Shown in pieces: positions 1-64,000 of a stretch of DNA of 64,000 nucleotides. This DNA is from a virus, in IMG/VR virus record IMGVR_UViG_3300042907_001518, positions 1 through 64,000 of that record. The stretch is one strand, 5' to 3'. Numbering within the stretch: position 1 is the first letter of the stretch; every line of letters begins with the position of its first letter. Under the pieces are notes generated by a model. The model did not search any database and was not told the DNA's origin. It saw only the letters and a program-made list of their open reading frames with translations. The position numbers and the translations under genes are program-made.

Positions 1-104
1 AGGAAGCCATCAAGAGAAAATTACCATTCATAGATTATGCTGGTAAGATGTTGATTAAACGAGCTATAAAAAACGCAAGAAACAAGATAAACAAAAAGTC
101 ATGA
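1..104 (+). CDS. 3' end of an upstream gene (partial)
   Basis: An open frame enters from the left edge and stops at TGA 102-104, overlapping the ATG of the next gene at 101. The visible 33 residues are basic and end in KINKKS. The product cannot be named. The ATG/TGA overlap indicates that the glycosyltransferase operon extends upstream of this window. Confidence 0.6.
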   Translation, partial: EAIKRKLPFIDYAGKMLIKRAIKNARNKINKKS

Positions 105-1744
105 GCAATCATTCAGATATTTGTTTTGTTACTGGTATTTGGGATCTAAATCGTGGTTCTTCTGAACCTGGGTGGCAAAGATCCTTCGATCATTATATTA
201 ATCATTTTATACAACTATTAAAAGATTTACACTCTCACAATTTGATCATTTTTATAGATCCTAGTCTTGAAGATATGATATGGAAATATAGAGATCCTAA
301 AAATACCAAAGTATACTATCATACCAAAAATGACTTCTCAGGAAGTTTTTTCCCATTTTTTGACCAAGTTCAAAATATAAGAAACAATCCAGAGTGGTAC
401 AATCAAGCCGGATGGTTAAAGGATAGCACACAAGGCAGTCTAGAATATTATAATCCTATGGTTATGAGTAAAATGTTCTTGCTCAATAATGCTAGATTAT
501 TTAATCCATTCAATAGTGATTACTATTATTGGATTGATGGTGGTATTACCAACACTCTTAGTCTAGGTTATTTCAATAATTCTGTTGTAATAAATAATTT
601 AATTAACTTATCTAAAAAGTTTCTATTTATTTGTTTTCCATATGAAACCAATTCTGAGATTCATGGTTTTAATATAGAGGCAATGAAAAAATTTAGCAAT
701 AGCGACACCGTGAATAGGGTGGCTCGCGGAGGATTTTTCGGAGGACACAAAAACTATATTCATCAAGCAAACGGATCGTACTACCAATTATTGCATAATT
801 CTCTACATGAAGGTTTTATGGGGACCGAAGAGAGTATTTTTACAATAATGACATATTTACAACCAGAAACGTACCACCACGAAATGATAAATGGTGACGG
901 ATTAGTATATACGTTTTTTGAAAAATTACAGGAAAAAGCTTATATAGCAAATAATTCTAAAGGAGTTAATCTATATATAAATACTTTTCAGTCTCCGTCT
1001 CAGTTGCAGATGTTATTAGACTCATTCGAAAAATATGAATCATCATTACTACAAAATACAAATAAAATTTTAATAAATAATACCCCCGACACCGATAAAA
1101 ATACAGAACTATTTAAACACTATGACAATATTTGTGCAAAATACCAATTCACGCAAATAAAAAATGGAAACATGGGTATTTGTGGATCTAGACAATGGTG
1201 TGCTGAACACTTTCAAGACTCAGATGCTGAATATATGTTATTTTTTGAAGATGATATGTTATTAGATTTTAATGGTAATTGTCCGTTTGGTTTTAATAAG
1301 AATGTCGAAAATTTATTAGAAACCATTATTGAGATAATGAATAAAGAGAAATATGATTTTCTAAAATTAAGCTTTAGCGAATTCTATGGACACAATGGAG
1401 ATCAGTGGAGTTGGCATAATGTTCCACAGAATCAAAAGATACAATATTTTGGTGAATTAGTTAATAGGCCGCCTACAAAATTCAATAATATCAAATCTTT
1501 AAACAACACACCATATGCCGATGGTGAGATTTACTATAGTAACTGGCCACATATTATAAGCAAAGAAGGCAACAAACGTTGCTTCTTGGATACAAAATGG
1601 GCTCATCCTTTTGAGCAAACTTGGATGAGTCATTTATATACTTTGGCACATAATAGTATTATTAGACCAGCAATACTTTTAGCTAGTCCTATAACACATA
1701 ATCGTGAACATCACTACCTTGCATCAGAAAGAAAAGAAAACTAA
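101..1744 (+). CDS. Two-domain glycosyltransferase (HtrL/YibB-like plus GT-A domain)
   Basis: 547 residues. Residues 1 to about 300 resemble the WlaTC/HtrL/YibB family of putative glycosyltransferases, including the stretch YNPMVMSKMFLLNNARLF followed by YYYWIDGGI. Residues from about 320 look like a separate GT-A fold domain, with the acidic metal-binding motif FFEDD near residue 381. The gene starts on the ATG that overlaps the upstream stop codon and is followed after 9 bases by another glycosyltransferase. It probably transfers sugars to a virion or host-surface acceptor; donor and acceptor are unknown. Two fused transferase domains would allow sequential additions. The family call is by eye; the GT-A call is the firmer part. 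Confidence 0.7.
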   Translation: MSNHSDICFVTGIWDLNRGSSEPGWQRSFDHYINHFIQLLKDLHSHNLIIFIDPSLEDMIWKYRDPKNTKVYYHTKNDFSGSFFPFFDQVQNIRNNPEWYNQAGWLKDSTQGSLEYYNPMVMSKMFLLNNARLFNPFNSDYYYWIDGGITNTLSLGYFNNSVVINNLINLSKKFLFICFPYETNSEIHGFNIEAMKKFSNSDTVNRVARGGFFGGHKNYIHQANGSYYQLLHNSLHEGFMGTEESIFTIMTYLQPETYHHEMINGDGLVYTFFEKLQEKAYIANNSKGVNLYINTFQSPSQLQMLLDSFEKYESSLLQNTNKILINNTPDTDKNTELFKHYDNICAKYQFTQIKNGNMGICGSRQWCAEHFQDSDAEYMLFFEDDMLLDFNGNCPFGFNKNVENLLETIIEIMNKEKYDFLKLSFSEFYGHNGDQWSWHNVPQNQKIQYFGELVNRPPTKFNNIKSLNNTPYADGEIYYSNWPHIISKEGNKRCFLDTKWAHPFEQTWMSHLYTLAHNSIIRPAILLASPITHNREHHYLASERKEN

Positions 1745-1753
1745 GGATAAATA

Positions 1754-3016
1754 ATGTCAGCAGAAAATACTATTTTTATTCAAATAGCCGCTTATAGAGA
1801 TCCGCAACTTTTACCAACCTTACGAGACGCTATAGATAAAGCAAAATTTCCAGAAAACTTAAGATTTGGTATATCGTGGCAGCATTGTGAAAATGATAGT
1901 TGGGATAATTTGGATAATTATAAGAATGATTCTAGATTTAAAATAATAGATATAGATTATCGAGATAGTAAAGGTGTCTGTTGGGCTAGAAATTTAGTAC
2001 AAAATCTTTATCAGGGAGAAGCTTACACTTTACAATTAGATAGTCATCATAGGTTTGTGGAAAACTGGGATACTACATTAATAGAAACTCTAACTAATCT
2101 GCAAAAAGAAGGATATCCAAAACCACTAATTACTGCTTATGTTCCTAGTTTTGATCCGGACAACGATCCAGAAAAACGAGTAATAGAACCATGGAAAATG
2201 ACCTTTGATAGATTTATTCCCGAAGGTGCTGTGTTCACATTACCAGCATCATATAATCCACAAATTGATGATGTTAGCAAACCATTACCAGCAAGATTTT
2301 ATAGTGCGCACTTTGCTTTTAGCGTAGGAGCATTTGCTAAAGAAGTACAACACGATCCAGAATACTATTTTCATGGAGAAGAAATTAATATTGCTGTTAG
2401 GGCTTTTACTCATGGATATGATTTATTTTATCCGAATACCATAGTATGCTGGCATGAATATACGAGAAAAGGACGAACTAAACAATGGGACGATGATAAA
2501 ACCTGGGGTCAAAAAAATACTCATTGTCATTCTAGAAATAGAAAATTATTTGGTATGGACGGAGAAATTAACGATATTGATTTTGGTAAATATGGATTTG
2601 GTAATACGAGAACGCTAAAACAATACGAAAAATACTCCGGATTATGTTTTAGCAACAGATGCATTACTCAGGATGTTATTGATCATATACCTCCTAAACT
2701 TTCTAATATGGAAATATCAGATGAGGAATTTGAATCAAAACTAATACCAATTTTTAAACATTGTATAGATATTGGCTATAATCAAGTAGAAGAAAATGAT
2801 TATGATTTTTGGTGTGTAGCATTCAAAGACCAAAACGGTAATGATATTTATAGACAAGATGCTGATGAGAACGAAATTGGAATCATGAAAAATGATCCCG
2901 ATGGATACTGCAAGATATGGCGAACATTTAGAACACAGATTCAACCACAAAGTTGGATAGTATGGCCCCATAGTAAATCAAAGGGCTGGGCAGATCCTAT
3001 AACTGGGAATATATGA
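1754..3016 (+). CDS. GlcNAc-transferase-like glycosyltransferase (PF11397/GT60 type)
   Basis: 420 residues. The N-terminus IFIQIAAYRDPQLLPTLRDA followed by FGISWQ is typical of the GlcNAc family (PF11397), which includes polypeptide and Skp1 alpha-GlcNAc transferases. The motif LQLDSHHRF near residue 95 supplies the D-x-H metal/nucleotide site. HGEEINIAVRAFTHGYDLFYP and a C-terminal WHEY box are also family-like. Characterised members put GlcNAc on Thr or hydroxyproline of proteins. This makes the Thr/Pro-rich tail proteins encoded convergently at 7158-10581 plausible acceptors (inference). A start SD-like AAGGATAA lies just upstream. Confidence 0.78.
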   Translation: MSAENTIFIQIAAYRDPQLLPTLRDAIDKAKFPENLRFGISWQHCENDSWDNLDNYKNDSRFKIIDIDYRDSKGVCWARNLVQNLYQGEAYTLQLDSHHRFVENWDTTLIETLTNLQKEGYPKPLITAYVPSFDPDNDPEKRVIEPWKMTFDRFIPEGAVFTLPASYNPQIDDVSKPLPARFYSAHFAFSVGAFAKEVQHDPEYYFHGEEINIAVRAFTHGYDLFYPNTIVCWHEYTRKGRTKQWDDDKTWGQKNTHCHSRNRKLFGMDGEINDIDFGKYGFGNTRTLKQYEKYSGLCFSNRCITQDVIDHIPPKLSNMEISDEEFESKLIPIFKHCIDIGYNQVEENDYDFWCVAFKDQNGNDIYRQDADENEIGIMKNDPDGYCKIWRTFRTQIQPQSWIVWPHSKSKGWADPITGNI

Positions 3017-3017
3017 T

Positions 3018-3830
3018 ATGGCTATTATTATAGAGTATGATCAGGCAACAGGACTAGGTGATCAATATGCGAGTATATATAGTCTATATGGAGTATATCA
3101 AAAACTCAAACATAACACTAATTCTTCAATTATAGTATATTGTAATTCAAAAATAAGCCATTATTTTGGCAATAATATGCCAGGACTTGAATTTTATAGT
3201 AAAATTTTTGATTATTCTTTTTTAGATCAAATTTATTTCAATCAAAGTATTCCATCGTGTTTTGTACATAAAAAATATTGGCATAATAACTATTTTAGTT
3301 TCTATAGTGACAATAATATAGATGATCAATTGTTGAATAGTATTGATTTTGAATACATGGGACACACAACACTGTATAACAAAGATAATTCATATAATCC
3401 TCTAAATATTCAGCCGTTAATAAATAAAGATTTACTATATAATAATAATATTGTTGATCCATTTATAGTATTTCATTTGAGATTTCATGATTCATGGAAT
3501 GAAAATACAGACCCGGCTGAATTTTATAGAGTATATAAAAATATTCAATCTATAATAGAAACAAGATATTCTAAACATAGAATAGTAATAGGAGGTAGAA
3601 ATGGACTGGATCCAATATTAAAAAAAGTTGCATGTAAATATATCATTAAAACAGAGCAACACACCGATAATATCTATAACGATGTAATATCTTATGCTAA
3701 AGATATGGTTTTATACTCATATGCAGATAAAATTTTTGCATATTGTTATTGGCAAAGTAATTTTATAACATATTCTATATTGCATAATCAAAAGCAAAAA
3801 ACATATAAAAATTTAATAGAAAAAATATAA
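3018..3830 (+). CDS. Putative glycosyltransferase, unassigned family
   Basis: 270 residues, starting one base after the preceding stop. The opening GLGDQYASIYSLYGVYQKL resembles the glycine-rich N-terminal loop of GT-B enzymes that scan for nucleotide sugars. FIVFHLRFHDSW near residue 153 and VIGGRNGLDPI near residue 190 recall fucosyltransferase-like (GT23/O-FucT type) folds. No catalytic motif can be assigned with certainty. The position between two transferases supports a role in glycan synthesis. The gene is very AT-rich like its neighbours. Confidence 0.5.
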   Translation: MAIIIEYDQATGLGDQYASIYSLYGVYQKLKHNTNSSIIVYCNSKISHYFGNNMPGLEFYSKIFDYSFLDQIYFNQSIPSCFVHKKYWHNNYFSFYSDNNIDDQLLNSIDFEYMGHTTLYNKDNSYNPLNIQPLINKDLLYNNNIVDPFIVFHLRFHDSWNENTDPAEFYRVYKNIQSIIETRYSKHRIVIGGRNGLDPILKKVACKYIIKTEQHTDNIYNDVISYAKDMVLYSYADKIFAYCYWQSNFITYSILHNQKQKTYKNLIEKI

Positions 3831-3839
3831 AAGTTTTCA

Positions 3840-4547
3840 ATGAGCTACATATACTGCACAATAGCTATTGGTAAAAAATATCTAGATATAGCTATTGAAT
3901 TTGCTAAGGAATTAAATAATAAATCGAATACGCACAAAGTATTGATAGTAACTGATGAAGAATCACTCGATATCCCAAATACTTATTTCATACCATTTGA
4001 TAAAAATAATGTAACTTTTATACAAAATATATTTAACTATAATTTAAAATACATTCCGATGATGGAGTGTTCAAAATTATATTATAATTTTATTATCTTT
4101 ATTGATGCTGATTGGCGATTACATGAACTATATAAAGAAGAAAAAATATTAGAATTTTTAGATAAGTTTGATAAAAGCGAATATGATTTCATATTTGAAA
4201 GACCACATACTATTGGAGTCCATAAATATAATAAAGCCACCTGTTTTTGGAAACATAAAATAGAACCATACAAACTATTGCAAACAAGAAAATATGATGA
4301 TGCCCATGTTGTTAATGAACAATTCATGGTCTTTAAAAATAATGATAAATTTAAAATATTTTGTGATAGATGGAAAGAAAGAAATGATTTTGGTATTCAA
4401 AATAATATTTGGGCATTTGCCGAAGGGCTTGAAATAGGTATGTCTGCTATTGATGCTAATATGACAATGAATTGGCAACTTATGAGATCTTTGAAACAAT
4501 GTTTTAGATTTCAAAACAATACTGGAATATCTTTTGAAAGATTTTGA
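3840..4547 (+). CDS. GT-A fold glycosyltransferase (GT8-like)
   Basis: 235 residues. The sequence begins with a Rossmann-like strand (YIYCTIAIGKKYLDIAIEFA). It carries the D-x-D motif FIIFIDADWR near residue 85, expected to coordinate the metal and nucleotide sugar. HVVNEQFMVFKNNDKFKIF and a late WAFAEGLEIGMSA segment are typical of GT8/DUF-type transferases. It sits inside the glycosyltransferase operon, with the next gene starting 3 bases after its stop. Specificity is unknown. Confidence 0.68.
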   Translation: MSYIYCTIAIGKKYLDIAIEFAKELNNKSNTHKVLIVTDEESLDIPNTYFIPFDKNNVTFIQNIFNYNLKYIPMMECSKLYYNFIIFIDADWRLHELYKEEKILEFLDKFDKSEYDFIFERPHTIGVHKYNKATCFWKHKIEPYKLLQTRKYDDAHVVNEQFMVFKNNDKFKIFCDRWKERNDFGIQNNIWAFAEGLEIGMSAIDANMTMNWQLMRSLKQCFRFQNNTGISFERF

Positions 4548-4549
4548 TA

Positions 4550-5530
4550 ATGAAAATTTTAAATATACGTCATGCTTTTGCTGACCATGGAAAATACTAT
4601 CCAACAAGTTTTTTTCAAAAACTATATGATAGGCTATTAATAGAATATCCAGATTATGAATTTATAATTGATAATAGTCCTGATTATGAAAATCATGGAC
4701 AAGGATCTGTATATAGTTGTTTGAATTTTTCTATTATTAATCCAGATAATAAATATATACTAGTATCTTTTTTTGATAATTGGCGATATCATTTTATGAA
4801 ACATATGGGATGGCGACCAGAACTAATGACACAATTTCTATATCCAGGAGGTTTTAACTATGCTGAATATTTTTATTTCAAACATTTAGAAAGAGATAAT
4901 ACTGATATATTATGTCCGAGCAACATAAATAAAATTTATCAATCTTTTTACTATCCAACATATAATGTATCGGACGAAGCATATGTATCAGAACTATACG
5001 AATCTAGGAATATAAGAACAGCCATACCAGAACTATACTTTCATGGCTGCTTATGGGATTTTAGACAAACAATGATGGATGGATTAGATGATAGTTCTAT
5101 TTATGTTTCAGATAAACATGGAAGAAATTTAGATTATAACTTATACCTAAATTACATGAGCCACTATCGTTGCGCATTAAGTCTACCGGGCGGAACTGAA
5201 ATTTGTAATAGAGATATAGAGTGTTTTAGTATAGGCGTACCAATCATAAGACCAACGTTGTCTATTAATTTTGAGGATCCATTAATTCCTAACTATCATT
5301 ATATTAGTTGCTATGATAATTGTAAATATTGGGATGGATACCCCTCCTACCTATCATATAAAGACTTTCAAGAATCTTTGAAAGACTGCTGGAGCAGAGT
5401 AAAGAATAACATTGAGTATCTTGAATTTGTAGCTAATAATGCTAGGCGGTGGTATCTAAGAAATTGCACAATAGATAATAATATCAAATATATAATGTCT
5501 AAAATAGATCTGGAGACTTTAAATGGTTAA
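4550..5530 (+). CDS. Exostosin/GT-B-like glycosyltransferase
   Basis: 326 residues from ATG 4550; an in-frame TTG at 4544 is a weaker alternative. The C-terminal half contains YRCALSLPGGTEICNRDIEC followed by FSIGVPIIRPTL. This acidic nucleotide-sugar-binding loop resembles those of exostosin-type GT-B enzymes. The N-terminal half is an unassigned partner domain rich in Tyr and Asn. The stop overlaps the next start by 8 bases, implying translational coupling. Substrate unknown. Confidence 0.6.
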   Translation: MKILNIRHAFADHGKYYPTSFFQKLYDRLLIEYPDYEFIIDNSPDYENHGQGSVYSCLNFSIINPDNKYILVSFFDNWRYHFMKHMGWRPELMTQFLYPGGFNYAEYFYFKHLERDNTDILCPSNINKIYQSFYYPTYNVSDEAYVSELYESRNIRTAIPELYFHGCLWDFRQTMMDGLDDSSIYVSDKHGRNLDYNLYLNYMSHYRCALSLPGGTEICNRDIECFSIGVPIIRPTLSINFEDPLIPNYHYISCYDNCKYWDGYPSYLSYKDFQESLKDCWSRVKNNIEYLEFVANNARRWYLRNCTIDNNIKYIMSKIDLETLNG

Positions 5531-6134
5531 CGGTGGTTTTGCATATGGATACTTATTTATAAGTCAACATCCCGACGCCCAAAAAATTTTCACAGATTTA
5601 TTTGATGTGGTAAGGCCATCCAGAATATTGGAAATTGGTACGTTTCATGGTGGTCTAACATTGATGCTCAGAGACTGTTTAGACAATATGGGCTTATCCG
5701 GCTCGGTCATTAGAACGTACGATATTTTGGAACAAGAATTTTTAAAACCATTAGTTAAAGGTAGGTTGGTGGAAGTCTATAAAAAAAATCTATTTGATGA
5801 TAGTTATACTGGTTTTATAAACGAAGAGGCTGAGAATGAAGTAAAATCTTTTATTCAGCAAGATGGGGTGACGGTGGTTCTATGTGATGGAGGATGTAAA
5901 AAGTGCGAATATGGCCTATTAGCACCGCTGCTCAAAAATCAAGATATTATTATGGCCCATGATTATTGTCCAAATAAAGACTACTTTAATGAATATATGA
6001 AAGATAAAATATGGGACTGGTGTGAAATTGAAGATAAAGATATCGATATTATTAGTAAAGACTATAATCTAGTTTCTTTTCATCAAGACAAATTATTATC
6101 CATAGCCTGGAATTGCAGAATTAAAAATGATTAA
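5523..6134 (+). CDS. Class I SAM-dependent methyltransferase
   Basis: 203 residues. The SAM-binding motif I is RILEIGTFHGGLTLML near residue 37, followed by the acidic strand end VIRTYDIL (motif II) and VVLCDGGCKK (motif IV region). It resembles small class I methyltransferases and cephalosporin-hydroxylase-type proteins found in polysaccharide clusters. It overlaps both neighbours by 8 bases, so it probably modifies a sugar made by the surrounding glycosyltransferases. The methyl acceptor is not deducible. Confidence 0.7.
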   Translation: MVNGGFAYGYLFISQHPDAQKIFTDLFDVVRPSRILEIGTFHGGLTLMLRDCLDNMGLSGSVIRTYDILEQEFLKPLVKGRLVEVYKKNLFDDSYTGFINEEAENEVKSFIQQDGVTVVLCDGGCKKCEYGLLAPLLKNQDIIMAHDYCPNKDYFNEYMKDKIWDWCEIEDKDIDIISKDYNLVSFHQDKLLSIAWNCRIKND

Positions 6135-7149
6135 AGAACTATGTGTGGTTGGCCATCCATCTAAATTAGGTGGCGCAGACACAGAGCTGGAGCATCAGAT
6201 AAGGCTTTGGAGAGAGATGGGTGTGGATGTATATCTTTGTCACACCTCTGGATTTGATAATCGGGCCAATACAATGAAAGAACAAATGCTTTCTATTGGA
6301 TGTAAATATATTCCATCAAAATCATGGAAAGATCTAAAAGATTTTCATGTTATATCTTTTTGTAATGGTCAATTTTTAGCTAATATAGAAGAAATAAAAA
6401 AATATGCAAAATCAACCACGTTTGTTAACTGCATGACTTGGAATTTTGAAAAAGAACTTAAAGCACACGAAAATGGATTGATAGACTTTTTCTTATATCA
6501 AACACAACATCAGTTCGATAAAGGTAGTATTAAATTAAAAACAATATCATCAACATATAATCCATTGTTTTTTAATCCATATTTTGATAATAGTGATTTT
6601 CCCTTTATAGAAAGAAAAAATAATGATTTCTTTAGATTTGGAAGAATATCTAGGGGAGATGCTGACAAATACAATAAACACCAGATATGGATTTGGGAAA
6701 CAATGACAGCGCCAGTATTAAAAAGCGGTATTGTACTAGGATGGGATCATAGAGCAATGTGTAAGCTCGGAGGATTACCTTCTTATGTGAAAGGATATGA
6801 AGAAGGAGCGATTACTCAACAAGAATTCTATAAAGAATGTGATGTTATTATTATGAGCACAGATACTTATGAGAATTTACCTAGAGTGGGTTTTGAAGCA
6901 ATGAGTTCAGGATCGTTATTAGTTGTTGATGATAAAGGCGGATGGAAAGTTTTAGTAGAAAATGGAAAAACAGGATGGCTATGTAAAGATAATAGGGAAT
7001 TTATTTATAAAGCATCTAGATCAGCATTTGAGATCGAAGAAACCCATAATATGAGAATATCTGCTAGAGAAAAATTATTAAATGAATGGGGTAAAGAAAG
7101 CAGTATGAAATCATGGCAAAATATTTTTGATAAGTGGTCAAATATTTAA
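6127..7149 (+). CDS. GT4-family glycosyltransferase (GT-B)
   Basis: 340 residues. The N-terminal VVGHPSKLGGADTELEHQI matches the acceptor-domain glycine loop of GT4 enzymes. The C-terminal YENLPRVGFEAMSSGSLLVV contains the E-x7-E-like donor-binding motif, followed by VENGKTGWLC. It is the last gene of the plus-strand operon and runs up to the convergent late operon with only 8 bases between the stop codons. No clear hairpin separates the two. Confidence 0.8.
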   Translation: MIKELCVVGHPSKLGGADTELEHQIRLWREMGVDVYLCHTSGFDNRANTMKEQMLSIGCKYIPSKSWKDLKDFHVISFCNGQFLANIEEIKKYAKSTTFVNCMTWNFEKELKAHENGLIDFFLYQTQHQFDKGSIKLKTISSTYNPLFFNPYFDNSDFPFIERKNNDFFRFGRISRGDADKYNKHQIWIWETMTAPVLKSGIVLGWDHRAMCKLGGLPSYVKGYEEGAITQQEFYKECDVIIMSTDTYENLPRVGFEAMSSGSLLVVDDKGGWKVLVENGKTGWLCKDNREFIYKASRSAFEIEETHNMRISAREKLLNEWGKESSMKSWQNIFDKWSNI

Positions 7150-7157
7150 TATCTAAA

Positions 7158-7847
7158 CTATGGACACTTAGAATTTGTTGGAGTAACAGTTGGTGTCCTA
7201 GTTGGACTGATGGCCGGCGTGCCTGTTAAAGAAGGAGAGGGTGTTTTAGTTGGTGTTGGTAATGGTGTTTTAGTTGCGGTTGGTGTTATTGCTGCTGTAG
7301 CTGGTGGCGTTTTAGTGGGTGTTTGAGATACTCCCGGAGTTGATGCGGCTGTTTTAGTTGGTGTGCGTGTTGTAGTATGTGTGGGAGTTCTTGTCGGAGT
7401 TTTGGTTGGGGTTGTAGTGTTTGTTGGTGTTGGGGTCGGGCCGCTAGTTGCTGTTAAACTAACAGTTGCTCCTGGGGTTGCGGTTGGTGTTTTTGTTGGA
7501 GTTTTAGTTGGTGTTGCTGTTGGCGTTGGTGTAGGACTTGATCCAATGCTCTTACTAGGAGTAATACTAGGAGTAGGCGTAAGGCTTGATGATGCTGCCG
7601 GTGTTGATGTGTTAGATGGTGAAACGCCAGGAGTGTTTACTGGTGTTTCTGAAACAACATATGGCGTTGTCCAATTACTACAAGACGGACAAGACTGAGT
7701 AATCGCTGGCGTAGCTGTGGGCGTTGGTGATGGGGCCGGAGAAGCTGTTAATGATGGCGTGACTGTTCTAGTAACGCTAACAGTGGGCTCTGGTGTTTTT
7801 GTTGCGGTTTTTGTTAGCGTTGGTGTTGGGGATAGACATATACTCAT
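7158..7847 (-). CDS. Thr/Pro-rich mucin-like tail protein
   Basis: 229 residues starting at ATG 7847, preceded by GGAG; an in-frame TTG at 7862 is less likely. Almost the whole protein is a low-complexity array of [10 protein letters not shown] and SPTPT units. One short non-repetitive island includes [13 protein letters not shown] near residue 75. Such extended Thr/Pro segments behave as rigid stalks and are classic O-glycosylation acceptors. It overlaps the end of the 910-residue tip protein, which has the same tracts. It is probably a fibre or stalk at the tail tip; function is inferred. Confidence 0.7.
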
Positions 7848-7848
7848 A

Positions 7849-10581
7849 TTACATTTCTCCAATTCCTAATTTTTCCATCTTAATAGCTATTGCTGGCGCG
7901 GAACAATCCACTGGTAGGTTAAGTTTATTTCTTACAGAAATCATAGAGCCTTTACGAATACCTTCTTCACAATAGTCTATACCAGCAGCATACTCTACTA
8001 GTATTATACCTTCAGTACTATCAATACGACTATAGGTACCGTATACTGTTGGAGTAATTGGCTCCGGATGTCTTTGTAATACAATATATTTTTCTGTTGA
8101 TGTATCAAAATATGCATATACTAATTCACCAATTTTATGTGTTTTTCCTAATCTGTCCACAATATTAATCATCACAGCAGCTTCACGTTCCGGTTCATCT
8201 CCACTAGATGACGAAGATGGGCTTGGTGATGGTGTTGGGGTTGGTGTTGCTGTGGGTGTTGGGGTTGTGGTCGATGTTGGAGTTGGTGTTAGTGTGGGCG
8301 TGCTGGTTTGTGTGGCGGTGGGGGTTGGAGTAGGAGTACTAGTTTCTGTTGGTGTTGGAGTTGGTTCGCTGGATGAGCTACTATCACACGTAGTGGTACC
8401 TATGGTAATACTTCCAGTACTAACTACTCCTAAAATTTTAATAACAGCTGTAGTAAATACGAGACCACCACTTCCAAGGGTCACTCCTGTAATTACTGTT
8501 GTTGTTTGAGGCGCGCTGGGAGAAGGCGCTGGAGTATTAGTTGGTGTGGGAGTTGGAGTGGGCGTTACTGAGCAAGGACATTCTACTTCGCTATCAAATG
8601 GTCCACTAACAATATTGTCAACACCACAAAATAATGGATCATCAGATCTTCTACATATAAACTGAGGGTTGCCAAGTTCATCTGTTCCATCGGTACAACA
8701 ATACCATTTAATATTCTCTTCGGCATCACATGGTCCTATATTAACTAATATCCATTCATATTCTTTTTTACTAATTCCATCACCACAAGCCTTATCATCT
8801 CCATATTGTGCATTAACTTTAGAACCTTCTTTATCAAATAGTTGTTTACCATATGGTATGATAACGCCTTTACCTTCACTATAACAGTGAACAGTATCTG
8901 TAATTTTAGCAACAACAATTTTATAGGATTGTGGACTTACCCATAAGCCTCTATCTCTATCAAAACGTAAATCAATAGGAGCTGCTGGCCAAGTTGATGG
9001 TTTCTTTAACCAGTCTTGTAAAAATTCATCTTTTAGGTATGTATTCTTAAAAGTTCCTTGTTTTGCAGCTTCTTCTGCATCTGAAGCATTTGGTACTGGT
9101 TTTCCATCTAAGTCATAACCCCAACTATGTAGTACTATTGGTCCTCTCATTGCGATAAAACGATAGTCATCAGCATACTTATCGTTATCGTCTGGTCTAT
9201 ACATATTAATAATGATACCACTATTAGGAACCTGATCGCCTCTACCAAGAATATCTATTGCGTGACCAGCACCTGGACCCTTATGATGATGTTCATCAGA
9301 ACTAAAATTATTAGTTAGTGGATTATTATATTCCTGAGTAATTTCTAAATTATATTGTTCATGTATTAAATCTTTAGCACTACAATCTCCACTGACAGAA
9401 AATGGAGGCTGTGGAGAAATCGGGGATGATTTGTGTCCCTGTGGATTAAAAGTAGCATATCTAGGTAGTCCACCATCCCCCTTTAAAGATACTGGGCCGA
9501 TCAAACCATCCCAACTCATATAAGCCTTTTTATCATACTCATATGTCATTTCATTAACACTTTTACTCAAAGTGTTCGTTCCAACAACTGTTCTTTGACT
9601 CTGGTTATCCTGTGACCCATCCCAATCGTACATTTCAGCCACTAAAACGCGTTGTAATGAAGCTTCTCTATTAGTGCCAGGTAATTTATTTTCTATTACG
9701 GATTGTCTTTTTGCATTTTGTATTTTACGGCCAATCTTATTTTGAACAATTTGAGCAGATCGTAGGAATTTAAGTTGTTCTTGTCTGTTTTTGGCTATAT
9801 CTTTAAATTTATCAATAAAATGTCTATTTAAACTACCAAACTTAGGAGTATATGTTTTGAATTCATAACTAGTTGTTACTCCACCAGAACCAAAGGTAAA
9901 ATTAATATTAGTAAGATTAGGACCACCAGCACCGGCCGTTGCTCCTAGACTAGCCAAGTCTGGTAAACCAGGTATTGTAACACCACCAGTTTCTGCTCTA
10001 GTTAAACCTATAGCAGATGATTCTACAATAGATGATCCGGCAGAGTTCATTGCTGCTGTGGATCCAAAAACCCAAGGACATAAATCAGCATCTACTGCTA
10101 CAGATGTGCCACCGGAACTATTTCCAAAATTTGATGATGCGTATGGTCCATACATTTTAACATTGCTACGCATTGGCACCATAGCGGCAGATGGCATGAC
10201 CGCCGCAGGCTGATATCCCATTTGATTCATGCTATGAGAATCAACAGCATTTTGAACCTTTTGTAACCACTCTACATCTGCTCCGCACACAGTTTGTGGC
10301 TGAAAATTTCTAGCATTATCTTCATCAACATTATTACCATTAGGGTCTTGAGGTTTTAATCCGGTAGTAGTAAATAACAAAGATCTAATTAGATTTTTAT
10401 AGTCCTCACAAACCGTTTGAGAACACATATCACTAAACTTAATAACTATATTTGGTTCATTACGCCATATATAAATTTTTTCATCTACTTCGGCTTTAAT
10501 CCAAGTAAGATTACCAGCGGCCACAATCTCTTCATCAGATAGTTTAGAGATATCTAATTTTCCACAGTTAATACCGGCCAT
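7849..10581 (-). CDS. Large tail-tip/baseplate-region protein with Thr/Pro stalks
   Basis: 910 residues. Residues 1-660 look globular and are unassigned; they include a Gly/Ala-rich region near 130-230 and a charged helix near 260-310. Two Thr/Pro/Ser tracts follow: [20 protein letters not shown] near 675, and a longer one near 745-805. A compact C-terminal domain of about 100 residues ends the protein. The gene lies downstream of the probable hub protein and upstream of the pure Thr/Pro protein. A structural protein of the distal tail or its fibres fits best. Confidence 0.62.
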
Positions 10582-10590
10582 ATAGTGTCC

Positions 10591-12162
10591 TTATGCTGTT
10601 GGGTTACTAGGTGGATTAATATCGCCAGTAAAACCATTAAAATCTTGTCCAATAGTATCTTCGCCTTCTGGTACACTACCGTTCACATTAAATAATGCAA
10701 AACAGGTTATTCTGCCATCGTCAGCTCTAAATAATCCTAATTCTGGATCTGTTAATCCTAAGACCGCAACACCATCATCAACCCAACCACCATCATTAGT
10801 AGGAACATCTGTAAAGATTTTTTCTCCAACACTAGAATTCGGATCTTGATAATAACAAACTAACTGATTCAGTGGGGTGATAAATTGTTTGCCATAAAAG
10901 GTGTCTCCAAGATTTTTGATAAATGTCCATATCTTTTCTAGATCTTCTAACACTTCGGGCTTATTAGCTTCCATATTAGCTCTATTGGGTTGATTAACTG
11001 CATCATTAACACCACGAGCCTTTTGTATCTGACCTTCTAGTGCTTTTTTAGCTTGATCTTCTTGTAATGCTGGCCAATTAGCTTGTACGGCTTGATTGAA
11101 AGTTCCTAATATATCAGGATTCATAACTCTTTTTTTCCAAACATCCTGAGAAGCCATAGCAGCACGAATATCTAATTCGTGAATAGTATATGGTCCATTA
11201 TTTGGTAGTGGTTTTTTTAATGTTAAATTTAAAGCATCTATTTTTTTACTAATCCAAAATCCACACTCATCATATTTATATGGAGTAACAGGAACATAAG
11301 CTCCATTTATAAAATCTTCACCAAAAAAATGATTAAATCTAGTGACTTGACTAAGATAGTGTTGTCTTTCTCCAAATAATACGCTTTTTGTAATTTCATT
11401 TCTTAGTTCTTGTCCATATGAAATTTCGGTAGCTGTTCCATCATATGAAGCTATAATATTTCCGAAACTTGATGGTGGAGATCTGAGATTAATTAATCCG
11501 ATTGTAATAACATTACCAGGAGATAATGAAACAAAAAAATCATATCCTAATACATCACAAACATCTTGTAATAATTGTAATAGGCTAACGGATGGACCAG
11601 CAACTCTGTAATATTCTGGTAGTCCTTGTGGGAAAGACCCAAAGTTAATTGTATAGCTATATCCTGTTGGAGCATAAATGGTTGGATTCATACCATTTAA
11701 AGCTTCTACAATTTTTTGATAAGGCATACCCTTTTCATTACCACGCGATGATCCAAAGACATTGCAATTTCCCTGTAATACTTGGCTCTCATAATATGCA
11801 TAAGCATTAAAATAATTAATGGCTTGTACAGGATTACCTAGGTATGAGTCTACTATAACTACGGTATTCTCTAGAAGTTGTCTTGGGTCGTTAATTTTTG
11901 CATTATAAGTACGTCCAGAACTGCCCTGACTATAAGACCATCCAGTAAGCACACCTCCAAAACTAAAACTTCCTGCTCGTAAATAAACCGGTGCGCCAAC
12001 TATAACACCACCATTTTTTGGTAAAAAAGAATCTTGAGCTTCACAATCTTCAACAAGATCAACATTGAGACTGCTTTCTGTTGCTCCTAACCCCAGAGAG
12101 GAATTAAAAGACACTACTGTTGCTCCTAAAAATTTTATTGGTTGAGTAATTATGTCTGGCAT
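10591..12162 (-). CDS. Putative tail hub/tip protein
   Basis: 523 residues with SD AAGGAATTAAT before ATG 12162. The N-terminus (LGATVVSFNSSLGLGATESS) and segments such as LLQLLQDVCDVLGYDFFVSL and GNVITIGLINLRSPP recall hub-type baseplate proteins that form a ring below the tail tube. No peptidoglycan-hydrolase motif is visible. Its place between the tail-completion paralogues and the tip protein supports the role. The family assignment is tentative. Confidence 0.5.
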   Translation of the reverse strand: MPDIITQPIKFLGATVVSFNSSLGLGATESSLNVDLVEDCEAQDSFLPKNGGVIVGAPVYLRAGSFSFGGVLTGWSYSQGSSGRTYNAKINDPRQLLENTVVIVDSYLGNPVQAINYFNAYAYYESQVLQGNCNVFGSSRGNEKGMPYQKIVEALNGMNPTIYAPTGYSYTINFGSFPQGLPEYYRVAGPSVSLLQLLQDVCDVLGYDFFVSLSPGNVITIGLINLRSPPSSFGNIIASYDGTATEISYGQELRNEITKSVLFGERQHYLSQVTRFNHFFGEDFINGAYVPVTPYKYDECGFWISKKIDALNLTLKKPLPNNGPYTIHELDIRAAMASQDVWKKRVMNPDILGTFNQAVQANWPALQEDQAKKALEGQIQKARGVNDAVNQPNRANMEANKPEVLEDLEKIWTFIKNLGDTFYGKQFITPLNQLVCYYQDPNSSVGEKIFTDVPTNDGGWVDDGVAVLGLTDPELGLFRADDGRITCFALFNVNGSVPEGEDTIGQDFNGFTGDINPPSNPTA

Positions 12163-12171
12163 ATTAATTCC

Positions 12172-13998
12172 TTAAGAGCATCCTGATGTGCCACAAATGT
12201 ATGTTAAGTTAATAGTAAAAGTTCCGTCTATTGGATTTTTAGTATACTGTTGTTGTGTTAAAATATGGTTGGCTCCGACGCTAGGTAATGGTATCGGCAA
12301 ATATCCTGTTGCAAAACATCCTGGGTTCGCATTAGCGAATTCCGTAGCCAAAGATATGTTTGTTGGTTGTCCAGTTTCGCTTTCATCTCTTCCTGATATT
12401 GTAACAGATACTGTTTTAGCAGTAAAAGTTCCAAGTTCTTGAATAATCGGACAAGAACCACTATTTGGCCTATTAAATATTGCAATAACTTTTGTTGGAT
12501 TAGTTGTTTGAATACTAATTTCATTATATTTTTTACCACAAGATGCATTACTACTATATTCTATAGAATAATTAATAGTACCACCAATATAGTCGTGTGT
12601 CAAGTTAAAAGAAACCGGATGAGGAGGATCTGGTACTGGGTCATCGTCAGATGGTGGAGCATCTAATTCATCTGTTGTTAGGCCAATAGCGCTTTTAAAT
12701 GAGGATTTTAGATCTCTCTTACCACCACTACCAATTCCATTATTATAATCAGTACTATTATAAATTTTATCTAATACGGTTTTAGCATTATCATATTTTG
12801 TTAATGCATTACTATTAGATATTAAAAAAGAGCCCTGTGATGGTAATTGTAGAGGAACATTACTTTGTATAATACCGCCCTCTACCATGCCTTCTAGAGT
12901 ACCATTTATACTAATATTAGTAATAGGAGTATCACCATCATAAGACTTGTTAATACTTTTATTTACTGTATGTTTAACTCCATCTCCTGTCCAAGAATTG
13001 TGTCCTTTTGTTGTCATAACAATAGCATTATATGTGGCAGAGAATGTTCCATCGGATTCTGATGCTTCACAGCTAATAATTTCATTATAAATTTTATAAT
13101 TACTATCGCCAAGATTTGATAATAATCCACTAGAACTACTACCAGGAATATTTATATTAGATAAATTATCGCTACTGGTACAACCGTTTGCGTATGTGTT
13201 TTTTAACACTTCGTTTAACAAATTTGTCACTTGCTCGTATAGTCGATATTGTACAAAATTTTTAGCCTGTTCCCATGCTGGTAATAAGTTTGAGACTCCT
13301 GTTGCTTCATCTGTATAATCAAAAAAATGTTTGCCAGTTGCTGAAATAGAGTATTGAATATTAAAACTGTGATTATTAATATTCATATTAGTACCCAAAT
13401 CATTATTTTTTAGTATATCGTATGGTGTTGTATCATCAAAAGAAATATTCCAACTATCTTCAAAAGTTTTTAATTTAAACTTATTAATATCCACAATACC
13501 AGCGGTGCCGGGTGTGTGTGTTGTAGGATCAAGAAATAAAGATCCACAATCTTCTGTGGAGGATCCAAAGTCTATCGAATTAAATTCAATTGTTGCAGTA
13601 AATGCTGCGTAGTCTCGCCAGTTATTAGGAGACTCGTCAAAACTTAATGATCTTAGTAGACCACCCTTAGCTTTAAGAATAATAGCATCCGTATCACCAT
13701 GTACTACCTGTAGAATATTACCATTTTGAGTGAGTATTTTACGTACTTTATGAATGTGATCAGAAACGGCACCCAAACCATATTGAGGCGATGCTGGAAT
13801 AGTACCACCATATGCTAAATCTCTTAAATCTAATCCCGTTATACTTCCTGTTAATGTAACAATATATGAATAACCAATAATTGTGTCATTACTATATTGA
13901 TATTCTAAACGAATAGACATGTCAGGGGCTGGTATTAGTCTATGATCAGCATCTATTGGACCATAATACATTTTTACATCTGGTGAATATGTAGTCAT
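12172..13998 (-). CDS. Tail protein, paralogue A
   Basis: 608 residues. The N-terminal 150 residues align by eye with the next gene upstream (14001-15719). Shared features are YS-x-VKMYY, R-x-IPAPD, YSNDTIIGYSYIVTLTG, and a following ILKAKGGLLRSLSF block matching TIIKAKGATIKNIEF. Both proteins also share FNSIDF/FNEVDF, an ISATGK segment and the W-x-QAK-x-FVQ-RL block. This is a tandem duplication of a tail structural gene between the tape measure and the hub. Distal tail or tip-ring subunits are likely; exact role unknown. Confidence 0.6.
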   Translation of the reverse strand: MTTYSPDVKMYYGPIDADHRLIPAPDMSIRLEYQYSNDTIIGYSYIVTLTGSITGLDLRDLAYGGTIPASPQYGLGAVSDHIHKVRKILTQNGNILQVVHGDTDAIILKAKGGLLRSLSFDESPNNWRDYAAFTATIEFNSIDFGSSTEDCGSLFLDPTTHTPGTAGIVDINKFKLKTFEDSWNISFDDTTPYDILKNNDLGTNMNINNHSFNIQYSISATGKHFFDYTDEATGVSNLLPAWEQAKNFVQYRLYEQVTNLLNEVLKNTYANGCTSSDNLSNINIPGSSSSGLLSNLGDSNYKIYNEIISCEASESDGTFSATYNAIVMTTKGHNSWTGDGVKHTVNKSINKSYDGDTPITNISINGTLEGMVEGGIIQSNVPLQLPSQGSFLISNSNALTKYDNAKTVLDKIYNSTDYNNGIGSGGKRDLKSSFKSAIGLTTDELDAPPSDDDPVPDPPHPVSFNLTHDYIGGTINYSIEYSSNASCGKKYNEISIQTTNPTKVIAIFNRPNSGSCPIIQELGTFTAKTVSVTISGRDESETGQPTNISLATEFANANPGCFATGYLPIPLPSVGANHILTQQQYTKNPIDGTFTINLTYICGTSGCS

Positions 13999-14000
13999 AA

Positions 14001-15719
14001 TTATCCTTTAGAAGTATATTCTAGTGAAATACTAAATGATCCATCTATTTTATTAGAAGTATAATCTTCTCTTGTTTTAATATAAGCTTCGCTTTCTGCT
14101 AATAAAGCATCAAACCCAGGAATATTAAATATAGGTAAAGCATTACAAATCGATGGTGGTTCACAAGACTTGTTATCTTTTGATCGACCATCTATTGTAA
14201 TAGTAATTATACGTGCTGTTTTCATATTTAATTTTTGAATAATTGGTCCATTTAGTCTTCCTGGTACAATAAATTCTTGAATTATTTCTACAGGATCATT
14301 TCTTACGATAGAAATATTTGTATATTTTAAATCTCTTGCTCTTGTATTTGAGGTTTCGTATGTGGCGGTATATGTGATACTTCCTTCATTATAATTGTGT
14401 TCTATAACATAAGATGATGGTAGTGGAAATCCTGATGCTCCTTTAATGAGCAACTCAGCTTTTGACAAAGAAACTTGAGTTTTAAAAGTACCAAGTAAAT
14501 CACTAGTACTTCCTATTGCAGTTGTAAAATGAGACAGAGCATTGCTGTATTTTGTTTCGCCGCCATCTGCTGTGGTGATAAATGATCCACTATCTGGTAA
14601 TATAAAGTTATTGCCTTTAAAGTATAAAAATCCACCCCTTATTAAACCTTGTACTGTGCCTTTTACTGTGATGGTCGCATTTGTTTTGGTATCGGTAGTA
14701 ATATTGATATCTTTGGTATATGTGTGTGTAGCCGCGTTTGCTACTGGGGATAATGCTGGATTATTTTTTTTAACAATCGCAGTATAGGTTAAAGAAAAAG
14801 ATCCTTCTGATTCTGATGTGGTGCATGATATCTGTTCATTGTATACATTATATGCTTGACCGCATCCGGCGCTAAATCCTTCTAATAAACCACCAGTAGA
14901 CGCTAAATCATGAATAGCTGATAGATCTTTGGTAGCATCACACGCACTATCATTAGAGGTCTCTATTTGTAGGCATCCATTAATTAAACTTAAAACCTGA
15001 TCGTGTAATCGTTTTTGTACAAATAATTTGGCTTGTTGCCACGCTGGTACTAAATTATTATTTACATAATAGTTTTTTCCGGTGGCTGATATTGTATATG
15101 AAACTTCAAATATATTATTATATGTTGTGTCATAATTATCATATATTCTATTATCAATAGTAAAAGACCATTTATCACTAAATTCTTTTATTTTATGATC
15201 AGCAATATCTATCAAATTATCATTAATTATAACTTGAGATGCGCCCTGATGAAAAATGCTACTAGAGCATGAGATCATCGCATTATTATCACATCCTATA
15301 AAATCAACCTCATTAAATTCAATCTCCACAACAAACGGAGCATAGTTTACCCAATGATTGTCTGATACATTAAACTCTATATTCTTTATCGTAGCGCCTT
15401 TGGCCTTTATAATAGTAGTACCACCTTGTTTAATATAAAGATCGCCACCATTAAAATTAAAAATTTCTCGGATATCACCCATATGCTCAACGGTTGGTTC
15501 TAATCCATAGTCAACAGAGCCAACATTTACTTCTTTCCGCAGAGCATTAGCATATCCATTGAGAGTTATAGTATACGTATATCCAATTGGATTATCATTA
15601 CTATAATAAATTTCTGGACTAATAGTAACAGTTGGAGCCGGAGCAATCCTGTCTGTTGATGTTGGTGAAGCATTACCTTTGCAGTAATAAACTTCGGTTG
15701 TTGCTGAATATCCTGGCAT
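14001..15719 (-). CDS. Tail protein, paralogue B
   Basis: 572 residues, homologous along its length to the 608-residue neighbour downstream. Shared landmarks include APAPTVTISPEIYYSND, GYTYTITLNG, IIKAKGATIKNIEF, ISATGKNYY, AWQQAKLFVQKRLHDQV and SCTTSESEGSFSLTYTAIV. It is the first gene after the tape measure, the usual location of distal tail proteins. The pair may form a hetero-oligomeric ring; this is inference from duplication and position. Confidence 0.6.
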   Translation of the reverse strand: MPGYSATTEVYYCKGNASPTSTDRIAPAPTVTISPEIYYSNDNPIGYTYTITLNGYANALRKEVNVGSVDYGLEPTVEHMGDIREIFNFNGGDLYIKQGGTTIIKAKGATIKNIEFNVSDNHWVNYAPFVVEIEFNEVDFIGCDNNAMISCSSSIFHQGASQVIINDNLIDIADHKIKEFSDKWSFTIDNRIYDNYDTTYNNIFEVSYTISATGKNYYVNNNLVPAWQQAKLFVQKRLHDQVLSLINGCLQIETSNDSACDATKDLSAIHDLASTGGLLEGFSAGCGQAYNVYNEQISCTTSESEGSFSLTYTAIVKKNNPALSPVANAATHTYTKDINITTDTKTNATITVKGTVQGLIRGGFLYFKGNNFILPDSGSFITTADGGETKYSNALSHFTTAIGSTSDLLGTFKTQVSLSKAELLIKGASGFPLPSSYVIEHNYNEGSITYTATYETSNTRARDLKYTNISIVRNDPVEIIQEFIVPGRLNGPIIQKLNMKTARIITITIDGRSKDNKSCEPPSICNALPIFNIPGFDALLAESEAYIKTREDYTSNKIDGSFSISLEYTSKG

Positions 15720-15730
15720 AATATTTTTCC

Positions 15731-18700
15731 TTATTGTCCTTGTGAACTAGTTGCTCCACTAGAAGGCGAACCCATAGTAGCGCTAGACTTTACTTGACCA
15801 CCAGTAGCGGTAGATACTTCGTCTCTTAGTGCTGCTAATTTTGGCTCTACTAGTGAGACAGCCAATTCTTTCATGCGTTTTTCTAGAGCCTCAAATGCTG
15901 CGGCTCCACTAATTTGAACATCTAATACATAGTTTCCAGTAAGTTCAATCTTAGGAGGTATAGTAGCCGCTACTGCTGATAGTTTATCAATATAAGTATT
16001 AAATGTACTAAAGGTAGAGGATAGCGAATCTAAAAATGCTTGAGCATTAGGATCAAGTTGAATTTGGAAACCGTTACCTCCAGCGGGACCGCCCGTTGTT
16101 GGCACTATATCATTATCTCTATTACGAGAACCAAATGTTACACTATATTGGTTACCAGTTTTTGGGTGTTCTAGTGTGGGTGAGAATAATGGGGCAACTT
16201 GCGGCGTTCCGGATGGTGTTTGTGTTGGTGCTGTTGCTGTAGCATTTTGTGTTTGATACAAATCCGGGAACATTCTACGAGCCACTTCTGGTCGATATCT
16301 TGATGCTGCGGCTTGACGGAGAGATAATTTTGATTGTTGATATTGGGCTAATGGCTTGCTCTCACCCTTTACTTGTGGAGCATCCCATCCAAACTCGGCT
16401 CCTATGTGTTCTTCTAATCCCCAGGGTTCTTTTTCTGCGGCAGTAAATAATTTCTTTCGTTGTGATGGACTTTGACTTAGTAAATAATCTTTGCGTTTTT
16501 GAGCTTTGTCTGCTTCAGCAATATTCTTTAGTTCAAAAGAGCTAGCACTAATAACACTATCATCTGTTGGTAGTTTTTGTCCTAGTCTTTGTCGTTTTCT
16601 AGCTGCTATTAATTCTTGTTGAACAAAAGCTTTTCGTTCTGCTGTTGGAGCATAACCCTTTTCTGCTCTGGTTACTGCGTCTTCTCCTTCAACAAATGTT
16701 TGTTTAGCATTAAGCAACTGTAACTTAGAGGCTTGTGCATTGGCTTGTACTACAGCTTGAGGAGCAGCACCTTGAACAACTCTATTAGCGTTGTCTGGCT
16801 TTTGAGCCTCCGCCCCCTTCGTCATTTTCTCTTCAATTTGCTTTTGTATAGCGACTCTTTGAGCTTCAAATTGTGCTTTTTGAGCATTTAATCTATCTAA
16901 TACTCCACCAGCTCCGGGTGCTGGTGGTGCTGGTAACACACCAACTGGGGCAGCAGCAGCAGCGGCGGCTGCCGGTGGCACAGCACCACCCGGAGGAACC
17001 GCTACTGGTAAATTCTTAGGATTAGCAGCACCGGCATCGGCCCTAGCGTCAGCTAATGCTTGAATTAATATATTTGGAAAGTCTTTTGCCAAAAAGATCT
17101 GTAAATCAAGCATCGACTCTTGAATAATTAATGCCTGTTGTTTATTTAGTAATCCTAATATTTCATTCGCTTTAATTTGTTCATTAACAGCTTCTCTATA
17201 TGCTATAACATTAGGATCTTCTTCAGATACTCGACCCCTTATTCTATTTAATGCTTCTTCAACTGTCATACCAAGCTTACCAACAAAATCTTGTCCTTGA
17301 AAACCCTGTGCTGATAAACTTTTCTCTAATAAGTCTGCTCTTAAATTAGCAAATTCTTGTGGTGAATATAATTCTTTTTGAGCATTTAATCCAGAAAAGG
17401 CTAATTGTCTATTCTCAGCATTCCTCATGAATTCTGGACCTTGAGCCTGAGCAGCAGCAAAAGCCGCAGACTCTCTATTCATCTGAAATAGTTCATCAAA
17501 ACTTGATGTGAAAACCTTTTCTAAGAAATTACCAAAACCTTCAACCTTTTGTTGTTCTTCTTGAATTTTTGCTAACGCATTAGCAGCTTTAGTACCGTCA
17601 TTTGCTAATCTTTCTAATGCTTGGCGACCCTCGTCTAATGCTAGCTTATTTTTACCTAGCGCTGCCACATTGCTTAGATTAGCCGCTGCTATATCTGCTC
17701 TTTGTCTATTGCCAGCCGCATCAGAGCCCAATCCACTAGCTTTTTCAAGATTAGCCGCATTTTCAGCTTCTAATCTAGCATTTTCTTGGCTAGTTCTCAT
17801 CATGGCTAATCCAATAGCAGCAGGATCCATAGCTTGATTTGCTCTTAATCCACCAACATCACGAAGTCCTTTGGTAAGATCTTTAATTTCAAATTCAAAA
17901 GGTTCATTAAGTTGTCGTAGTGTTGGACTATTGCCTAAAGCTTTGGCCAAGTCTAATTCGGCATTTAATCTGATAACTCCAGCTTTACGCATGTATTCAT
18001 TGGATCTACCCATAGCTTCATTATATTTATTTTGAAGATTGATAGATTCTTGAAGAGTATCATTATATGTTTTAGTTAATTTTTGCAGGAGCTGAGAGCC
18101 TTCTTGGGCTGTTTTAGATAATTCACTAATAACGGTTCCTTCTAACTCCTTAGTCAATTTATCAACATCAGTATCACTAGAAGACTCTATTAATCTATTC
18201 CCAACATCGTTTAAAACCTTAGAGATTTCTGGAGTTTCAATATTAATACCCTGTGCTTGAAATAGTCCAGTTAAATTACCTTTGATCTGATTTCTATTTG
18301 TAATATCTGTACTCTTCACAAGAGCCGGTAATTGATCAGCTAAAATTTTTGATGCTACCGCTTGATCTGCTAATGCTTTGGCTTCTGGACTACCACCAGC
18401 TAATCCAGCAACGCCACCAGCAGCAGCCCTAACCTCTTTAAAAGAAAACGCTGATAGATTTCCTAATACTTCTTCATTTTTTCTATCAACATCTTGAACT
18501 TTGGGAGCATTACTAAAATCATTAGTTCTAGCATCTGTGGCTTTAATTAATCTTTCTAAGCTAGCAGCATACTTATCAGCATAAGCATTTGCTCTACGAT
18601 AAATATCCAGAGTTTTATCAATTTCTTTAACAATCTTTGCCGCTTCGTCAGCCCTTCGTTTTTCTATAATTTCGTTTTCTTTAGCGGCTAGGGCTACGCG

Positions 18701-21700
18701 AGAGTATTTCATTCTAATATCATCTAATTGACCATTAAGCTCCTTTTGTGTTTCTGGATCTGTTTCATTCACCAACTCTTGCCATTTAGCAATATATTCT
18801 GGACTAACTTGAGCTATTTGTTGTGTTAATATTCTGAATGTTTTAGGATCTATGCTAGCAGACACTTCATCAAGCGTTTTACCTGTTTTACCCATTGCTG
18901 CTTCTAAAATACGTGTAGCAGATTCTGACCCTGCTTTTTGAGTAGTCACAATCTCTGTGGTGGTCTTTGTTCTTAAGGATTCTTTTGAAAGATTTTTCTC
19001 CGCTTCTTGAGCGGCCAGAGATTTCAACTCTGCAAAAATATCAGCCATGCCAACATCAAGATTTTCTTTATTGGCTTCTGGATTTTTAATGAACTCATCA
19101 AGTAATGTTGATATTGATTCACTAGATTTTTCGATCTTCGCTTGTCTTGTTTTTTCAGCAAATTCTTCTGCTGCCTTCTGAGCCTTAAAAAATCCGGTTG
19201 TTAGCCCCACTAAAGCACCAGCCGCTCCTCCGATAGCAGTACCCCACGGACCAAAAAAAGAACCTATTGTGGCTCCTATACTACCATAATTTAGAGCATC
19301 TCCACCCATATTACTAATCATCCTACCGGATGTGGTAGATTCTCCACCAGCTAGACTAGAAGCACCCTCTATGGCTGCGCCGCCAGCCGTTAATGCAACA
19401 AAACCACCCAATCCACCCATCCCGCCGCGACCACCCATTCTATCTCTAAATGCTTGGCCGCTTAATCCTTCTGCTCTAGCAGCCCGTGCTTGTCTCATTA
19501 AATTACGACCAGCAGATCCTGATGGAATCAATCCTGTTTGTTGAACATTTCTAGAAGCAGTTGTTAAATTGTTACTAAATCCAGTGACCGTATTTTTTAG
19601 TGTTGAAAAACTATTTTGTATTTTAGGCAATATATTAGCCAAAGCTGGAAGTACACGACTAATCACTGCTGCAACAGCTCCACCAGCAAAAAACTTTTGA
19701 ACTCCACCACCATTAGCAAAAGTTTGCAAACCACCAACCATACCTCCCTTATTAAATCCACTTATTTTATCAGCCCTGTTGAGATTTTGTAGTTGTGATG
19801 ATCCTATTTTTTTAGCAGCTTTTTTATTAATAACAAATTCACCAGGAGTTAACATTGCTGGAACAGTATCTACATTACCACCCTTTGCATATTTAACAAA
19901 ATTAACACCATCAAATTTACCTTTATTAATATCATTAATTATTTTAGTTGTTAGAGAATCAATAGCCTTACCTGTATTTGATCTTTTAGCATCTGCTTTT
20001 ATTAATGTTGATAATCCTTCGCCAGAACTATCTGTAAACATATTTTTTAATGATTCTCTAGCAGAAGCTATCGACCCAGCTGGAAAATCAAAATTTGATT
20101 GAGCACCAGCTAATTTAGCTCCAGTAATAGATTGAATTAATCCTTCAAAAATAAAACCTTCTGTAGTTGCTTGAGCATTAGGGTCGTTCGCTATTCTTTT
20201 TGCTCCTTTGGTTGCTGCTTTTCTATCGACGCCTATAACAGAATTGCCTAATGTAGATAATGCTGGTTCAATTGATTTCATAACAGTATTATATAGTCCT
20301 TTGCGAGCATTTGAAGCAACAGTAGAAGCTACACTATTAGTTTCAAAATCATTTTTTCCAGGATAATAACCAGATATAGCACCAGAAATTGGAACAATCT
20401 TGCCTGCTACTGAAAGTTTACCCTTTTTAAGACCAGATCTAAGTCTTTTCTGAACTGCTTTAGGATCAAAATTTTGTGTTACTTCGGCAACAGTATAATC
20501 AGCCGCATATAGTGCTTCTCGTGCAGACTGGGTGCTGAGAACCTTGCCATTCTTAATTATTTTACTAACATCAATTTTTTTTCTTTTATTATCGCTTTGT
20601 AGTCCTAAAAGTTTTTGTTGAGTTTTAATTTCTGCATTTGCAAGTGCTTGTGCTTTAGCATCATTAGCGGCGGGAGCAATACCTAACTGTTTAAGTGCTA
20701 AAGGATTTTTTATATTTCCCTGTCCTCTGATAGTAATAGGACTTCTATCTGCTCCTTCTTCTGGTCGTAGAAAAAATGCACCAATCTTGCTTGGATCAAC
20801 TACTACACCACCTTGAGCATATCTACCAATTCTACCCGCTCTTGGACCTTTGGATCTCATAGCATCAAGAGCTGGTTGTTTATTGCCTCCTTGAGTAAAA
20901 ATCATATTTTGTACTGGTATGCCAAACAATTGACTTAAATATTCTGGCACACCTCTTGTTCTGCGAGATTTACTAATAATACTAAGTTTACTAGGACTCA
21001 ATTTACCAGAACGAATTGCTTCTTGTAATGATTTACCAAAACCTGTTAATGGTGATGATTTTATATCTTGTAATCTAGCCGTCTCATCGTTGAAATATCT
21101 ATTCAAGACACTCGTCTTTGCACCAGAAGATGCTGCTTTTGAATATGCTTTATCTCCTATGGTTCTTTTTAATGTACGATCTATATCAATAGCTCCTCCA
21201 CCAGCTCTAATTAATGCTTCTATTGCTGATGGTTTTGGCAATATCGCTCCACTCGTCTGCAAAATATCATCAACCATAGGAGCGCCTGCAATGCCACCCC
21301 TTGCAAAGCTTTTAACTCTACCACCACCCGCATATTTATTCATGCCGTGTAATTTATTTAATCCAATAGCACTAGCTGCTTTTTTCCTAATAACGAATTC
21401 TCCGGGTGTTAGCATTGCTGGTACTGTATCTCTACTACCAGATCCTGGTACTAAACCACCACTAGCAAATCTTCTTCCTCCACCCAGTCTTTGACCTAAT
21501 CCTCTGGCGCCGCCAGCATTACCAAACGCTCCAGCAAAACCAGCCCCAAACTGTGTTAATGCAGATAGCCCTCTGATAGTTGCAAGAGCAGTCAATGCTG
21601 GAAGAACAATCTTAGCAGCATCTGCTAATTTAATAAGACCACTGGCCAATTGTAGAGATAAACTAATAAAACTTCTAAAACTATCGCTCTCACCTATACT

Positions 21701-23038
21701 ACGTACTAGTGCTGTAAATTCTTCTCTAACCTTAGCTATTTGATTAGCAATAGAAAGTTGTGCTGTTGCAGCGTCTTTACTTAATGACGCTTGTCCAGTT
21801 TGAGCGGTTTTTAAGGCTTGTTGAGCAACAGCGAATTGTTGAATAAGAGGAATAACTTTACCAATCTGACGGAATCCACCAAGCTCTTCAACGATTTGGC
21901 TAAACTGCAAATCTCTTGGGTCCAATCTACTCAAACCTTCACTTAATCTCTTGACTGCTTCGAATGGACCAACGAACTTACCCTCTAAATCAGTTAATGT
22001 TACTCCGAATTTTTCTAAAGCCTGAATAGTTTCTGCTCTTTGAACGCGGGTAAAAATAGTTCTTAAACCAGTAGCAATAGTCTCAGCGCTTTCACGAGTT
22101 GTGGCACGAACACTTGTGAAGATGGCCAAGAACTCATTGAGAGCATCTGTGCCTTCACTAACGCCCCTACTCGCTGTGGCAAACACACCACCGGTACGCT
22201 GAATAGCAACAATTAAGTCACTAGCTTCAACAGCAAACTGAGCAGCTACAGCATTAACACTACCTAGAGCAGATTCTAGATCTCCAGCACCAATCCCGAA
22301 CTGTCTCATCAACGCAATACTACCTTCGACAGTTTGATTCATATCGTCGAATGATGGTGCTAAACTACTTTTTGCTAGAGCTTCAAGAGCTTTTCTAGTG
22401 TCTGCTGCACTAAGACCGGCCTGAGCAAGAGTAACAGCGACTGTTGTTAATTCTGATGAACTTACACCAAGAGATGTTGCAAGTTTTGTAATTTGATCAG
22501 CCAACCCTTGAAGCCCTTTAGCCGACTCACCTGTTACCTGTTGCAATCTAACAAACTCTTTATCGAAAGTAATAAAATCAGAGATACCTTGACGTAAGGC
22601 TCCGGTGAAAGCATATATGCTGCTAGTAACCACGGTAAAAGCAGCGAATCGTCTTACTGCTAAAGCAGACTGTCTACCAAACTCTTGCATTTGTGTGGCT
22701 GCTCTACCAGCATTATTTCCAACATTATTAATATTTTGAGTAGCATTATTCAAGCCCTGCTGTGTATTGCGTCCAATAACATTATTAAAGGATTGTCCCA
22801 AATTACGCAAAGCATCGCTTACAGAATTGGCGTTGGTGCTAGTGATTGATAAAGTACCATTAAGTGCTCTTAATGCAGTATTCATAGTTGTGATATTACG
22901 AATACTAGCTGGATTAATTCGAGGATTAATATTAACATCAACACTACCAAGCTGGCGACGAATATCAGCAACAACAGTTCTGATATTGGACGGTCCTCTT
23001 AAATTAATTTCTGCGGTAAGATTAAATGCTCTTGCCAT
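15731..23038 (-). CDS. Tail tape measure protein with embedded domains
   Basis: 2435 residues. Residues about 130-420 carry the TP901-type tape measure core (LAQAGLSAADTRKALEALAK, then an ARTT/SAETIATGLRTIFTR-like block). Two copies of the DTVPAMLTPGEFVI motif lie near residues 539 and 1059. Between them are a HAD-like signature (IDIDRTL near 617, LSIISKSRR near 688, GGNKQPALDA near 720) and a possible PD-(D/E)XK-like pattern (FEG near 964, FDFP near 983, KADAK near 1016). Long coiled-coil and Ala/Pro-rich regions follow. At roughly 0.15 nm per residue, a tail of several hundred nanometres is expected. Confidence 0.92.
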   Translation of the reverse strand: MARAFNLTAEINLRGPSNIRTVVADIRRQLGSVDVNINPRINPASIRNITTMNTALRALNGTLSITSTNANSVSDALRNLGQSFNNVIGRNTQQGLNNATQNINNVGNNAGRAATQMQEFGRQSALAVRRFAAFTVVTSSIYAFTGALRQGISDFITFDKEFVRLQQVTGESAKGLQGLADQITKLATSLGVSSSELTTVAVTLAQAGLSAADTRKALEALAKSSLAPSFDDMNQTVEGSIALMRQFGIGAGDLESALGSVNAVAAQFAVEASDLIVAIQRTGGVFATASRGVSEGTDALNEFLAIFTSVRATTRESAETIATGLRTIFTRVQRAETIQALEKFGVTLTDLEGKFVGPFEAVKRLSEGLSRLDPRDLQFSQIVEELGGFRQIGKVIPLIQQFAVAQQALKTAQTGQASLSKDAATAQLSIANQIAKVREEFTALVRSIGESDSFRSFISLSLQLASGLIKLADAAKIVLPALTALATIRGLSALTQFGAGFAGAFGNAGGARGLGQRLGGGRRFASGGLVPGSGSRDTVPAMLTPGEFVIRKKAASAIGLNKLHGMNKYAGGGRVKSFARGGIAGAPMVDDILQTSGAILPKPSAIEALIRAGGGAIDIDRTLKRTIGDKAYSKAASSGAKTSVLNRYFNDETARLQDIKSSPLTGFGKSLQEAIRSGKLSPSKLSIISKSRRTRGVPEYLSQLFGIPVQNMIFTQGGNKQPALDAMRSKGPRAGRIGRYAQGGVVVDPSKIGAFFLRPEEGADRSPITIRGQGNIKNPLALKQLGIAPAANDAKAQALANAEIKTQQKLLGLQSDNKRKKIDVSKIIKNGKVLSTQSAREALYAADYTVAEVTQNFDPKAVQKRLRSGLKKGKLSVAGKIVPISGAISGYYPGKNDFETNSVASTVASNARKGLYNTVMKSIEPALSTLGNSVIGVDRKAATKGAKRIANDPNAQATTEGFIFEGLIQSITGAKLAGAQSNFDFPAGSIASARESLKNMFTDSSGEGLSTLIKADAKRSNTGKAIDSLTTKIINDINKGKFDGVNFVKYAKGGNVDTVPAMLTPGEFVINKKAAKKIGSSQLQNLNRADKISGFNKGGMVGGLQTFANGGGVQKFFAGGAVAAVISRVLPALANILPKIQNSFSTLKNTVTGFSNNLTTASRNVQQTGLIPSGSAGRNLMRQARAARAEGLSGQAFRDRMGGRGGMGGLGGFVALTAGGAAIEGASSLAGGESTTSGRMISNMGGDALNYGSIGATIGSFFGPWGTAIGGAAGALVGLTTGFFKAQKAAEEFAEKTRQAKIEKSSESISTLLDEFIKNPEANKENLDVGMADIFAELKSLAAQEAEKNLSKESLRTKTTTEIVTTQKAGSESATRILEAAMGKTGKTLDEVSASIDPKTFRILTQQIAQVSPEYIAKWQELVNETDPETQKELNGQLDDIRMKYSRVALAAKENEIIEKRRADEAAKIVKEIDKTLDIYRRANAYADKYAASLERLIKATDARTNDFSNAPKVQDVDRKNEEVLGNLSAFSFKEVRAAAGGVAGLAGGSPEAKALADQAVASKILADQLPALVKSTDITNRNQIKGNLTGLFQAQGINIETPEISKVLNDVGNRLIESSSDTDVDKLTKELEGTVISELSKTAQEGSQLLQKLTKTYNDTLQESINLQNKYNEAMGRSNEYMRKAGVIRLNAELDLAKALGNSPTLRQLNEPFEFEIKDLTKGLRDVGGLRANQAMDPAAIGLAMMRTSQENARLEAENAANLEKASGLGSDAAGNRQRADIAAANLSNVAALGKNKLALDEGRQALERLANDGTKAANALAKIQEEQQKVEGFGNFLEKVFTSSFDELFQMNRESAAFAAAQAQGPEFMRNAENRQLAFSGLNAQKELYSPQEFANLRADLLEKSLSAQGFQGQDFVGKLGMTVEEALNRIRGRVSEEDPNVIAYREAVNEQIKANEILGLLNKQQALIIQESMLDLQIFLAKDFPNILIQALADARADAGAANPKNLPVAVPPGGAVPPAAAAAAAAPVGVLPAPPAPGAGGVLDRLNAQKAQFEAQRVAIQKQIEEKMTKGAEAQKPDNANRVVQGAAPQAVVQANAQASKLQLLNAKQTFVEGEDAVTRAEKGYAPTAERKAFVQQELIAARKRQRLGQKLPTDDSVISASSFELKNIAEADKAQKRKDYLLSQSPSQRKKLFTAAEKEPWGLEEHIGAEFGWDAPQVKGESKPLAQYQQSKLSLRQAAASRYRPEVARRMFPDLYQTQNATATAPTQTPSGTPQVAPLFSPTLEHPKTGNQYSVTFGSRNRDNDIVPTTGGPAGGNGFQIQLDPNAQAFLDSLSSTFSTFNTYIDKLSAVAATIPPKIELTGNYVLDVQISGAAAFEALEKRMKELAVSLVEPKLAALRDEVSTATGGQVKSSATMGSPSSGATSSQGQ

Positions 23039-23055
23039 AGTGATTAATTACTTTC

Positions 23056-23098
23056 TAAAAAAATATCCCCAGAGCAGTTTGAGCCGCTTGGGGATATA
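23056..23098 (-). terminator. Rho-independent terminator between tail chaperone gene and tape measure
   Basis: On the minus strand ATATCCCC pairs with GGGGATAT around a GC-containing inner stem and is followed by a run of seven T. It lies 25 bases past the stop of the 285-residue gene and just before the tape measure start. It may reduce tape measure transcription relative to upstream genes. Confidence 0.75.
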
Positions 23099-23122
23099 TT
23101 AGTATATAACGTAGAATAACAA

Positions 23123-23980
23123 TTAATTTGCTGATGAACTGCTAGAAGATGTTTCCTTAGTGGTGTTATCATTCCTATTCTCAGTATCCAGTATGATTGG
23201 TTGACCGTTTTCATCTAAAAACGGCTGGAAATCTAATAAATAATCACCCTGATTATCTACAGGATTACCGTCTTTATCAACGAACTCTCCCTTATCATTA
23301 ACATATCTACCATTTTCATCTACTAATCGACCATCATCATCTACCAAATGACTATTTTTATTAATTAGTCTTAGTTGATCATCAACGAACTTATACTGCT
23401 TCAAAAATCTATTTTCTGGTAATTTTGATTCATAGTCATTTTCTAGACCATAAAGCATACCAGCCAAATTTTGAGCAGCCAATATCGCTACTGGATCGGA
23501 TGACCTATTTAAATAATCTTCGTAATTCTTAAAATACTGCTCTTTAGTATCAGTATACACCGTGCAAGCAGAAACTAAGTAGTTAAATCTAGCATTATCT
23601 GCTTGTCCTTCAGCAGTATGGGTATCAAGATTAGTCTTAACTGCTATTAAATCGCGCAAATCATCTCTACTCTTTTTCATATTTAATGCGACTTTTTTAG
23701 CTTCTAAAATAGAAATACCACCCTTGGCCAATTTACGTTCACCTTCAAGAATATCGTTTTGTACTTTGGTAAATTGAGCTTGTTTGTTAGCATCCCACAA
23801 ACCCTGTTCCATGAGCACATCATCTAGTTTGGCTCTAACAACAGCCTTAGCCTTTAATGCTTCACTAAAATTTTGATTATAAACTTTTGTAGCCTCTCTT
23901 TGATCTTGTAGAGATGGTGCTTTAACGAATAGTGAAACTTCCTTATCATTGATAATTGCGGAGAATGATCTTGTTAACAT
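23123..23980 (-). CDS. Tail assembly protein with C-terminal V-D-x-x-G repeats
   Basis: 285 residues. An N-terminal domain of about 200 residues is helical and charged. It is followed at about 210-250 by at least five 7-8-residue repeats of the form LVDENGR, YVNDKGE, FVDKDGN and PVDNQGD. The C-terminus is Ser-rich and disordered. The gene lies directly before the tape measure, the usual place for tail assembly chaperones. The D-x-(D/N)-G repeats resemble calcium-loop or MORN-like beta repeats. SD AGAGGAC precedes the ATG. Confidence 0.5.
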   Translation of the reverse strand: MLTRSFSAIINDKEVSLFVKAPSLQDQREATKVYNQNFSEALKAKAVVRAKLDDVLMEQGLWDANKQAQFTKVQNDILEGERKLAKGGISILEAKKVALNMKKSRDDLRDLIAVKTNLDTHTAEGQADNARFNYLVSACTVYTDTKEQYFKNYEDYLNRSSDPVAILAAQNLAGMLYGLENDYESKLPENRFLKQYKFVDDQLRLINKNSHLVDDDGRLVDENGRYVNDKGEFVDKDGNPVDNQGDYLLDFQPFLDENGQPIILDTENRNDNTTKETSSSSSSAN

Positions 23981-23982
23981 AT

Positions 23983-24270
23983 TTAGTCCTCTTTCTTATT
24001 ATTATTAAAACGATAGTTATATTTTAAGATATTACCAGCTGCTATATCAAGATCTGATATTGCTTTACGTAATTGATTATTGCCATTATTGAGTATTTGA
24101 TTTCTTACAAAATCCCACCGATCCAAAAAATCCAATTCATTATCTGTTAGATCTTCTTCGTTTTTATCTTGACCCCAAAGATAACCAAATGTTTTTTCAA
24201 ATTCAAATAATGCGCCGATCATGGTTGTTTGAAATCTTTTACCTAGTATAGCTTTTTGAGTGGGGTCCAT
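23983..24270 (-). CDS. Small tail assembly protein, unassigned
   Basis: 95 residues, acidic and helical, with the segment FEFEKTFGYLWGQDKNEEDL. It lies between two putative assembly-chaperone genes, with gaps of 2-3 bases on each side. No frameshift arrangement like lambda G/GT is evident, because the neighbours have their own starts. Function is inferred from position only. Confidence 0.5.
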   Translation of the reverse strand: MDPTQKAILGKRFQTTMIGALFEFEKTFGYLWGQDKNEEDLTDNELDFLDRWDFVRNQILNNGNNQLRKAISDLDIAAGNILKYNYRFNNNKKED

Positions 24271-24273
24271 ATT

Positions 24274-25320
24274 TTATTTCCTATTTTTAAATATTTCGTT
24301 ACTTTGCTGCACAAGTGTTCTTTGTACATCTGGTAACTTGGTATTATCAATCATATCCGGATTAGACTGAATAACAGTATTTCTTTCCCTTATAATATGT
24401 CGTGATGTATTATCATTCAAGTTGTAAATATTATGGGCCTCTTCTTGTGAATTAGCCATTATAAATACTTCTCCAGCTTTATCTAATTTTTTCCCCTCTA
24501 ACATTTTTTCTGTGCGGTTTTTATTTTTATTTTTTTCACTTTCTCTGCGTTGATGAATCATCCAGCCATCAAAAAGATCATCGTCTTCTATTACATTATC
24601 TGGTGGACATTCAGGATGTTCATAAGCACTATCATACATTTTTGTTAATACAACCAAAGTCTTTTGTTCATCTGTCCAATTAATTGTGGCTTTATCAAAT
24701 AGATAATCTTTATTAGCCGACCAATAATTTCTCCACTGATCACTTCTAGCTATTATTCTATATGTTTTAATATCTATGGAGTCACCACCTATAAAATCAG
24801 ATAGCCTTGTTAATAGATCATAGTCTACGTCGTTTTGGGATTTAAAGACTAAACTATTATTTTCATCATATAAACTATGAATTAATAGATATTGATTTTT
24901 TATAAGCTGACTATATCCGTATGCTGTGCATTGGTCTAAACTATGCCTAATAACAAACTGTCTATTATATGCAGCATTTATATTTGATAAAGTTTTACGT
25001 AGACTTTTAAGTTTAGCAGGGTTTAAGAAATTCTTATATAGGTCTACTTTATTGTCTTCTATTTGTTTTTCAAGATTTTTAAGATTATCATCCCCATTGT
25101 ATGTCCATAGACCCATCGTGACCAATGTATCAACGATGGAATCGTCGGTGATCCAGTCGTTGAATCTATTGTACTCACACTCTTGTTGAGCATATAGATC
25201 CGCTTCGTATTTAATAGTAATATCCGGATAAATTAATTTATATTTTTTACCACTGTATATAAAGAGGTAAAATCCAGATAGTATGCGCGATAGATATATT
25301 CCGACTGTTCTTGGATCCAT
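24274..25320 (-). CDS. Tail-assembly-region protein, unassigned
   Basis: 348 residues from ATG 25320 (MDPRTVG), chosen over an in-frame TTG at 25332 because an AGGA lies just upstream. The protein has no recognised domain. The sequence is Tyr/Asn/Asp-rich with a basic stretch near residue 270 (RRESEKNKNKNRTEKML). It is the first gene after the tail tube gene and lies before the tape measure. An assembly or chaperone role is possible. Confidence 0.5.
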   Translation of the reverse strand: MDPRTVGIYLSRILSGFYLFIYSGKKYKLIYPDITIKYEADLYAQQECEYNRFNDWITDDSIVDTLVTMGLWTYNGDDNLKNLEKQIEDNKVDLYKNFLNPAKLKSLRKTLSNINAAYNRQFVIRHSLDQCTAYGYSQLIKNQYLLIHSLYDENNSLVFKSQNDVDYDLLTRLSDFIGGDSIDIKTYRIIARSDQWRNYWSANKDYLFDKATINWTDEQKTLVVLTKMYDSAYEHPECPPDNVIEDDDLFDGWMIHQRRESEKNKNKNRTEKMLEGKKLDKAGEVFIMANSQEEAHNIYNLNDNTSRHIIRERNTVIQSNPDMIDNTKLPDVQRTLVQQSNEIFKNRK

Positions 25321-25340
25321 AGTCCTGTGCAATTATTCCG

Positions 25341-25355
25341 TTGTCTTATAATACA
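25341..25355 (-). promoter_or_regulatory. Candidate late promoter box (TGTAT-TATAAG)
   Basis: The minus strand reads TTTGTATTATAAGA about 25 bases upstream of the 25320 start. It resembles four other boxes upstream of minus-strand genes. A sigma70 -35 element is not obvious. Confidence 0.3.
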
Positions 25356-25357
25356 AA

Positions 25358-25382
25358 CCAGCCTAGGAACTAAGCTGGGGTA
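25358..25382 (-). terminator. Hairpin overlapping the tail tube stop codon
   Basis: CCAGC and GCTGG pair across the TAG stop at 25370-25372, with an inner TAG/CTA pairing. Only a short T-stretch follows on the minus strand, so termination is probably partial. It may hold tail tube transcription above downstream genes. Confidence 0.4.
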
Positions 25383-26482
25383 TATGTGCTATTAGCAAGT
25401 TGACTGTAGAAGTTGCCACCGCTGTGTGCAACAACGAAGTCGTTAAATGTCTGATAGCTATATGTTACACTTACGTTACCGCCACCAGTATCACCACCTG
25501 TGTAGTTAACACTAGTAAGTTTACTCTTGGTGCCGAGATAAATTCTTGTGCCTTCGCAGGTTTCCAAGAAGATAGTTTGGTCAAGAAGATTATGGCGACC
25601 ACTGCATTGTGGAGTATTAGCGTCTGCTACTGTTGTACCAGTAAGGCCAGCATAATAACCACTTTCTGTAGCGTTGATCATATCTCCTGTCACAGCAACA
25701 ACCTCAAATTCTGATGTTACTTCAACTGGGAATGTTACGTAACGATGATAAGGAGCGAATGTACCAAGTTCTTGGATTGCTTCACGACCAAAGTCACAAC
25801 TTACTGTGATGTTTTGGAAGTGTACAGCAAATCCGCTACCGCCACCAAGAGCGTTATTTGTTCCGCTAGCACTAATGCCTGGAATTTGTGTTGGGAAACG
25901 GCAATTTGCCATGTTTAGGAACTGTCTACGAGCAACACCCTGAGCGGCGATTGGAGCATCTGTATTATTAAATGCTCCTGTGAGAGTACCACCCCATACC
26001 TTATTGTTACCAACTAATGTCACATCCTCTGTGAAATTACCATCTACTGGGAATGTATAGCTTACACTACTAACATACATACCAGAGCATGTTAATGCTG
26101 AGATAGATGTGCCGCTTGAACTAACGTTTGAATCATTAAAAACTGCGAGTTGCATATCGCAACGAGCGTTTTGGCGACCCGGAATTGTGGGATTAACAGA
26201 GGTTAAACCAGCACCAATACTAGATCCTTCTTCTGTAGCGATTACATAAACAATTGGATAACCATCTAGAACCTTGTTAAGAGTAACTTCAACATCAGGA
26301 ACATTTTCAACGTTCTGATAAATGGCCAACTGTCCCATCTCGAACACTTGTTCTAGATTAAAATTTGTTGTGATACCAACAGTTTGAAGGCCGTGAACTG
26401 GTAACTTATCTGTGTTAAGTGTTCCAGCGGCTTGACCTAGTACAACCTGTTGAATTGCATAATAAATACGATTATTGGCCAT
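25370..26482 (-). CDS. Major tail (tube) protein
   Basis: 370 residues, beta-rich, with repeated GTxTGAFN-, VEVTSEFEVVAVTGDM- and SYQTFNDFVVAHSGG-like strands. N-terminal ANNRIYYAIQQVVLG and MGQLAIYQNVENVPDVEVTL are typical of tail tube proteins of long-tailed phages. It is preceded by a strong SD (GTGGAG) and a roughly 90-base intergenic region. Its codon use is more G/C-rich than its neighbours, as for the capsid gene, consistent with high expression. Confidence 0.75.
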   Translation of the reverse strand: MANNRIYYAIQQVVLGQAAGTLNTDKLPVHGLQTVGITTNFNLEQVFEMGQLAIYQNVENVPDVEVTLNKVLDGYPIVYVIATEEGSSIGAGLTSVNPTIPGRQNARCDMQLAVFNDSNVSSSGTSISALTCSGMYVSSVSYTFPVDGNFTEDVTLVGNNKVWGGTLTGAFNNTDAPIAAQGVARRQFLNMANCRFPTQIPGISASGTNNALGGGSGFAVHFQNITVSCDFGREAIQELGTFAPYHRYVTFPVEVTSEFEVVAVTGDMINATESGYYAGLTGTTVADANTPQCSGRHNLLDQTIFLETCEGTRIYLGTKSKLTSVNYTGGDTGGGNVSVTYSYQTFNDFVVAHSGGNFYSQLANSTYTPA

Positions 26483-26541
26483 AATTAATCTCCACTGTAA
26501 TTTTAGATTTAAGTTAAATATGCCTATGGTGGTATATTGGT

Positions 26542-26557
26542 ATTATTTAAGATACAC
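26542..26557 (-). promoter_or_regulatory. Candidate late promoter box upstream of tail tube gene
   Basis: The minus strand carries AGTGTATCTTAAATAATA, about 60 bases upstream of the tail tube ATG. It shares GTGTAT plus an AT-rich TATAAT-like box with other late intergenic regions. Confidence 0.35.
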
Positions 26558-26570
26558 TAAAGAAATAAAA

Positions 26571-27527
26571 TCAACTTGAAATTATCTCAACCGTAGCTCG
26601 TGCCATCCCTTGATGAAAATTAGCATGAGGACTATCTATTTCAAAAAGGCTAATATTTTTAATAAAACATTTTCGCCAAGGATAAGTTTGTACTAAATTT
26701 GGATACATTAATGCTCCAGCTTTAATATCTCCATTATAATCTAGTGGATATGCTTCATTTTGAGCTAAAGCATTAGTATCATATAGTTGTAGTGTTGAAT
26801 CTTGTTGAAGTCTAAGAATATCTAGTAATTTATTTCTATCATTTTTATTTTCTGCATATATATAAAAGCCTATGTCTTGTTCTAGCCATAATAAAGAATT
26901 GCCAATTTCATATGGTCGTGAACGAGATCTTGGAATTGACTCGATAACTATTGCTGGCAATTGAATTCTATGATTAGCACCAATAGACCATTCTCCATCT
27001 TCTGTTCTTTGTATATCAGCATTAGCAGTATTAAATGAGCTATATTGCAGAATACTGAACCACGGACTTTCTGAGGCTCTGTGGGTTTGAACAAATCTGT
27101 AACTATGCTCCACATCCACTGTTGATGATACTGATAGTGGAGTATTAAATACTACTCTTCCTAATGGATAATTAATAGTAAAATTACCAGACTTATTAAC
27201 TGTTGTTGTTTCATTAATTAATGCGGATGTTATCTGTATTGGTGACGTTCCACTATACGATGCTGATGATTCCCATACCCAATCTTTTCTTATTCCTTGC
27301 CACACACGACCATCTGTATATGCCGGATCATTTACAGAAATTAATCTATATGGATTATTTGTTCCATAAAGTGTAGCATTAGTTGTTTCAGCATCAAACC
27401 AAGAGCCAATATTTAGAAAAGACCAGTCAAAATACATTTTAAAATTAGCTTCTACTATATTTAGAAGAAGATCTTGTGATATATTTTCTATACCTTTAAA
27501 ACATGTATTATAATTGCAATTACTCAT
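26571..27527 (-). CDS. Neck/tail-completion-region structural protein
   Basis: 318 residues with no recognised catalytic motif. Segments INYPLGRVVFNTPLSVSSTV and VEHSYRFVQ look like beta strands. The gene starts on an ATG overlapping the upstream gene and ends shortly before the tail tube promoter region. Position between connectors and tail tube suggests a neck or tail terminator component; this is inference. Confidence 0.5.
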   Translation of the reverse strand: MSNCNYNTCFKGIENISQDLLLNIVEANFKMYFDWSFLNIGSWFDAETTNATLYGTNNPYRLISVNDPAYTDGRVWQGIRKDWVWESSASYSGTSPIQITSALINETTTVNKSGNFTINYPLGRVVFNTPLSVSSTVDVEHSYRFVQTHRASESPWFSILQYSSFNTANADIQRTEDGEWSIGANHRIQLPAIVIESIPRSRSRPYEIGNSLLWLEQDIGFYIYAENKNDRNKLLDILRLQQDSTLQLYDTNALAQNEAYPLDYNGDIKAGALMYPNLVQTYPWRKCFIKNISLFEIDSPHANFHQGMARATVEIISS

Positions 27528-28162
27528 GATTGAAATGCCTTATTAAGTAGGTTCTCTATATCATCGGTTACACTATCTATAGCTCTAGTGATCCAATTAT
27601 CAGAAGCTGTTCCAGCGTATGTTGATGGTACTTTCCATGGTTTGTTGCTGGGTTTCATTAAAGCGTTGCCTGTTCTAGAATATTGATTTGGACCTATTAT
27701 AACTTCATACTTATCAATAATAGTTTTATTTCCTTCTAATAATAACCATTCTAGCCAAGGTAAACTATATCCACGAGTAGAGTCTATTACCAAAGCATAG
27801 TCCGTATAAAGAACATCAGCATAATCAATTCTAATAGTATTAGCAGTAAATATAGCTTTAATTTTGTTACTAACTATTGTTGGTTTCATAGAAGAATATT
27901 GTATATTATCACACCATATATCTAATAAACCAGCTAACTTAACTCCAGGATCCGGAATACCAAATTCATATCTTAATTCTCCATTTAATAGCGATGAATA
28001 TTCTGGACTATTAGTTAGCGAAGTTCTGATAATTTGAGGTAGTTGATTTTTAATTATACTAATACCATTATCCATATATTTTGTGACATCAGATAATAGC
28101 GCTTGTAATATTCTATTACTTATCTCTTCAGTATTTTCTATTAATTTTAAAGAGAATCTCAT
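27524..28162 (-). CDS. Putative head-tail joining protein
   Basis: 212 residues. The N-terminal half is helical (LIENTEEISNRILQALLSDV) and the rest is mixed alpha/beta. Length and order (after two small connector-like genes, before the tail tube) match HK97 gp10-like or tail completion proteins, but similarity cannot be demonstrated by eye. It overlaps the next gene by 4 bases. Confidence 0.45.
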   Translation of the reverse strand: MRFSLKLIENTEEISNRILQALLSDVTKYMDNGISIIKNQLPQIIRTSLTNSPEYSSLLNGELRYEFGIPDPGVKLAGLLDIWCDNIQYSSMKPTIVSNKIKAIFTANTIRIDYADVLYTDYALVIDSTRGYSLPWLEWLLLEGNKTIIDKYEVIIGPNQYSRTGNALMKPSNKPWKVPSTYAGTASDNWITRAIDSVTDDIENLLNKAFQS

Positions 28163-28168
28163 TTAATT

Positions 28169-28834
28169 TTAGGTTTGGCTTGGCGTTGGTGTGGGAGTTC
28201 TTGTTGGAGTAAAACTAATAGATGGTGTTAGTGATACTGTTCTGGTTAGTGTTGGGGTTCTCGTTAGGGTTGGAGTTATGCTTGGAGTCACACTAATAGT
28301 AGGAGTTGGTGGAGGACTATACAAACCAGTTTTTTTCCACATAGCAATTAAATATTTATTATCACCCAAACCTACTGGATTGGGTTCTCCGTATAGTTGA
28401 AACACAGGATTAGCATTACTAGTATGATAAATAACTGTCATATCTTTGCATCGTCGTATCTGCGATAGATAATCTTTACTACATATGGTTTGAATATATC
28501 CATCTGGATTGTCTAACTGTGGCGGTGGATTAATCCATTTTTTATAATCCCAGATAATTGCTAAATATCCGTTGTCTGTTTGAGATCTGCCAGTTGATCC
28601 AGACCCATTGCAATATGGACAAATTTTACCTAAAGTAAATGCGACAGGACCACCACTTTTATATTTACCAGAAGATTTTTTCAGATTAACATCATATATA
28701 CAATTAGGACATAATTCAATATTAGTAATTCCATAGTTAAAAACACATTCTGTTGTTAGTCCAGTGGAAGCTAACAATAAATTTATTTGATTATTAAATA
28801 TACTTTGTAAATTAGAAAAATCCGGATAGGCCAT
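28169..28834 (-). CDS. Zinc-ribbon protein with C-terminal Thr/Pro tail
   Basis: 221 residues. Two CxxC knuckles, CPNC near residue 38 and CPYC near residue 72, suggest a zinc ribbon. The last 50 residues are a Thr/Pro/Ser tract (TPTISVTPSITPTLTRTP and more), compositionally the same as the tip-protein stalks. A zinc-ribbon connector with a mucin-like tail is unusual; the tail may be exposed at the virion neck. Role inferred from position. Confidence 0.55.
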   Translation of the reverse strand: MAYPDFSNLQSIFNNQINLLLASTGLTTECVFNYGITNIELCPNCIYDVNLKKSSGKYKSGGPVAFTLGKICPYCNGSGSTGRSQTDNGYLAIIWDYKKWINPPPQLDNPDGYIQTICSKDYLSQIRRCKDMTVIYHTSNANPVFQLYGEPNPVGLGDNKYLIAMWKKTGLYSPPPTPTISVTPSITPTLTRTPTLTRTVSLTPSISFTPTRTPTPTPSQT

Positions 28835-28842
28835 AATTTATC

Positions 28843-29367
28843 TCATGAATAGAAGTCATTGTTTCCAACATTTCGGAATGGTCCAGCATTAAGATATCTT
28901 GGATCAAATTTATTATTAACGAATGGAGATAGAACAGCAGCCCATGCTGTGGCATTTTTAACATCCCAATGACTGGTAAGTTCTTCATACATTGCACAAG
29001 CCCCATGATCTATAATAGCTTGCCATCCAGATAGCGATCCTCCAAAGCTGAGACTAGCAGGACCAAGAGCGGTACGAATACCCTCAAAAGCAGCTTTTGT
29101 TCGAAATGTTCCCTGATCAAAAATACAAGCGGCTTTAAGACCAATTAGACTTAAAAATATATCATCTCCATTGGTGGTTGGATCAGGACTAATATTAGGA
29201 TTAATAATATCTATTTGATAAGGATAGTCTAAATTAACATCGAATTGCACATATTTTGAAGCAACTACTATAACCTGTTGCATACGCTCATCTGAGTACT
29301 CGTATGGCCAAGTAAGATCATTAATTAAAACACGAACAATGGTAGTAAGATGTTCTTGCCAGCTCAT
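28843..29367 (-). CDS. Head-tail connector protein
   Basis: 174 residues, mostly helical. WQEHLTTIVRVLINDLTWPY and YSDERMQQVIVVASKYVQ resemble the small DNA-packaging connectors that sit under the portal. It is the first connector gene downstream of the glycan-gene insertion and is preceded by a perfect palindrome and a candidate late promoter box. Confidence 0.5.
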   Translation of the reverse strand: MSWQEHLTTIVRVLINDLTWPYEYSDERMQQVIVVASKYVQFDVNLDYPYQIDIINPNISPDPTTNGDDIFLSLIGLKAACIFDQGTFRTKAAFEGIRTALGPASLSFGGSLSGWQAIIDHGACAMYEELTSHWDVKNATAWAAVLSPFVNNKFDPRYLNAGPFRNVGNNDFYS

Positions 29368-29397
29368 AGTTTGGCCTTTTTAAAGATGTTTATAGAA

Positions 29398-29419
29398 TAT
29401 TCCTAATATAGGAATACAC
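29398..29419 (-). promoter_or_regulatory. Palindrome plus candidate late promoter box
   Basis: TATTCCTA and TAGGAATA form a perfect 8-bp inverted repeat with a 3-base loop (29398-29416). On the minus strand the overlapping sequence reads TGGTGTATTCCTATATTA, sharing GTGTAT with other late intergenic boxes. No T-run follows, so an operator or promoter is more likely than a terminator. It lies 31-52 bases upstream of the connector start. Confidence 0.35.
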
Positions 29420-29434
29420 CATAATATGATTGGT

Positions 29435-30679
29435 CTAATTATTTAGAAAGTATGCTTCTACCTGATTAATAGAGTTAATATCTGTGCATTTAAGCCTATT
29501 AATCGTCTCAACAGACACGGCATCCTCGTGTATCCACCAGTCTTCAAATGGACTATTTAAGTCTGGTGAGACATTAGGCACTACTAGAGTATATCCAAGT
29601 TGTTTGAGATAATCGCGTGATTTATCTCTATATGATCTTGTAATATCAACATAATAATCATGTTCATAGGTTATAACATTAAATTTATATTTATGAAAAG
29701 GTATAGATAGTAATGCTTCGTATGTGTTTCTAGGAGGCTCAATATCTAATTGTAAGTAATCAATAGTTGTTGTATCAGGAAAATATTTCCCTAATAGTTT
29801 TTCATAATTGATAATCAGAGCATCTATCGATAAAACAGGATTGTGTCTGTGTTCTCTATATTGCTTAATCCAGTTTTCATTATATTCTATGCCTATGCCA
29901 GTCCACCCAAATTTTTGTTCAAGAAGCGCTGTGTTATTATTCTTGAATGGTTCTGATGCTCCAATTTCTAAATATGTACCATTTGTTTTACCATTCAGAG
30001 CTGTTAATATAAACATATCTTGATATACTTGAGAATAGTTTTTGTCAATAGTATCTATACCATTAAAAGTAAATTTAAGTTTATTTTTAAAACTGTGATG
30101 ATATGATCTTATAGCTTGAGACTCTGGACCGCTACCAAGTCTAGATAGATTATGTTCTAGTAAGTTTTTATAATAATCTGATAATTGATCCACATAATTA
30201 TTTAAGATATTACGATACAGCTGTCTACATTCTTTTGGTTTGCCTATCCACCAACTGGCTGCGGCCTTTTGAAATAATAAACAATATATATCAGAAAAAT
30301 CTATTTGTGAAATAAATAAGGATTTTTGCGTACAGTGTTCTAAAGCTATAGAAGAGTATGTATAAACATTTATCCAGTCTGATTTAGATTCATAGTGTTG
30401 AGTTAAGAAAAAATAAGCTTCTGGTTTTTGTGGACATAGACATATAGCTTGTTTTAATAAACTTTCACAAGTAATACCTCTTCCGCCCAAATAATTATAG
30501 CACAAATATAAGCGAATTAAACACTCATATCTCAGATCAATATTTGTTGTTTTTTCAGCGCATCTTAAATAGTATGCTGCTGCTGGACTATAGTGTTTCA
30601 TATTTTCATAGAATGCTGCCATATTAAAATTAGCAGAATCATTTTCTGGATCATTAATATAGTCGTAAAGTTGTTTCAT
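29435..30679 (-). CDS. TPR-FkbM-like methyltransferase
   Basis: 414 residues. Residues about 10-170 form tetratricopeptide-like helical repeats (NFNMAAFYENMKHYSPAAAY, then PEAYFFLTQHYESKSDW). Residues about 215-400 form an FkbM-type methyltransferase: SQVYQDMFI, TYLEIGASEPFKNNNT with the SAM loop, WTGIGIEYN, and YLQLDIEPP. FkbM enzymes O-methylate sugars. Placement inside the structural operon, next to a glycoside-processing-like gene, suggests modification of virion glycans. Confidence 0.72.
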   Translation of the reverse strand: MKQLYDYINDPENDSANFNMAAFYENMKHYSPAAAYYLRCAEKTTNIDLRYECLIRLYLCYNYLGGRGITCESLLKQAICLCPQKPEAYFFLTQHYESKSDWINVYTYSSIALEHCTQKSLFISQIDFSDIYCLLFQKAAASWWIGKPKECRQLYRNILNNYVDQLSDYYKNLLEHNLSRLGSGPESQAIRSYHHSFKNKLKFTFNGIDTIDKNYSQVYQDMFILTALNGKTNGTYLEIGASEPFKNNNTALLEQKFGWTGIGIEYNENWIKQYREHRHNPVLSIDALIINYEKLLGKYFPDTTTIDYLQLDIEPPRNTYEALLSIPFHKYKFNVITYEHDYYVDITRSYRDKSRDYLKQLGYTLVVPNVSPDLNSPFEDWWIHEDAVSVETINRLKCTDINSINQVEAYFLNN

Positions 30680-31665
30680 AGTTTTAACAATCTATTTATA
30701 GTAGATTTATTACACACCAGCAGATACGAAGCATTATCTTGAAAACCGAAGGTTATAAGGATTTGGTTATTATATTCTGTAATACCACAAGCAAATTCAA
30801 TTTTACCGCCCATAAAATCAAACCTAGGAGAAACTTTCAATAGATTAAAATGTTTGTCCCACAGAGCAAATCTGTGTCTATAAGTCGCATTTTTACGACC
30901 AGCCTCACTCTGATATAGATCAACCTCGTGCAGCAAAGCTAGATAGTGATCTTCGTAAGGAATTACTTGGGAACCACCCCTAAGATCCCTTGTATTTAGT
31001 TGTTGATACTCTGTTAATACTATGGTTTCTGTTGTCTCATTGATCGGATCATATTTTACAACTTCTGTTGGATTGGTCCATTTAATATAAGTATATGGCT
31101 GATCAACTACTGGCATCCAGTTTTTTTCACAATACGACTTGTCTGGTGCTGGGGCTGGTAATCTTTGTCGTGAAATTTCTTTCCAGTTATGATTATCACA
31201 TACTATTTCTGATAATTCCATACGGCCTTGACCATTAGTAGTAGTATCTCGTCGCACTCCGCTCAAAAATAATCTATCTTCCCAATAAATTAATCTAGCA
31301 TCTTCTAATCCTATAAATTCCCATAGTGGTTTTACATCTAATTCTTTTGTATCAACTATAGAATCTATTATAATATTAAAAGTATTATCTAATTTACAAA
31401 GTATATTATGTGTTGCTAACACACTATGTTGTTCTGTATGAAGATAGCATAACGGCCCCCAAATGTGCTCATTTACTCCATGCTCAGCATGATAAAGCGC
31501 ATAATTAACATTACGGAGATTGACTAATAATTTTCCATTTAGATTTAAAATAGATGGATTAGTTAATGATGGACCAATGATCTTTTCAGAAGGAATTAAC
31601 AGCGGAAAAATTTGTCCGCCGTCTAAAATAGCCTTTTGTGCAAAATTATCTATATCACTAATCAT
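30676..31665 (-). CDS. Five-bladed beta-propeller glycoside hydrolase/phosphorylase-like protein
   Basis: 329 residues. NPSILNLNGKLLVNLRNVNY, FIGLEDARLIYWEDRLFLSG and EKNWMPVVDQPYTYI follow the blade pattern of GH130/GH43-like propellers. FACGITEYNNQILITFG is a later blade. The conserved acidic E-D-A-R box could be catalytic or sugar-binding. A strong SD (AAAGGAGAG) precedes the ATG, and the stop overlaps the FkbM gene. It may process or bind glycans; the enzymatic call is tentative. Confidence 0.55.
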   Translation of the reverse strand: MISDIDNFAQKAILDGGQIFPLLIPSEKIIGPSLTNPSILNLNGKLLVNLRNVNYALYHAEHGVNEHIWGPLCYLHTEQHSVLATHNILCKLDNTFNIIIDSIVDTKELDVKPLWEFIGLEDARLIYWEDRLFLSGVRRDTTTNGQGRMELSEIVCDNHNWKEISRQRLPAPAPDKSYCEKNWMPVVDQPYTYIKWTNPTEVVKYDPINETTETIVLTEYQQLNTRDLRGGSQVIPYEDHYLALLHEVDLYQSEAGRKNATYRHRFALWDKHFNLLKVSPRFDFMGGKIEFACGITEYNNQILITFGFQDNASYLLVCNKSTINRLLKL

Positions 31666-31708
31666 AAACTCTCCTTTTTTATAGTAGCAATTATAGGAGA
31701 ATTGACAA

Positions 31709-32069
31709 TTAAATATTTTCTTCCAGAATAACTGGTGTTTCTATAGTAGTATTATCTATCAAAGAATTTAAATAATTAACTACAATAAGATTTACTTCTT
31801 CCTGTGTTGGATAATGATTAAATTTAAAAAAACTGAGTAGTGTTGTAATCAATAACTACTCTTACTCTGTATTTCTCAGAAGGGTCTAAAAAACTTAAAC
31901 TATTTTGTAATTGCTATAATTTAACCTCGTTTATTGTTGTGGCTGATAATAAAATTTCTTTAATTATCTCTATAGCTTCTAATTGTCTTTGTTTTGGAAT
32001 GCCTTCGTGTTCACTAGTTTTAGATTCTGCTAGTTGTAAAACTATTTCACAAGCTTCATATAATAACAC
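31709..32069 (-). pseudogene. Interrupted small gene (amber codon and frameshift)
   Basis: Reading from GTG 32069, preceded by AGGA, 51 codons are open to TAG 31914-31916. The same frame stays open and protein-like beyond it (LSFLDPSEKYRVRVV) to a TAA at a run of seven T. A +1 shift at TTT TTT TAA restores an open frame (HYPTQEEVNLIVVNYL) ending at TAA 31709-31711. No start codon is available for the second part. A decayed gene, an assembly indel, or recoding are alternatives; the 51-residue first part could still be expressed. Confidence 0.5.
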
Positions 32070-32081
32070 ATAAAGTTCCTA

Positions 32082-34895
32082 TTAATAGAATAATAAACAT
32101 CTAAAGCATTCTAAATTAGAATGTCTATTTAGCCATAAATACTTAAGACCATCTGGAGTTTCGAAAATTTCCATTCTATTGCCAATGATAGCCGTACCAG
32201 CAATATAGGGGTATATTCCAGCGCCATGAATACTATTAGTTAATATATCTATATAATAACATCTTGTGGTTACTTCTTTAGTGAAATATAATCTGTCTCC
32301 ACCGTCGTAAGCATACATACTTCCCGTAGTTAATGTTTCTGTTATTGGTGTTGGGACCACAATATCCCAACTGTCTTTAGCTATATTATACTCATCAAAA
32401 CCCACTACGGCGCCACCTCTAGCTGTAATTAAAAATAACCCCCTCTTATTTATATCAGAAGATCCATATATCCAATTTAAATTAATTCCAGCGCCTTTAA
32501 TGGGAGTATTAAGAATTGAATACACCGTGCTTGCGCTAGTCGGTGCTGTTGTAACAGCTGTGAACGTTAAAGTTGTGGTAGTATTTGAACTTATAGCAGT
32601 TTCCTGCGTGACGCCAGCACCCCCAACAAATTTTAATCTCTTACCAGCAAAATAATTTACAACCCAACCATTCATACTCATGGTGGTTGATGATACGCTT
32701 GTGGAGCTTGGCGTATTGACTTGATATGTTCCAGTATCTCCAGAGCCGGTAATGTAATCAAGAATAATAGTACCAGACGGTACATTAGTGCCGCTTATGG
32801 TTTGGCCGGGACCAAGAGAACCGCCGCTAGACTTAGCCGTAACGGTTAATACATTGCCAGATATTGAAGCAGTAAATGACGATGCTGCTACTTTAGTAGT
32901 ATCTTGCAGTGTGGTGGTAGAATGTGTGCCAGTAGCTATACCACTGTCTGATGCTCCAAGTGCGGCTGGTTTAGATATAATATATTTAGTAGTTCCATTA
33001 GTTGGGGCGGTTGCCGTTGCGGTAAATGTCAAAGTGTTACTAGTATTTGATGCTATTCTAAAAGTTTGACCAGTTGGAGCATTGCTTAATGTTGTTGTCA
33101 TATAACAAACATGTCCTGCCCATTCGTTGGTTGTCCAGCTTTTAGTAGAGTCTGTTAACGTTGTTGCGGACTGAGCGGTAAATGTTGCATTTGCCGTTGG
33201 AGTTCCAACCATAGTATAAGTATAGGTTGTTCCACTTGTGACAGTAATTGCGGCGGCAATATTATATAACGACGCATCACCACCCGTGGCTCCAGTGTGT
33301 GTAACTGAATATCCGGTCTTAAAATTATGATTAAGTGTGGTTGTTACTGTTGCAGTTGTGCCACTTCTTGTGGTAGTTGAAATTGAAATTGGCTTATCTT
33401 CCCCATATTGCGCCGCTCCAGACCTTGATACTCCACCGTCTAGTTTTTTATTACCAGACCAAGTATCTTCTTCTGCGCAACTTGTATATAAGCAAGCCTG
33501 TGCGCCATATGCTGCGTAGAGTAAATCATTATCTCCTTGAATTTTATAAGTTGATGTATTGTCTGGGTTAATTTTAAATGACTGAGAAATAGATAATGTA
33601 TCACTGGTATTACTTTTAATAATACGACTTTGACCAATACCAGTACCTCCAGTAATTACCACCCTATGGTTAGCCCATCTGTTAGTTGACCAAGATTTTG
33701 AGCTATCTACTAAAGTTGTTGATGTGGCACTCGAAGCTGTTCCAGCATCAAAGCCTTCTATAATGTATCTTGATGTGCTGTTGGGTGCGGTTCCAGAGCT
33801 AGACCAAGTTAATGTGTTAGATGTGTTAGATGCTATTGGTCTTAATTGTCCTTCGCCAGTGCCACTAAAAATTCTAACATAATAATTAGCAAATTCATTT
33901 GTATTCCAACTTTTTGTATTATCTACTAAAGTGGTCGTAGTTCCAGATGACGCGACTCCCTTTTCCCAAACGCTAGCATTTTCTGTTGTTCTTTCTAGCG
34001 AAAGGTCGGTTATGGTAATGTTAGAAATAACGTTAGTGGGCAATGTCCTATTATACCATATATCTGCGGCAATGTCATAATAAACTAGCCCGCCAGCAAC
34101 GTTAGTTAATAAATAGATTCCACCAGACTGCACTACAAATCTTGATGTTTCGTCTGGATTAACAGCCCAATTAGAATCAACCGTTAAAGCTCCAGATTCA
34201 ATTGAATAAAAGCTTTGCGATCCGGCGGTTGCTGATATTGCCGTAACCAGTGGGGCCATAGCATCAACATTGTTCTGTGTTAATTGATTAATATCTCCGA
34301 ATGTGATACTAGTAGCGTCACTGTAAAGAATTTTACGAACTTGACCAATACCAGAGCCGCCCGTAATTCTAACTTGATAGCCAACCCATTGATTAATTGC
34401 CCAGTTTTTTGTACTATCGGTAATACGTAGTAAGCTTGTGCTGCTGGTTACGCTAGTAGCAATTCCAGCATCAGCGGTTACTGGGTCAGACACGGCTGTG
34501 ATTGTTCTTTGTTGTCCAGCCCCTGTGCCGCTAATAATTTTAATATCAAATCCTTTTAATATTTCACCACTTATAGTGTCGGTAGTGATAGTATTTGATG
34601 TTGCTGAAATAGCTCTACCATAATGACCTATAGCGCCGCCAAATTTCATAGATGTGGCAGTTGTTGTTGTTACAGGAGAACTTGCTAGCTGTAAATATGT
34701 ATCCGTCCATGTGTCATATCTCCAAAAATTAGCTGTAGCAATAATATAATAAATATATCTACCATGATTTGGATGATATAAGCTATTATCAGAAGAACAA
34801 GCCGCAGAAACAGCACTAGATACTGCTGGAGCAAATCGTAGCCATTCCCAAACTGGAAGATCAACTTGTGTTTTTAGAGTATTAACTAGTGTCAT
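32082..34895 (-). CDS. Structural protein with repeated beta domains
   Basis: 937 residues containing at least six copies of a module of roughly 70 residues. Its pattern is TTLVDSTKSW-x-TN-x-WA-x-V-x-ITGGTGxGQ, followed by RxIxSNTSxTLTxS. Copies lie near residues 140, 310, 380, 560, 680 and 740. Similar modules occur in phage virion surface and neck appendage proteins. The N-terminus (LPVWEWLRFAPAVSSA) and C-terminal 150 residues are non-repetitive. It is probably a head fibre or neck appendage protein. Confidence 0.65.
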   Translation of the reverse strand: MTLVNTLKTQVDLPVWEWLRFAPAVSSAVSAACSSDNSLYHPNHGRYIYYIIATANFWRYDTWTDTYLQLASSPVTTTTATSMKFGGAIGHYGRAISATSNTITTDTISGEILKGFDIKIISGTGAGQQRTITAVSDPVTADAGIATSVTSSTSLLRITDSTKNWAINQWVGYQVRITGGSGIGQVRKILYSDATSITFGDINQLTQNNVDAMAPLVTAISATAGSQSFYSIESGALTVDSNWAVNPDETSRFVVQSGGIYLLTNVAGGLVYYDIAADIWYNRTLPTNVISNITITDLSLERTTENASVWEKGVASSGTTTTLVDNTKSWNTNEFANYYVRIFSGTGEGQLRPIASNTSNTLTWSSSGTAPNSTSRYIIEGFDAGTASSATSTTLVDSSKSWSTNRWANHRVVITGGTGIGQSRIIKSNTSDTLSISQSFKINPDNTSTYKIQGDNDLLYAAYGAQACLYTSCAEEDTWSGNKKLDGGVSRSGAAQYGEDKPISISTTTRSGTTATVTTTLNHNFKTGYSVTHTGATGGDASLYNIAAAITVTSGTTYTYTMVGTPTANATFTAQSATTLTDSTKSWTTNEWAGHVCYMTTTLSNAPTGQTFRIASNTSNTLTFTATATAPTNGTTKYIISKPAALGASDSGIATGTHSTTTLQDTTKVAASSFTASISGNVLTVTAKSSGGSLGPGQTISGTNVPSGTIILDYITGSGDTGTYQVNTPSSTSVSSTTMSMNGWVVNYFAGKRLKFVGGAGVTQETAISSNTTTTLTFTAVTTAPTSASTVYSILNTPIKGAGINLNWIYGSSDINKRGLFLITARGGAVVGFDEYNIAKDSWDIVVPTPITETLTTGSMYAYDGGDRLYFTKEVTTRCYYIDILTNSIHGAGIYPYIAGTAIIGNRMEIFETPDGLKYLWLNRHSNLECFRCLLFY

Positions 34896-34908
34896 AATAA
34901 ATTCCTAT

Positions 34909-35247
34909 TTATGAAAAATTAAGTTTGCTGCGAATACAGTTTGCGTATGTATTGCGGGATATGTCTATAAATTGCCTATGATCCATACTCGCTATAGCAG
35001 CCACGTTTAGTACGGTAGTTACTGAATTTAGATTAGAGGTACTGCTTGAGTTATCTATAATAACTCTTTGGCGATTAGCACCATCAACAACAGCATTACT
35101 TTCTAATAATTTAACTATTCGTCTCAAAAGAATATTCGCTTCTTCTGAGGCTAATTGATTTTGACCTATTTGATCACTAGAAATAACTACCGGAGAGCTA
35201 TTATTATTGTTAGCTTGGCCGTTCTGATTTTGTGGGAAATATGTCAT
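34909..35247 (-). CDS. Small structural-operon protein, unassigned
   Basis: 112 residues. The N-terminus is Asn/Gln-rich and probably disordered. A helix (SEEANILLRRIVKLLE) and a beta segment (QRVIIDNSSSTSNLNSVTTV) follow. It lies between the collagen-like fibre and the repeat-domain protein and could mediate attachment or trimerisation of either. No family recognised. Confidence 0.45.
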   Translation of the reverse strand: MTYFPQNQNGQANNNNSSPVVISSDQIGQNQLASEEANILLRRIVKLLESNAVVDGANRQRVIIDNSSSTSNLNSVTTVLNVAAIASMDHRQFIDISRNTYANCIRSKLNFS

Positions 35248-35262
35248 TGAAGCTCCTACGTG

Positions 35263-35278
35263 TTATTATAATATACAC
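35263..35278 (-). promoter_or_regulatory. Candidate late promoter box (GTGTATAT-TATAAT)
   Basis: On the minus strand AAGTGTATATTATAATAA lies about 20 bases upstream of the 112-residue gene and directly after the collagen-like gene stop. It contains a perfect TATAAT and the GTGTAT shared with other late gaps. Confidence 0.4.
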
Positions 35279-35280
35279 TT

Positions 35281-37512
35281 TTATACAATAATCCAGTTTG
35301 ACCCATCGCTAATTACACTAATACTTATATACTGTCTATTAAGACCAATATCAGAATATCCATCGATTGTTTGGCCAACAGAGGTTTGTAAATACACTGT
35401 GCCAGTTGTATTGTTTTTAAGCGTAAATATGCCTTTGTTGTTAACTGCGGTTGGTAGAATTAGAGCATAATTAGTGGCCAAATCACTAAAAATATAAACG
35501 TATTCTCTAGCAGATGATCCTGTGGCAGAAATATTGCTATTATTAACATGGACAATGACTGATTTTTCCAAACTTACAGGAATATTATTAACTTCTAAAT
35601 TAGTAAAATTACCACTAGCGGCACTTAGCAATCCGCTACTAATAGTTAATCCATTAGTGAAAGTATGATTAGCCTCGACTGTTCTTGAGGTATTTATATG
35701 AAGATATTGATTATGATCATCATCTCCAAGACCGAATAATAATCCATGATCATTCTGAGTAACACCCTGGTTTCCTTGGGTACCTTGTATACCATTAGAT
35801 CCTTGGGTGCCAGTATTGCCCTGTATACCTTGAATACCTTGGATTCCCTGAGCGCCTTGATCGGCAAGTAATGTCCAAAAAGTTCCTTCTGTTGGAGTAT
35901 CACCAGTATTACCACCATTGGAATTAATACGATACCATGTCTTACCATCGTATGTAGCAACGTCTCCAACAGCGTAAGAAGCTCCTATATTATAGGCTCC
36001 GGTAAAATTCCAAAGGGCGGCAGTACCTTGTACTCCTTGAGTGCCTTGAGATCCAGTGATGCCTTGGATACCTTGTGAGCCTTCAGTTCCTTGTACGCCA
36101 GTCGGTGCTGCAGTAAGAATAAACAACATTTGATGATTATTAGGAAAAGAGAATGTTGATGTAACTAAACTAATTCCATAAGTCCAATATGTAGTATTAT
36201 CAGTCTTACTAGTAATTGTCCATTCTTGATAATTTGTATGTACATCTTTATCTTGTAGAGTTATAACACTTCCAACATTAACATTTGATAAAAATCGGTC
36301 TAAGTTATCTCCATTTTGATCTAATTCACTTACACTAATAGATGTTGCAGACACTTGTGTTGCATTGTTCCATATAATATGACCTGATCCTGGATTTCCA
36401 TTTGTTATATTAGTTTTTGCTTGATAGTTAAAAAATGCATTAGAAGTTCCTGCAGTCCCTTGAGTTCCTATTGCTCCTTGTACTCCTTGAGCACCTTGTG
36501 ACCCAGCGATGCCTTGTTGCCCTTGAGTACCTTGTGATCCAGTAACTCCCTGTTGTCCTTGAGTGCCTTGAGATCCAACACTTCCCTGACTTCCCACAGA
36601 TCCCTGAGAACCAGTAGCACCTTGGATTCCCTGAGTACCCTGATTGCCTACACTACCTTGGGTTCCTTGACTTCCTTGACTTCCAATTGTTCCTTGAGTA
36701 CCTTGACTACCAACCAATCCCTGTGATCCTATAGAACCCTGACTACCAGTGCTTCCTTGAGATCCTATTGTACCCTGTGAACCTTGAGAACCAACACTTC
36801 CCTGACTACCAGCATTTCCTTGAGAACCAGTTAAGCCTTGACTTCCAACTATACCTTGTGTACCATTGCTTCCTTGACTTCCTGTGGCACCTTGTGTTCC
36901 TTGACTTCCTTGGTTACCTACTGATCCCTGTGATCCGATAGTTCCTTGTGTTCCCTGATTTCCGCTAGTACCCTGTGAGCCAGTCGCTCCTTGACTACCA
37001 ATAAAACCTTGTGTTCCTTGGTTTCCAATCATACCTTGTGTGCCGCTACTGCCTTGACTTCCTATGGCTCCTTGACTACCATTGTTTCCGGTATTGCCTT
37101 GAGTTCCTTGTAATCCTATTAACCCTTGACTACCCGTATTACCTTGTGAGCCAGTCAATCCTTGACTTCCGATACCTCCTTGAATACCCTGATTGCCAAG
37201 ATTACCTTGAACGCCCTGAATTCCATTTATTCCTTGAGATCCAATATTTCCTTGAATTCCTTGAATACCCTGCATACCAAGTGGACCTTGAATACCAGTA
37301 GTTCCTTGAATACTATCAGTAATAGTAATATCAGTAGCACCTATTTGTTCAACAACTATAGCTATTGTGCTATCTGCGGTATTTGTTTGTATATCCAGAG
37401 ATGTGGTTTGATCTGTAGATAAATTAGGAGTATTATCTGTTAAAATAAAACCATTAGTAGAAATTTCAATATTATTTTCTGGAATAATATCGACAGTAAC
37501 ATTAAAGTCCAT
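35281..37512 (-). CDS. Collagen-like fibre protein
   Basis: 743 residues. Residues about 75-360 are uninterrupted G-x-Q/G-x-x triplets (GSQGTQGSQG, GIQGNQG and similar), with two shorter collagen blocks near 470-490 and 555-590. Non-collagen beta domains lie between and after them. The C-terminal 130 residues probably form the trimerising head. Position 2 or 3 is dominated by Gln and Thr rather than Pro, as in phage collagen-like fibres. It is probably a trimeric head or tail fibre and a potential glycosylation target through its many Thr and Ser residues. Confidence 0.82.
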   Translation of the reverse strand: MDFNVTVDIIPENNIEISTNGFILTDNTPNLSTDQTTSLDIQTNTADSTIAIVVEQIGATDITITDSIQGTTGIQGPLGMQGIQGIQGNIGSQGINGIQGVQGNLGNQGIQGGIGSQGLTGSQGNTGSQGLIGLQGTQGNTGNNGSQGAIGSQGSSGTQGMIGNQGTQGFIGSQGATGSQGTSGNQGTQGTIGSQGSVGNQGSQGTQGATGSQGSNGTQGIVGSQGLTGSQGNAGSQGSVGSQGSQGTIGSQGSTGSQGSIGSQGLVGSQGTQGTIGSQGSQGTQGSVGNQGTQGIQGATGSQGSVGSQGSVGSQGTQGQQGVTGSQGTQGQQGIAGSQGAQGVQGAIGTQGTAGTSNAFFNYQAKTNITNGNPGSGHIIWNNATQVSATSISVSELDQNGDNLDRFLSNVNVGSVITLQDKDVHTNYQEWTITSKTDNTTYWTYGISLVTSTFSFPNNHQMLFILTAAPTGVQGTEGSQGIQGITGSQGTQGVQGTAALWNFTGAYNIGASYAVGDVATYDGKTWYRINSNGGNTGDTPTEGTFWTLLADQGAQGIQGIQGIQGNTGTQGSNGIQGTQGNQGVTQNDHGLLFGLGDDDHNQYLHINTSRTVEANHTFTNGLTISSGLLSAASGNFTNLEVNNIPVSLEKSVIVHVNNSNISATGSSAREYVYIFSDLATNYALILPTAVNNKGIFTLKNNTTGTVYLQTSVGQTIDGYSDIGLNRQYISISVISDGSNWIIV

Positions 37513-37515
37513 ATA

Positions 37516-37914
37516 TTAGCATTCTAATAATGTGTTAGAATTACTGTATCTACTGTTTATACTAACAATACCATATAGAATTCTAATTGTTTCTTTACCT
37601 CCACCAACATATAAATCATCGTCCGATTGTAGTTCTAGATCATACCTAGCACTTTTAAATATAAAGTCATTAGTTATACTGGCTGGTAATAATAGGGTAA
37701 GTTTACCATTTGCTCCATCAATAGTAAAACTATATAAATCAGGGTCAATATTATCTGTGGTAAAAGTTTCTGTAGTTCCAGTATTAGTGACCCATGTTAA
37801 TCTAGCACACCAATTAGTAATATCAATAACATTATGATTTTGATCTTTATAAACTAAACTAAGCCTAAATGAAGTACCTTGTTCTATAGTAAAATCATAT
37901 TTGCTAGCTGGCAT
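37516..37914 (-). CDS. Small beta-sandwich structural protein
   Basis: 132 residues. KYDFTIEQGTSFRLSLVYKD with ARLTWV and a later ARYDLELQSDD match the small Ig-like/BppU-N-type domains that anchor appendages to virions. It is the first gene after the capsid terminator and directly precedes the collagen-like fibre gene, so it may form the fibre's base. Family call tentative. Confidence 0.5.
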   Translation of the reverse strand: MPASKYDFTIEQGTSFRLSLVYKDQNHNVIDITNWCARLTWVTNTGTTETFTTDNIDPDLYSFTIDGANGKLTLLLPASITNDFIFKSARYDLELQSDDDLYVGGGKETIRILYGIVSINSRYSNSNTLLEC

Positions 37915-37942
37915 AATATATCCCTCTTCAGATGTAATAAAC

Positions 37943-37957
37943 TATATTATAATACAC
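37943..37957 (-). promoter_or_regulatory. Candidate late promoter box (GTGTAT-TATAAT)
   Basis: The minus strand AGGTGTATTATAATATAG lies about 30 bases upstream of the 132-residue gene. It comes just after the capsid terminator, where re-initiation is needed. It includes a good TATAAT. Confidence 0.42.
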
Positions 37958-37959
37958 CT

Positions 37960-37990
37960 AAAAAAAAAGGCCAGCCTTGCGGCTGACCTT
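37960..37990 (-). terminator. Strong rho-independent terminator after the major capsid gene
   Basis: On the minus strand GGTCAGCC-GCAA-GGCTGGCC forms an eight-pair stem with one G-T pair and a GCAA tetraloop, followed by nine T. It lies 27 bases after the capsid stop. It should keep capsid transcripts separate from the fibre genes. Confidence 0.9.
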
Positions 37991-38016
37991 CTTTTATTGG
38001 CGTTAAAGTCCGAGGA

Positions 38017-39045
38017 TCAAAGAGCGCCAAGTAGTACTCTGCGGTTATCAAGAACAGCAAAGCCTTGCTCAGCCCAGCCATAGAAACCAGCTCTCTTTTG
38101 ACGATGAAGAGTATCATCTTCGAAGATTTGAACTTCTTGACGAACTGGCATTATGAAACTGTCTCTCTTGCGTAGATCAAGACCAACAACAATCTCAACC
38201 TTATCATTAGCGCTATCACCACCGGCGTTCTGTGGTAGTGTGCCACCAAGGACGTTGCTGTAGAATAGTTGATATTGTTGACCTTCACCTAGCTCATCAC
38301 GATCATGGAGATTGATACCGAAGACACGGTTTAGAGTGCCATCAGCAGCAGTGTAAATCTCACGACGAGTTACTTCGTCGATTTGATCAAGACCCCAATT
38401 GCGGATGTCTTCCATAGCCTCTGGACTAACATAGAGGTCGGTTAACATGCCACGGTTATTACTGGCGGAGTTACCACCACCGTTTCTGCGCATTACTGTC
38501 TTCATGAGACTGACTAATCTCTTGCTGAATAAGCCAGGATTAGCATCAGTATCATAAACTACGATGTTACGATCAACACCAGCAGCAAGAAGTGTATGCC
38601 AGCCGTCATCATTCATCTTCTTAACAAATTGGGCTTCGAGAACTTCCATAGCACGACCAACAACGTCCCAACGGGCGTCACGGGCATACTTTAGAAGATA
38701 ATCGATACTAGCGCCAATGTCATAGGTTGGAACCATGACATAATCGCCTTCAACATGCTTCTGTGGAATATAACCATGATTTGGGATGGTATAAGCCACA
38801 AAGTCTTTTTCAGTACCTGGAGCAAGAAAGTCTAATGGAAACTCTGGAGTGGCACTTTGGGCCAATGCGATTGGCTCGAAAATGTCATCTAGAATATTGC
38901 CACTAAGGACGCCTTGACGAAGTGGAAGTTCAAGAGCCTTAGCAAATTCATGATTTGCGGCTAATGCTTCCTCTTTGTGTAACGAACCAGACTTAACGAG
39001 AAGGTCTGTTAGTTCTGGTGTGGGTTCAAATTTTCTATTGGACAT
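38017..39045 (-). CDS. Major capsid protein (HK97-fold type)
   Basis: 342 residues from ATG 39045 with SD AAGGGAG; an in-frame TTG at 39063 is rejected. The protein has the size and order of a major capsid protein and lies next to a decoration-like gene and the protease/scaffold gene. RDARWDVVGRAMEVLEAQF and ITHLR-type strands such as GRAMEVLEAQFVKK form the long spine helix. YVSPEAMEDIRNWG and IMPVRQEVQIFEDDTLHRQK match P- and A-domain elements. Codon use is markedly biased (CGT, GAC, AAG), unlike its AT-rich neighbours. That bias is the signature of a highly expressed gene. Confidence 0.85.
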   Translation of the reverse strand: MSNRKFEPTPELTDLLVKSGSLHKEEALAANHEFAKALELPLRQGVLSGNILDDIFEPIALAQSATPEFPLDFLAPGTEKDFVAYTIPNHGYIPQKHVEGDYVMVPTYDIGASIDYLLKYARDARWDVVGRAMEVLEAQFVKKMNDDGWHTLLAAGVDRNIVVYDTDANPGLFSKRLVSLMKTVMRRNGGGNSASNNRGMLTDLYVSPEAMEDIRNWGLDQIDEVTRREIYTAADGTLNRVFGINLHDRDELGEGQQYQLFYSNVLGGTLPQNAGGDSANDKVEIVVGLDLRKRDSFIMPVRQEVQIFEDDTLHRQKRAGFYGWAEQGFAVLDNRRVLLGAL

Positions 39046-39059
39046 GTTTTTCTCCCTTA

Positions 39060-39518
39060 TCAAGTTATATTAATGTCTACTTTGATGTAACCATCAGCAT
39101 CTTTAACGCTCAAGAAACGACCTACTTTAACACTATTTGTGCTAACGTTGGTTAGTTTACCGTTTGCACCGTAGTAAGTATCTTCACCGATGGCTGGACT
39201 GACTCCAGAAACAACCATATTAGTTGTTACTTGACCCTGACGAAGAAGTGTTACCTTACTGCCAGTCTGAACTTCGTCTTTGTGCCAATTGATGTGCTGT
39301 CTTGTAAGATCAAGACTTACAACATCATTTAGCAATAAGCCAGCTGGTTTTGTACCAGACTGTGAGGCAGAAACTGTTACTAGGGCGAGTGAATCGTCCA
39401 TAGCAACGCCGCTACCGCCAGTACTGTGTACAACAACAACACCACGCTCTGCTGATGCGTCATTGCAGAAGAACGAAATATCTGTGTATGCTTCAACGCG
39501 ATCTGATTTTAAAGCCAT
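39060..39518 (-). CDS. Head decoration-like protein
   Basis: 152 residues, beta-rich. GVVVVHSTGGSGVAMDDSLA, GTKPAGLLLNDVVSLDLTRQ and VTLLRQGQVTTNMV are consistent with small capsid decoration/stabilisation proteins encoded beside the major capsid gene. SD AAGGGAGAG precedes the ATG. Codon bias resembles that of the capsid gene, implying similarly high output. Confidence 0.65.
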   Translation of the reverse strand: MALKSDRVEAYTDISFFCNDASAERGVVVVHSTGGSGVAMDDSLALVTVSASQSGTKPAGLLLNDVVSLDLTRQHINWHKDEVQTGSKVTLLRQGQVTTNMVVSGVSPAIGEDTYYGANGKLTNVSTNSVKVGRFLSVKDADGYIKVDINIT

Positions 39519-39520
39519 TT

Positions 39521-40156
39521 TTACTCTCCCTTATTAAGTTTTTTACCTAGTCTAATACAAACAAAGTCAACTAAGGCAGCTCTTGTATTCTGCATTTCTG
39601 ATTCTGTTTCGCTACCAACGCTTAGATCAATCTCTTGATCGTTAGTCTCAACGTTTTCTAAAGCGAGCGAAACATCTTCGGTTTTTGCCTCAGTTTCTTC
39701 TGCTTTAGTATCTTCAACACTTGCTGCTGGTTGAACGGTCTTTACAGAAGCTAAAAGTGATGTCATACTTGCGAATGTGTCATCATCTAGTGTTTCGAAT
39801 TTTTCAACTGTGGCACTAGCTATTTCTTCTGTTACGCCATTCTCAAGAAGAGTGGCCATTCTTTTCATCTTCTTTTCTTTCTTGGCCATTTCTTCTTCTT
39901 TCATCTTATAACCAGCTAAAGCTTCATTAGCAACTTGTAGTTCGTTAATTGCAGCACTAAGGGCAGCTTTCATTTTTTCCATTTCTTCTTCCTTCTTCTT
40001 CTTCATCATCATATCTTCTGCCATCTTCTTTGCTGCTTCTGTCTGCTCATCAGTTACTGGAGTCACTTCTTCTACCACTACTGTTTCGGCAACTTGAGCC
40101 TCAACAACCGTTGTGACTTCGTTTTCTGGCTGAGCGACTTCGGATTCAATACTCAT
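39521..40156 (-). CDS. Nested in-frame scaffolding protein
   Basis: An in-frame ATG at 40156 is preceded by AAAGGAG with a 6-base spacing, a better ribosome binding site than most genes in the operon. It begins exactly at the junction of the protease domain and the coiled coil (MSIESEVAQPENEV). The 211-residue product would be free scaffold made in excess of the protease fusion. This mirrors the lambda C/Nu3 arrangement. Expression is inferred from the site and domain boundary. Confidence 0.7.
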   Translation of the reverse strand: MSIESEVAQPENEVTTVVEAQVAETVVVEEVTPVTDEQTEAAKKMAEDMMMKKKKEEEMEKMKAALSAAINELQVANEALAGYKMKEEEMAKKEKKMKRMATLLENGVTEEIASATVEKFETLDDDTFASMTSLLASVKTVQPAASVEDTKAEETEAKTEDVSLALENVETNDQEIDLSVGSETESEMQNTRAALVDFVCIRLGKKLNKGE

Positions 40157-41002
40157 ATTTGTCTCCTTTAAATTGGCTTGATTTGAAAATACACCTTCTT
40201 TTATAAAATCGTCATTTTTTTCTTCTATATTTTTAGTAAAAGCAATCTCTTTATCGAAATGCAAACTGTCTTTTGTAAAAATAATACTTTCTGGATTAGC
40301 GGGTCTATTAACAAAACCCTTACCAGAAAACGTAATTTGTCTTAGTACTCTACCAATCTTATAGTCTTGATGTTCACCTTGTCCACCATAGGCCCTTAAG
40401 TGTCTTGTTAAGAAAGCCGTTTCTTCATTTCTTGGTAAAACATGAAATTTACCAGTACTCTTATTAATTAATCCATAGTCAAATCCCTTAAAAAAGCACT
40501 CCATGCTAACATACTTATTACCTGATTCAATTTCTTCTATTAATGTTGAGGCTCTATCTTTGAGTTCTGGTTCTGTATAACCTGTATAAATTACTGATCC
40601 AGTAAGAATGTGAAATTTTTCTGGTAATTGATCTAGGTTAATATTTTCATTAATTAATTCACCATCATCATTGATTGGCCAATTAGATGTGATGTGGCCA
40701 ACTATCGCGGCTTCATCGTGTTCCAGATTGGTTGGTTTGTGTGTTGGTGTGGATCTGGCTAGCCAAACTTCTTTAGCGTCAAAAATATCATCATTTTTGT
40801 TCCAAGAAGTAGTTACTAAAATAGATTGAGTATAGTATAGGTCGGTATCCTCAATACCGGCCAAAGCTTTCACATTTTGTTTTAGTTGGGAATTATGTAC
40901 TTCGTGATCAGATTTTTCTAATAGCGAAGCATAAACAATAGAGGATTTTGCAGAAAGAGCTTCTGATAATCCGGCATCAACTTCTGCTTTATATATTTGC
41001 AT
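39521..41002 (-). CDS. Prohead protease fused to scaffold
   Basis: 493 residues. Residues 1 to about 260 form a herpesvirus/T4 gp21-like prohead protease. NLEHDEAAIVGHI contains the probable catalytic His95, and KYVSMECFF the nucleophile Ser166. Residues 283-493 are a highly charged coiled coil (KKMAEDMMMKKKKEEEMEKM) typical of scaffold. A strong internal start separates the two parts. The protease should cleave itself, the scaffold and the capsid delta region during prohead maturation. Confidence 0.82.
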   Translation of the reverse strand: MQIYKAEVDAGLSEALSAKSSIVYASLLEKSDHEVHNSQLKQNVKALAGIEDTDLYYTQSILVTTSWNKNDDIFDAKEVWLARSTPTHKPTNLEHDEAAIVGHITSNWPINDDGELINENINLDQLPEKFHILTGSVIYTGYTEPELKDRASTLIEEIESGNKYVSMECFFKGFDYGLINKSTGKFHVLPRNEETAFLTRHLRAYGGQGEHQDYKIGRVLRQITFSGKGFVNRPANPESIIFTKDSLHFDKEIAFTKNIEEKNDDFIKEGVFSNQANLKETNMSIESEVAQPENEVTTVVEAQVAETVVVEEVTPVTDEQTEAAKKMAEDMMMKKKKEEEMEKMKAALSAAINELQVANEALAGYKMKEEEMAKKEKKMKRMATLLENGVTEEIASATVEKFETLDDDTFASMTSLLASVKTVQPAASVEDTKAEETEAKTEDVSLALENVETNDQEIDLSVGSETESEMQNTRAALVDFVCIRLGKKLNKGE

Positions 41003-41024
41003 GTTTAACTCTCAAAAGTTAAGT

Positions 41025-43268
41025 TTACTTCGAAGAATACACCGTTTGATAAAAATAGGCTTTAGTATACTTTAATTCTTCTGTGTTAGGTGTTCGATCC
41101 ATTTCTCTGGCCACATTTTTAATTAGCTCATTATATTGGTGGCTTTTTAAGTTAATGTCAATACTATTGATAGTATTGAGTTTTGATAAAACTAGATCTT
41201 CGCTAATTGTGATTAGTGGTTCTAATGAAAAAAAGATTTTAGTTTTGGTAGCTTCTGCTTCGTCATATTCAGCGTTAGATAGACTACGCATATTTTTCTT
41301 GCCATAAAATTCTAGTAGATGTGGATTCAATACTTCTGAGATTTTATCTTGTGCTTCAATGGCCCAAAGTTGTAAAGATGCTCCGGTTTGAGGACTAAAT
41401 GTTTTAGTTTTTCTCTTTTCTGTATCTTTGCTATTTTTTGGACGGCCCTGCTGGGGTTGTCCCGGAGTTTTAGTGGATATTGGTTGACCACCACCAAATG
41501 GAGAACCACCAGTTGGTGTTTTCATTTCTAGTGCGCTTTTTTCGTTTGGTTTTTTACGATCCAAGTCTAAACCAACTTGACTAGGAGCAACAATACCAGT
41601 TTGTAAAGCAATCTTTTTAAGATTATCTTCAAGTTGTGGACTAAAGTAAGGACCAGCTTTTGGAACCATTCTTTCACTATCTCTTTGCTTGTTTTCTCTG
41701 TTGAGTCTGGTTTTCTCCATATCTGGATCAAAACCAAATACTCTTTGTAGTAATTCATCACTAACAATATTTCTATCTGCTAGTTGGATGAGCAGTGCCT
41801 TCTCTGCGTCTTCATTACTAAGATCCATTCTATCAAATTCAATTTTAGCTGGAAATCTAAATCCCATAGCCTTTTGTACTATAGCAATTTCTTGTTTCCA
41901 AAATGCCGTTAGTACTTTGCGACCATATTGTAGTCTTTGTGTTAGTGTTTTTAGACTGATAAAATTATTGGTAGTACCAGCAGCGCCATATGTGCCAGTT
42001 AGTGTTGGTGGAATACCAAGACCAGCATAAATACTATTTAAGTGAGGAGTATATTTGCCTTCACCTAGGAATTGATGGACTGATGTTTTACTTTCTATTA
42101 ACTCAAGATCTGGACCCCAAACAAGATCCATTGTGCCACCACCAACGTTACCTTGTAGAATACTGCTAAGTTTACTAGCAGCAGCTTGTGTTGGAGCAAT
42201 CTTGTGCTCAAGACTACCTAATTTAAAAATACGAATATTGCTAATAGCACCATCAAGAGCAGCCAAGTCTGCTAGTTTAAGTTTTTCAACAATAGCAATA
42301 TCATCCATGATACTATAGATCATTGGAAAGGCCCAGGTCTTCCAGTCATCTTTTTTATAATGGAATACCAATGTCTTTTCTGTATCAAGCAAATATGGTT
42401 TCTTGCTTTTGGCTGCTTCAATGATAGCGGATGGTAATTGATCTATGATTTTTTGCTCTGCTTCATTTTTTGGAGCATTAATAATTCTTCTAAGAGTTGC
42501 TGGTATTGTAATTGTATATGTTTTATCACCAACAAAAGAGGATAAAGAAGCACCAACCACATCCACAACCCTTGGATCAATAAAAGTATATTTCCAAGGA
42601 ATTTCTCTTTTTTCTACTCTGATTTCATCAGTGTTAATAACAAGATCTGGACTAGCAACACTCTTGTAAAGATTATCAGCAACCTTAACACTTATCTTAG
42701 CTGTTTGTCTATTCACAACAACATTACCAACCCTATATAGATTATTTAGAAAACGCTCGCTGCGTTCCTCACCCCTCACTTTTTCAAACCAATTTCTATA
42801 AAATCTTTCGATACGCTTATTTGGGTGAACTAGTCTAATGCCCTGAGAACCAAAGTCGCCCATAAGATCAACAACATTTTTTACCAAACCAACTCTGTTA
42901 TAGACTTGATCAGCCATAGCAAAAATGGCTTTTATTTCTGTGGGTATTGCTTCGTCTGGACGAAAATAGTCATAATCGCTTCTGGTGAGTCCTGGTCTAC
43001 CAGAGGTCAGTCCATCAAGATTCATGAAATTACGGAAACGGCTAGTCGCAGCAGTGGCCTTATTGGTCACTATTCCAAATTCTTCTAATCCTTTACTAGC
43101 TTCATTTAATGCTTCTTTTTTACTCTCTAGAGTATCATCCCATGTAACATACGCATTTTCAGGAATAATATTAGAAGCTGTTGGTATAGAATCGCTTTTT
43201 GGATATTTTTTTCTTGGCATAATAGGTATTGTAATAGGTATTGTAATGGGTTTACTAAGTAAGTACAC
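41025..43268 (-). CDS. Portal protein
   Basis: 747 residues. ADQVYNRVGLVKNVVDLMGD, the FYRNWFEKVRGEE helix, NVVVNRQTAKI, and YAGLGIPPTLTG followed by FISLKTLTQRLQYGR are typical portal crown/stem features. It lies immediately after the large terminase. The start is uncertain: GTG 43268 gives an N-terminus with two tandem ITIP repeats (a 12-bp direct repeat), and ATG 43220 (MPRKKYP) lacks a clear SD. The C-terminus carries a Pro/Gln-rich linker near 555-580. Confidence 0.85.
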   Translation of the reverse strand: MYLLSKPITIPITIPIMPRKKYPKSDSIPTASNIIPENAYVTWDDTLESKKEALNEASKGLEEFGIVTNKATAATSRFRNFMNLDGLTSGRPGLTRSDYDYFRPDEAIPTEIKAIFAMADQVYNRVGLVKNVVDLMGDFGSQGIRLVHPNKRIERFYRNWFEKVRGEERSERFLNNLYRVGNVVVNRQTAKISVKVADNLYKSVASPDLVINTDEIRVEKREIPWKYTFIDPRVVDVVGASLSSFVGDKTYTITIPATLRRIINAPKNEAEQKIIDQLPSAIIEAAKSKKPYLLDTEKTLVFHYKKDDWKTWAFPMIYSIMDDIAIVEKLKLADLAALDGAISNIRIFKLGSLEHKIAPTQAAASKLSSILQGNVGGGTMDLVWGPDLELIESKTSVHQFLGEGKYTPHLNSIYAGLGIPPTLTGTYGAAGTTNNFISLKTLTQRLQYGRKVLTAFWKQEIAIVQKAMGFRFPAKIEFDRMDLSNEDAEKALLIQLADRNIVSDELLQRVFGFDPDMEKTRLNRENKQRDSERMVPKAGPYFSPQLEDNLKKIALQTGIVAPSQVGLDLDRKKPNEKSALEMKTPTGGSPFGGGQPISTKTPGQPQQGRPKNSKDTEKRKTKTFSPQTGASLQLWAIEAQDKISEVLNPHLLEFYGKKNMRSLSNAEYDEAEATKTKIFFSLEPLITISEDLVLSKLNTINSIDINLKSHQYNELIKNVAREMDRTPNTEELKYTKAYFYQTVYSSK

Positions 43269-43271
43269 TAT

Positions 43272-45296
43272 TTATCGATAAATCCCACCATATATATTAG
43301 TGTTTGCGGCTTCTGTAAACCAGTTTGGTCCTTTATACATTTGACCGTTTGTTTTTCCAACATCAGCCAAATTATTACCAATAACATCAAATGTTGTTGG
43401 TTGTAAATTTCTGCTCATTTGACGTGCTAACATATTTGCTATTATTAAAGCACTATATCGGTCTTTTCTTAGTTTACCCCTTTTACCATTAGGAAGTTTA
43501 ACCTCTGGAGTGTCCCATCTATCTCTAGCATTTGGACCAGTACTAGTTTGACTCATAATAATAGTGGTTAATTCGTTCTTAAGTTCTTCTATTTCTAATA
43601 TGCATTCGCTTTCACAATCATATAAATTAGTAAGTTCTGTTGTCATAATATCTTTATTTTCTTTGTCTAAAGCAAGAGCGAGCGTTATCTGATCGAATCT
43701 TGGAAATAATAATATTTTATCTTCTAGATCTTTTCTTAATCCATGATTAGCTTGTGCTGTCCAATCTGCTCTCGCAAACTGTACTAACTCTAGGATATGT
43801 AATCCAGACTGATCATCAGTATCCTTGGACTTATTTATATCTATAATGGGCCAGATTAAAGATTCGCCTTCTTCTATTTTGCCTGGATCGTGAAGCGCTT
43901 CTTCTATAGCCACACCACCACCCTGAGCATCCATCCCTATTCTTGCACAAGGAAAGGTTCGCATTAGATTACGAATCTTGCGAGCACAAAATCCATAAAA
44001 GTCATGCTCGTTTACTAATCCGGTTTTTTGACGATCTTTAAAGTTTGATCTATTGGTTGTCCATCCGTATACAACCCTATTATGATCGGGATGAACCTCT
44101 AGTATAATTATACTAAAGTTATCTTTTTCACTCGCTGGATCAATTCCATAGACGTATTGAAGGTTAGCATTTCCCTTGGTACTAACATCAAACAACACAG
44201 GATTACCAGACATAACAATTGGTTTATTCTCATTTACCACACAACTTTCTATTAATGATCGACGGAAGAATCCATCACTATCTTCTGTGAAACATGCCGC
44301 ATATTCCATATTATAGATACCAGTATGAATCGTGGCTTTTGCTCGACTAACTTGTTTATCATCCATAAAACCCTTGGGAATAAGTTCGTATGGAACGCGA
44401 ACGATACTATAATCTTGCCAATTAAAGCTATCTGGAACTTCACCTTTAAAAATTTCCTCTAATTTATGTTTGTCTCCACGACTATTAATAATAGATTTGT
44501 ATCTTTTCCAATACTGAGAAAAATGTTTAAAGCTATAATCTGCGGTGCCAGCAATAATAGCTTGATTACCCTTTTTAATTTGTACTGCTTCTAATTCATC
44601 TGTCCATAATCCGGCTTGTCTCATAGCTGCTTTTTTCGCTTCTTCTTTAACGTTTTGGATTGGACTAGCACTCACAGCAGCGAAGCCTGATACTACTGTT
44701 TCATAAATGTCGGGAGATATTGATGCGAACTCGTCTGCGATGATAATGTGTGCTCTTAAACCTCTGATCTTACTACCGTCGCCCATAGGAACCGCGATTG
44801 TCCAACTCTCGCCCAGTCTCATTGTGCATCTATCAACATCTCGACGCGGACCATCATCGTTTCCATTAAAGATGCTGCGCAATATGGGACTATTACGCCA
44901 CAAAGTTTCCATATATTCGAATATGATTTTACTCTGTCTGAAAGCGGCACCAACCACAACTATTTTGGTTCCGGGAACGAGCATGCAACGTAACGTAGAA
45001 TATAGTGCCATTAAAAAGCTTTTACCAAAACCACGACTCGCCACGAACATGGGAAACGGACGAATCCAAAACTCTTGTAGTATAGCTATCTGAATAGGAT
45101 GAAGTTCTATATCAAATAATAGTTTCGCTGTAGTACCAAAATATTTAGGATCTTTTAATAGTCGTAATAAATGAAGATCAGGATTTTCTATATCTTCTTT
45201 GGATCTACCAAGCATATGATTGATAGGTATTTGTATTTTGCTAAGATCTCCAAGCCCTAGCCAAGCATCATCAAATGTTAGTATTTTTTGATCCAT
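43272..45296 (-). CDS. terL: Terminase large subunit
   Basis: 674 residues. The packaging ATPase has Walker A VASRGFGKS at residues 85-93 and Walker B HIIIADEFAS near 190. The RNase H-like nuclease starts with YGIDPASEKDNFSI near 377 and continues with RIGMDAQGGGVAIEEAL, supplying the acidic metal ligands. The gene overlaps the end of the ERCC4-type nuclease gene by 26 bases. This protein translocates and cuts DNA at the portal. Confidence 0.93.
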   Translation of the reverse strand: MDQKILTFDDAWLGLGDLSKIQIPINHMLGRSKEDIENPDLHLLRLLKDPKYFGTTAKLLFDIELHPIQIAILQEFWIRPFPMFVASRGFGKSFLMALYSTLRCMLVPGTKIVVVGAAFRQSKIIFEYMETLWRNSPILRSIFNGNDDGPRRDVDRCTMRLGESWTIAVPMGDGSKIRGLRAHIIIADEFASISPDIYETVVSGFAAVSASPIQNVKEEAKKAAMRQAGLWTDELEAVQIKKGNQAIIAGTADYSFKHFSQYWKRYKSIINSRGDKHKLEEIFKGEVPDSFNWQDYSIVRVPYELIPKGFMDDKQVSRAKATIHTGIYNMEYAACFTEDSDGFFRRSLIESCVVNENKPIVMSGNPVLFDVSTKGNANLQYVYGIDPASEKDNFSIIILEVHPDHNRVVYGWTTNRSNFKDRQKTGLVNEHDFYGFCARKIRNLMRTFPCARIGMDAQGGGVAIEEALHDPGKIEEGESLIWPIIDINKSKDTDDQSGLHILELVQFARADWTAQANHGLRKDLEDKILLFPRFDQITLALALDKENKDIMTTELTNLYDCESECILEIEELKNELTTIIMSQTSTGPNARDRWDTPEVKLPNGKRGKLRKDRYSALIIANMLARQMSRNLQPTTFDVIGNNLADVGKTNGQMYKGPNWFTEAANTNIYGGIYR

Positions 45297-45747
45297 ATTT
45301 TTCGTATATTCTTTTCATGATACTTACTGCGGTACGTTCAGCATTTTCAGCATCGCCACAGAATAGTATGTGAATGTTATGATTTAATTGAGCTTCTACA
45401 AGATACTTCATTATATAATTGCCACTAATTCTTAATTTATCCCACATCTTTTTTGGAATATCGCTGCCCACGGGAAACTGATAAATTTCTTCTAATTCAA
45501 ATTCCATAAGCATAAAACTGTGTGGTATTTGGCCCATTCTTTGCAACACATCTTTGAATCGACTTTCGCTTATATTATTAGCAATTTCACTAACGCTTCG
45601 TTTTCGCTCTATTGTGAAAATATTTTCGAATCCCACCATACTATAATCGCCCGTGTCTAGCTTTTGTTCGCTAGTGGTGTGAAAACCAAATTCCCACGGT
45701 ATTTGTTCTCGTGTATCCACGATAATAGTAAAAGGATCTCGTGTCAT
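45271..45747 (-). CDS. ERCC4-type (XPF-like) nuclease
   Basis: 158 residues. IIVDTREQIPWEF at residues 8-20 and TIERKRSVSEI near 45-55 give the D...ERK active site of the XPF/ERCC4 nuclease superfamily, with KLDTGDY between them. Length matches stand-alone phage members. It lies between HNH and terL with overlapping ends. It probably acts on branched DNA during packaging or resolves junctions ahead of the terminase (inference). Confidence 0.85.
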   Translation of the reverse strand: MTRDPFTIIVDTREQIPWEFGFHTTSEQKLDTGDYSMVGFENIFTIERKRSVSEIANNISESRFKDVLQRMGQIPHSFMLMEFELEEIYQFPVGSDIPKKMWDKLRISGNYIMKYLVEAQLNHNIHILFCGDAENAERTAVSIMKRIYEKYGSKNTNI

Positions 45748-46016
45748 TGATTCTTAAGTTTCTGTAATACTAAAGATAAGAAAAATCCTTCATAGTTTTC
45801 TTCGTTATCTTTAATTAGGTCATGATGAATTTTGCAGAGAGAAATTCCGTTGTTTGTATTGTATCGTAAGCCGGGAAAATCGGCCCACTTTTTAATATGA
45901 TGGGCGTGTATTTTCTTTTTGCTATTACAGTGTGGCCACTGACAGGTGTTTTTATCTCTTGTGCGAATATCCTGTCTCCATTTTTTATATTGAGGATCAT
46001 TATAGTTCCTGGTCAT
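45744..46016 (-). CDS. HNH endonuclease
   Basis: 90 residues. C-x4-C (CQWPHC), IHAHHIKKWADFP and NGISLCKIHHDLI make a complete zinc-bearing HNH motif. HNH genes beside terminase are common in long-tailed phages, where they support specific terminase cleavage. It overlaps both neighbours by a few bases, so it is co-translated with them. Confidence 0.9.
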   Translation of the reverse strand: MTRNYNDPQYKKWRQDIRTRDKNTCQWPHCNSKKKIHAHHIKKWADFPGLRYNTNNGISLCKIHHDLIKDNEENYEGFFLSLVLQKLKNQ

Positions 46017-46818
46017 TAACTTCTAAAGCCTCTGGACTAAGTATGGGTGAGTCAACACTGTTATCAGCATATTGATGAAATTCGTGCAATGTTCGTTTAG
46101 CTTTTTCTGTGGCCAAGGCGATAATCTCCATTTCTCGTCCTTCTTTTTCTCTTATAGCTTCGTCTTCTAGCATTCGTATTAAACCAACCCAACTACTTTT
46201 ACCATCCTCTATTCTTTTAATGCGCTGTTCACGAGTGGCCTTTAAATCTTTGCTTATCTTTTGTTGTTCGTTTAAAAGTTTAGTATATTCATTAGTATAA
46301 CTAGCAATACTATTTCGTGCAAAATTTAATTGAGTTTCTAAGTTGGCTAATCGGGGAATATCTCTTTGATCCTCTGGCTTTTCATATTCTTTGTCTACTA
46401 ATTTTTGTAGTTTCTCGGTCTCGGCAATATGACGCTTTCGTTCTTTCATGCTACGATTAATTAATATATCAATAGTGATAAATTGTTTAATTTGAAGTTC
46501 TTCAGCGGGTAAAACGTCCTCTCGAAATTGTTTAATTAGGCCAACCCACGTATCCTCAAAATACTGTAACTCGCCCGTATCCTCATCAAACTGCCTCACC
46601 ACCTCGGTCCAGAAAGTTTTGCTGCGTAACTTGCGCTTGAGAATCTCGTTTTCGCTCTTGTCATCTAAGCTATAGAGTTGATTTTCATCAATATATCGTT
46701 TGATAGGATCCACATTGCGATTAAGAGTATCCGCAATATCTTCTATAGTTAATATGTTAATATTTTCAGTGATGAATTTTTCTTCATCTAAGCTGAGTTG
46801 TCCGCGTTTTTTAGCCAT
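46000..46818 (-). CDS. Putative small terminase subunit
   Basis: 272 residues from ATG 46818, which overlaps the sigma-like gene stop; GTG 46824 is an alternative. LSLDEEKFITENINILTIED followed by IADTLNRNVDPIKRYI is a helix-turn-helix-like DNA-binding segment at residues 8-45. The remainder is long charged coiled coil (KQFREDVLPAEELQIKQF, LETQLNFARNSIAS). DNA-binding N-terminus, oligomeric core and position upstream of terL fit a small terminase. The call relies on context. Confidence 0.6.
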   Translation of the reverse strand: MAKKRGQLSLDEEKFITENINILTIEDIADTLNRNVDPIKRYIDENQLYSLDDKSENEILKRKLRSKTFWTEVVRQFDEDTGELQYFEDTWVGLIKQFREDVLPAEELQIKQFITIDILINRSMKERKRHIAETEKLQKLVDKEYEKPEDQRDIPRLANLETQLNFARNSIASYTNEYTKLLNEQQKISKDLKATREQRIKRIEDGKSSWVGLIRMLEDEAIREKEGREMEIIALATEKAKRTLHEFHQYADNSVDSPILSPEALEVNDQEL

Positions 46819-47449
46819 GATCACTTATTATTTGTTTGAGTTTAATAGATAGTTTATCCATATCGCTTTTGCTAACTTTAGCGCCCCCTTTGACTCTTAA
46901 GTAAATTATACGATCTTCGCCAGTAAGATAGGTTTCACACAGTTTTAATATTTCGTTAGTCGCAATATTATTAAATAATGAACTTTCATCGCTACTAAAA
47001 GCGTTACCATAATCTTTAACTTCGTCTATTGTGGTAAGATGCATAAGATTCTTTTTGGTGTTGTTTCTATTAATCCAAGATGAATATAAGGAGCAATCAT
47101 CTTTGTTAGAGTATTCTTCACAAGCGCTGGTGCTTTTTTTGCAGTGAGGATCGTAGAGTGGACAACTCAAACATGGTTTGTCGGGCCTTTGATAATTGTC
47201 TCGTTTATAGTTAAACAACCGATTGCGAACGTGGGTCCATAAAAAGTTTTCTAGGGGCCTTTTGCTGTCGTAATTTTTTAATCCTTCCAGAGCAAAAATG
47301 CTGATTTGCTGTTTCATATCATCAAAGTCGTGATATCCAAATTTAAATTTATATGCTAATTTTTTTGCTATTATATCAACGATATTAAGAAATTCAGTTT
47401 CATCAACCTTCTTGTTCTGAGCTATTGTTTTCTTCGTTTTCTTTTTCAT
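46811..47449 (-). CDS. Sigma-70-like factor (phage late sigma candidate)
   Basis: 212 residues. IVDIIAKKLAYKFKFGYHDF followed by DDMKQQISIFALEGLKNYD and ENFLWTHVRNRLFNYKRDN matches sigma region 2, including the core-binding and -10-recognition helices. A Cys-rich insertion follows (CLSCPLYDPHCKKSTSACEE). Region 4 is shortened (ILKLCETYLTGEDRIIYLRV). It stands at the head of the minus-strand late operon, so it may redirect host polymerase to late promoters. It is small for a group 1 sigma and closer to phage or ECF-like factors. Confidence 0.72.
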   Translation of the reverse strand: MKKKTKKTIAQNKKVDETEFLNIVDIIAKKLAYKFKFGYHDFDDMKQQISIFALEGLKNYDSKRPLENFLWTHVRNRLFNYKRDNYQRPDKPCLSCPLYDPHCKKSTSACEEYSNKDDCSLYSSWINRNNTKKNLMHLTTIDEVKDYGNAFSSDESSLFNNIATNEILKLCETYLTGEDRIIYLRVKGGAKVSKSDMDKLSIKLKQIISDHG

Positions 47450-47561
47450 CTAGTAATTCTGCTATTGTTTTAGTGGGTTGTGCTTTTAGATCGTCTTCTA
47501 TATTTAGGTTTTCTTTAGCGGTAACGTGTAGTGTGCTGGGCGAAATGTTGTCAATATTCAT
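47403..47561 (-). CDS. Small acidic leader protein of the late operon
   Basis: 52 residues from ATG 47561, preceded by AGAGGT; the longer frame from 47588 would start inside the promoter. The protein is acidic and Glu/Asn-rich (LLDEKENEENNSSEQ) and probably disordered. It overlaps the sigma-like gene by 47 bases, so it is probably translationally coupled to it. Function unknown. Confidence 0.55.
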   Translation of the reverse strand: MNIDNISPSTLHVTAKENLNIEDDLKAQPTKTIAELLDEKENEENNSSEQEG

Positions 47562-47574
47562 AAAAACCTCTTGC

Positions 47575-47626
47575 GTTAAAGTGACCAAAGTATACTATAT
47601 AATATGTTTCGTACACTTTTTGTCAA
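47575..47626. promoter_or_regulatory. Divergent promoter region between late operon and accessory region
   Basis: On the minus strand TTGACA (47626-47621) and ATTATA (47603-47598) are 17 bases apart. On the plus strand the same six bases read TATAAT, with a weak -35 upstream. The two transcription units thus appear to share one -10 region, which would make them compete for polymerase. Confidence 0.55.
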
Positions 47627-47640
47627 AAAAGGAAGATTTT

Positions 47641-47844
47641 ATGGCCACATACAAAAGATGGAATGATGCTGAACTTCAGTATATCAAAGATAACTTGGCT
47701 CTGTTTAGCGATGGTGAGTTAGCAACTAAGCTTAGTGAGATGACGGGCGAAACTGTTACTTATGGTATGATTCGTCGTCAACGTCGTAAGTTGGGTGTTA
47801 GCAAACCACGAGGCCGACGCAAGAAAAGTCAGGGATCACTATGA
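47641..47844 (+). CDS. Small HTH DNA-binding protein
   Basis: 67 residues from ATG 47641, preceded by AAAGGAAG. WNDAELQYIKDNLALFSDGE followed by LATKLSEMTGETVTYGMIRR is a Myb/SANT-like or resolvase-type helix-turn-helix, and the C-terminus is a basic tail (RRQRRKLGVSKPRGRRKK). It is the first gene of the accessory region and divergent from the late operon. It is a good candidate regulator of the shared promoter or of the repeated elements downstream. Confidence 0.7.
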   Translation: MATYKRWNDAELQYIKDNLALFSDGELATKLSEMTGETVTYGMIRRQRRKLGVSKPRGRRKKSQGSL

Positions 47845-48137
47845 TGAAACTATGCGGATCAGCCGTTTTATTAATGTGTAGTATGGGAGCAGACTGGAAT
47901 GTTTATTATATGAGTCAACCAGTTCCGGTTGTGGCTCAACCACCAGTGGTTGTGGCTCATCCGTACTATACTCTAAATTATATGCCAGTGGTTAAGCAAG
48001 AGATTGTGATGGTGCCTGTGGTGCAGCAGGGTGTGGTTTATGGATACTACTATGATACTAGGTGGGTTCCTCAGCCAGCTCCGTGGGGACCGGATCCTTA
48101 TGCTCAATGGTTAAGATGCAGGTATTATAGATACTGA
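47841..48137 (+). CDS. Secreted Pro/Val/Tyr-rich small protein
   Basis: 98 residues, overlapping the HTH gene by 4 bases. An N-terminal hydrophobic segment (LCGSAVLLMCSMGA) looks like a signal peptide. The mature part has PVPVVAQPPVVVAHPYYTLN and other Pro/Val/Tyr repeats and ends in CRYYRY. Such low-complexity secreted proteins are frequent in Planctomycetes (established impression, not proof). It may act in the host envelope. Confidence 0.6.
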   Translation: MMKLCGSAVLLMCSMGADWNVYYMSQPVPVVAQPPVVVAHPYYTLNYMPVVKQEIVMVPVVQQGVVYGYYYDTRWVPQPAPWGPDPYAQWLRCRYYRY

Positions 48138-48168
48138 AAAACTAGATAATAGTTTCACGATGAAAAGA

Positions 48169-48199
48169 GGCAAGGGTCATGGTGGCTCTTGCCTTTTTT
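48169..48199 (+). terminator. Rho-independent terminator
   Basis: GGCAAG and CTTGCC close an 8-pair stem (one G-T pair) and are followed by TTTTTT. It ends the two-gene HTH/secreted-protein unit. The next 110 bases show no gene. Confidence 0.88.
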
Positions 48200-48313
48200 A
48201 TTTGGGGAAAGTGGCTATTAAACTGGTCAATTATATATGGTTGGCTTGTTGAGTGTGGACCACCGGGCGTTTTTCAGAAAAATCTGGCATTATCTACAGA
48301 AAACAAAAAAACC

Positions 48314-48397
48314 CCCTAACTCCTTGTGGCATAAAGACTTACGACATATTCTCCCCCGCTTTTGCGTCGTAACTCCTTACTGGGCAATGGTTTACAA
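48314..48397. repeat. Double-palindrome element, copy 1
   Basis: Palindrome A runs 48314-48343 and B starts at 48368, 54 bp from A. The GC-rich centre is reduced to a C-run. This is the most degenerate copy. A promoter follows 74 bases downstream. Confidence 0.7.
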
Positions 48398-48470
48398 CAA
48401 ATGTTGAGATACTCAGATTTTTTGCCTGATTTGGCACGCGATTATTTTTTATTTTTTCAAAAGATTTCTC

Positions 48471-48498
48471 TTGCAATCTAAAGAATACTCTGTATAAT
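48471..48498 (+). promoter_or_regulatory. Sigma70-like promoter
   Basis: TTGCAA (48471) and TATAAT (48493), 16-bp spacer. The GCCGATA box here lies just after the -10 (TATAATGCCGATATAAG). Confidence 0.75.
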
Positions 48499-48539
48499 GC
48501 CGATATAAGAAGAAGTAAGAAAGAAAGAAGGATAAGAAA

Positions 48540-48785
48540 ATGGTTTTCGAAACGCTGGACGATCTGAATCACTATATCTCGTATGCTGAACCGGATTCGA
48601 TCAACGGATTCCGAGTTGTTGGTGAATTGTTTGATGACTTGAGAGATACGGCTAACAGGGCTAGGGCTGATTGGTATCCTTTGTGCGATGCCTTCGGTTG
48701 CATGGAAGAGTATATGATGGGAGAAGGTGAGTACCTTGAGATAGATGCGAATGGAGTGATTATTAATTCTAGCGTATACTTCTGA
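48540..48785 (+). CDS. Small acidic protein, unassigned
   Basis: 81 residues, SD GAAGGAT before ATG 48540. Acidic and mostly helical (LDDLNHYISYAEPDS, RVVGELFDDLRDTANRARAD). It is preceded by its own promoter and followed by another within 10 bases of its stop. No family recognised. Confidence 0.7.
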   Translation: MVFETLDDLNHYISYAEPDSINGFRVVGELFDDLRDTANRARADWYPLCDAFGCMEEYMMGEGEYLEIDANGVIINSSVYF

Positions 48786-48791
48786 ACAGTA

Positions 48792-48819
48792 TTGACAATC
48801 TAAAAATATTCGGTATAAT
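48792..48819 (+). promoter_or_regulatory. Sigma70-like promoter
   Basis: TTGACA (48792) and TATAAT (48814), 16-bp spacer. No double-palindrome element precedes it. A CAGACATAAG follows the -10 where other promoters have GCCGATATAAG. Confidence 0.75.
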
Positions 48820-48845
48820 TCAGACATAAGGAAGAGAGAAAGATA

Positions 48846-48995
48846 ATGACCATCCAAGTACAACACACCATTCGTCGCCTAGTTGCTCGCCACGGATATT
48901 CGGCCACGTTTGTTCAGCATATGGGCGAGGGTATTAGCCTGTACAGTATCGGTGGTATCATGTATCGTATTCGTGGTGATGGTACGATTCTCTAA
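48846..48995 (+). CDS. Small basic protein, unassigned
   Basis: 49 residues with SD AAGGAAGAGAG. The N-terminus is basic (HTIRRLVARHGY) and the C-terminus beta-like (YSIGGIMYRIRGDGTIL). It has its own promoter, and its stop codon lies inside the next double-palindrome element. A small DNA- or RNA-binding protein is possible; no family recognised. Confidence 0.65.
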   Translation: MTIQVQHTIRRLVARHGYSATFVQHMGEGISLYSIGGIMYRIRGDGTIL

Positions 48996-49073
48996 GTTGT
49001 TACAGCATAAGGGCTTAGGGTAAGGCGGGCGGGCCAAATTCGTCGTAAGTACTTACCACACAACGACTTATGA
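48992..49073. repeat. Double-palindrome element, copy 2
   Basis: Palindrome A (CTAAGTTG...GGGCTTAG) begins at 48992 and includes the stop of the preceding gene. B (CGTAAGTA...CGACTTATG) begins at 49044, 52 bp away. Centre GGCGGGCGGGCC. Promoter 61 bases downstream. Confidence 0.85.
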
Positions 49074-49133
49074 CTACTAAATAATTATTCTATTTGGCAT
49101 GAAATTATATTTGAGAAAATCCAAAGATTTCCC

Positions 49134-49161
49134 TTGCAATGGTCGATAATATCTGTATAAT
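49134..49161 (+). promoter_or_regulatory. Sigma70-like promoter with GTCGATAA box
   Basis: TTGCAA (49134) and TATAAT (49156), 16-bp spacer containing GGTCGATAATATCTG. The box starts 14 bp before the -10. Confidence 0.8.
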
Positions 49162-49201
49162 AAGAGCACAAGAGAAAAGGAAAGAGAAAAAGGAAAAGAA
49201 A

Positions 49202-49399
49202 ATGACAATCGAAGTTTTTGACAATCAGAAGATGACCATCGGATTTGTGAAGAGCCAGAATCAAATTGAAGGAATGAATATGGTTCGCCAGTATTTCCCC
49301 AACGTGGGAAGTGTGGACGGTCAGAGTTACCTTCCGACCAATGATAGCCGTTGCAAGATGATTGTCCCTAATGTTTACTCTTGGGAGATTGTTCGATGA
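49202..49399 (+). CDS. Small conserved protein, paralogue 1
   Basis: 65 residues from ATG 49202 with an SD-like AAAGGAAAAG. It is clearly homologous to 50618-50803. Both have (M/V)IEVF, TIGFV, a middle VxxxFPxV, an S-x-LP-x-x-D-x-RCKxI motif and NVY-x-W at the end. The conserved Cys in RCK is shared. Function unknown. The stop overlaps the next start. Confidence 0.7.
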   Translation: MTIEVFDNQKMTIGFVKSQNQIEGMNMVRQYFPNVGSVDGQSYLPTNDSRCKMIVPNVYSWEIVR

Positions 49400-49584
49400 A
49401 TAATCTAGATAAGATTTTCTGTGCTATGCGAAGCGGTAAGTATGGTAGCGTATTAGATACTAAGGGAAATGTTCATGCTGGCATTATCAACTCTATCATG
49501 AAGGAAGATGGTAGCGGTAAGAATTGGATTGTGACGGTATATAATCGCACGGCCAAGAATACGGTTTTCATTCACGCTAAGTAA
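49396..49584 (+). CDS. Small protein, unassigned
   Basis: 62 residues from ATG 49396, which overlaps the preceding TGA; GGGAG is upstream. SVLDTKGNVHAGIINSIMKE and NWIVTVYNRTAKNTVFI suggest a small SH3-like beta barrel. It is co-translated with paralogue 1. Confidence 0.6.
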   Translation: MNNLDKIFCAMRSGKYGSVLDTKGNVHAGIINSIMKEDGSGKNWIVTVYNRTAKNTVFIHAK

Positions 49585-49594
49585 GGGAATATAA

Positions 49595-49702
49595 ATGTTT
49601 GATATTAATATAGATTGGATGTGGATGGGTGTGGGATTTGTTGTTGGCATTGGTTGCTCTTGGCTTGTTTCTGACTTGGTTTTTTCTATAAGGAAGAAGT
49701 AA
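49595..49702 (+). CDS. Single-pass membrane peptide
   Basis: 35 residues from ATG 49595, preceded by AAGGGAAT. A hydrophobic segment (MGVGFVVGIGCSWLVSDLVF) is followed by SIRKK, so a C-in membrane peptide is likely. Its stop abuts the next mini-gene. Confidence 0.55.
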   Translation: MFDINIDWMWMGVGFVVGIGCSWLVSDLVFSIRKK

Positions 49703-49771
49703 ATGAATAATAATATTCTGTTTGGCATATGCTTTGCTTGTGGTTGTGTGTTGACATATGTTATCTCTTGA
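49703..49771 (+). CDS. 22-residue hydrophobic peptide
   Basis: ATG 49703 follows the previous stop directly, and AGGAAG lies at the right distance. The peptide is almost entirely hydrophobic with three Cys (ILFGICFACGCVLTYVIS). Its TGA abuts the double-palindrome element, consistent with a real gene end. Evidence is modest because of size. Confidence 0.45.
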   Translation: MNNNILFGICFACGCVLTYVIS

Positions 49772-49854
49772 CGTAAGATGTTGAGGGATAACGACTTAGG
49801 GCTAATCGGGCGGCGATTTCTTTACCTAAGTACTTGCAGCATATAGAGTTACAG
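49772..49854. repeat. Double-palindrome element, copy 3
   Basis: Palindrome A (CGTAAGAT...CGACTTAGG) starts immediately after the preceding stop. B (CCTAAGTA...GAGTTACAG) starts at 49825, 53 bp away. Centre CGGGCGGCG. A further imperfect hairpin (CAAACCCTA/TAGGATTTG) follows at about 49873-49914. Confidence 0.8.
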
Positions 49855-49949
49855 CTAATCTAGACGGCTAGCAAACCCTATGCCATAACTGTACGAATAT
49901 GGTAGGATTTGTGTCAAATTCTCTTGACATAAAAATCTCTAGATTTCTC

Positions 49950-49978
49950 TTGCAAATTAAAGATTCGTCTGGTATAAT
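49950..49978 (+). promoter_or_regulatory. Sigma70-like promoter
   Basis: TTGCAA (49950) and TATAAT (49973), 17-bp spacer. The GTCGATA box follows the -10 (TATAATGTCGATATAAG), as in the promoter at 48471. Confidence 0.75.
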
Positions 49979-50016
49979 GTCGATATAAGAGTAAGAGAGA
50001 AAGAAAGAGAAAGAAG

Positions 50017-50163
50017 ATGATGAATAAGACTATGAAGAATGCAAGTAAGAGAATCAAGAATCTTGAGATTCGTGAAAAGGCATACGCTATGCCGATTGTT
50101 GTTAAGGATATGAAAGTGAATGATGAAATGGTTCGTAAGTTTTTTGAAAGCATGAAGGGTTAA
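50017..50163 (+). CDS. Small basic helical protein
   Basis: 48 residues from ATG 50017 (a second ATG at 50020), within an AAGAAAGAGAAAGAAG purine-rich leader. Lys-rich and helical (MKNASKRIKNLEIREKAYAM). The next gene starts 5 bases after its stop. Function unknown. Confidence 0.6.
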   Translation: MMNKTMKNASKRIKNLEIREKAYAMPIVVKDMKVNDEMVRKFFESMKG

Positions 50164-50167
50164 TAAA

Positions 50168-50368
50168 ATGAATAGCAAAAGACTCGAAACTAAGTTGAAT
50201 AAGTTGGGATATAGCCTCTCCAAGAATGGGGATTTTTGGGTAATCAAGGCAGGATCAGACTACCCTGCATTTGCCCGCTATTGCGTTGATTTGACCGCTG
50301 TTCAGACGTTCATCACCGATGAGCAAGCGATGAAAATGTATCGGTCTGGTCGTTCGATTCCGGCTTGA
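50168..50368 (+). CDS. HicA-like or similar small protein
   Basis: 66 residues. MNSKRLETKLNKLGYSLSKN with GDFWVIKAGSDYPAFA resembles the small double-stranded-RNA-binding-like fold of HicA-type proteins (a helix, then beta strands). The catalytic His is absent, however. No antitoxin-like partner is recognised; the 48-residue gene upstream is basic. The HicA resemblance is weak and could be chance. Confidence 0.55.
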   Translation: MNSKRLETKLNKLGYSLSKNGDFWVIKAGSDYPAFARYCVDLTAVQTFITDEQAMKMYRSGRSIPA

Positions 50369-50369
50369 T

Positions 50370-50450
50370 ATAAGTCCTTGCTGCTACAGCACTTAGGACG
50401 AGCCGGCGCCGCCGAATTTGACGTAACTCCTTTAGTACCAATACTTTACG
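50370..50450. repeat. Double-palindrome element, copy 4
   Basis: Palindrome A 50370-50397; B (CGTAACTC...ACTTTACG) starts at 50422, 52 bp away. Centre GCCGGCGCCGCCG. Confidence 0.85.
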
Positions 50451-50505
50451 ACTATTTTTTCACGAAACCATGTGTCCATTGGAACGATGAAAAATATCTT
50501 TTCGA

Positions 50506-50534
50506 CCTAAAGCCTTACAACATAAAGACTTAGG
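50506..50534. repeat. Solitary A-type palindrome
   Basis: CCTAAAGCCTTAC and ATAAAGACTTAGG match the A half of the double-palindrome element, but no GC centre or B half follows. It sits between copy 4 and the next promoter and may be a remnant. Confidence 0.7.
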
Positions 50535-50564
50535 AAAAATCTAAAAATCTTTTAAAGATAGAAT

Positions 50565-50593
50565 TTGACTTTAGCCGATAACTAAGATATAAT
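50565..50593 (+). promoter_or_regulatory. Sigma70-like promoter with GCCGATAA box
   Basis: TTGACT (50565) and TATAAT (50588), 17-bp spacer containing TTAGCCGATAACTAAGA. Confidence 0.8.
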
Positions 50594-50617
50594 TCAGCAT
50601 AAGAAAGAGAGAATGAA

Positions 50618-50803
50618 ATGGTTATCGAAGTTTTCAAAGATGGTCGAACGATTGGTTTTGTGGTTGCAAAAGATAGGCTATCTTCGGTCGATCTGATCGT
50701 TAAGGCTTTCCCCCAAGTGGATCGTGTTGAGACAAATTCATCGCTCCCCAAGAGTGATCCACGATGCAAAAAAATCGCTGAAAATGTTTACGCTTGGGCT
50801 TGA
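50618..50803 (+). CDS. Small conserved protein, paralogue 2
   Basis: 61 residues, homologous to 49202-49399. Shared features are VIEVF, TIGFVV, FPQVDRVETNSSLP, DPRCKKI and NVYAW. Both genes directly follow a double-palindrome element and a GYCGATA promoter. This suggests that the gene was duplicated together with its control region. Confidence 0.7.
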   Translation: MVIEVFKDGRTIGFVVAKDRLSSVDLIVKAFPQVDRVETNSSLPKSDPRCKKIAENVYAWA

Positions 50804-50828
50804 CCCACTATGCCAGACCTGATAGAAT
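50800..50828 (+). promoter_or_regulatory. Sigma70-like promoter overlapping upstream stop
   Basis: TTGACC (50800) and TAGAAT (50823), 17-bp spacer with a degenerate GCCAGAC box. The -35 overlaps the stop codon of paralogue 2. Confidence 0.55.
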
Positions 50829-50854
50829 CCAACCAACACAGAAAAGGAAAGAAT

Positions 50855-51190
50855 ATGAAACAGAAATTTGAGATTATCGAAAACGCTAAGAAACAGGCCC
50901 GTATGTGCTTCCTTGGGATTGCTATCCCAACAGAAGTAAAGAATATTGATGGAGAAATGATTCAGGTTGAAAAGGTGATAAAGTTCAACCGTAAGGCTTT
51001 GAAGAATATCGGTAAGCGTAAGGCTGAAAAAGCCGATCCTAGGCTGATTGGTGGTGAAGATACCATGATCGTTCGGGCTGGAAAGCCGGGTTCGCGTGAA
51101 CGTGTTGAGGCTCTGACCATGCAGTATGGTGCTATCCTTGCTTGTGGTGAGGAAGTTTCGCCCTTCGCGTTCAAGGCTGATGACGAATGA
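50855..51190 (+). CDS. Basic phage protein, unassigned
   Basis: 111 residues from ATG 50855, with SD AAAAGGAAAG; the frame is open from 50810 but that part is promoter. Lys/Arg-rich (RKALKNIGKRKAEKADPRLI) with a beta-like C-terminus (RVEALTMQYGAILACGEEV). Its end overlaps the next start by 11 bases. It may bind nucleic acid. Confidence 0.6.
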   Translation: MKQKFEIIENAKKQARMCFLGIAIPTEVKNIDGEMIQVEKVIKFNRKALKNIGKRKAEKADPRLIGGEDTMIVRAGKPGSRERVEALTMQYGAILACGEEVSPFAFKADDE

Positions 51191-51302
51191 AAACGAAAAA
51201 ACTGTTCAGAAAATGAAGAAAGAAACCCAACGGGCTATTTCTCATGTTATGATGTTGGAAAAAATGTATTTGGAAATGATCAAACAAAAGGAAAAGAAAT
51301 GA
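51180..51302 (+). CDS. 40-residue coiled-coil peptide
   Basis: ATG 51180 lies within the end of the previous gene, and the TGA overlaps the ATG of the next (ATGA). The product is a charged amphipathic helix (TVQKMKKETQRAISHVMMLE). Overlaps on both sides suggest translational coupling. Function unknown. Confidence 0.5.
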   Translation: MTNENEKTVQKMKKETQRAISHVMMLEKMYLEMIKQKEKK

Positions 51303-51613
51303 CACACTCTGAAGCATACATGATGGTTCGCGGCAAGCGTGGCGTTATGCGTCGTAAGGTTGGTAACAATACCTATGCTGAAATCTTGCAGGATGGGTCG
51401 ATTGGTATCATGCTTCATAGTACGTATGTGGTAAAGATTCACACTGGCGATACATATACTATGCAAACGGGTGGGTGGTATACTGTTACTACAAAAGATA
51501 GAATCAATCAGTATGTTCCGGGACGAGTGTATCAAGCGGATGGGCAGTGGTACTATAAGCATCCTAAGGGCAAGACGTATGAATTCATCGACGGAATGGT
51601 AGTGGGGAATTGA
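51299..51613 (+). CDS. Beta-rich phage protein, unassigned
   Basis: 104 residues, SD AAAAGGAAAAG. Consecutive short strands such as TYAEILQDGSIGIMLHSTYV, GWYTVTTKDRINQYV and GQWYYKHPKGKTYEFIDGM suggest a small beta-barrel or SH3-like fold. It is the last gene before a double-palindrome element that begins at its stop. Confidence 0.65.
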   Translation: MTHSEAYMMVRGKRGVMRRKVGNNTYAEILQDGSIGIMLHSTYVVKIHTGDTYTMQTGGWYTVTTKDRINQYVPGRVYQADGQWYYKHPKGKTYEFIDGMVVGN

Positions 51614-51695
51614 CGTAAAGCCTTGCCACTAAAGAACTTAGGGCGAGGCCGCGCCGCCCCGCGAAGCGTAAGTGCTTATGCTGCAACAACTTACG
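51614..51695. repeat. Double-palindrome element, copy 5
   Basis: A (CGTAAAGC...GAACTTAGGG) starts right after the stop; B (CGTAAGTG...CAACTTACG) starts at 51667, 53 bp away. Centre GGCCGCGCCGCCCCGCG. Promoter 59 bases downstream. Confidence 0.88.
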
Positions 51696-51753
51696 ACGAA
51701 TCTTAACGCAACTCTCGTGCCAAAAATATTTTTGTTTTTTCCAAAGATTTCGC

Positions 51754-51781
51754 TTGCATTGGTCGATTATATCTGTATAAT
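51754..51781 (+). promoter_or_regulatory. Sigma70-like promoter with GTCGATTA box
   Basis: TTGCAT (51754) and TATAAT (51776), 16-bp spacer TGGTCGATTATATCTG, nearly identical to the promoters at 49134 and 52677. Confidence 0.8.
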
Positions 51782-51818
51782 GACAGCATCACAAGGGAAA
51801 CCCATAAGGAAGTCGATA

Positions 51819-52016
51819 ATGTATTCTTTCGAAGAAATCAACAGTATCCTTGATCAGATGGCACAGCAAGGTACAATTGAGCCTATGGTCGAGCCGATTG
51901 ACGATCCCAGCGAGGAAGTAAATTTTTGGGATTGGGCCGATGTGGTTGGTGCAGTTGACGATTTCGCTCCTCAGTCTATGGTTGACGAGGACGGTGAAGT
52001 ATGGTATGTTTCTTGA
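51819..52016 (+). CDS. Acidic small protein
   Basis: 65 residues from ATG 51819 with SD TAAGGAAG. Strongly acidic (EPMVEPIDDPSEEVNF, VGAVDDFAP, VDEDGEVW) with no Lys or Arg. It is followed after 10 bases by an even more acidic gene. DNA-mimic or decoy functions are possible but unproven. Confidence 0.6.
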   Translation: MYSFEEINSILDQMAQQGTIEPMVEPIDDPSEEVNFWDWADVVGAVDDFAPQSMVDEDGEVWYVS

Positions 52017-52026
52017 ATAGGAGAAA

Positions 52027-52272
52027 ATGATGAGTCACCCTGACCCCCTTTATGATGCTGATAACTCTTATGAGGATGATATGAATTACGATGACCACAA
52101 TGATTTTTGGGGATTGCCCGAAAATGAGTTGGATGAACTGCAAGATGAGGAAGACGAGGAGAATGATTGGGATGATTCGTATGATGATAGTATGGATGGG
52201 GATCATGAGAGTGGCCTATCTTCCGCTGGATGGGGAACCGATGAGGATTACGGCTACTATGGTGATGAGTGA
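52027..52272 (+). CDS. Extremely acidic protein (possible DNA mimic)
   Basis: 81 residues with nearly half Asp/Glu and no Lys or Arg (ELDELQDEEDEENDWDDSYD). Aromatic residues (Tyr, Trp) are interspersed and could form a fold. SD TAGGAGAA. Composition resembles phage anti-restriction or histone-like DNA mimics such as Ocr, but no homology is claimed. It shares a promoter with the preceding acidic gene. Confidence 0.65.
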   Translation: MMSHPDPLYDADNSYEDDMNYDDHNDFWGLPENELDELQDEEDEENDWDDSYDDSMDGDHESGLSSAGWGTDEDYGYYGDE

Positions 52273-52304
52273 ATATTAATAGTTTAACTTTAAGGAAAAA
52301 AGAA

Positions 52305-52532
52305 ATGAAGTGCATTGTAACTCACACGGATACTTTTGCTGGTGAGGCTAACTACGGTTGGGTAAAGCGTTGGGAGTTTGTACCCAAGTATGAATCTCAG
52401 CGTAGCGTTATTCGCAAGGCCAAGGCTTTGGCCGGCTTTACGGGTGTAAAGTCTGAAACCGAAGATTATGGTGACGGCTATACCATTAAGCCTCGCGGCT
52501 ATGCTCAAATCATCTTTGTTGATTTTGAGTAA
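52305..52532 (+). CDS. Small phage protein, unassigned
   Basis: 75 residues from ATG 52305, chosen because TTAAGGAAAAAAG precedes it. Mixed alpha/beta (KCIVTHTDTFAGEANYGWVK, VIRKAKALAGFTGVKSETED, YAQIIFVDFE). It resembles small hypothetical proteins common in environmental phages. Third gene of the acidic-gene unit. Confidence 0.65.
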   Translation: MKCIVTHTDTFAGEANYGWVKRWEFVPKYESQRSVIRKAKALAGFTGVKSETEDYGDGYTIKPRGYAQIIFVDFE

Positions 52533-52543
52533 AGTTTTCCTCG

Positions 52544-52627
52544 TCGTAAACCCTTTGTACGTAAGCACTTAGGGCCGACGGGGCGCGCCGGCCTCGACGT
52601 AAGTCCTTTGATACCAAACACTTACGG
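52544..52627. repeat. Double-palindrome element, copy 6
   Basis: A (CGTAAACC...GCACTTAGGG) at 52544; B (CGTAAGTC...CACTTACGG) at 52598, 54 bp away. Centre GGGGCGCGCCGGCC. A very similar A half occurs in copy 11. Confidence 0.88.
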
Positions 52628-52676
52628 CTAAAAAGATTTTTCTCTTTGGCATGGCATTATTTTTCAAGAATCCCTC

Positions 52677-52704
52677 TTGCATTGGTCGATAAATATGATA
52701 TGCT
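52677..52704 (+). promoter_or_regulatory. Sigma70-like promoter with GTCGATAA box
   Basis: TTGCAT (52677) and TATGCT (52699), 16-bp spacer TGGTCGATAAATATGA. Confidence 0.7.
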
Positions 52705-52735
52705 TAGGGTATCACAAGAGAAGAAAGGGTTAATC

Positions 52736-52999
52736 ATGAGTGTTGACGGAACCTATAACGGATACGCTAACTACCAGACTTGGAACGTTTGTCTGTGGAT
52801 TGCCAATGATCAATTTCTGTATGGTCTGGCAAGTCAATGTGAGTCTTATAATGATTTTAAGATTTTACTGCGTGATATTTTTGACTCGAACGATATGAAG
52901 CATGAAACGCCGGACAGCGTTTCTTGGAACGATAGCGGCATCAACCTTGCGGAATTGCAAGAGTTTTGGGTCGAAAATTTTTCTAAAGTTTGTGCTTGA
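52736..52999 (+). CDS. DUF7249-like small protein
   Basis: 87 residues from ATG 52736. YNGYANYQTWNVCLWIANDQ followed by LYGLA matches the YANYETWNVALWI motif of a phage/environmental family (DUF7249, from memory). The C-terminus (INLAELQEFWVENF) is also family-like. Function of the family is unknown. Its stop overlaps the -35 of the next promoter. Confidence 0.72.
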   Translation: MSVDGTYNGYANYQTWNVCLWIANDQFLYGLASQCESYNDFKILLRDIFDSNDMKHETPDSVSWNDSGINLAELQEFWVENFSKVCA

Positions 53000-53023
53000 C
53001 AAGTGTCGATAATAGGGTAGAAT
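52996..53023 (+). promoter_or_regulatory. Sigma70-like promoter overlapping upstream stop
   Basis: TTGACA (52996) and TAGAAT (53018), 16-bp spacer AGTGTCGATAATAGGG. The -35 shares bases with the TGA of the DUF7249-like gene. Confidence 0.8.
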
Positions 53024-53059
53024 GGTGCTAAAGGGTTTTTCTAACTGAAGGAGTTTCTT

Positions 53060-53470
53060 ATGAACGACGTGATTTTGTTTGGTTTGATTTTTGCTGGTGT
53101 GGTTGCTTGTATGATTGCGTTCGGTGGCTTTCATATCTATCGTGGCGTTAACGGTAGCCTTGCTAATGCTCAGGTTGGAGAAGTTTATAACTTTGAATAT
53201 CTCCAGCCGCATCATGGTGATCCGGTGCGAGTGCTTGCTAGGGTGATCGAACCTGCGTATACGCTTAGTGATGAGAGTATCCGTAGGCTGAATACTAAGA
53301 GCAACTATCGTATCAGTGATCCTGAGTTCAAGCGTACTCGCCACCTTGTAACGTGCGAGACTCCCAATGGTGAAGTGCGACAGTTCTATGCCGAGCGTGC
53401 TAAGAACGTGCGTCGTCCTCTTCTTGCGGGACTGCTCTTCCGTACAGGAACTGCACACCTGTTCGCGTGA
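53060..53470 (+). CDS. Membrane-anchored phage protein, unassigned
   Basis: 136 residues, SD AAGGAG. An N-terminal transmembrane helix (ILFGLIFAGVVACMIAFGGF) is followed by a soluble domain: VYNFEYLQPHHGDPVRVLAR, then RRLNTKSNYRISDPEFKRTR and VRQFYAERA. The pattern resembles a widespread phage hypothetical family with an LQP-x-x-GDPxRVLA motif. G/C-rich codon use (CGT, GGT) suggests good expression. Confidence 0.7.
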   Translation: MNDVILFGLIFAGVVACMIAFGGFHIYRGVNGSLANAQVGEVYNFEYLQPHHGDPVRVLARVIEPAYTLSDESIRRLNTKSNYRISDPEFKRTRHLVTCETPNGEVRQFYAERAKNVRRPLLAGLLFRTGTAHLFA

Positions 53471-53497
53471 ACGATTGTTCAGTTCGGTTAACCCTGG

Positions 53498-53581
53498 CCC
53501 TAAGTTGTTGCCACGCAATGACTTAGGGTTCGGGGGCGCCGCCGAGTTGGTCGTAACTCCTTATCTCATAAGGGCTTACAG
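53498..53581. repeat. Double-palindrome element, copy 7
   Basis: A (CCCTAAGTTG...GACTTAGGG) 53498-53528; B (CGTAACTC...GGGCTTACAG) from 53552, 54 bp away. Centre CGGGGGCGCCGCCG. Promoter only 17 bases downstream. Confidence 0.88.
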
Positions 53582-53597
53582 AATATTTAAATAATGC

Positions 53598-53625
53598 TTG
53601 ACAAAATGCCGATATAGTATATACT
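53598..53625 (+). promoter_or_regulatory. Sigma70-like promoter with GCCGATA box
   Basis: TTGACA (53598) and TATACT (53620), 16-bp spacer AAATGCCGATATAGTA. Confidence 0.82.
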
Positions 53626-53644
53626 AGACACAACAGGAGACAGT

Positions 53645-53779
53645 ATGCAAAAATATGCTTGGATAATTTGGGTAGGATGCGAGATTAAGGGAACTATAGA
53701 AGCATATAGTGCCTGGGAAGCAGAGGCAAAAGCAGTAGAAAAATTCGGCAAATTGGTTAGGGTTGAACGAGATTGCTAG
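53645..53779 (+). CDS. 44-residue protein, unassigned
   Basis: ATG 53645 with SD AGGAGA. KYAWIIWVGCEIKGTIEAYS followed by AWEAEAKAVEKFGKLVRVER looks like a small beta-alpha protein. It is followed directly by AGTCAG element copy 1. The same order (element, promoter, short frame, AGTCAG element, promoter, gene) recurs at 55358-55674. Confidence 0.6.
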   Translation: MQKYAWIIWVGCEIKGTIEAYSAWEAEAKAVEKFGKLVRVERDC

Positions 53780-53784
53780 TTTCA

Positions 53785-53830
53785 CCTAATCCTACGGATT
53801 TGGGCTGGGTGGGTATAGTCAGCGAGAACC
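53785..53830 (+). repeat. AGTCAG element, copy 1
   Basis: CCTAATCC and GGATTTGG can pair as a hairpin, followed by TATAGTCAGCGAGAA. It lies just before the promoter of the PEP-CTERM gene. Confidence 0.65.
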
Positions 53831-53832
53831 TC

Positions 53833-53861
53833 TTGACAAATGAATTTTAGCAGTGTAGGAT
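53833..53861 (+). promoter_or_regulatory. Sigma70-like promoter, leaderless gene
   Basis: TTGACA (53833) and TAGGAT (53856), 17-bp spacer without the GYCGATA box. The ATG of the next gene is 7 bases after the -10, at the expected transcription start. Confidence 0.65.
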
Positions 53862-53867
53862 AGACTT

Positions 53868-54146
53868 ATGGAATATGGATACGGCGAAGGGTTGTGGATC
53901 AATGGCTCTCACTGGTATGGTGATCCGTATCATTTGTATTCTGATTTTACTACCAATTTTGATTTGAGTCCTAACCCTTTATATATTTATAATGATGGTG
54001 GACAGAATCTCTATATCTTTTATAATGCTGTTCTCAAGCCAGATATCCAGCCCGTACCAGTACCCGAACCATCTTGCCTATTCTTGGCAGTATGCTCAAT
54101 CTTAATGATCTTTTTTTTAAAGAAAAGGGTCTTGACAAGTCGATAA
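53868..54146 (+). CDS. PEP-CTERM-type sorting-signal protein
   Basis: 92 residues. The C-terminus has the full tripartite PEP-CTERM signal: PVPEPS near residue 67, a hydrophobic helix (CLFLAVCSILMIFFL), then KKR. In bacteria this directs proteins to the EpsH/XrtA exosortase. The N-terminal part is Tyr/Asn/Gly-rich (YGYGEGLWINGSHWYG). No N-terminal signal peptide is visible, which is odd for this class; a longer start is excluded by the promoter. The mRNA appears leaderless. Confidence 0.65.
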   Translation: MEYGYGEGLWINGSHWYGDPYHLYSDFTTNFDLSPNPLYIYNDGGQNLYIFYNAVLKPDIQPVPVPEPSCLFLAVCSILMIFFLKKRVLTSR

Positions 54147-54159
54147 TAGAGTGTAGAAT
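54132..54159 (+). promoter_or_regulatory. Sigma70-like promoter with GTCGATAA box
   Basis: TTGACA (54132) and TAGAAT (54154), 16-bp spacer AGTCGATAATAGAGTG. It lies in the 3' end of the PEP-CTERM gene and reads into the candidate RNA region. Confidence 0.8.
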
Positions 54160-54165
54160 GATTGA

Positions 54166-54570
54166 AGAACAAGCAAACGCTTGTTGGCTGTGTCGGGCCG
54201 AGCAGCCGGTAAAAACGGTAGTTGATGTCCTAGGAAACGTCTTCTACAATCGGTCCTAACAATACAAACTTGCGTATGGTAGTTGCTACTACTAGAGAGA
54301 TAGCCCAGCAAACAGCGTCTGCATCTAATGGGTGTACGGGGTTGCCGACCTAGGCTATAGGAAGGCTTATGCTGCTCTCTATTGGGTTGGATTCCCGACA
54401 TACGTTATAATACAACCAGTAACCGTCACCAAGAGCCAGACTAACCGGAACATGATGCTAGCAGTTCATCCGGTTACAGGGAGGTTTCCGTGGGCGGTTT
54501 CCACCAGTGTTTACCTTGCTCCAAGGGTTCAGAATATCGGAGTATTGGTGGATTATAGAATCGGATCGTA
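54166..54570 (+). ncRNA. Candidate structured non-coding RNA
   Basis: About 400 bases downstream of a good promoter with no convincing gene and a higher G+C than its surroundings. Several strong local stems are visible. CAAGC-AAAC-GCTTG lies at the 5' end. GTAG-TTG-CTAC lies near 54280. TAACCGGA and TCCGGTTA near 54441-54475 form an 8-bp perfect stem with a further GAAC/GTTC inside. The alternative is several tiny frames (54158-54259; 54332-54571 from GTG), none with a ribosome binding site. It matches no RNA family I recognise. Confidence 0.45.
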
Positions 54571-54604
54571 AAAGATTCGCTGGTTTTAATACAAAGGAAA
54601 AAGA

Positions 54605-54766
54605 ATGACTAAAGATGAAGCAATAATTAAGGTTCTCAAGGTTCTAAAGAATCCTATGCTGGTTATGAGTCCTGCTAAACAAGAGGCATTGACTTTAGCA
54701 GAAGAATACGGTATAATGGCTAAAGATTTGATTGAGAGTTGGTCGAATATAGCAATGAGGACATAA
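54605..54766 (+). CDS. Small helical protein, unassigned
   Basis: 53 residues with SD AAAGGAAAAAG. Predicted helical (EAIIKVLKVLKNPMLVMSPA, KQEALTLAEEYGIMAKDLI). The stop overlaps the next ATG (TAATG), so it is coupled to the following genes. Confidence 0.6.
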   Translation: MTKDEAIIKVLKVLKNPMLVMSPAKQEALTLAEEYGIMAKDLIESWSNIAMRT

Positions 54767-54990
54767 TGACTGTTAACGAACTTATCGAGGCTCTTAACCA
54801 CTATCCCGGCAATATGAGGGTTCTTACTCTTGGATATGAGGGTGGATATGATGATGTGGGCATACGAACCGAAGAGATTGTGTTCAATGTTAATGATAAA
54901 GACACTTGGTATTATGGGCCTCATGAATGTGTGAAGTATACCGATAGTGATGCTGGTACAAAATGTTTGATTGTTTGGAGGGGAAAATGA
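54766..54990 (+). CDS. Phage small protein (GYEGGYDD family)
   Basis: 74 residues from ATG 54766. TVNELIEALNHYPGNMRVLT with LGYEGGYDDVGIRTEEIVF matches a widespread phage hypothetical family with a conserved ELIE-LxxYP and GYEGGYDD signature. Function unknown. It overlaps both neighbours by a few bases. Confidence 0.7.
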   Translation: MTVNELIEALNHYPGNMRVLTLGYEGGYDDVGIRTEEIVFNVNDKDTWYYGPHECVKYTDSDAGTKCLIVWRGK

Positions 54991-55112
54991 TCTATCTTAA
55001 TCTTAATGAGATTGAGCGATTGGCCGAAATCGTATCCGAACTGGTTAAGTTGGGTATGAGTGTTACTGCTGAACTCAAATATGATAGGTGGCAGATAGAG
55101 GTATATAAGTAA
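54987..55112 (+). CDS. 41-residue protein, unassigned
   Basis: ATG 54987 overlaps the preceding TGA, with GAGGGGAAA as ribosome binding site. LNEIERLAEIVSELVKLGMS followed by VTAELKYDRWQIEVYK suggests a helix-strand peptide. It is coupled to the next gene by TAATG. Confidence 0.55.
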   Translation: MIYLNLNEIERLAEIVSELVKLGMSVTAELKYDRWQIEVYK

Positions 55113-55366
55113 TGGAATGGATTAGTTTTCATGGACCACGACGCCCTATTAATGGCCAGAAGATTATCTATTATGGTGAGGCTATTGGTGTGTGGCGTGG
55201 AGTCTATAAAATAGATTACAATGATAAGTTCTGTATTCATATCATTCATTGCGGTGAATCGTGGGGTGCTGTAGACTATATGGATGCTCCATGGTGGATG
55301 CCAGATGAGGGACAAGATAAGCCAGCACCACCAGAGTTCGATTATCCACCAGATTATCCTAAGTGA
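55112..55366 (+). CDS. DUF551-like small protein
   Basis: 84 residues. MEWISFHGPRRPINGQKIIY followed by YYGEAIGVWRGVY and a late VDYMDAPWWMPDEG resembles the DUF551 family (WISV...P...G..V..., ending in THWMPLP). These are short phage proteins of unknown role. Its last codons form the left arm of double-palindrome copy 8. Confidence 0.65.
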   Translation: MEWISFHGPRRPINGQKIIYYGEAIGVWRGVYKIDYNDKFCIHIIHCGESWGAVDYMDAPWWMPDEGQDKPAPPEFDYPPDYPK

Positions 55367-55440
55367 TTACTGTATAAGGACTTAGAGCGAATCGGGCGGG
55401 CCAAATTTGTCGTAAGTTCTTATCCTACAAGCACTTAGGA
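55358..55440. repeat. Double-palindrome element, copy 8
   Basis: A (CCTAAGTGAT...GGACTTAGAG) spans the stop codon of the DUF551-like gene; B (CGTAAGTT...GCACTTAGG) starts at 55411, 53 bp away. Centre CGGGCGGGCC. Promoter 18 bases downstream. Confidence 0.87.
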
Positions 55441-55457
55441 TTTTTTAAAGAACCCTA

Positions 55458-55486
55458 TTGACAAAAGCCGATAATAGTAGTATACT
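55458..55486 (+). promoter_or_regulatory. Sigma70-like promoter with GCCGATAA box
   Basis: TTGACA (55458) and TATACT (55481), 17-bp spacer AAAGCCGATAATAGTAG. Confidence 0.82.
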
Positions 55487-55488
55487 AG

Positions 55489-55608
55489 AACAAGACGATA
55501 GATGAGGGCCGCTGGCAGAATGATATCAAAGAAGCCGCGGTTAAATGCAAAGCCGAGTATGGCATAACCCAATCTATTGTTTTTCCTAATCCTAGCGGAT
55601 TGGCGTGA
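55489..55608 (+). pseudogene. Short open frame without a start codon
   Basis: A 39-codon frame reads as a plausible protein (EGRWQNDIKEAAVKCKAEYG) but has no ATG, GTG or TTG. The only ATG nearby (55503) opens another frame of about 21 residues. The stop lies inside AGTCAG element copy 2. The leader ACAAGACGA and a CTGGCAGA are shared with 56250-56302, so these may be duplicated remnants or short regulatory RNAs. Confidence 0.35.
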
Positions 55609-55630
55609 GTGGCTGTAGTCAGCGAATATC
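55585..55630 (+). repeat. AGTCAG element, copy 2
   Basis: CCTAATCC-TAGC-GGATTGG forms a hairpin and GCTG-TAGT-CAGC a second one. It lies just before a promoter, exactly as copy 1 does. Confidence 0.65.
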
Positions 55631-55638
55631 TAGTGGTC

Positions 55639-55667
55639 TTGACAACGATTGGTCGATAAGGTATACT
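55639..55667 (+). promoter_or_regulatory. Sigma70-like promoter with GTCGATAA box, leaderless gene
   Basis: TTGACA (55639) and TATACT (55662), 17-bp spacer ACGATTGGTCGATAAGG. The ATG at 55674 is 7 bases after the -10. Confidence 0.8.
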
Positions 55668-55673
55668 ATAAGC

Positions 55674-56099
55674 ATGAAACAGAACAAACTACATGGCGAA
55701 GTTCGATTTCACCTGAGTAATGGCCAGCATTATATGCACTGGCAAGTGAAAGTTAAGCAGGGTGGCGAGACTGTTGATGTCTATTATTATAACCCCAAAG
55801 AATATCAGTTGGAAATGATTGGTTGTAAATTAGTGAATAAGCCTAATAAAGCCAAGAAAGTTCATGCTGCTGGTGTGCATGATGTTAGTGGGTGGGTGCG
55901 ATGTGAAGAAGTTATGTTGAGGAAGGATTTTCATCCGGCTCTACCTATTGACAATCTTGAGAAGTTGTTTTATAACCCATTAAGAGATCCATACTGGCGA
56001 CGAGAAAGTGACAATAGTGAGTTTATTTGGGACAATACCGAATACTCCACATTGATTACACAGGGCAAACAAGTTTACGTTTTAGAGGAAAGAACCTAA
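55674..56099 (+). CDS. Phage protein, unassigned
   Basis: 141 residues from ATG 55674; the frame is open from 55605 but that part is promoter. Beta-rich N-terminus (GEVRFHLSNGQHYMHWQVKV, GETVDVYYYNPKEYQLEMIG) and a C-terminal WDNTEYSTLITQGKQVYVLE. It resembles short phage hypotheticals. The mRNA would be leaderless. The stop lies inside double-palindrome copy 9. Confidence 0.65.
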   Translation: MKQNKLHGEVRFHLSNGQHYMHWQVKVKQGGETVDVYYYNPKEYQLEMIGCKLVNKPNKAKKVHAAGVHDVSGWVRCEEVMLRKDFHPALPIDNLEKLFYNPLRDPYWRRESDNSEFIWDNTEYSTLITQGKQVYVLEERT

Positions 56100-56176
56100 A
56101 GCCTTGCTGCTAAAAGACTTAGCACAAGGCGGGCCGGCCCCGCTCGTCATAACTCCTTATCTACCAACCACTTAGA
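56095..56176. repeat. Double-palindrome element, copy 9
   Basis: A (CCTAAAGC...AGACTTAG) includes the preceding TAA; B (CATAACTC...CCACTTAGA) starts at 56148, 53 bp away. Centre GGCGGGCCGGCCCCG. Confidence 0.87.
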
Positions 56177-56215
56177 ACAAATTTGAGAAATCTAGAAAAG
56201 GATTCACGAACGGGG

Positions 56216-56243
56216 TTGACAGTGCCGATAAGTATAGTATACT
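56216..56243 (+). promoter_or_regulatory. Sigma70-like promoter with GCCGATAA box
   Basis: TTGACA (56216) and TATACT (56238), 16-bp spacer GTGCCGATAAGTATAG. The only frame before the next promoter is 12 residues (56273-56311). Confidence 0.82.
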
Positions 56244-56303
56244 GATAGCATCACACGACAAGACGACCGCAGATGCCAACAGCAGAAACCATCTGGCAGA
56301 CTC

Positions 56304-56332
56304 TTGACAAATGATGTTTGATAGGGTATAGT
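56304..56332 (+). promoter_or_regulatory. Sigma70-like promoter
   Basis: TTGACA (56304) and TATAGT (56327), 17-bp spacer without a clear GYCGATA box. Confidence 0.65.
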
Positions 56333-56377
56333 TACTTTACTTGGTTCGATAACACTTTTGGAAAGGTTAGGTTGATT

Positions 56378-56635
56378 ATGCGTACTTATGATTTTGCTGT
56401 TGCGGTTGCTTCTGACTCGCTGGATACTGAGGTGGTTGAGGATACGATCAAGCAGGCTCTTGCTGATGGTCTGCCCGATGGTACTCTTGTGGTTGTAAAG
56501 GCCCAGGGGATCAAGGATTATTCGGAGCAGGGTTGGAAGGTTGCTCGTAATCGTAAGTTTGGCGTGAGCGTCAAGCAGGCCGGTGATGGTCACAAGGCTA
56601 AGACTACTAAGGTTGAAGTTGAGACTGTTGCCTGA
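56378..56635 (+). CDS. Small phage protein, unassigned
   Basis: 85 residues from ATG 56378. Alpha/beta with DTEVVEDTIKQALADGLPDG and LVVVKAQGIKDYSEQGWKVA, ending in a Lys-rich tail. Codons are biased to GTT, GCT, CGT and AAG, implying strong expression. It has its own promoter and a strong terminator, so it is an independent gene. Confidence 0.68.
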   Translation: MRTYDFAVAVASDSLDTEVVEDTIKQALADGLPDGTLVVVKAQGIKDYSEQGWKVARNRKFGVSVKQAGDGHKAKTTKVEVETVA

Positions 56636-56657
56636 GTATAAAAATATGCTATAATAT

Positions 56658-56699
56658 CCGATAGACCGCTGGTGTTGAACTGGCGGCTATCGGTTTTTA
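56658..56699 (+). terminator. Rho-independent terminator
   Basis: CCGATAG-CCGC pairs with GCGG-CTATCGG (11 pairs with one bulge) and is followed by TTTTT. It directly precedes the first tRNA gene. Confidence 0.9.
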
Positions 56700-56700
56700 T

Positions 56701-56772
56701 GGCCCCATAGTTAAATGGATATAACAAGTGCCTTCTAAGCACTGGTTAGAGGTTCGATTCCTCTTGGGGCTA
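56701..56772 (+). tRNA. trnR(ucu): tRNA-Arg (UCU)
   Basis: Complete cloverleaf. Acceptor GGCCCCA/TGGGGCT, anticodon loop CTTCTAA on stem AGTGC/GCACT, T loop TTCGATT. CCA is not encoded. It decodes AGA/AGG. Confidence 0.95.
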
Positions 56773-56778
56773 CTTTTG

Positions 56779-56852
56779 GGGGGTGTAGATCAATCGGTTA
56801 GATCGCCAGCCTGTCACGCTGGAGGTTGCGGGTTCGAGTCCCGTCACCCTCG
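56779..56852 (+). tRNA. trnD(guc): tRNA-Asp (GUC)
   Basis: Acceptor GGGGGTG/CACCCTC, anticodon loop CTGTCAC on stem CCAGC/GCTGG, T loop TTCGAGT. No CCA encoded. Six bases after tRNA-Arg. Confidence 0.93.
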
Positions 56853-56858
56853 CTTGCT

Positions 56859-56939
56859 CTAAGTATATACTGCATAAGGACTTAGGGTTCGTCCGCGGGG
56901 CCTCGTTCGTCGTAACTCGTGATGAGACAAGAACTTACG
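56859..56939. repeat. Double-palindrome element, copy 10
   Basis: A (CTAAGTATAT...GGACTTAGGG) starts 7 bases after tRNA-Asp; B (CGTAACTC...GAACTTACG) starts at 56911, 52 bp away. Here the element follows an RNA gene, not a stop codon. Centre GTCCGCGGGGCC. Confidence 0.87.
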
Positions 56940-56968
56940 TCAAAAATATTTTTACCAAAGTTTTTCTC

Positions 56969-56997
56969 TTGACTGTGCCGATACCATAGTGTAGAAT
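56969..56997 (+). promoter_or_regulatory. Sigma70-like promoter with GCCGATA box
   Basis: TTGACT (56969) and TAGAAT (56992), 17-bp spacer GTGCCGATACCATAGTG. Confidence 0.8.
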
Positions 56998-57018
56998 CGC
57001 TATACATAGGAGACAATC

Positions 57019-57729
57019 ATGAAAACCGCAAATGGTAATGATAAGTTGGGTAAGGAAAACTGCATCGTAGTGAGTCGTCCCGTTGGCGATACTTGTCCTA
57101 GCGATTGTGATTTTCTCGGAAACGGATGCTATGCTGAGGATTTGGAAAATATCTATCCCGGTGTTCGTCCCGCTGGTATGCAAAATCTTATCACGGAAAA
57201 AAATCGTATTCGTGCCATGCTGGTCGATGCCGCTAAGAAAAATAAGGATGTCCGGTGGCATGAGCGTGGCGACTTTTTCAAGTATGGTGAACTTGACACT
57301 GAATATGTCGATAATGTACTGTGGGCTTGTGAGAGTATCTTGTCCAGTGGCGGTAGTCTGCCGACTATGTGGGCCTATACCCATATTTATGATGCTCGGT
57401 TGTCTACCGAACTTGGCAAGTATATCAATATGTATGCTAGTATTCATAATGGTGAAGATATGAAACAAGCAAAAGAGGCTGGTTTCAAGCATTTCGCATG
57501 GTGTGATAGTGATACTAAGATTGCTCCGAAGCGTCCTCGCAGTAAGGCTAAAGCCGACGCATGGAGAGCGGCACTGCCGAAACTGATTGTGCTGGAAGGT
57601 GAGAAGTTTATCACTTGCCCGGAAATTCGTCGTGGTCGTGGTGTTGTGACTTGCACCGAAAGTAAAAATAGTGTACACTGCGATTTGTGTCCGCGTGGTC
57701 TGGCTAATGTTTTGTTTCCATCTCACTAA
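57019..57729 (+). CDS. Gp88/DUF7227-like Cys-rich protein
   Basis: 236 residues, SD TAGGAGA. IVVSRPVGDTCPSDCDFLGN followed by GCYAEDLENIYPGVRPAGMQ and NLITEKNRIRAM is characteristic of a phage family related to Gp88 (DUF7227 from memory). The clustered Cys (CPSDC, GCYA, and C-terminal CDLC) may bind metal. VRWHERGDFFKYGELDTEYV is the second conserved block. Biochemical role is not established. Confidence 0.75.
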   Translation: MKTANGNDKLGKENCIVVSRPVGDTCPSDCDFLGNGCYAEDLENIYPGVRPAGMQNLITEKNRIRAMLVDAAKKNKDVRWHERGDFFKYGELDTEYVDNVLWACESILSSGGSLPTMWAYTHIYDARLSTELGKYINMYASIHNGEDMKQAKEAGFKHFAWCDSDTKIAPKRPRSKAKADAWRAALPKLIVLEGEKFITCPEIRRGRGVVTCTESKNSVHCDLCPRGLANVLFPSH

Positions 57730-57736
57730 GGAACGG

Positions 57737-58270
57737 ATGATGACATACGTTTTAGAAAAGTATCATTCTTGCGGTAGCCGGTCTGACTTTTATACTCTCA
57801 AGGATAGTATCTATGGTTTCAAAACTTTTAAAAACAAAGATGATGCTGAACGTGCTAGGTCAACTCAAATAGTATTAGCCGAGCATGATCTTGCTCCGAA
57901 AGTATACAGTGAAGTAGGCCGGATTAAGGTTGGAAAAAGCAAAAAACGTCAACAATTAAGTAATTGGGGATATATCACAGAGGTTGCGGAATTGCCCGGC
58001 TGTGGTGGAAACGCTTGTGAATGTGGAGACTGTGAGTATCTTGAAGATGAGTTATTTGATGAAATAGAAAATTTAAAATTTGAGATTAATGAAACCACTA
58101 ACTACTATTTTTCAGATGCTCACGTTGGGAATATAGGATATGTACGCAGAGGGATTCATAAACTTTTGGTTTGCATAGATACTGGATATGAAAGCGTAAG
58201 CACTTATGATCCAGACGATGATGATTGTGATTGTTCGATATGTATGGCGGCAGCGAAAGGCAACAAATAA
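57737..58270 (+). CDS. Minimal protein-kinase-like protein
   Basis: 177 residues from ATG 57737. YGFKTFKNKDDAERARSTQI resembles an N-lobe VAIK strand and helix C, and WGYITEVAE a hinge. FSDAHVGNIGYV at 126-136 matches the D-x-H-x-x-N catalytic loop of kinase-like folds, and LLVCIDTG at 143-150 replaces the DFG motif. Two Cys clusters (CGGNACECGDC and CDCSIC) are inserted or appended. The small size suggests a streamlined phage kinase or pseudokinase; activity is unproven. Confidence 0.6.
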   Translation: MMTYVLEKYHSCGSRSDFYTLKDSIYGFKTFKNKDDAERARSTQIVLAEHDLAPKVYSEVGRIKVGKSKKRQQLSNWGYITEVAELPGCGGNACECGDCEYLEDELFDEIENLKFEINETTNYYFSDAHVGNIGYVRRGIHKLLVCIDTGYESVSTYDPDDDDCDCSICMAAAKGNK

Positions 58271-58509
58271 TGAAATATTATATTAAATGTGGAACACTAC
58301 AACTAAAATATAGTACAGATAAAAATCCTATTGACGCAGCAGTAACTACTCTGGGAGAAAGTAATAAATTCGATGTGTTGGGTGAGCATTTCTATATTGA
58401 TGAACGTGGTTTTAGGGATTATGCTAGTGCTGACAAACTCACGCAGGTAATTAAGTTAAGTAAGGTGTGTAGATTAGCCGGTTGGGAACTAAACAGAGAA
58501 GACGAATAA
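58270..58509 (+). CDS. Small protein, unassigned
   Basis: 79 residues from ATG 58270, which shares its A with the preceding TAA. YYIKCGTLQLKYSTDKNPID and FDVLGEHFYIDERGFRDYA suggest a small beta-alpha-beta protein. It is translationally coupled to the kinase-like gene and may be its partner. No family recognised. Confidence 0.6.
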   Translation: MKYYIKCGTLQLKYSTDKNPIDAAVTTLGESNKFDVLGEHFYIDERGFRDYASADKLTQVIKLSKVCRLAGWELNREDE

Positions 58510-58515
58510 ACAACC

Positions 58516-58598
58516 CGTAAACCCTTTGTGTGTAAGCACTTAGGGCTTGCGGGGCCGGCCCGGTTTGACGTAAGTCCTTATCTCATAACAACTTACGG
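58516..58598. repeat. Double-palindrome element, copy 11
   Basis: A (CGTAAACC...GCACTTAGGG) at 58516; B (CGTAAGTC...CAACTTACGG) at 58569, 53 bp away. Centre GCGGGGCCGGCCCGG. One of the best-preserved copies. Confidence 0.9.
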
Positions 58599-58650
58599 AA
58601 AATCTTAAAAATCTCTCAAGTTCCACCCGTAGGCTGTCGATATATAGAAT

Positions 58651-58941
58651 ATGATCACAAGAATCAAGGTTAGATGGGTATTGACAAGAAGTGAACGTAT
58701 GATACAATGGGTGGGTGTTTTGATTGCTTTATTCGGTTTGGCCTATACTGGTGTAAAGGATTATCAGAAGGGGGAAATCAAACTTCCGACGATTCAAAAA
58801 CCCTTGACAAAAACAGTTTATCCTATACAATATTGCTTAATGGCTTACGATCCTAACTTAGAAAAGGTTTTTTACTTACACGAAAATGGTCAATGGTATG
58901 ATTACGCTCCACAACAACGACGATATGCGTCCTCGCCGTAA
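58651..58941 (+). CDS. Small membrane protein
   Basis: 96 residues if started at ATG 58651. That ATG directly follows a TAGAAT -10 with a GTCGATA box, so transcripts from that promoter would lack it. ATG 58699 (80 residues) or GTG 58711 are then more likely. A transmembrane helix (WVGVLIALFGLAYTGV) precedes a soluble tail ending in ENGQWYDYAPQQRR. The promoter at 58681 and another at 58804 lie within the frame. Confidence 0.55.
   Translation: MITRIKVRWVLTRSERMIQWVGVLIALFGLAYTGVKDYQKGEIKLPTIQKPLTKTVYPIQYCLMAYDPNLEKVFYLHENGQWYDYAPQQRRYASSP
58681..58708 (+). promoter_or_regulatory. Candidate promoter inside the membrane-protein frame
   Basis: TTGACA (58681) and TACAAT (58703), 16-bp spacer. 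No GYCGATA box in the spacer. Confidence 0.5.
58804..58831 (+). promoter_or_regulatory. Candidate internal promoter
   Basis: TTGACA (58804) and TACAAT (58826), 16-bp spacer. It would drive the basic protein at 58925 and tRNA-Thr/Gln. Confidence 0.5.
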
Positions 58942-59092
58942 ATACAGCAATATTAAGATTCAGACTAAAAAATCATGGGAAGTACCTACGGGTCACAGGG
59001 AACACCGTGATACGCTCATGGACAATCGCCCGAAGCGTCAGCGTACCAGAAAAGATATTGACAGGAGTTGGCGTAAAGAGTATGATATGTAG
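58925..59092 (+). CDS. Small highly basic protein
   Basis: 55 residues from ATG 58925, overlapping the end of the membrane-protein gene by 17 bases. More than a third Lys/Arg/His (MRPRRKYSNIKIQTKKSWEV, RPKRQRTRKDIDRSWRKEYD). A nucleic-acid-binding peptide is likely. No good SD is visible. tRNA-Thr follows after 3 bases. Confidence 0.5.
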   Translation: MRPRRKYSNIKIQTKKSWEVPTGHREHRDTLMDNRPKRQRTRKDIDRSWRKEYDM

Positions 59093-59095
59093 ATT

Positions 59096-59168
59096 GCCGA
59101 TGTAACTCAGTTGGTAGAGTAGCAGTTTTGTAAACTGCCTGTCGTCGGTTCGACTCCGACCATCGGCT
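59096..59168 (+). tRNA. trnT(ugu): tRNA-Thr (UGU)
   Basis: Acceptor GCCGATG/CATCGGC, anticodon loop TTTGTAA on stem GCAGT/ACTGC, T loop TTCGACT. No CCA encoded. Confidence 0.95.
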
Positions 59169-59173
59169 CTTGT

Positions 59174-59245
59174 TGCCCGATAGCACAATGGTACTGCAAC
59201 GGATTTTGGTTCCGTCGTTTCTAGGTTCGAATCCTAGTCGGGCAT
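59174..59245 (+). tRNA. trnQ(uug): tRNA-Gln (UUG)
   Basis: Acceptor TGCCCGA/TCGGGCA, anticodon loop TTTTGGT on stem ACGGA/TCCGT. Its first 20 bases and T arm are almost identical to tRNA-Asn at 59751. No CCA encoded. Confidence 0.94.
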
Positions 59246-59262
59246 TAAATTATGGTTCGAAT

Positions 59263-59307
59263 CTTGACTCTCAGATGGTGTATAATTATTATATACTAGG
59301 AGTCAAG
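59263..59307 (+). promoter_or_regulatory. Inverted repeat and candidate promoter before the HNH gene
   Basis: CTTGACTC and GAGTCAAG form a perfect 8-bp inverted repeat around GGTGTATAATTATTATATAC, itself nearly palindromic. A stray T-arm-like GGTTCGAATC lies just upstream (59254). It may be an autoregulatory operator of the HNH gene. Confidence 0.5.
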
Positions 59308-59311
59308 AACT

Positions 59312-59746
59312 ATGAAATTAAAAGATCAAATTTTACAACTAAAAGCTGAGGGTTATTCTTATAGACAAATACAAGATAAGCTTGGGTGTTCAAAAGGCAC
59401 AATAGCATATCATGTAGGAATAGGCCAAAAAGATAAGACTAAAAACAGAACTAAAGAATACAGAACAAAAGTAAGAAAATATATACAAGAATATAAAGCT
59501 GGAAAAAAATGCTCAGACTGTAAAGAAGATTATCCCTATTGGCTGTTAGAATTTGATCATATCGGAGACGATAAGAATTTCAATATCTCAGAATTTTCAG
59601 AACACAGTACGTCAATAGAAATAATAAAAGAAGAAATTAGTAAGTGTGAGCTGGTTTGTTGTAATTGTCATAGAAATAGAACATTTATGAGACAAACTAG
59701 TGATGCTAGATATGTTGGTTTAGAGTTTTGTAAATACGAAGAATGA
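59312..59746 (+). CDS. HTH-HNH homing-type endonuclease
   Basis: 144 residues. The N-terminal helix-turn-helix KAEGYSYRQIQDKLGCSKGT is followed by an HNH-type zinc nuclease: KKCSDCKEDYPYWLLEFDHI and CELVCCNCHRNRTF. Such free-standing HNH genes often sit in tRNA arrays of phages and behave as mobile elements. It lies between tRNA-Gln and tRNA-Asn, whose near-identical ends form flanking direct repeats. Its AT-rich codon use differs from the GC-richer genes nearby. Confidence 0.85.
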   Translation: MKLKDQILQLKAEGYSYRQIQDKLGCSKGTIAYHVGIGQKDKTKNRTKEYRTKVRKYIQEYKAGKKCSDCKEDYPYWLLEFDHIGDDKNFNISEFSEHSTSIEIIKEEISKCELVCCNCHRNRTFMRQTSDARYVGLEFCKYEE

Positions 59747-59750
59747 TTGA

Positions 59751-59822
59751 TGCCCGATAGCACAATGGTAGTGCGGCAAACTGTTAATTTGTAGGTTCTA
59801 GGTTCGAGTCCTAGTCGGGCAG
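59751..59822 (+). tRNA. trnN(guu): tRNA-Asn (GUU)
   Basis: Acceptor TGCCCGA/TCGGGCA, anticodon loop CTGTTAA on stem GCAAA/TTTGT, T loop TTCGAGT. Starts 4 bases after the HNH stop. Near-duplicate of tRNA-Gln outside the anticodon arm. Confidence 0.95.
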
Positions 59823-59850
59823 TTCGGAGGCTGGCGATGAGTTTCGGTGT

Positions 59851-59923
59851 GGCCCTATCGTCTAGTGGACTAGGACAACGGATTTTCGTTCCGTTTACCA
59901 GGGTTCGAATCCCTGTAGGGTCA
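59851..59923 (+). tRNA. trnE(uuc): tRNA-Glu (UUC)
   Basis: Acceptor GGCCCTA/TAGGGTC, anticodon loop TTTTCGT on stem ACGGA/TCCGT, T loop TTCGAAT. No CCA encoded. Confidence 0.95.
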
Positions 59924-59937
59924 CTAAAGTTTTAGGA

Positions 59938-59966
59938 TTGACAAGCCGATAAAGATATGGTATACT
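59938..59966 (+). promoter_or_regulatory. Sigma70-like promoter for tRNA-Lys
   Basis: TTGACA (59938) and TATACT (59961), 17-bp spacer AGCCGATAAAGATATGG. Transcription would start just before tRNA-Lys. Confidence 0.8.
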
Positions 59967-59976
59967 AGCACACGAT

Positions 59977-60049
59977 GGGCCTTTAGCTCAACTGGCAGAG
60001 CAAGGAGCTTTTAACTCTTAGGTTGTGGGTTCGAGTCCCACAGGGCCCA
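59977..60049 (+). tRNA. trnK(uuu): tRNA-Lys (UUU)
   Basis: Acceptor GGGCCTT/AGGGCCC, anticodon loop CTTTTAA, T loop TTCGAGT. Its 3' end abuts the -35 of the next promoter. No CCA encoded. Confidence 0.95.
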
Positions 60050-60078
60050 TTGACAGTTTGACCGGTTTGGTGTATAAT
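60050..60078 (+). promoter_or_regulatory. Sigma70-like promoter
   Basis: TTGACA (60050) and TATAAT (60073), 17-bp spacer with GACCGGT in place of the GYCGATA box. A GGTGTATAATAG stretch resembles the late box. Confidence 0.75.
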
Positions 60079-60098
60079 AGTTTCAAAGGAGAAAGGCA

Positions 60099-60281
60099 AT
60101 GGCACGATATGATGACATCGATTCTTATTATGACCACGGTTATGATTATGACAATATCGCTAGAGACTGCGATGACCTGTATACATGCGACGAGGAATCT
60201 TTTGACGATGACGCTGGCAACGATGAAAACAAGTGGGAAAACTACTACCATAACATAGCAGACGAGTTGATTGAAGAATAA
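60099..60281 (+). CDS. Acidic small protein (possible DNA mimic)
   Basis: 60 residues with SD AAAGGAGAAAGG. Over 40 percent Asp/Glu with many Tyr and only three Lys/Arg (DDIDSYYDHGYDYDNIARDC). Second location of a strongly acidic gene in this region. Function unknown; a DNA-mimic role is speculative. Confidence 0.65.
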   Translation: MARYDDIDSYYDHGYDYDNIARDCDDLYTCDEESFDDDAGNDENKWENYYHNIADELIEE

Positions 60282-60293
60282 GCCTTCTCTTCG

Positions 60294-60380
60294 GAATGAA
60301 TGCCACTTGGTGGGACAAGTATTTTATAATAAGAATTATCCTTTCTTTCTTTTCTAGTGGTTCGAATCCACCATTCGTTC
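60294..60380 (+). tRNA. Degenerate tRNA-like sequence
   Basis: AATGAAT and ATTCGTT can pair as a 7-bp acceptor stem. The T arm GTGG-TTCGAAT-CCAC is intact, and ACTT/AAGT could form a D stem. The anticodon stem is poor and the variable region long and pyrimidine-rich (CCTTTCTTTCTTTTC), so no anticodon can be assigned. It may be a decayed tRNA gene or a tRNA-derived leader of the next gene. Confidence 0.45.
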
Positions 60381-60386
60381 TTTTTT

Positions 60387-60899
60387 ATGAGTAATATTTT
60401 TAATCAGTCTATTGAGGATGTTCGTAAGACAGTTGATGGAAGATATATCCAAGGTGCTAGCCACACCTGTCATGTACTGAATCATAAGGCTAGAAATAAG
60501 ATTATTATCAAGGCTGTTTGTGATCTAAGAAAAATAGCAGATACTTTTGATAGCATTGCCTGCTGCGGTGTAAGTGGATTGATGGTAGTTCCACAAATCG
60601 CAGAGTTACTCAACAAGAATATTGTTGTGGTAAGAAAGGGGGAACAATGCTATTCAGAGTTTCGTACCGAGGGAGTGGCTCCTTTTCAATATATTATATT
60701 AGACGATTTAATCTGTTCTGGCTCGACCGTTAAACATATTAAAAGAGTTATCAAGGATGAATACTCGCGTTCTCATTGTGTTGGGGTCTATTGCTATCTG
60801 CCTAGTGAATGTGCTTATCGTGACAATAAGGATGGTTCTAAACTGTGCCAGCGAGATCTTGGGATTACGCTCTTAAACCTAGGCCACACAAAGACTTAG
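60387..60899 (+). CDS. Phosphoribosyltransferase
   Basis: 170 residues from ATG 60387; the frame is open from 60357 through the tRNA-like T arm. QYIILDDLICSGSTV at 101-115 is the PRPP-binding motif of type I phosphoribosyltransferases. IACCGVSGLMVVPQIAELLN is the flexible-loop side strand, and KNIVVVRKG follows. It could salvage a nucleobase (orotate/adenine type) or modify nucleotides; substrate unclear. The stop lies within double-palindrome copy 12. Confidence 0.82.
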   Translation: MSNIFNQSIEDVRKTVDGRYIQGASHTCHVLNHKARNKIIIKAVCDLRKIADTFDSIACCGVSGLMVVPQIAELLNKNIVVVRKGEQCYSEFRTEGVAPFQYIILDDLICSGSTVKHIKRVIKDEYSRSHCVGVYCYLPSECAYRDNKDGSKLCQRDLGITLLNLGHTKT

Positions 60900-60953
60900 G
60901 ACTAGGGCGGCCGGCCCGTCAAAACGTAACTCCTTACGCCACAACGACTTACG
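60878..60953. repeat. Double-palindrome element, copy 12
   Basis: A (CCTAGGCC...AGACTTAGG) is shortened and overlaps the last PRT codons. B (CGTAACTC...CGACTTACG) starts at 60925, only 47 bp away, the one exception to the 52-54 bp spacing. Centre GGGCGGCCGGCCC. Confidence 0.85.
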
Positions 60954-60981
60954 CCAAAAAATTTTCCCACAAGTTTTCCGC

Positions 60982-61009
60982 TTGACAAGTCGATAACATA
61001 CTGTAGAAT
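60982..61009 (+). promoter_or_regulatory. Sigma70-like promoter with GTCGATAA box
   Basis: TTGACA (60982) and TAGAAT (61004), 16-bp spacer AGTCGATAACATACTG. Confidence 0.83.
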
Positions 61010-61052
61010 GATAGCATACGAGTGAGAAGTTAACCCACGAAGGAGTTTGATT

Positions 61053-61997
61053 ATGCCTGCTGCTGTTGAAAAGATGATGTTTGTTGGTGAGACGCCTTGG
61101 CATGGCCTTGGAAATAGCGTTGACGAGGGTATCACGGTCAATGATGCTATCGTTGCTGCTGGTTTGGATTGGGAAGTTGGTCTGAAGGACTTGCAGACCG
61201 TTGACGGTACGCCCGTTAACCATCGTGCAACCTATCGCAAGAGTGATGGTAGCATCCTTGGCGTTGTCGGGCCTCGCTATACACCTCTCCAGAATAAGGA
61301 TGCGTTCGATTGGTTCCAGCCTTTCCTTGATGCTAACGAGTGTTCGATCCATACTGCTGGTTCGCTGCATCTGGGTCAAAAGGTTTGGGTGCTTGCTCAA
61401 CTCAACCGCGACAATAGCGAGATTGTTCCGGGTGACGAGGTAAGCAAGTTTATCCTGCTGAGTAATAGCCACGATGGTACAACGGCTATTCGTGTCGGAT
61501 ACACTCCGATTCGTGTTGTGTGCGTGAACACGCTGTCATATGCTCACAAGCATGCGAACAGCCAACTGATTCGTATTCGTCATACTCGCTCCAGCCAGAA
61601 GAATCTGGAACAAGTCCGCGATATTATGGATAATATTAACGCTGGTTTTGAGGCTACTGCGGAACAGTATCGGTTCCTCGCTAGTAAGAGTTTTAACCAG
61701 AATGATATTGAGAAGTATGTTAAGGTTGTGTTGAATATTAAGGGTGCTGATGAGGATATCAAGACTCGTACCCGTAATATTATGGACGATATTCTCGCCC
61801 GTATCGAAGGCCCGAAGCAGACTGCGGCTAATGTTCGCGGTACTTGGTGGGCAGCGTATAATGGGTTCAATGAATATCTGAACTATGGTAAGGGTCGCAC
61901 GACCGACAACCGACTCGATAGCCTCTGGTTCGGCCAGAACGCTAATGAGAATAATAAGGCGTTGGAATCTGCTCTGGAGTTTGCCAACGCTATCTAA
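61053..61997 (+). CDS. DUF932 (phage/plasmid-like TIGR03299-type) protein
   Basis: 314 residues from ATG 61053, SD AAGGAG. TPWHGLGNSVDEGITVNDAI, VVGPRYTPLQNKDAF, IRVVCVNTLSYAH and the SQKNLEQVRDIMDNIN helix are hallmarks of DUF932. These proteins are common in phages and plasmids, sometimes near recombination genes, with no firm function. Strong codon bias (CGT, GGT, AAG) plus its own promoter and terminator imply high expression. Confidence 0.88.
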   Translation: MPAAVEKMMFVGETPWHGLGNSVDEGITVNDAIVAAGLDWEVGLKDLQTVDGTPVNHRATYRKSDGSILGVVGPRYTPLQNKDAFDWFQPFLDANECSIHTAGSLHLGQKVWVLAQLNRDNSEIVPGDEVSKFILLSNSHDGTTAIRVGYTPIRVVCVNTLSYAHKHANSQLIRIRHTRSSQKNLEQVRDIMDNINAGFEATAEQYRFLASKSFNQNDIEKYVKVVLNIKGADEDIKTRTRNIMDDILARIEGPKQTAANVRGTWWAAYNGFNEYLNYGKGRTTDNRLDSLWFGQNANENNKALESALEFANAI

Positions 61998-62020
61998 TAC
62001 TCCTTTCGTGGGGATTGTGG

Positions 62021-62072
62021 GAGAGGGCCGTGGCTGGGAAACCGGCTGCGGCCTTCTCTTTTATTTTTTTTT
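62021..62072 (+). terminator. Rho-independent terminator after the DUF932 gene
   Basis: GAGAGGGCCG pairs with CGGCCTTCTC (ten pairs, one G-T), with an inner GGCT/ACCGGC extension, and is followed by TTTTATTTTTTTTT. Confidence 0.92.
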
Positions 62073-62081
62073 AAGATTTGA

Positions 62082-62163
62082 CATAAGTACTTACCACATA
62101 AGGACTTACGACACGGCCGGCCCGCAAATTTCGTCCTAAGTTGAGTAGCCACAAGGACTTACG
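62082..62163. repeat. Double-palindrome element, copy 13
   Basis: A (CATAAGTA...GGACTTACG) at 62082; B (CCTAAGTTGA...GGACTTACG) at 62135, 53 bp away. Centre CGGCCGGCCCG. It lies beyond a terminator, so read-through from the upstream gene is not needed for its function. The following 170 bases hold no clear gene; a degenerate GTGCCGATACAATGG occurs near 62210. Confidence 0.87.
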
Positions 62164-62330
62164 TCTAAATCTAGCCAGTTATCCAAAGTTGCGTCATGGA
62201 CATTTGGCCTAAGTGCCGATACAATGGAGTGTAAGTCCAGTGGTGACAAGGGTTTAGATCAGATTTAGATTTGACTTATGACTCGTCTACTAATCCTAAG
62301 TAGATTATAAGTCTTAGATTTTTCTTGTTC

Positions 62331-62378
62331 CAGCCCAACCACCGGGTTTGCGGTCGTGGCGATAGTCAGCCAAAACTT
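62331..62378 (+). repeat. AGTCAG element, copy 3
   Basis: CAGCCCAACCACCGGGTTTG precedes TGGCGATAGTCAGCCAAAA. TGGC and GCCA can pair around GATAGTCA. It lies upstream of the small gene at 62412. Confidence 0.65.
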
Positions 62379-62411
62379 AGTGTCCTTTGAATGATGCAGA
62401 AAGGGAAAAAG

Positions 62412-62594
62412 ATGGATGATATTGTTCGATCACTTAATTATACCTTAGATTGTTCTAGTCAAAGACTCAAGTGGTATATGGATACTGGTAATGAGAAGTA
62501 TCTTACTGATTGTGAGATGTATTTGAGGGTTGCTAATATTTATATGACTGAAATTAATAAGGGGAAAAAGCATGAAGATTGTTGTAATATTTGA
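62412..62594 (+). CDS. Small helical protein, unassigned
   Basis: 60 residues from ATG 62412, favoured over 62391 because AAAGGGAAAAAG precedes it. Helical with Cys (NYTLDCSSQRLKWYMDTGNE, LTDCEMYLRVANIYMTEI). First of three overlapping small genes behind AGTCAG copy 3. Confidence 0.6.
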   Translation: MDDIVRSLNYTLDCSSQRLKWYMDTGNEKYLTDCEMYLRVANIYMTEINKGKKHEDCCNI

Positions 62595-62739
62595 CGAACC
62601 TTCTATTAAAGACCCTGATAGTCAAGAGGCTACTAATGCTATTGAGATTCTTAGTGAGGAATTGAGGGTGATGGATGATAGGGGTTATGATTGGTATATT
62701 GATGAAGTAATTGGAGATATACCTGATGAAAATAATTAA
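62572..62739 (+). CDS. Small acidic protein, unassigned
   Basis: 55 residues from ATG 62572 with SD AAGGGGAAAAAG, overlapping the previous gene by 23 bases. KIVVIFDEPSIKDPDSQEAT and DDRGYDWYIDEVIGDIPDEN suggest a beta-alpha-beta fold. Function unknown. Confidence 0.55.
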   Translation: MKIVVIFDEPSIKDPDSQEATNAIEILSEELRVMDDRGYDWYIDEVIGDIPDENN

Positions 62740-62887
62740 AATTAGTATGGAACTTATTGTAGACAACGATCTTGACTATGATAAGGATAGGATTGCTAAT
62801 TATCTGAATAATAAATTATATAGTGATCCTGAATTCTTTGGGGATTTTGGCCCTGAGAATATTATTAGTGTTGGAGAATTTGAATAG
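62726..62887 (+). CDS. Small acidic protein, unassigned
   Basis: 53 residues from ATG 62726, overlapping the previous gene by 14 bases. KIIKISMELIVDNDLDYDKD with DPEFFGDFGPENIISVGEFE has the same strand-helix-strand layout as its neighbour. The two may be diverged duplicates or partners. Confidence 0.55.
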   Translation: MKIIKISMELIVDNDLDYDKDRIANYLNNKLYSDPEFFGDFGPENIISVGEFE

Positions 62888-62953
62888 CACAATAGTAACA
62901 AGACTCATGGATCAATAGTCACATCTGATCCTAAGTCGAGCAATACCAAGGGT

Positions 62954-62981
62954 TTGCGTGTTGCTACTTATATGGTATAAT
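62954..62981 (+). promoter_or_regulatory. Sigma70-like promoter
   Basis: TTGCGT (62954) and TATAAT (62976), 16-bp spacer, no GYCGATA box. Confidence 0.6.
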
Positions 62982-63032
62982 GGACGAGTGGTGCAGACAA
63001 CAGCCTTCTTACTCTCTGGAGATTTTATTTAT

Positions 63033-63101
63033 ATGACGTATATTATTATTCTTAGCGCTTGTGTTGGTATTGTGAGTTCTTATATGGATATGGTTAAGTA
63101 A
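63033..63101 (+). CDS. 22-residue membrane peptide
   Basis: ATG 63033 is preceded by CTGGAG and a promoter. Hydrophobic core YIIILSACVGIVSSYM and a short C-terminal DMVK. It resembles the 22-residue peptide at 49703 in size and character. Evidence is limited by length. Confidence 0.45.
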   Translation: MTYIIILSACVGIVSSYMDMVK

Positions 63102-63357
63102 CACTCACTGAGTACTAAGAGTAGTATATTGCCCCCTCTGCATAATATATAACCTGTAACTACCAATTGTCAACAAGAAAAATTTTCTCCCGCCGCCTTT
63201 GCATAATATTTATAAAAGGGGATTAAGAATTTTCTTGTGATTATTAGTGGTTTGATAGAGAATAGTCCACGGTCTACTATAAGGTAGTCTGGAATCTACA
63301 GAGGCCCGTTGAGAAGGCTCATGGTTGCTCTGGATCGGTCAATATTTAATTGTTTCA
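63102..63357. other. Intergenic stretch before tRNA-Ser
   Basis: No convincing gene. Two copies of a TGCATAATATNTA string occur (63141 and 63203), the second followed by TAAAAGGGG. A small hairpin (CTAC-TATAAG-GTAG) lies near 63283. Nothing else is supported. Confidence 0.4.
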
Positions 63358-63442
63358 GGAGAGATGGCAGAGTGGTTTAATGCACCGGTTTACTAAACCG
63401 ACGAACTGAAAAGTTCCGGGGGTTCGAATCCCTCTCTCTCCG
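63358..63442 (+). tRNA. trnS(acu): tRNA-Ser with unusual ACU anticodon
   Basis: Class II tRNA. Acceptor GGAGAGA/TCTCTCC, three-pair D stem, long variable arm GAACT-GAAA-AGTTC, T loop TTCGAAT. The anticodon loop TTACTAA puts ACT at 34-36, whereas bacterial tRNAs for AGY normally have GCT. The first anticodon-stem pair (C27-A43) is mismatched. No CCA encoded. Confidence 0.88.
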
Positions 63443-63480
63443 TTAGTATTATTTGGGGTAATTTTGTCTTACCCAATATA

Positions 63481-63515
63481 ACGGGTTCGGATTTATGGGT
63501 ACAGTCAGCCAAAAT
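63481..63515 (+). repeat. AGTCAG element, copy 4
   Basis: ACGGGTTCGGATTTATGGGT then ACAGTCAGCCAAAA. A hairpin TTGGGGTAA/TTACCCAA lies just upstream (63452-63475), after tRNA-Ser. Confidence 0.65.
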
Positions 63516-63540
63516 AGTCAGAGAATTGTCTCAGCCCTTG

Positions 63541-63575
63541 TAACCGGATCGTTTTTGTGGTTGTAGTCAGTCAGA
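63541..63575 (+). repeat. AGTCAG element, copy 5
   Basis: TAACCGGATCGTTTTTGTGG then TTGTAGTCAGTCAGATT, 60 bases after copy 4. Confidence 0.6.
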
Positions 63576-63669
63576 TTAGATGGTCTTTAAGAATACTTTT
63601 TTGACTTTAAGAAATCGGCCACTATCATATAGTAATGAGGGATGGAACTGTCACACTCCATCTTGTCTA

Positions 63670-63697
63670 TTCGGTTTTATGGGAACAGTCAGTCAAA
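63670..63697 (+). repeat. AGTCAG element, copy 6
   Basis: TTCGGTTTTATGGGAACAGT then CAGTCAAA, ending directly at the ATG of the next gene (63698). Confidence 0.65.
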
Positions 63698-63856
63698 ATG
63701 ATACTATTGGCACAAACGGTAACTATTGTTAAGAAACCACTTTGTCCAACTTTTATTCATGATGATATATCAAGACTATTCATTTGTGCAGTAGGAATAT
63801 TACTGTGTGTGGGTGTCTTATATTTTATTATGAGATATTTTAATGGAACACAATGA
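63698..63856 (+). CDS. Small membrane protein
   Basis: 52 residues from ATG 63698, immediately after AGTCAG copy 6. The frame is open from 63635, but that part contains the element. A transmembrane helix (LFICAVGILLCVGVLYFIM) lies near the C-terminus. No SD is seen; the element may replace it or include the translation signal. The end overlaps the next gene. Confidence 0.5.
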   Translation: MILLAQTVTIVKKPLCPTFIHDDISRLFICAVGILLCVGVLYFIMRYFNGTQ

Positions 63857-63971
63857 TCTAGGATACATGAAAGATTATGGTCAGTGGATACTATCAGGGG
63901 TATTAATATTATATGGCCTACTATTCTCTTTTCTGCATAAAGATCTGGAGATAGATAGTGATGATATTTGA
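63843..63971 (+). CDS. Small membrane protein
   Basis: 42 residues from ATG 63843, overlapping the previous gene by 14 bases. One transmembrane helix (WILSGVLILYGLLFSFL) with an acidic C-terminus (KDLEIDSDDI). Probably coupled to and acting with its neighbour. The remaining 29 bases of the window hold nothing recognisable. Confidence 0.5.
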   Translation: MEHNDLGYMKDYGQWILSGVLILYGLLFSFLHKDLEIDSDDI

Positions 63972-64000
63972 AACCCTAGCATCTTGTTGCATGATTCTAT

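Follow-up and report, generated by a model that had tools for sequence, protein, structure and literature searches.

A putative phage-encoded system for mucin-type O-glycosylation of virion stalks in a large group of uncultured phages

A large group of uncultured phages probably makes its own mucin-type, sugar-coated particle parts, because every large GT60+ genome examined also encodes long tracts rich in Thr, Pro, and Ser. The window analyzed here comprises bases 1–64,000 of an uncultured virus record 100,501 bases long, and we assign a probability of roughly two in three to the reading that it encodes a mucin-type O-glycosylation system for virion stalks, of which we infer the substrate, the sugar, the virion location, and the role. 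The view that the tracts are acceptors and a GT60-type enzyme the initiator is strongly supported by co-occurrence, by the modelled fold of the enzyme, and by the virion glycoproteins reported for phage XacN1. A first-pass annotation of this DNA had already proposed that the phage O-glycosylates its own tracts; this core held, and what found no support were its count of five glycosyltransferases, the roles that it gave to GH130- and FkbM-like genes, hydroxyproline as an alternative target, and the display of the tracts as stalks on the virion.

Tract proteins of the late operon

The late operon lies on the minus strand and runs from terminase (43272) through portal (41025), a head protein (38017, a weak match), and tape-measure (15731) to the tail genes, the last of which are 7849 and then 7158. 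A plus-strand operon at 101–7149 is convergent with it across a gap of eight bases, so the convergent arrangement that had been annotated is real. Viral contigs contain at least 580 relatives of the terminase, and a tblastn search of isolate phages with the 7849 protein returned no match; we therefore place the record in a large unsampled phage group. A large protein at L002:6381–9068 appeared rIIA-like by eye.

When every ORF of the 100.5-kb record was screened, the only clear Thr/Pro/Ser tract ORFs were the three minus-strand ones listed in the first-pass annotation (7158–7862, 7849–10581, and 28169–28834). Their best 50-residue windows are 70–90% Ser, Thr, and Pro, and each thus has the long, low-complexity, Thr/Ser/Pro-rich tract expected of a mucin-like domain.

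The main putative acceptor, and the proposed mucin-like stalk, is the 7158 protein, nearly all of which is (Thr/Ser-x)n. Its gene most likely starts at the ATG at 7847, because homologs begin MSIC or MTIC, which would give a protein of 229 aa (7158–7847, minus strand); homologs in most near relatives have 228–229 aa. Among homologs of 42–55% identity, Thr is kept at 68–82% of columns versus 28–42% expected from composition, Thr/Ser columns are retained far more often than composition predicts, and Thr and Ser are more conserved than Pro. Thr codons of the tract end in any of the four bases, at frequencies resembling those of other late genes; this variety points to selection on the protein and rules out fresh DNA-repeat expansion as the origin of the tract.

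The 910-aa 7849 protein (7849–10581, minus strand), encoded where the tail module ends, has a variable, hydroxyl-rich linker between a conserved N-terminal part of about 620 aa and a conserved C-terminal part of about 110 aa. It carries a short first Thr/Pro tract at aa 672–692 (8506–8568, minus strand) and a Thr/Pro/Ser tract at about aa 734–798 (8188–8382, minus strand). An AF2 model of the N-terminal domain reached a pLDDT of 42 and was discarded. The third tract protein (28169–28834, minus strand) consists of a conserved core (residues 1–170) and an optional C-terminal (Thr-x)n tail (28169–28318); it had been grouped with the tail proteins, and although its tract is real, gene order places it among the head-tail connector genes of the late operon and not at the tail tip. 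A second kind of hydroxyl-rich repeat protein is the collagen-like tail-fibre protein at 35281–37512 (minus strand), with 115 Gly-X-Y triplets in which X is mostly Ser or Thr, Y is mostly Gln, and Pro is almost absent; judged by this composition, it is possibly a further acceptor.

The tracts repeat with a strict period of two residues. Over the 229 residues of the 7158 protein, odd positions hold 70 of 73 Thr (binomial p about 1e-17) and even positions 45 of 48 Pro, with lags 2, 4, ... 12 all about twice expectation and odd lags about one fifth. All 18 Thr of the 28169 tail region share one parity. Across 65 non-redundant tracts (12,284 residues), a clear phase was found in 484 of 585 blocks, with 19 slips. 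Register positions in this set are 78% Thr and 14.5% Ser, and x positions are 38% Pro and 2.6% Thr, the last figure being biased down because blocks were chosen by phase; Thr is this scarce at x positions despite Pro to Thr being a one-base change. Tracts of 404 and 464 residues stay in phase throughout, and slip-free (Thr/Ser-x)n over 200–460 residues was seen at 7158–7847 of the window and at L015:12831–14504, L070:685–3093, and L050:7138–9930.

Mucin repeats require no such register, and an extended structure with a two-residue period, or an enzyme that steps along the chain, would explain it. We tentatively raise the possibility that the tracts are a distinct periodic polymer, an extended and possibly beta-like glycopeptide rod built with the GT60-type enzyme and having its hydroxyls or sugars in one register; the register would then be kept for 200–460 residues because these groups align in the rod. 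On this tentative reading, the phage would make a glycoprotein fibre for which the searched literature describes no equivalent.

The GT60-like enzyme and its operon

The plus-strand gene at 1754–3016 encodes a 420-aa protein with a DSHHRF motif that matches the Pfam family PF11397 ("GlcNAc," GT60-like) at 239.7 bits, against a cut-off of 21 (E 8.4e-71), confirming the GlcNAc-family glycosyltransferase that had been annotated in the convergent operon. The DSH-x-R-F residues (D96-S97-H98 and R100-F101), which include the metal/nucleotide-binding DxH motif, are invariant in 23 phage homologs, as are H207-G208-E209-E210. An AF2 model made from these homologs has a pLDDT of 90.6, and its 22 best PDB matches in Foldseek are polypeptide GalNAc-transferases (best E 2.9e-9, TM 0.43–0.53), indicating a GT-A fold akin to theirs. 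Polypeptide GalNAc-transferases start mucin O-glycosylation, and we propose that the 1754 enzyme is an initiating polypeptide O-HexNAc-transferase. The best viral matches of the protein are phage proteins annotated as "Glycosyltransferase, GlcNAc" and giant-virus enzymes; PDB sequence searches with the protein and its profile gave nothing useful. GT60 itself is the CAZy family to which the characterized enzymes of this type belong, and it includes the Thr alpha-GlcNAc-transferases of T. cruzi and Dictyostelium, which act on mucin domains (PMC8724618, PMC9472816).

The operon had been credited with at least five glycosyltransferases. Profile HMMs back three sugar-transferase-type genes (101, 1754, and 6127), and the higher count is not established because the products of 3018, 3840, and 4544 match nothing in Pfam, NCBIfam, or PHROGs. 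The first gene (101–1744, plus strand; E 8e-12) encodes an HtrL_YibB-family protein with an unassigned C-terminal half, and an HtrL-like gene of about 545 aa is the usual direct upstream neighbor of phage GT60 genes in many loci. A GT4-type (Glycos_transf_1) glycosyltransferase recognized by HMM is encoded at 6127–7149 (plus strand), and this gene is also present at 70% identity in the tract-less, GT60-less genome G011. The three family-less plus-strand genes encode candidate glycosyltransferases: 3018–3830; 3840–4547, in which a DxD-like FIDAD was noted by eye; and 4544–5530, which is conserved in the GT60+ genomes G002, G003, G005, and G008 (55–64% identity). By eye, a 3018-like part is fused to a 3840-like part in G003 (L199:17483–18691). 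The methyltransferase named in the first-pass annotation (5523–6134, plus strand) does match Methyltransf_24, below the curated cut-off, and its product may methylate a glycan. Neither the "FkbM-like" gene (29435) nor the "GH130-like" gene (30676) of the late operon found support in Pfam, NCBIfam, or PDB.

Co-occurrence of GT60-like genes and tracts

A search of viral contigs with the GT60 protein yielded 247 relatives, from which 80 loci were kept and collapsed at 90% identity to 48. A tract gene lies within 10 kb in 33 of these 48 loci and within ±5 kb in 32, versus 4 of 80 terminase loci (p 4e-14), a comparison that serves as a rough yardstick because the terminase loci were neither position-matched nor identity-collapsed. 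In 14 of the 48 loci the tract gene is the immediate same-strand neighbor, 38–216 bp upstream of GT60 (random expectation 7.6); these pairs, together with the convergence on the tail module in the window, link the glycosyltransferase gene to structural genes. The other 16 loci have no tract within 5 kb, and the checked contigs of at least 85 kb among them all carry tracts elsewhere. At L053:9035–9892, L057:8380–9894, L059:8082–9887, and L062:8199–9896, a Gly-Thr-Ser collagen-like repeat gene directly precedes GT60, replacing the Thr/Pro tract.

Among contigs of at least 85 kb, a TPTPT codon pattern detected tracts in 27 of 29 GT60+ contigs versus 6 of 16 GT60- contigs (p 1.2e-4). The two GT60+ contigs missed by the pattern (G052 and G063) prove to encode (Thr-x)n genes once translated, bringing the comparison to 29/29 versus 6/16 (p 2.5e-6), where the GT60- side rests on near-complete reading of the tract-less contigs G011, G013, and G020 and on the DNA pattern for the others. 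A strict tract filter missed tracts in G003, L009, L010, L018, and L021; with the relaxed filter and whole-contig reading that we used, no contig of at least 85 kb had GT60 without tracts. Within the 7849 gene family, every GT60+ locus carries tracts at this one convergent position, from which they are missing in most GT60- loci. The co-occurrence across relatives by which the first-pass annotation proposed to check its idea is thus found. In the reverse direction, starting from (TP)5 loci, GT60 was present in 9 of 31 contigs.

Most of the six tract-bearing GT60- contigs look like fragments of GT60+ lineages. G042, G045, and G050 (88–110 kb) resemble the longer GT60+ contigs G041, G046, and G043 (175–244 kb), and G019 (140 kb) breaks off within a tract gene and encodes the long fused tail protein seen in GT60+ relatives. 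G024 keeps a 45-codon N-terminal GT60 remnant (L292:9111–9248, equal to G024:39111–39248), and its loss of GT60 is apparently recent. The first-pass annotation had held that relatives with tracts and no glycosyltransferase would speak against it, and G038 (97 kb), with tracts and no GT60, may be such a case; the rest look incomplete or keep the remnant.

The same pairing recurs beyond this group. Among 50,697 isolate phage records, the PF11397 enzyme occurs only in XacN1, CM1, and RAS14 (48%). In XacN1, ORF334 is a relative of the 1754 enzyme (48% identity), an annotated carbamoyl transferase lies beside this GT60 gene, and the Thr/Pro tract ORF350 adjoins ORF351, annotated as a "structural protein"; in RAS14, a tract lies inside a protein of more than 1,900 residues. 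According to the paper that describes XacN1, its virions contain at least two glycoproteins, for which ORF328 and ORF334 are put forward as the makers (PMC5852040). In the cultured bacterium Jiulongibacter sediminis (L437:5957–9242), a tract gene is flanked by a 420-aa PF11397 relative. By eye, a second PF11397 relative also flanks it, followed by carbamoyltransferase- and FkbM-looking genes.

On a tree of 7849 homologs, GT60 undergoes three changes that the tract mirrors, providing two to three independent pairs. So few pairs remain below significance and lineage-corrected support is modest, and the case therefore rests on the pattern recurring in other phages and bacteria.

Proposed mechanism, alternatives, and significance

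In the proposed system, the GT60-like enzyme (1754–3016) would act in the host cytoplasm on the (Thr/Ser-x)n tracts in the 7158 stalk protein, the 7849 linker, and the 28169 tail, where Thr and Ser would receive their first HexNAc, probably alpha-GlcNAc. The HtrL_YibB-like and GT4 proteins, the methyltransferase, and possibly the products of 3018, 3840, and 4544 would lengthen or cap the sugar. Coated with glycans in this way, the tracts would form stiff and extended stalks or bristles on the particle, which may serve as spacers, as a hydration or anti-proteolysis coat, or in attachment. We count against glycosylation the location of the operon in the window on the strand opposite the late operon, the 16 GT60 loci with no tract within 5 kb, the few independent changes on the 7849 tree, and the tract-bearing, GT60-less contigs G019 and G038.

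The tracts could instead be bare extended spacers, with the glycosyltransferases acting elsewhere and the link a lineage effect, which we consider unlikely. This explanation draws on the 7849 linker site (8188–8382; same site in L199, L227, and L185), which is Thr/Pro in the window and G002, 46 or more Ser in G003, several Ser runs in G005, and about 10 Ser in G011, which lacks GT60. Hydroxyl-rich linkers of this sort are compatible with glycan acceptors and plain spacers alike, and the poly-Ser form in the GT60+ relatives G003 and G005 means that a spacer role may not need Thr. The few independent changes on the 7849 tree also favor bare spacers, as do other viral contigs that have Thr/Pro linkers without GT60. 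However, bare spacers fit poorly with the joint presence of GT60 and tracts in isolate jumbo phages and in cultured Jiulongibacter, with the frequent direct adjacency of tract genes and GT60, and with hydroxyl residues being strictly kept at every other position.

It is improbable that the operon alters lipopolysaccharide or capsule on the host surface, whether to prevent superinfection or to promote release. Glycosyltransferases of temperate phages do so (PMC12619734), and PHROGs files GT4 and PF11397 members under moron/host takeover, but the modelled PF11397 enzyme resembles polypeptide transferases, tract genes adjoin its gene, and no GtrA/GtrB-type match was found among the operon genes scanned.

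We give very little credence to a Skp1-like route, in which the enzyme would target hydroxyproline rather than Thr, the alternative carried by the first-pass annotation. GT60 also holds the hydroxyproline-specific Skp1 Gnt1 enzymes (PMC6939170), and Pro occupies 38% of the alternate x positions; on the other side, Thr/Ser is more conserved than Pro, and the prolyl hydroxylase partner of Skp1-type systems, searched for as the 2OG-Fe(II) oxygenase family PF13640, is absent from the record (G000) and from G002, G003, G005, and G008, with a sole weak match in the tract-less G011. The lack of a PF13640 prolyl hydroxylase disfavors this route, although a hydroxylase could come from the host or from another family. 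Least probable of all is hypermodification of phage DNA by the operon enzymes. Phage glycosyltransferases frequently have this role, and the HtrL-like protein matches an HMC glucosyltransferase profile, albeit very weakly (E 0.005); against it stand the predicted polypeptide-transferase fold of the key enzyme and the lack in seven genomes of an HMUDK-type 5-hydroxymethyl-dU kinase, which covers one pathway.

Returning to mucin-type glycosylation of the tracts, the phage enzyme has PF11397 and the DxH motif in common with the GT60 enzymes T. cruzi OGNT and Dictyostelium mucin-type and Skp1 Gnt1, and the acceptors of the T. cruzi and Dictyostelium enzymes are Thr/Pro-rich mucin domains like the phage tracts. 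By this analogy the phage system would likely work like eukaryotic mucin-type O-glycosylation, although, unlike the eukaryotic enzymes, the phage enzyme sits in an operon beside its putative acceptors and no prolyl hydroxylase of the PF13640 type was found. The Thr/Pro domain of T. cruzi gp72 is very similar to the phage tracts, but its glycans are phosphate-linked (PMC3630849). In mycobacteriophages, phage glycosyltransferases are thought to decorate structural proteins (Freeman et al., 2023, as cited in PMC12619734); as described there, the glycans are on C-termini of capsid and tail tube subunits, whereas here there are long dedicated Thr/Pro tracts and an initiating enzyme of a mucin-type family. 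In an unrelated genome (a 385-kb myovirus), XacN1 combines the same PF11397 enzyme with a Thr/Pro tract ORF that adjoins a structural gene, and the accessible text of its description credits ORF328 and ORF334 generally, with no mention of the tract protein or of which proteins are the glycoproteins (PMC5852040).

In the literature searched, a set outside which lie many subscription papers and all bioRxiv preprints, we found neither PF11397 nor Thr/Pro tract systems described for phages. In secreted cellulases and cellulosomes, stiff spacers are formed by Pro-Thr tracts that carry O-linked sugars; these linkers resemble the phage tracts but belong to cellular, secreted proteins and depend on different enzymes. 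Mucin-type O-glycosylation is usually regarded as a eukaryotic trait. If our reading is correct, it would also exist as a self-contained phage cassette of enzyme and acceptor, widespread in uncultured phages, and a function could be given to unannotated Thr/Pro tract proteins and PF11397 genes, which number in the hundreds. The two-residue Thr register is a structural puzzle in itself. Isolates such as XacN1 and RAS14 would allow virion glycosylation to be tested, and the phage enzymes would offer simple, bacterial-type catalysts for producing mucin-like glycopeptides.
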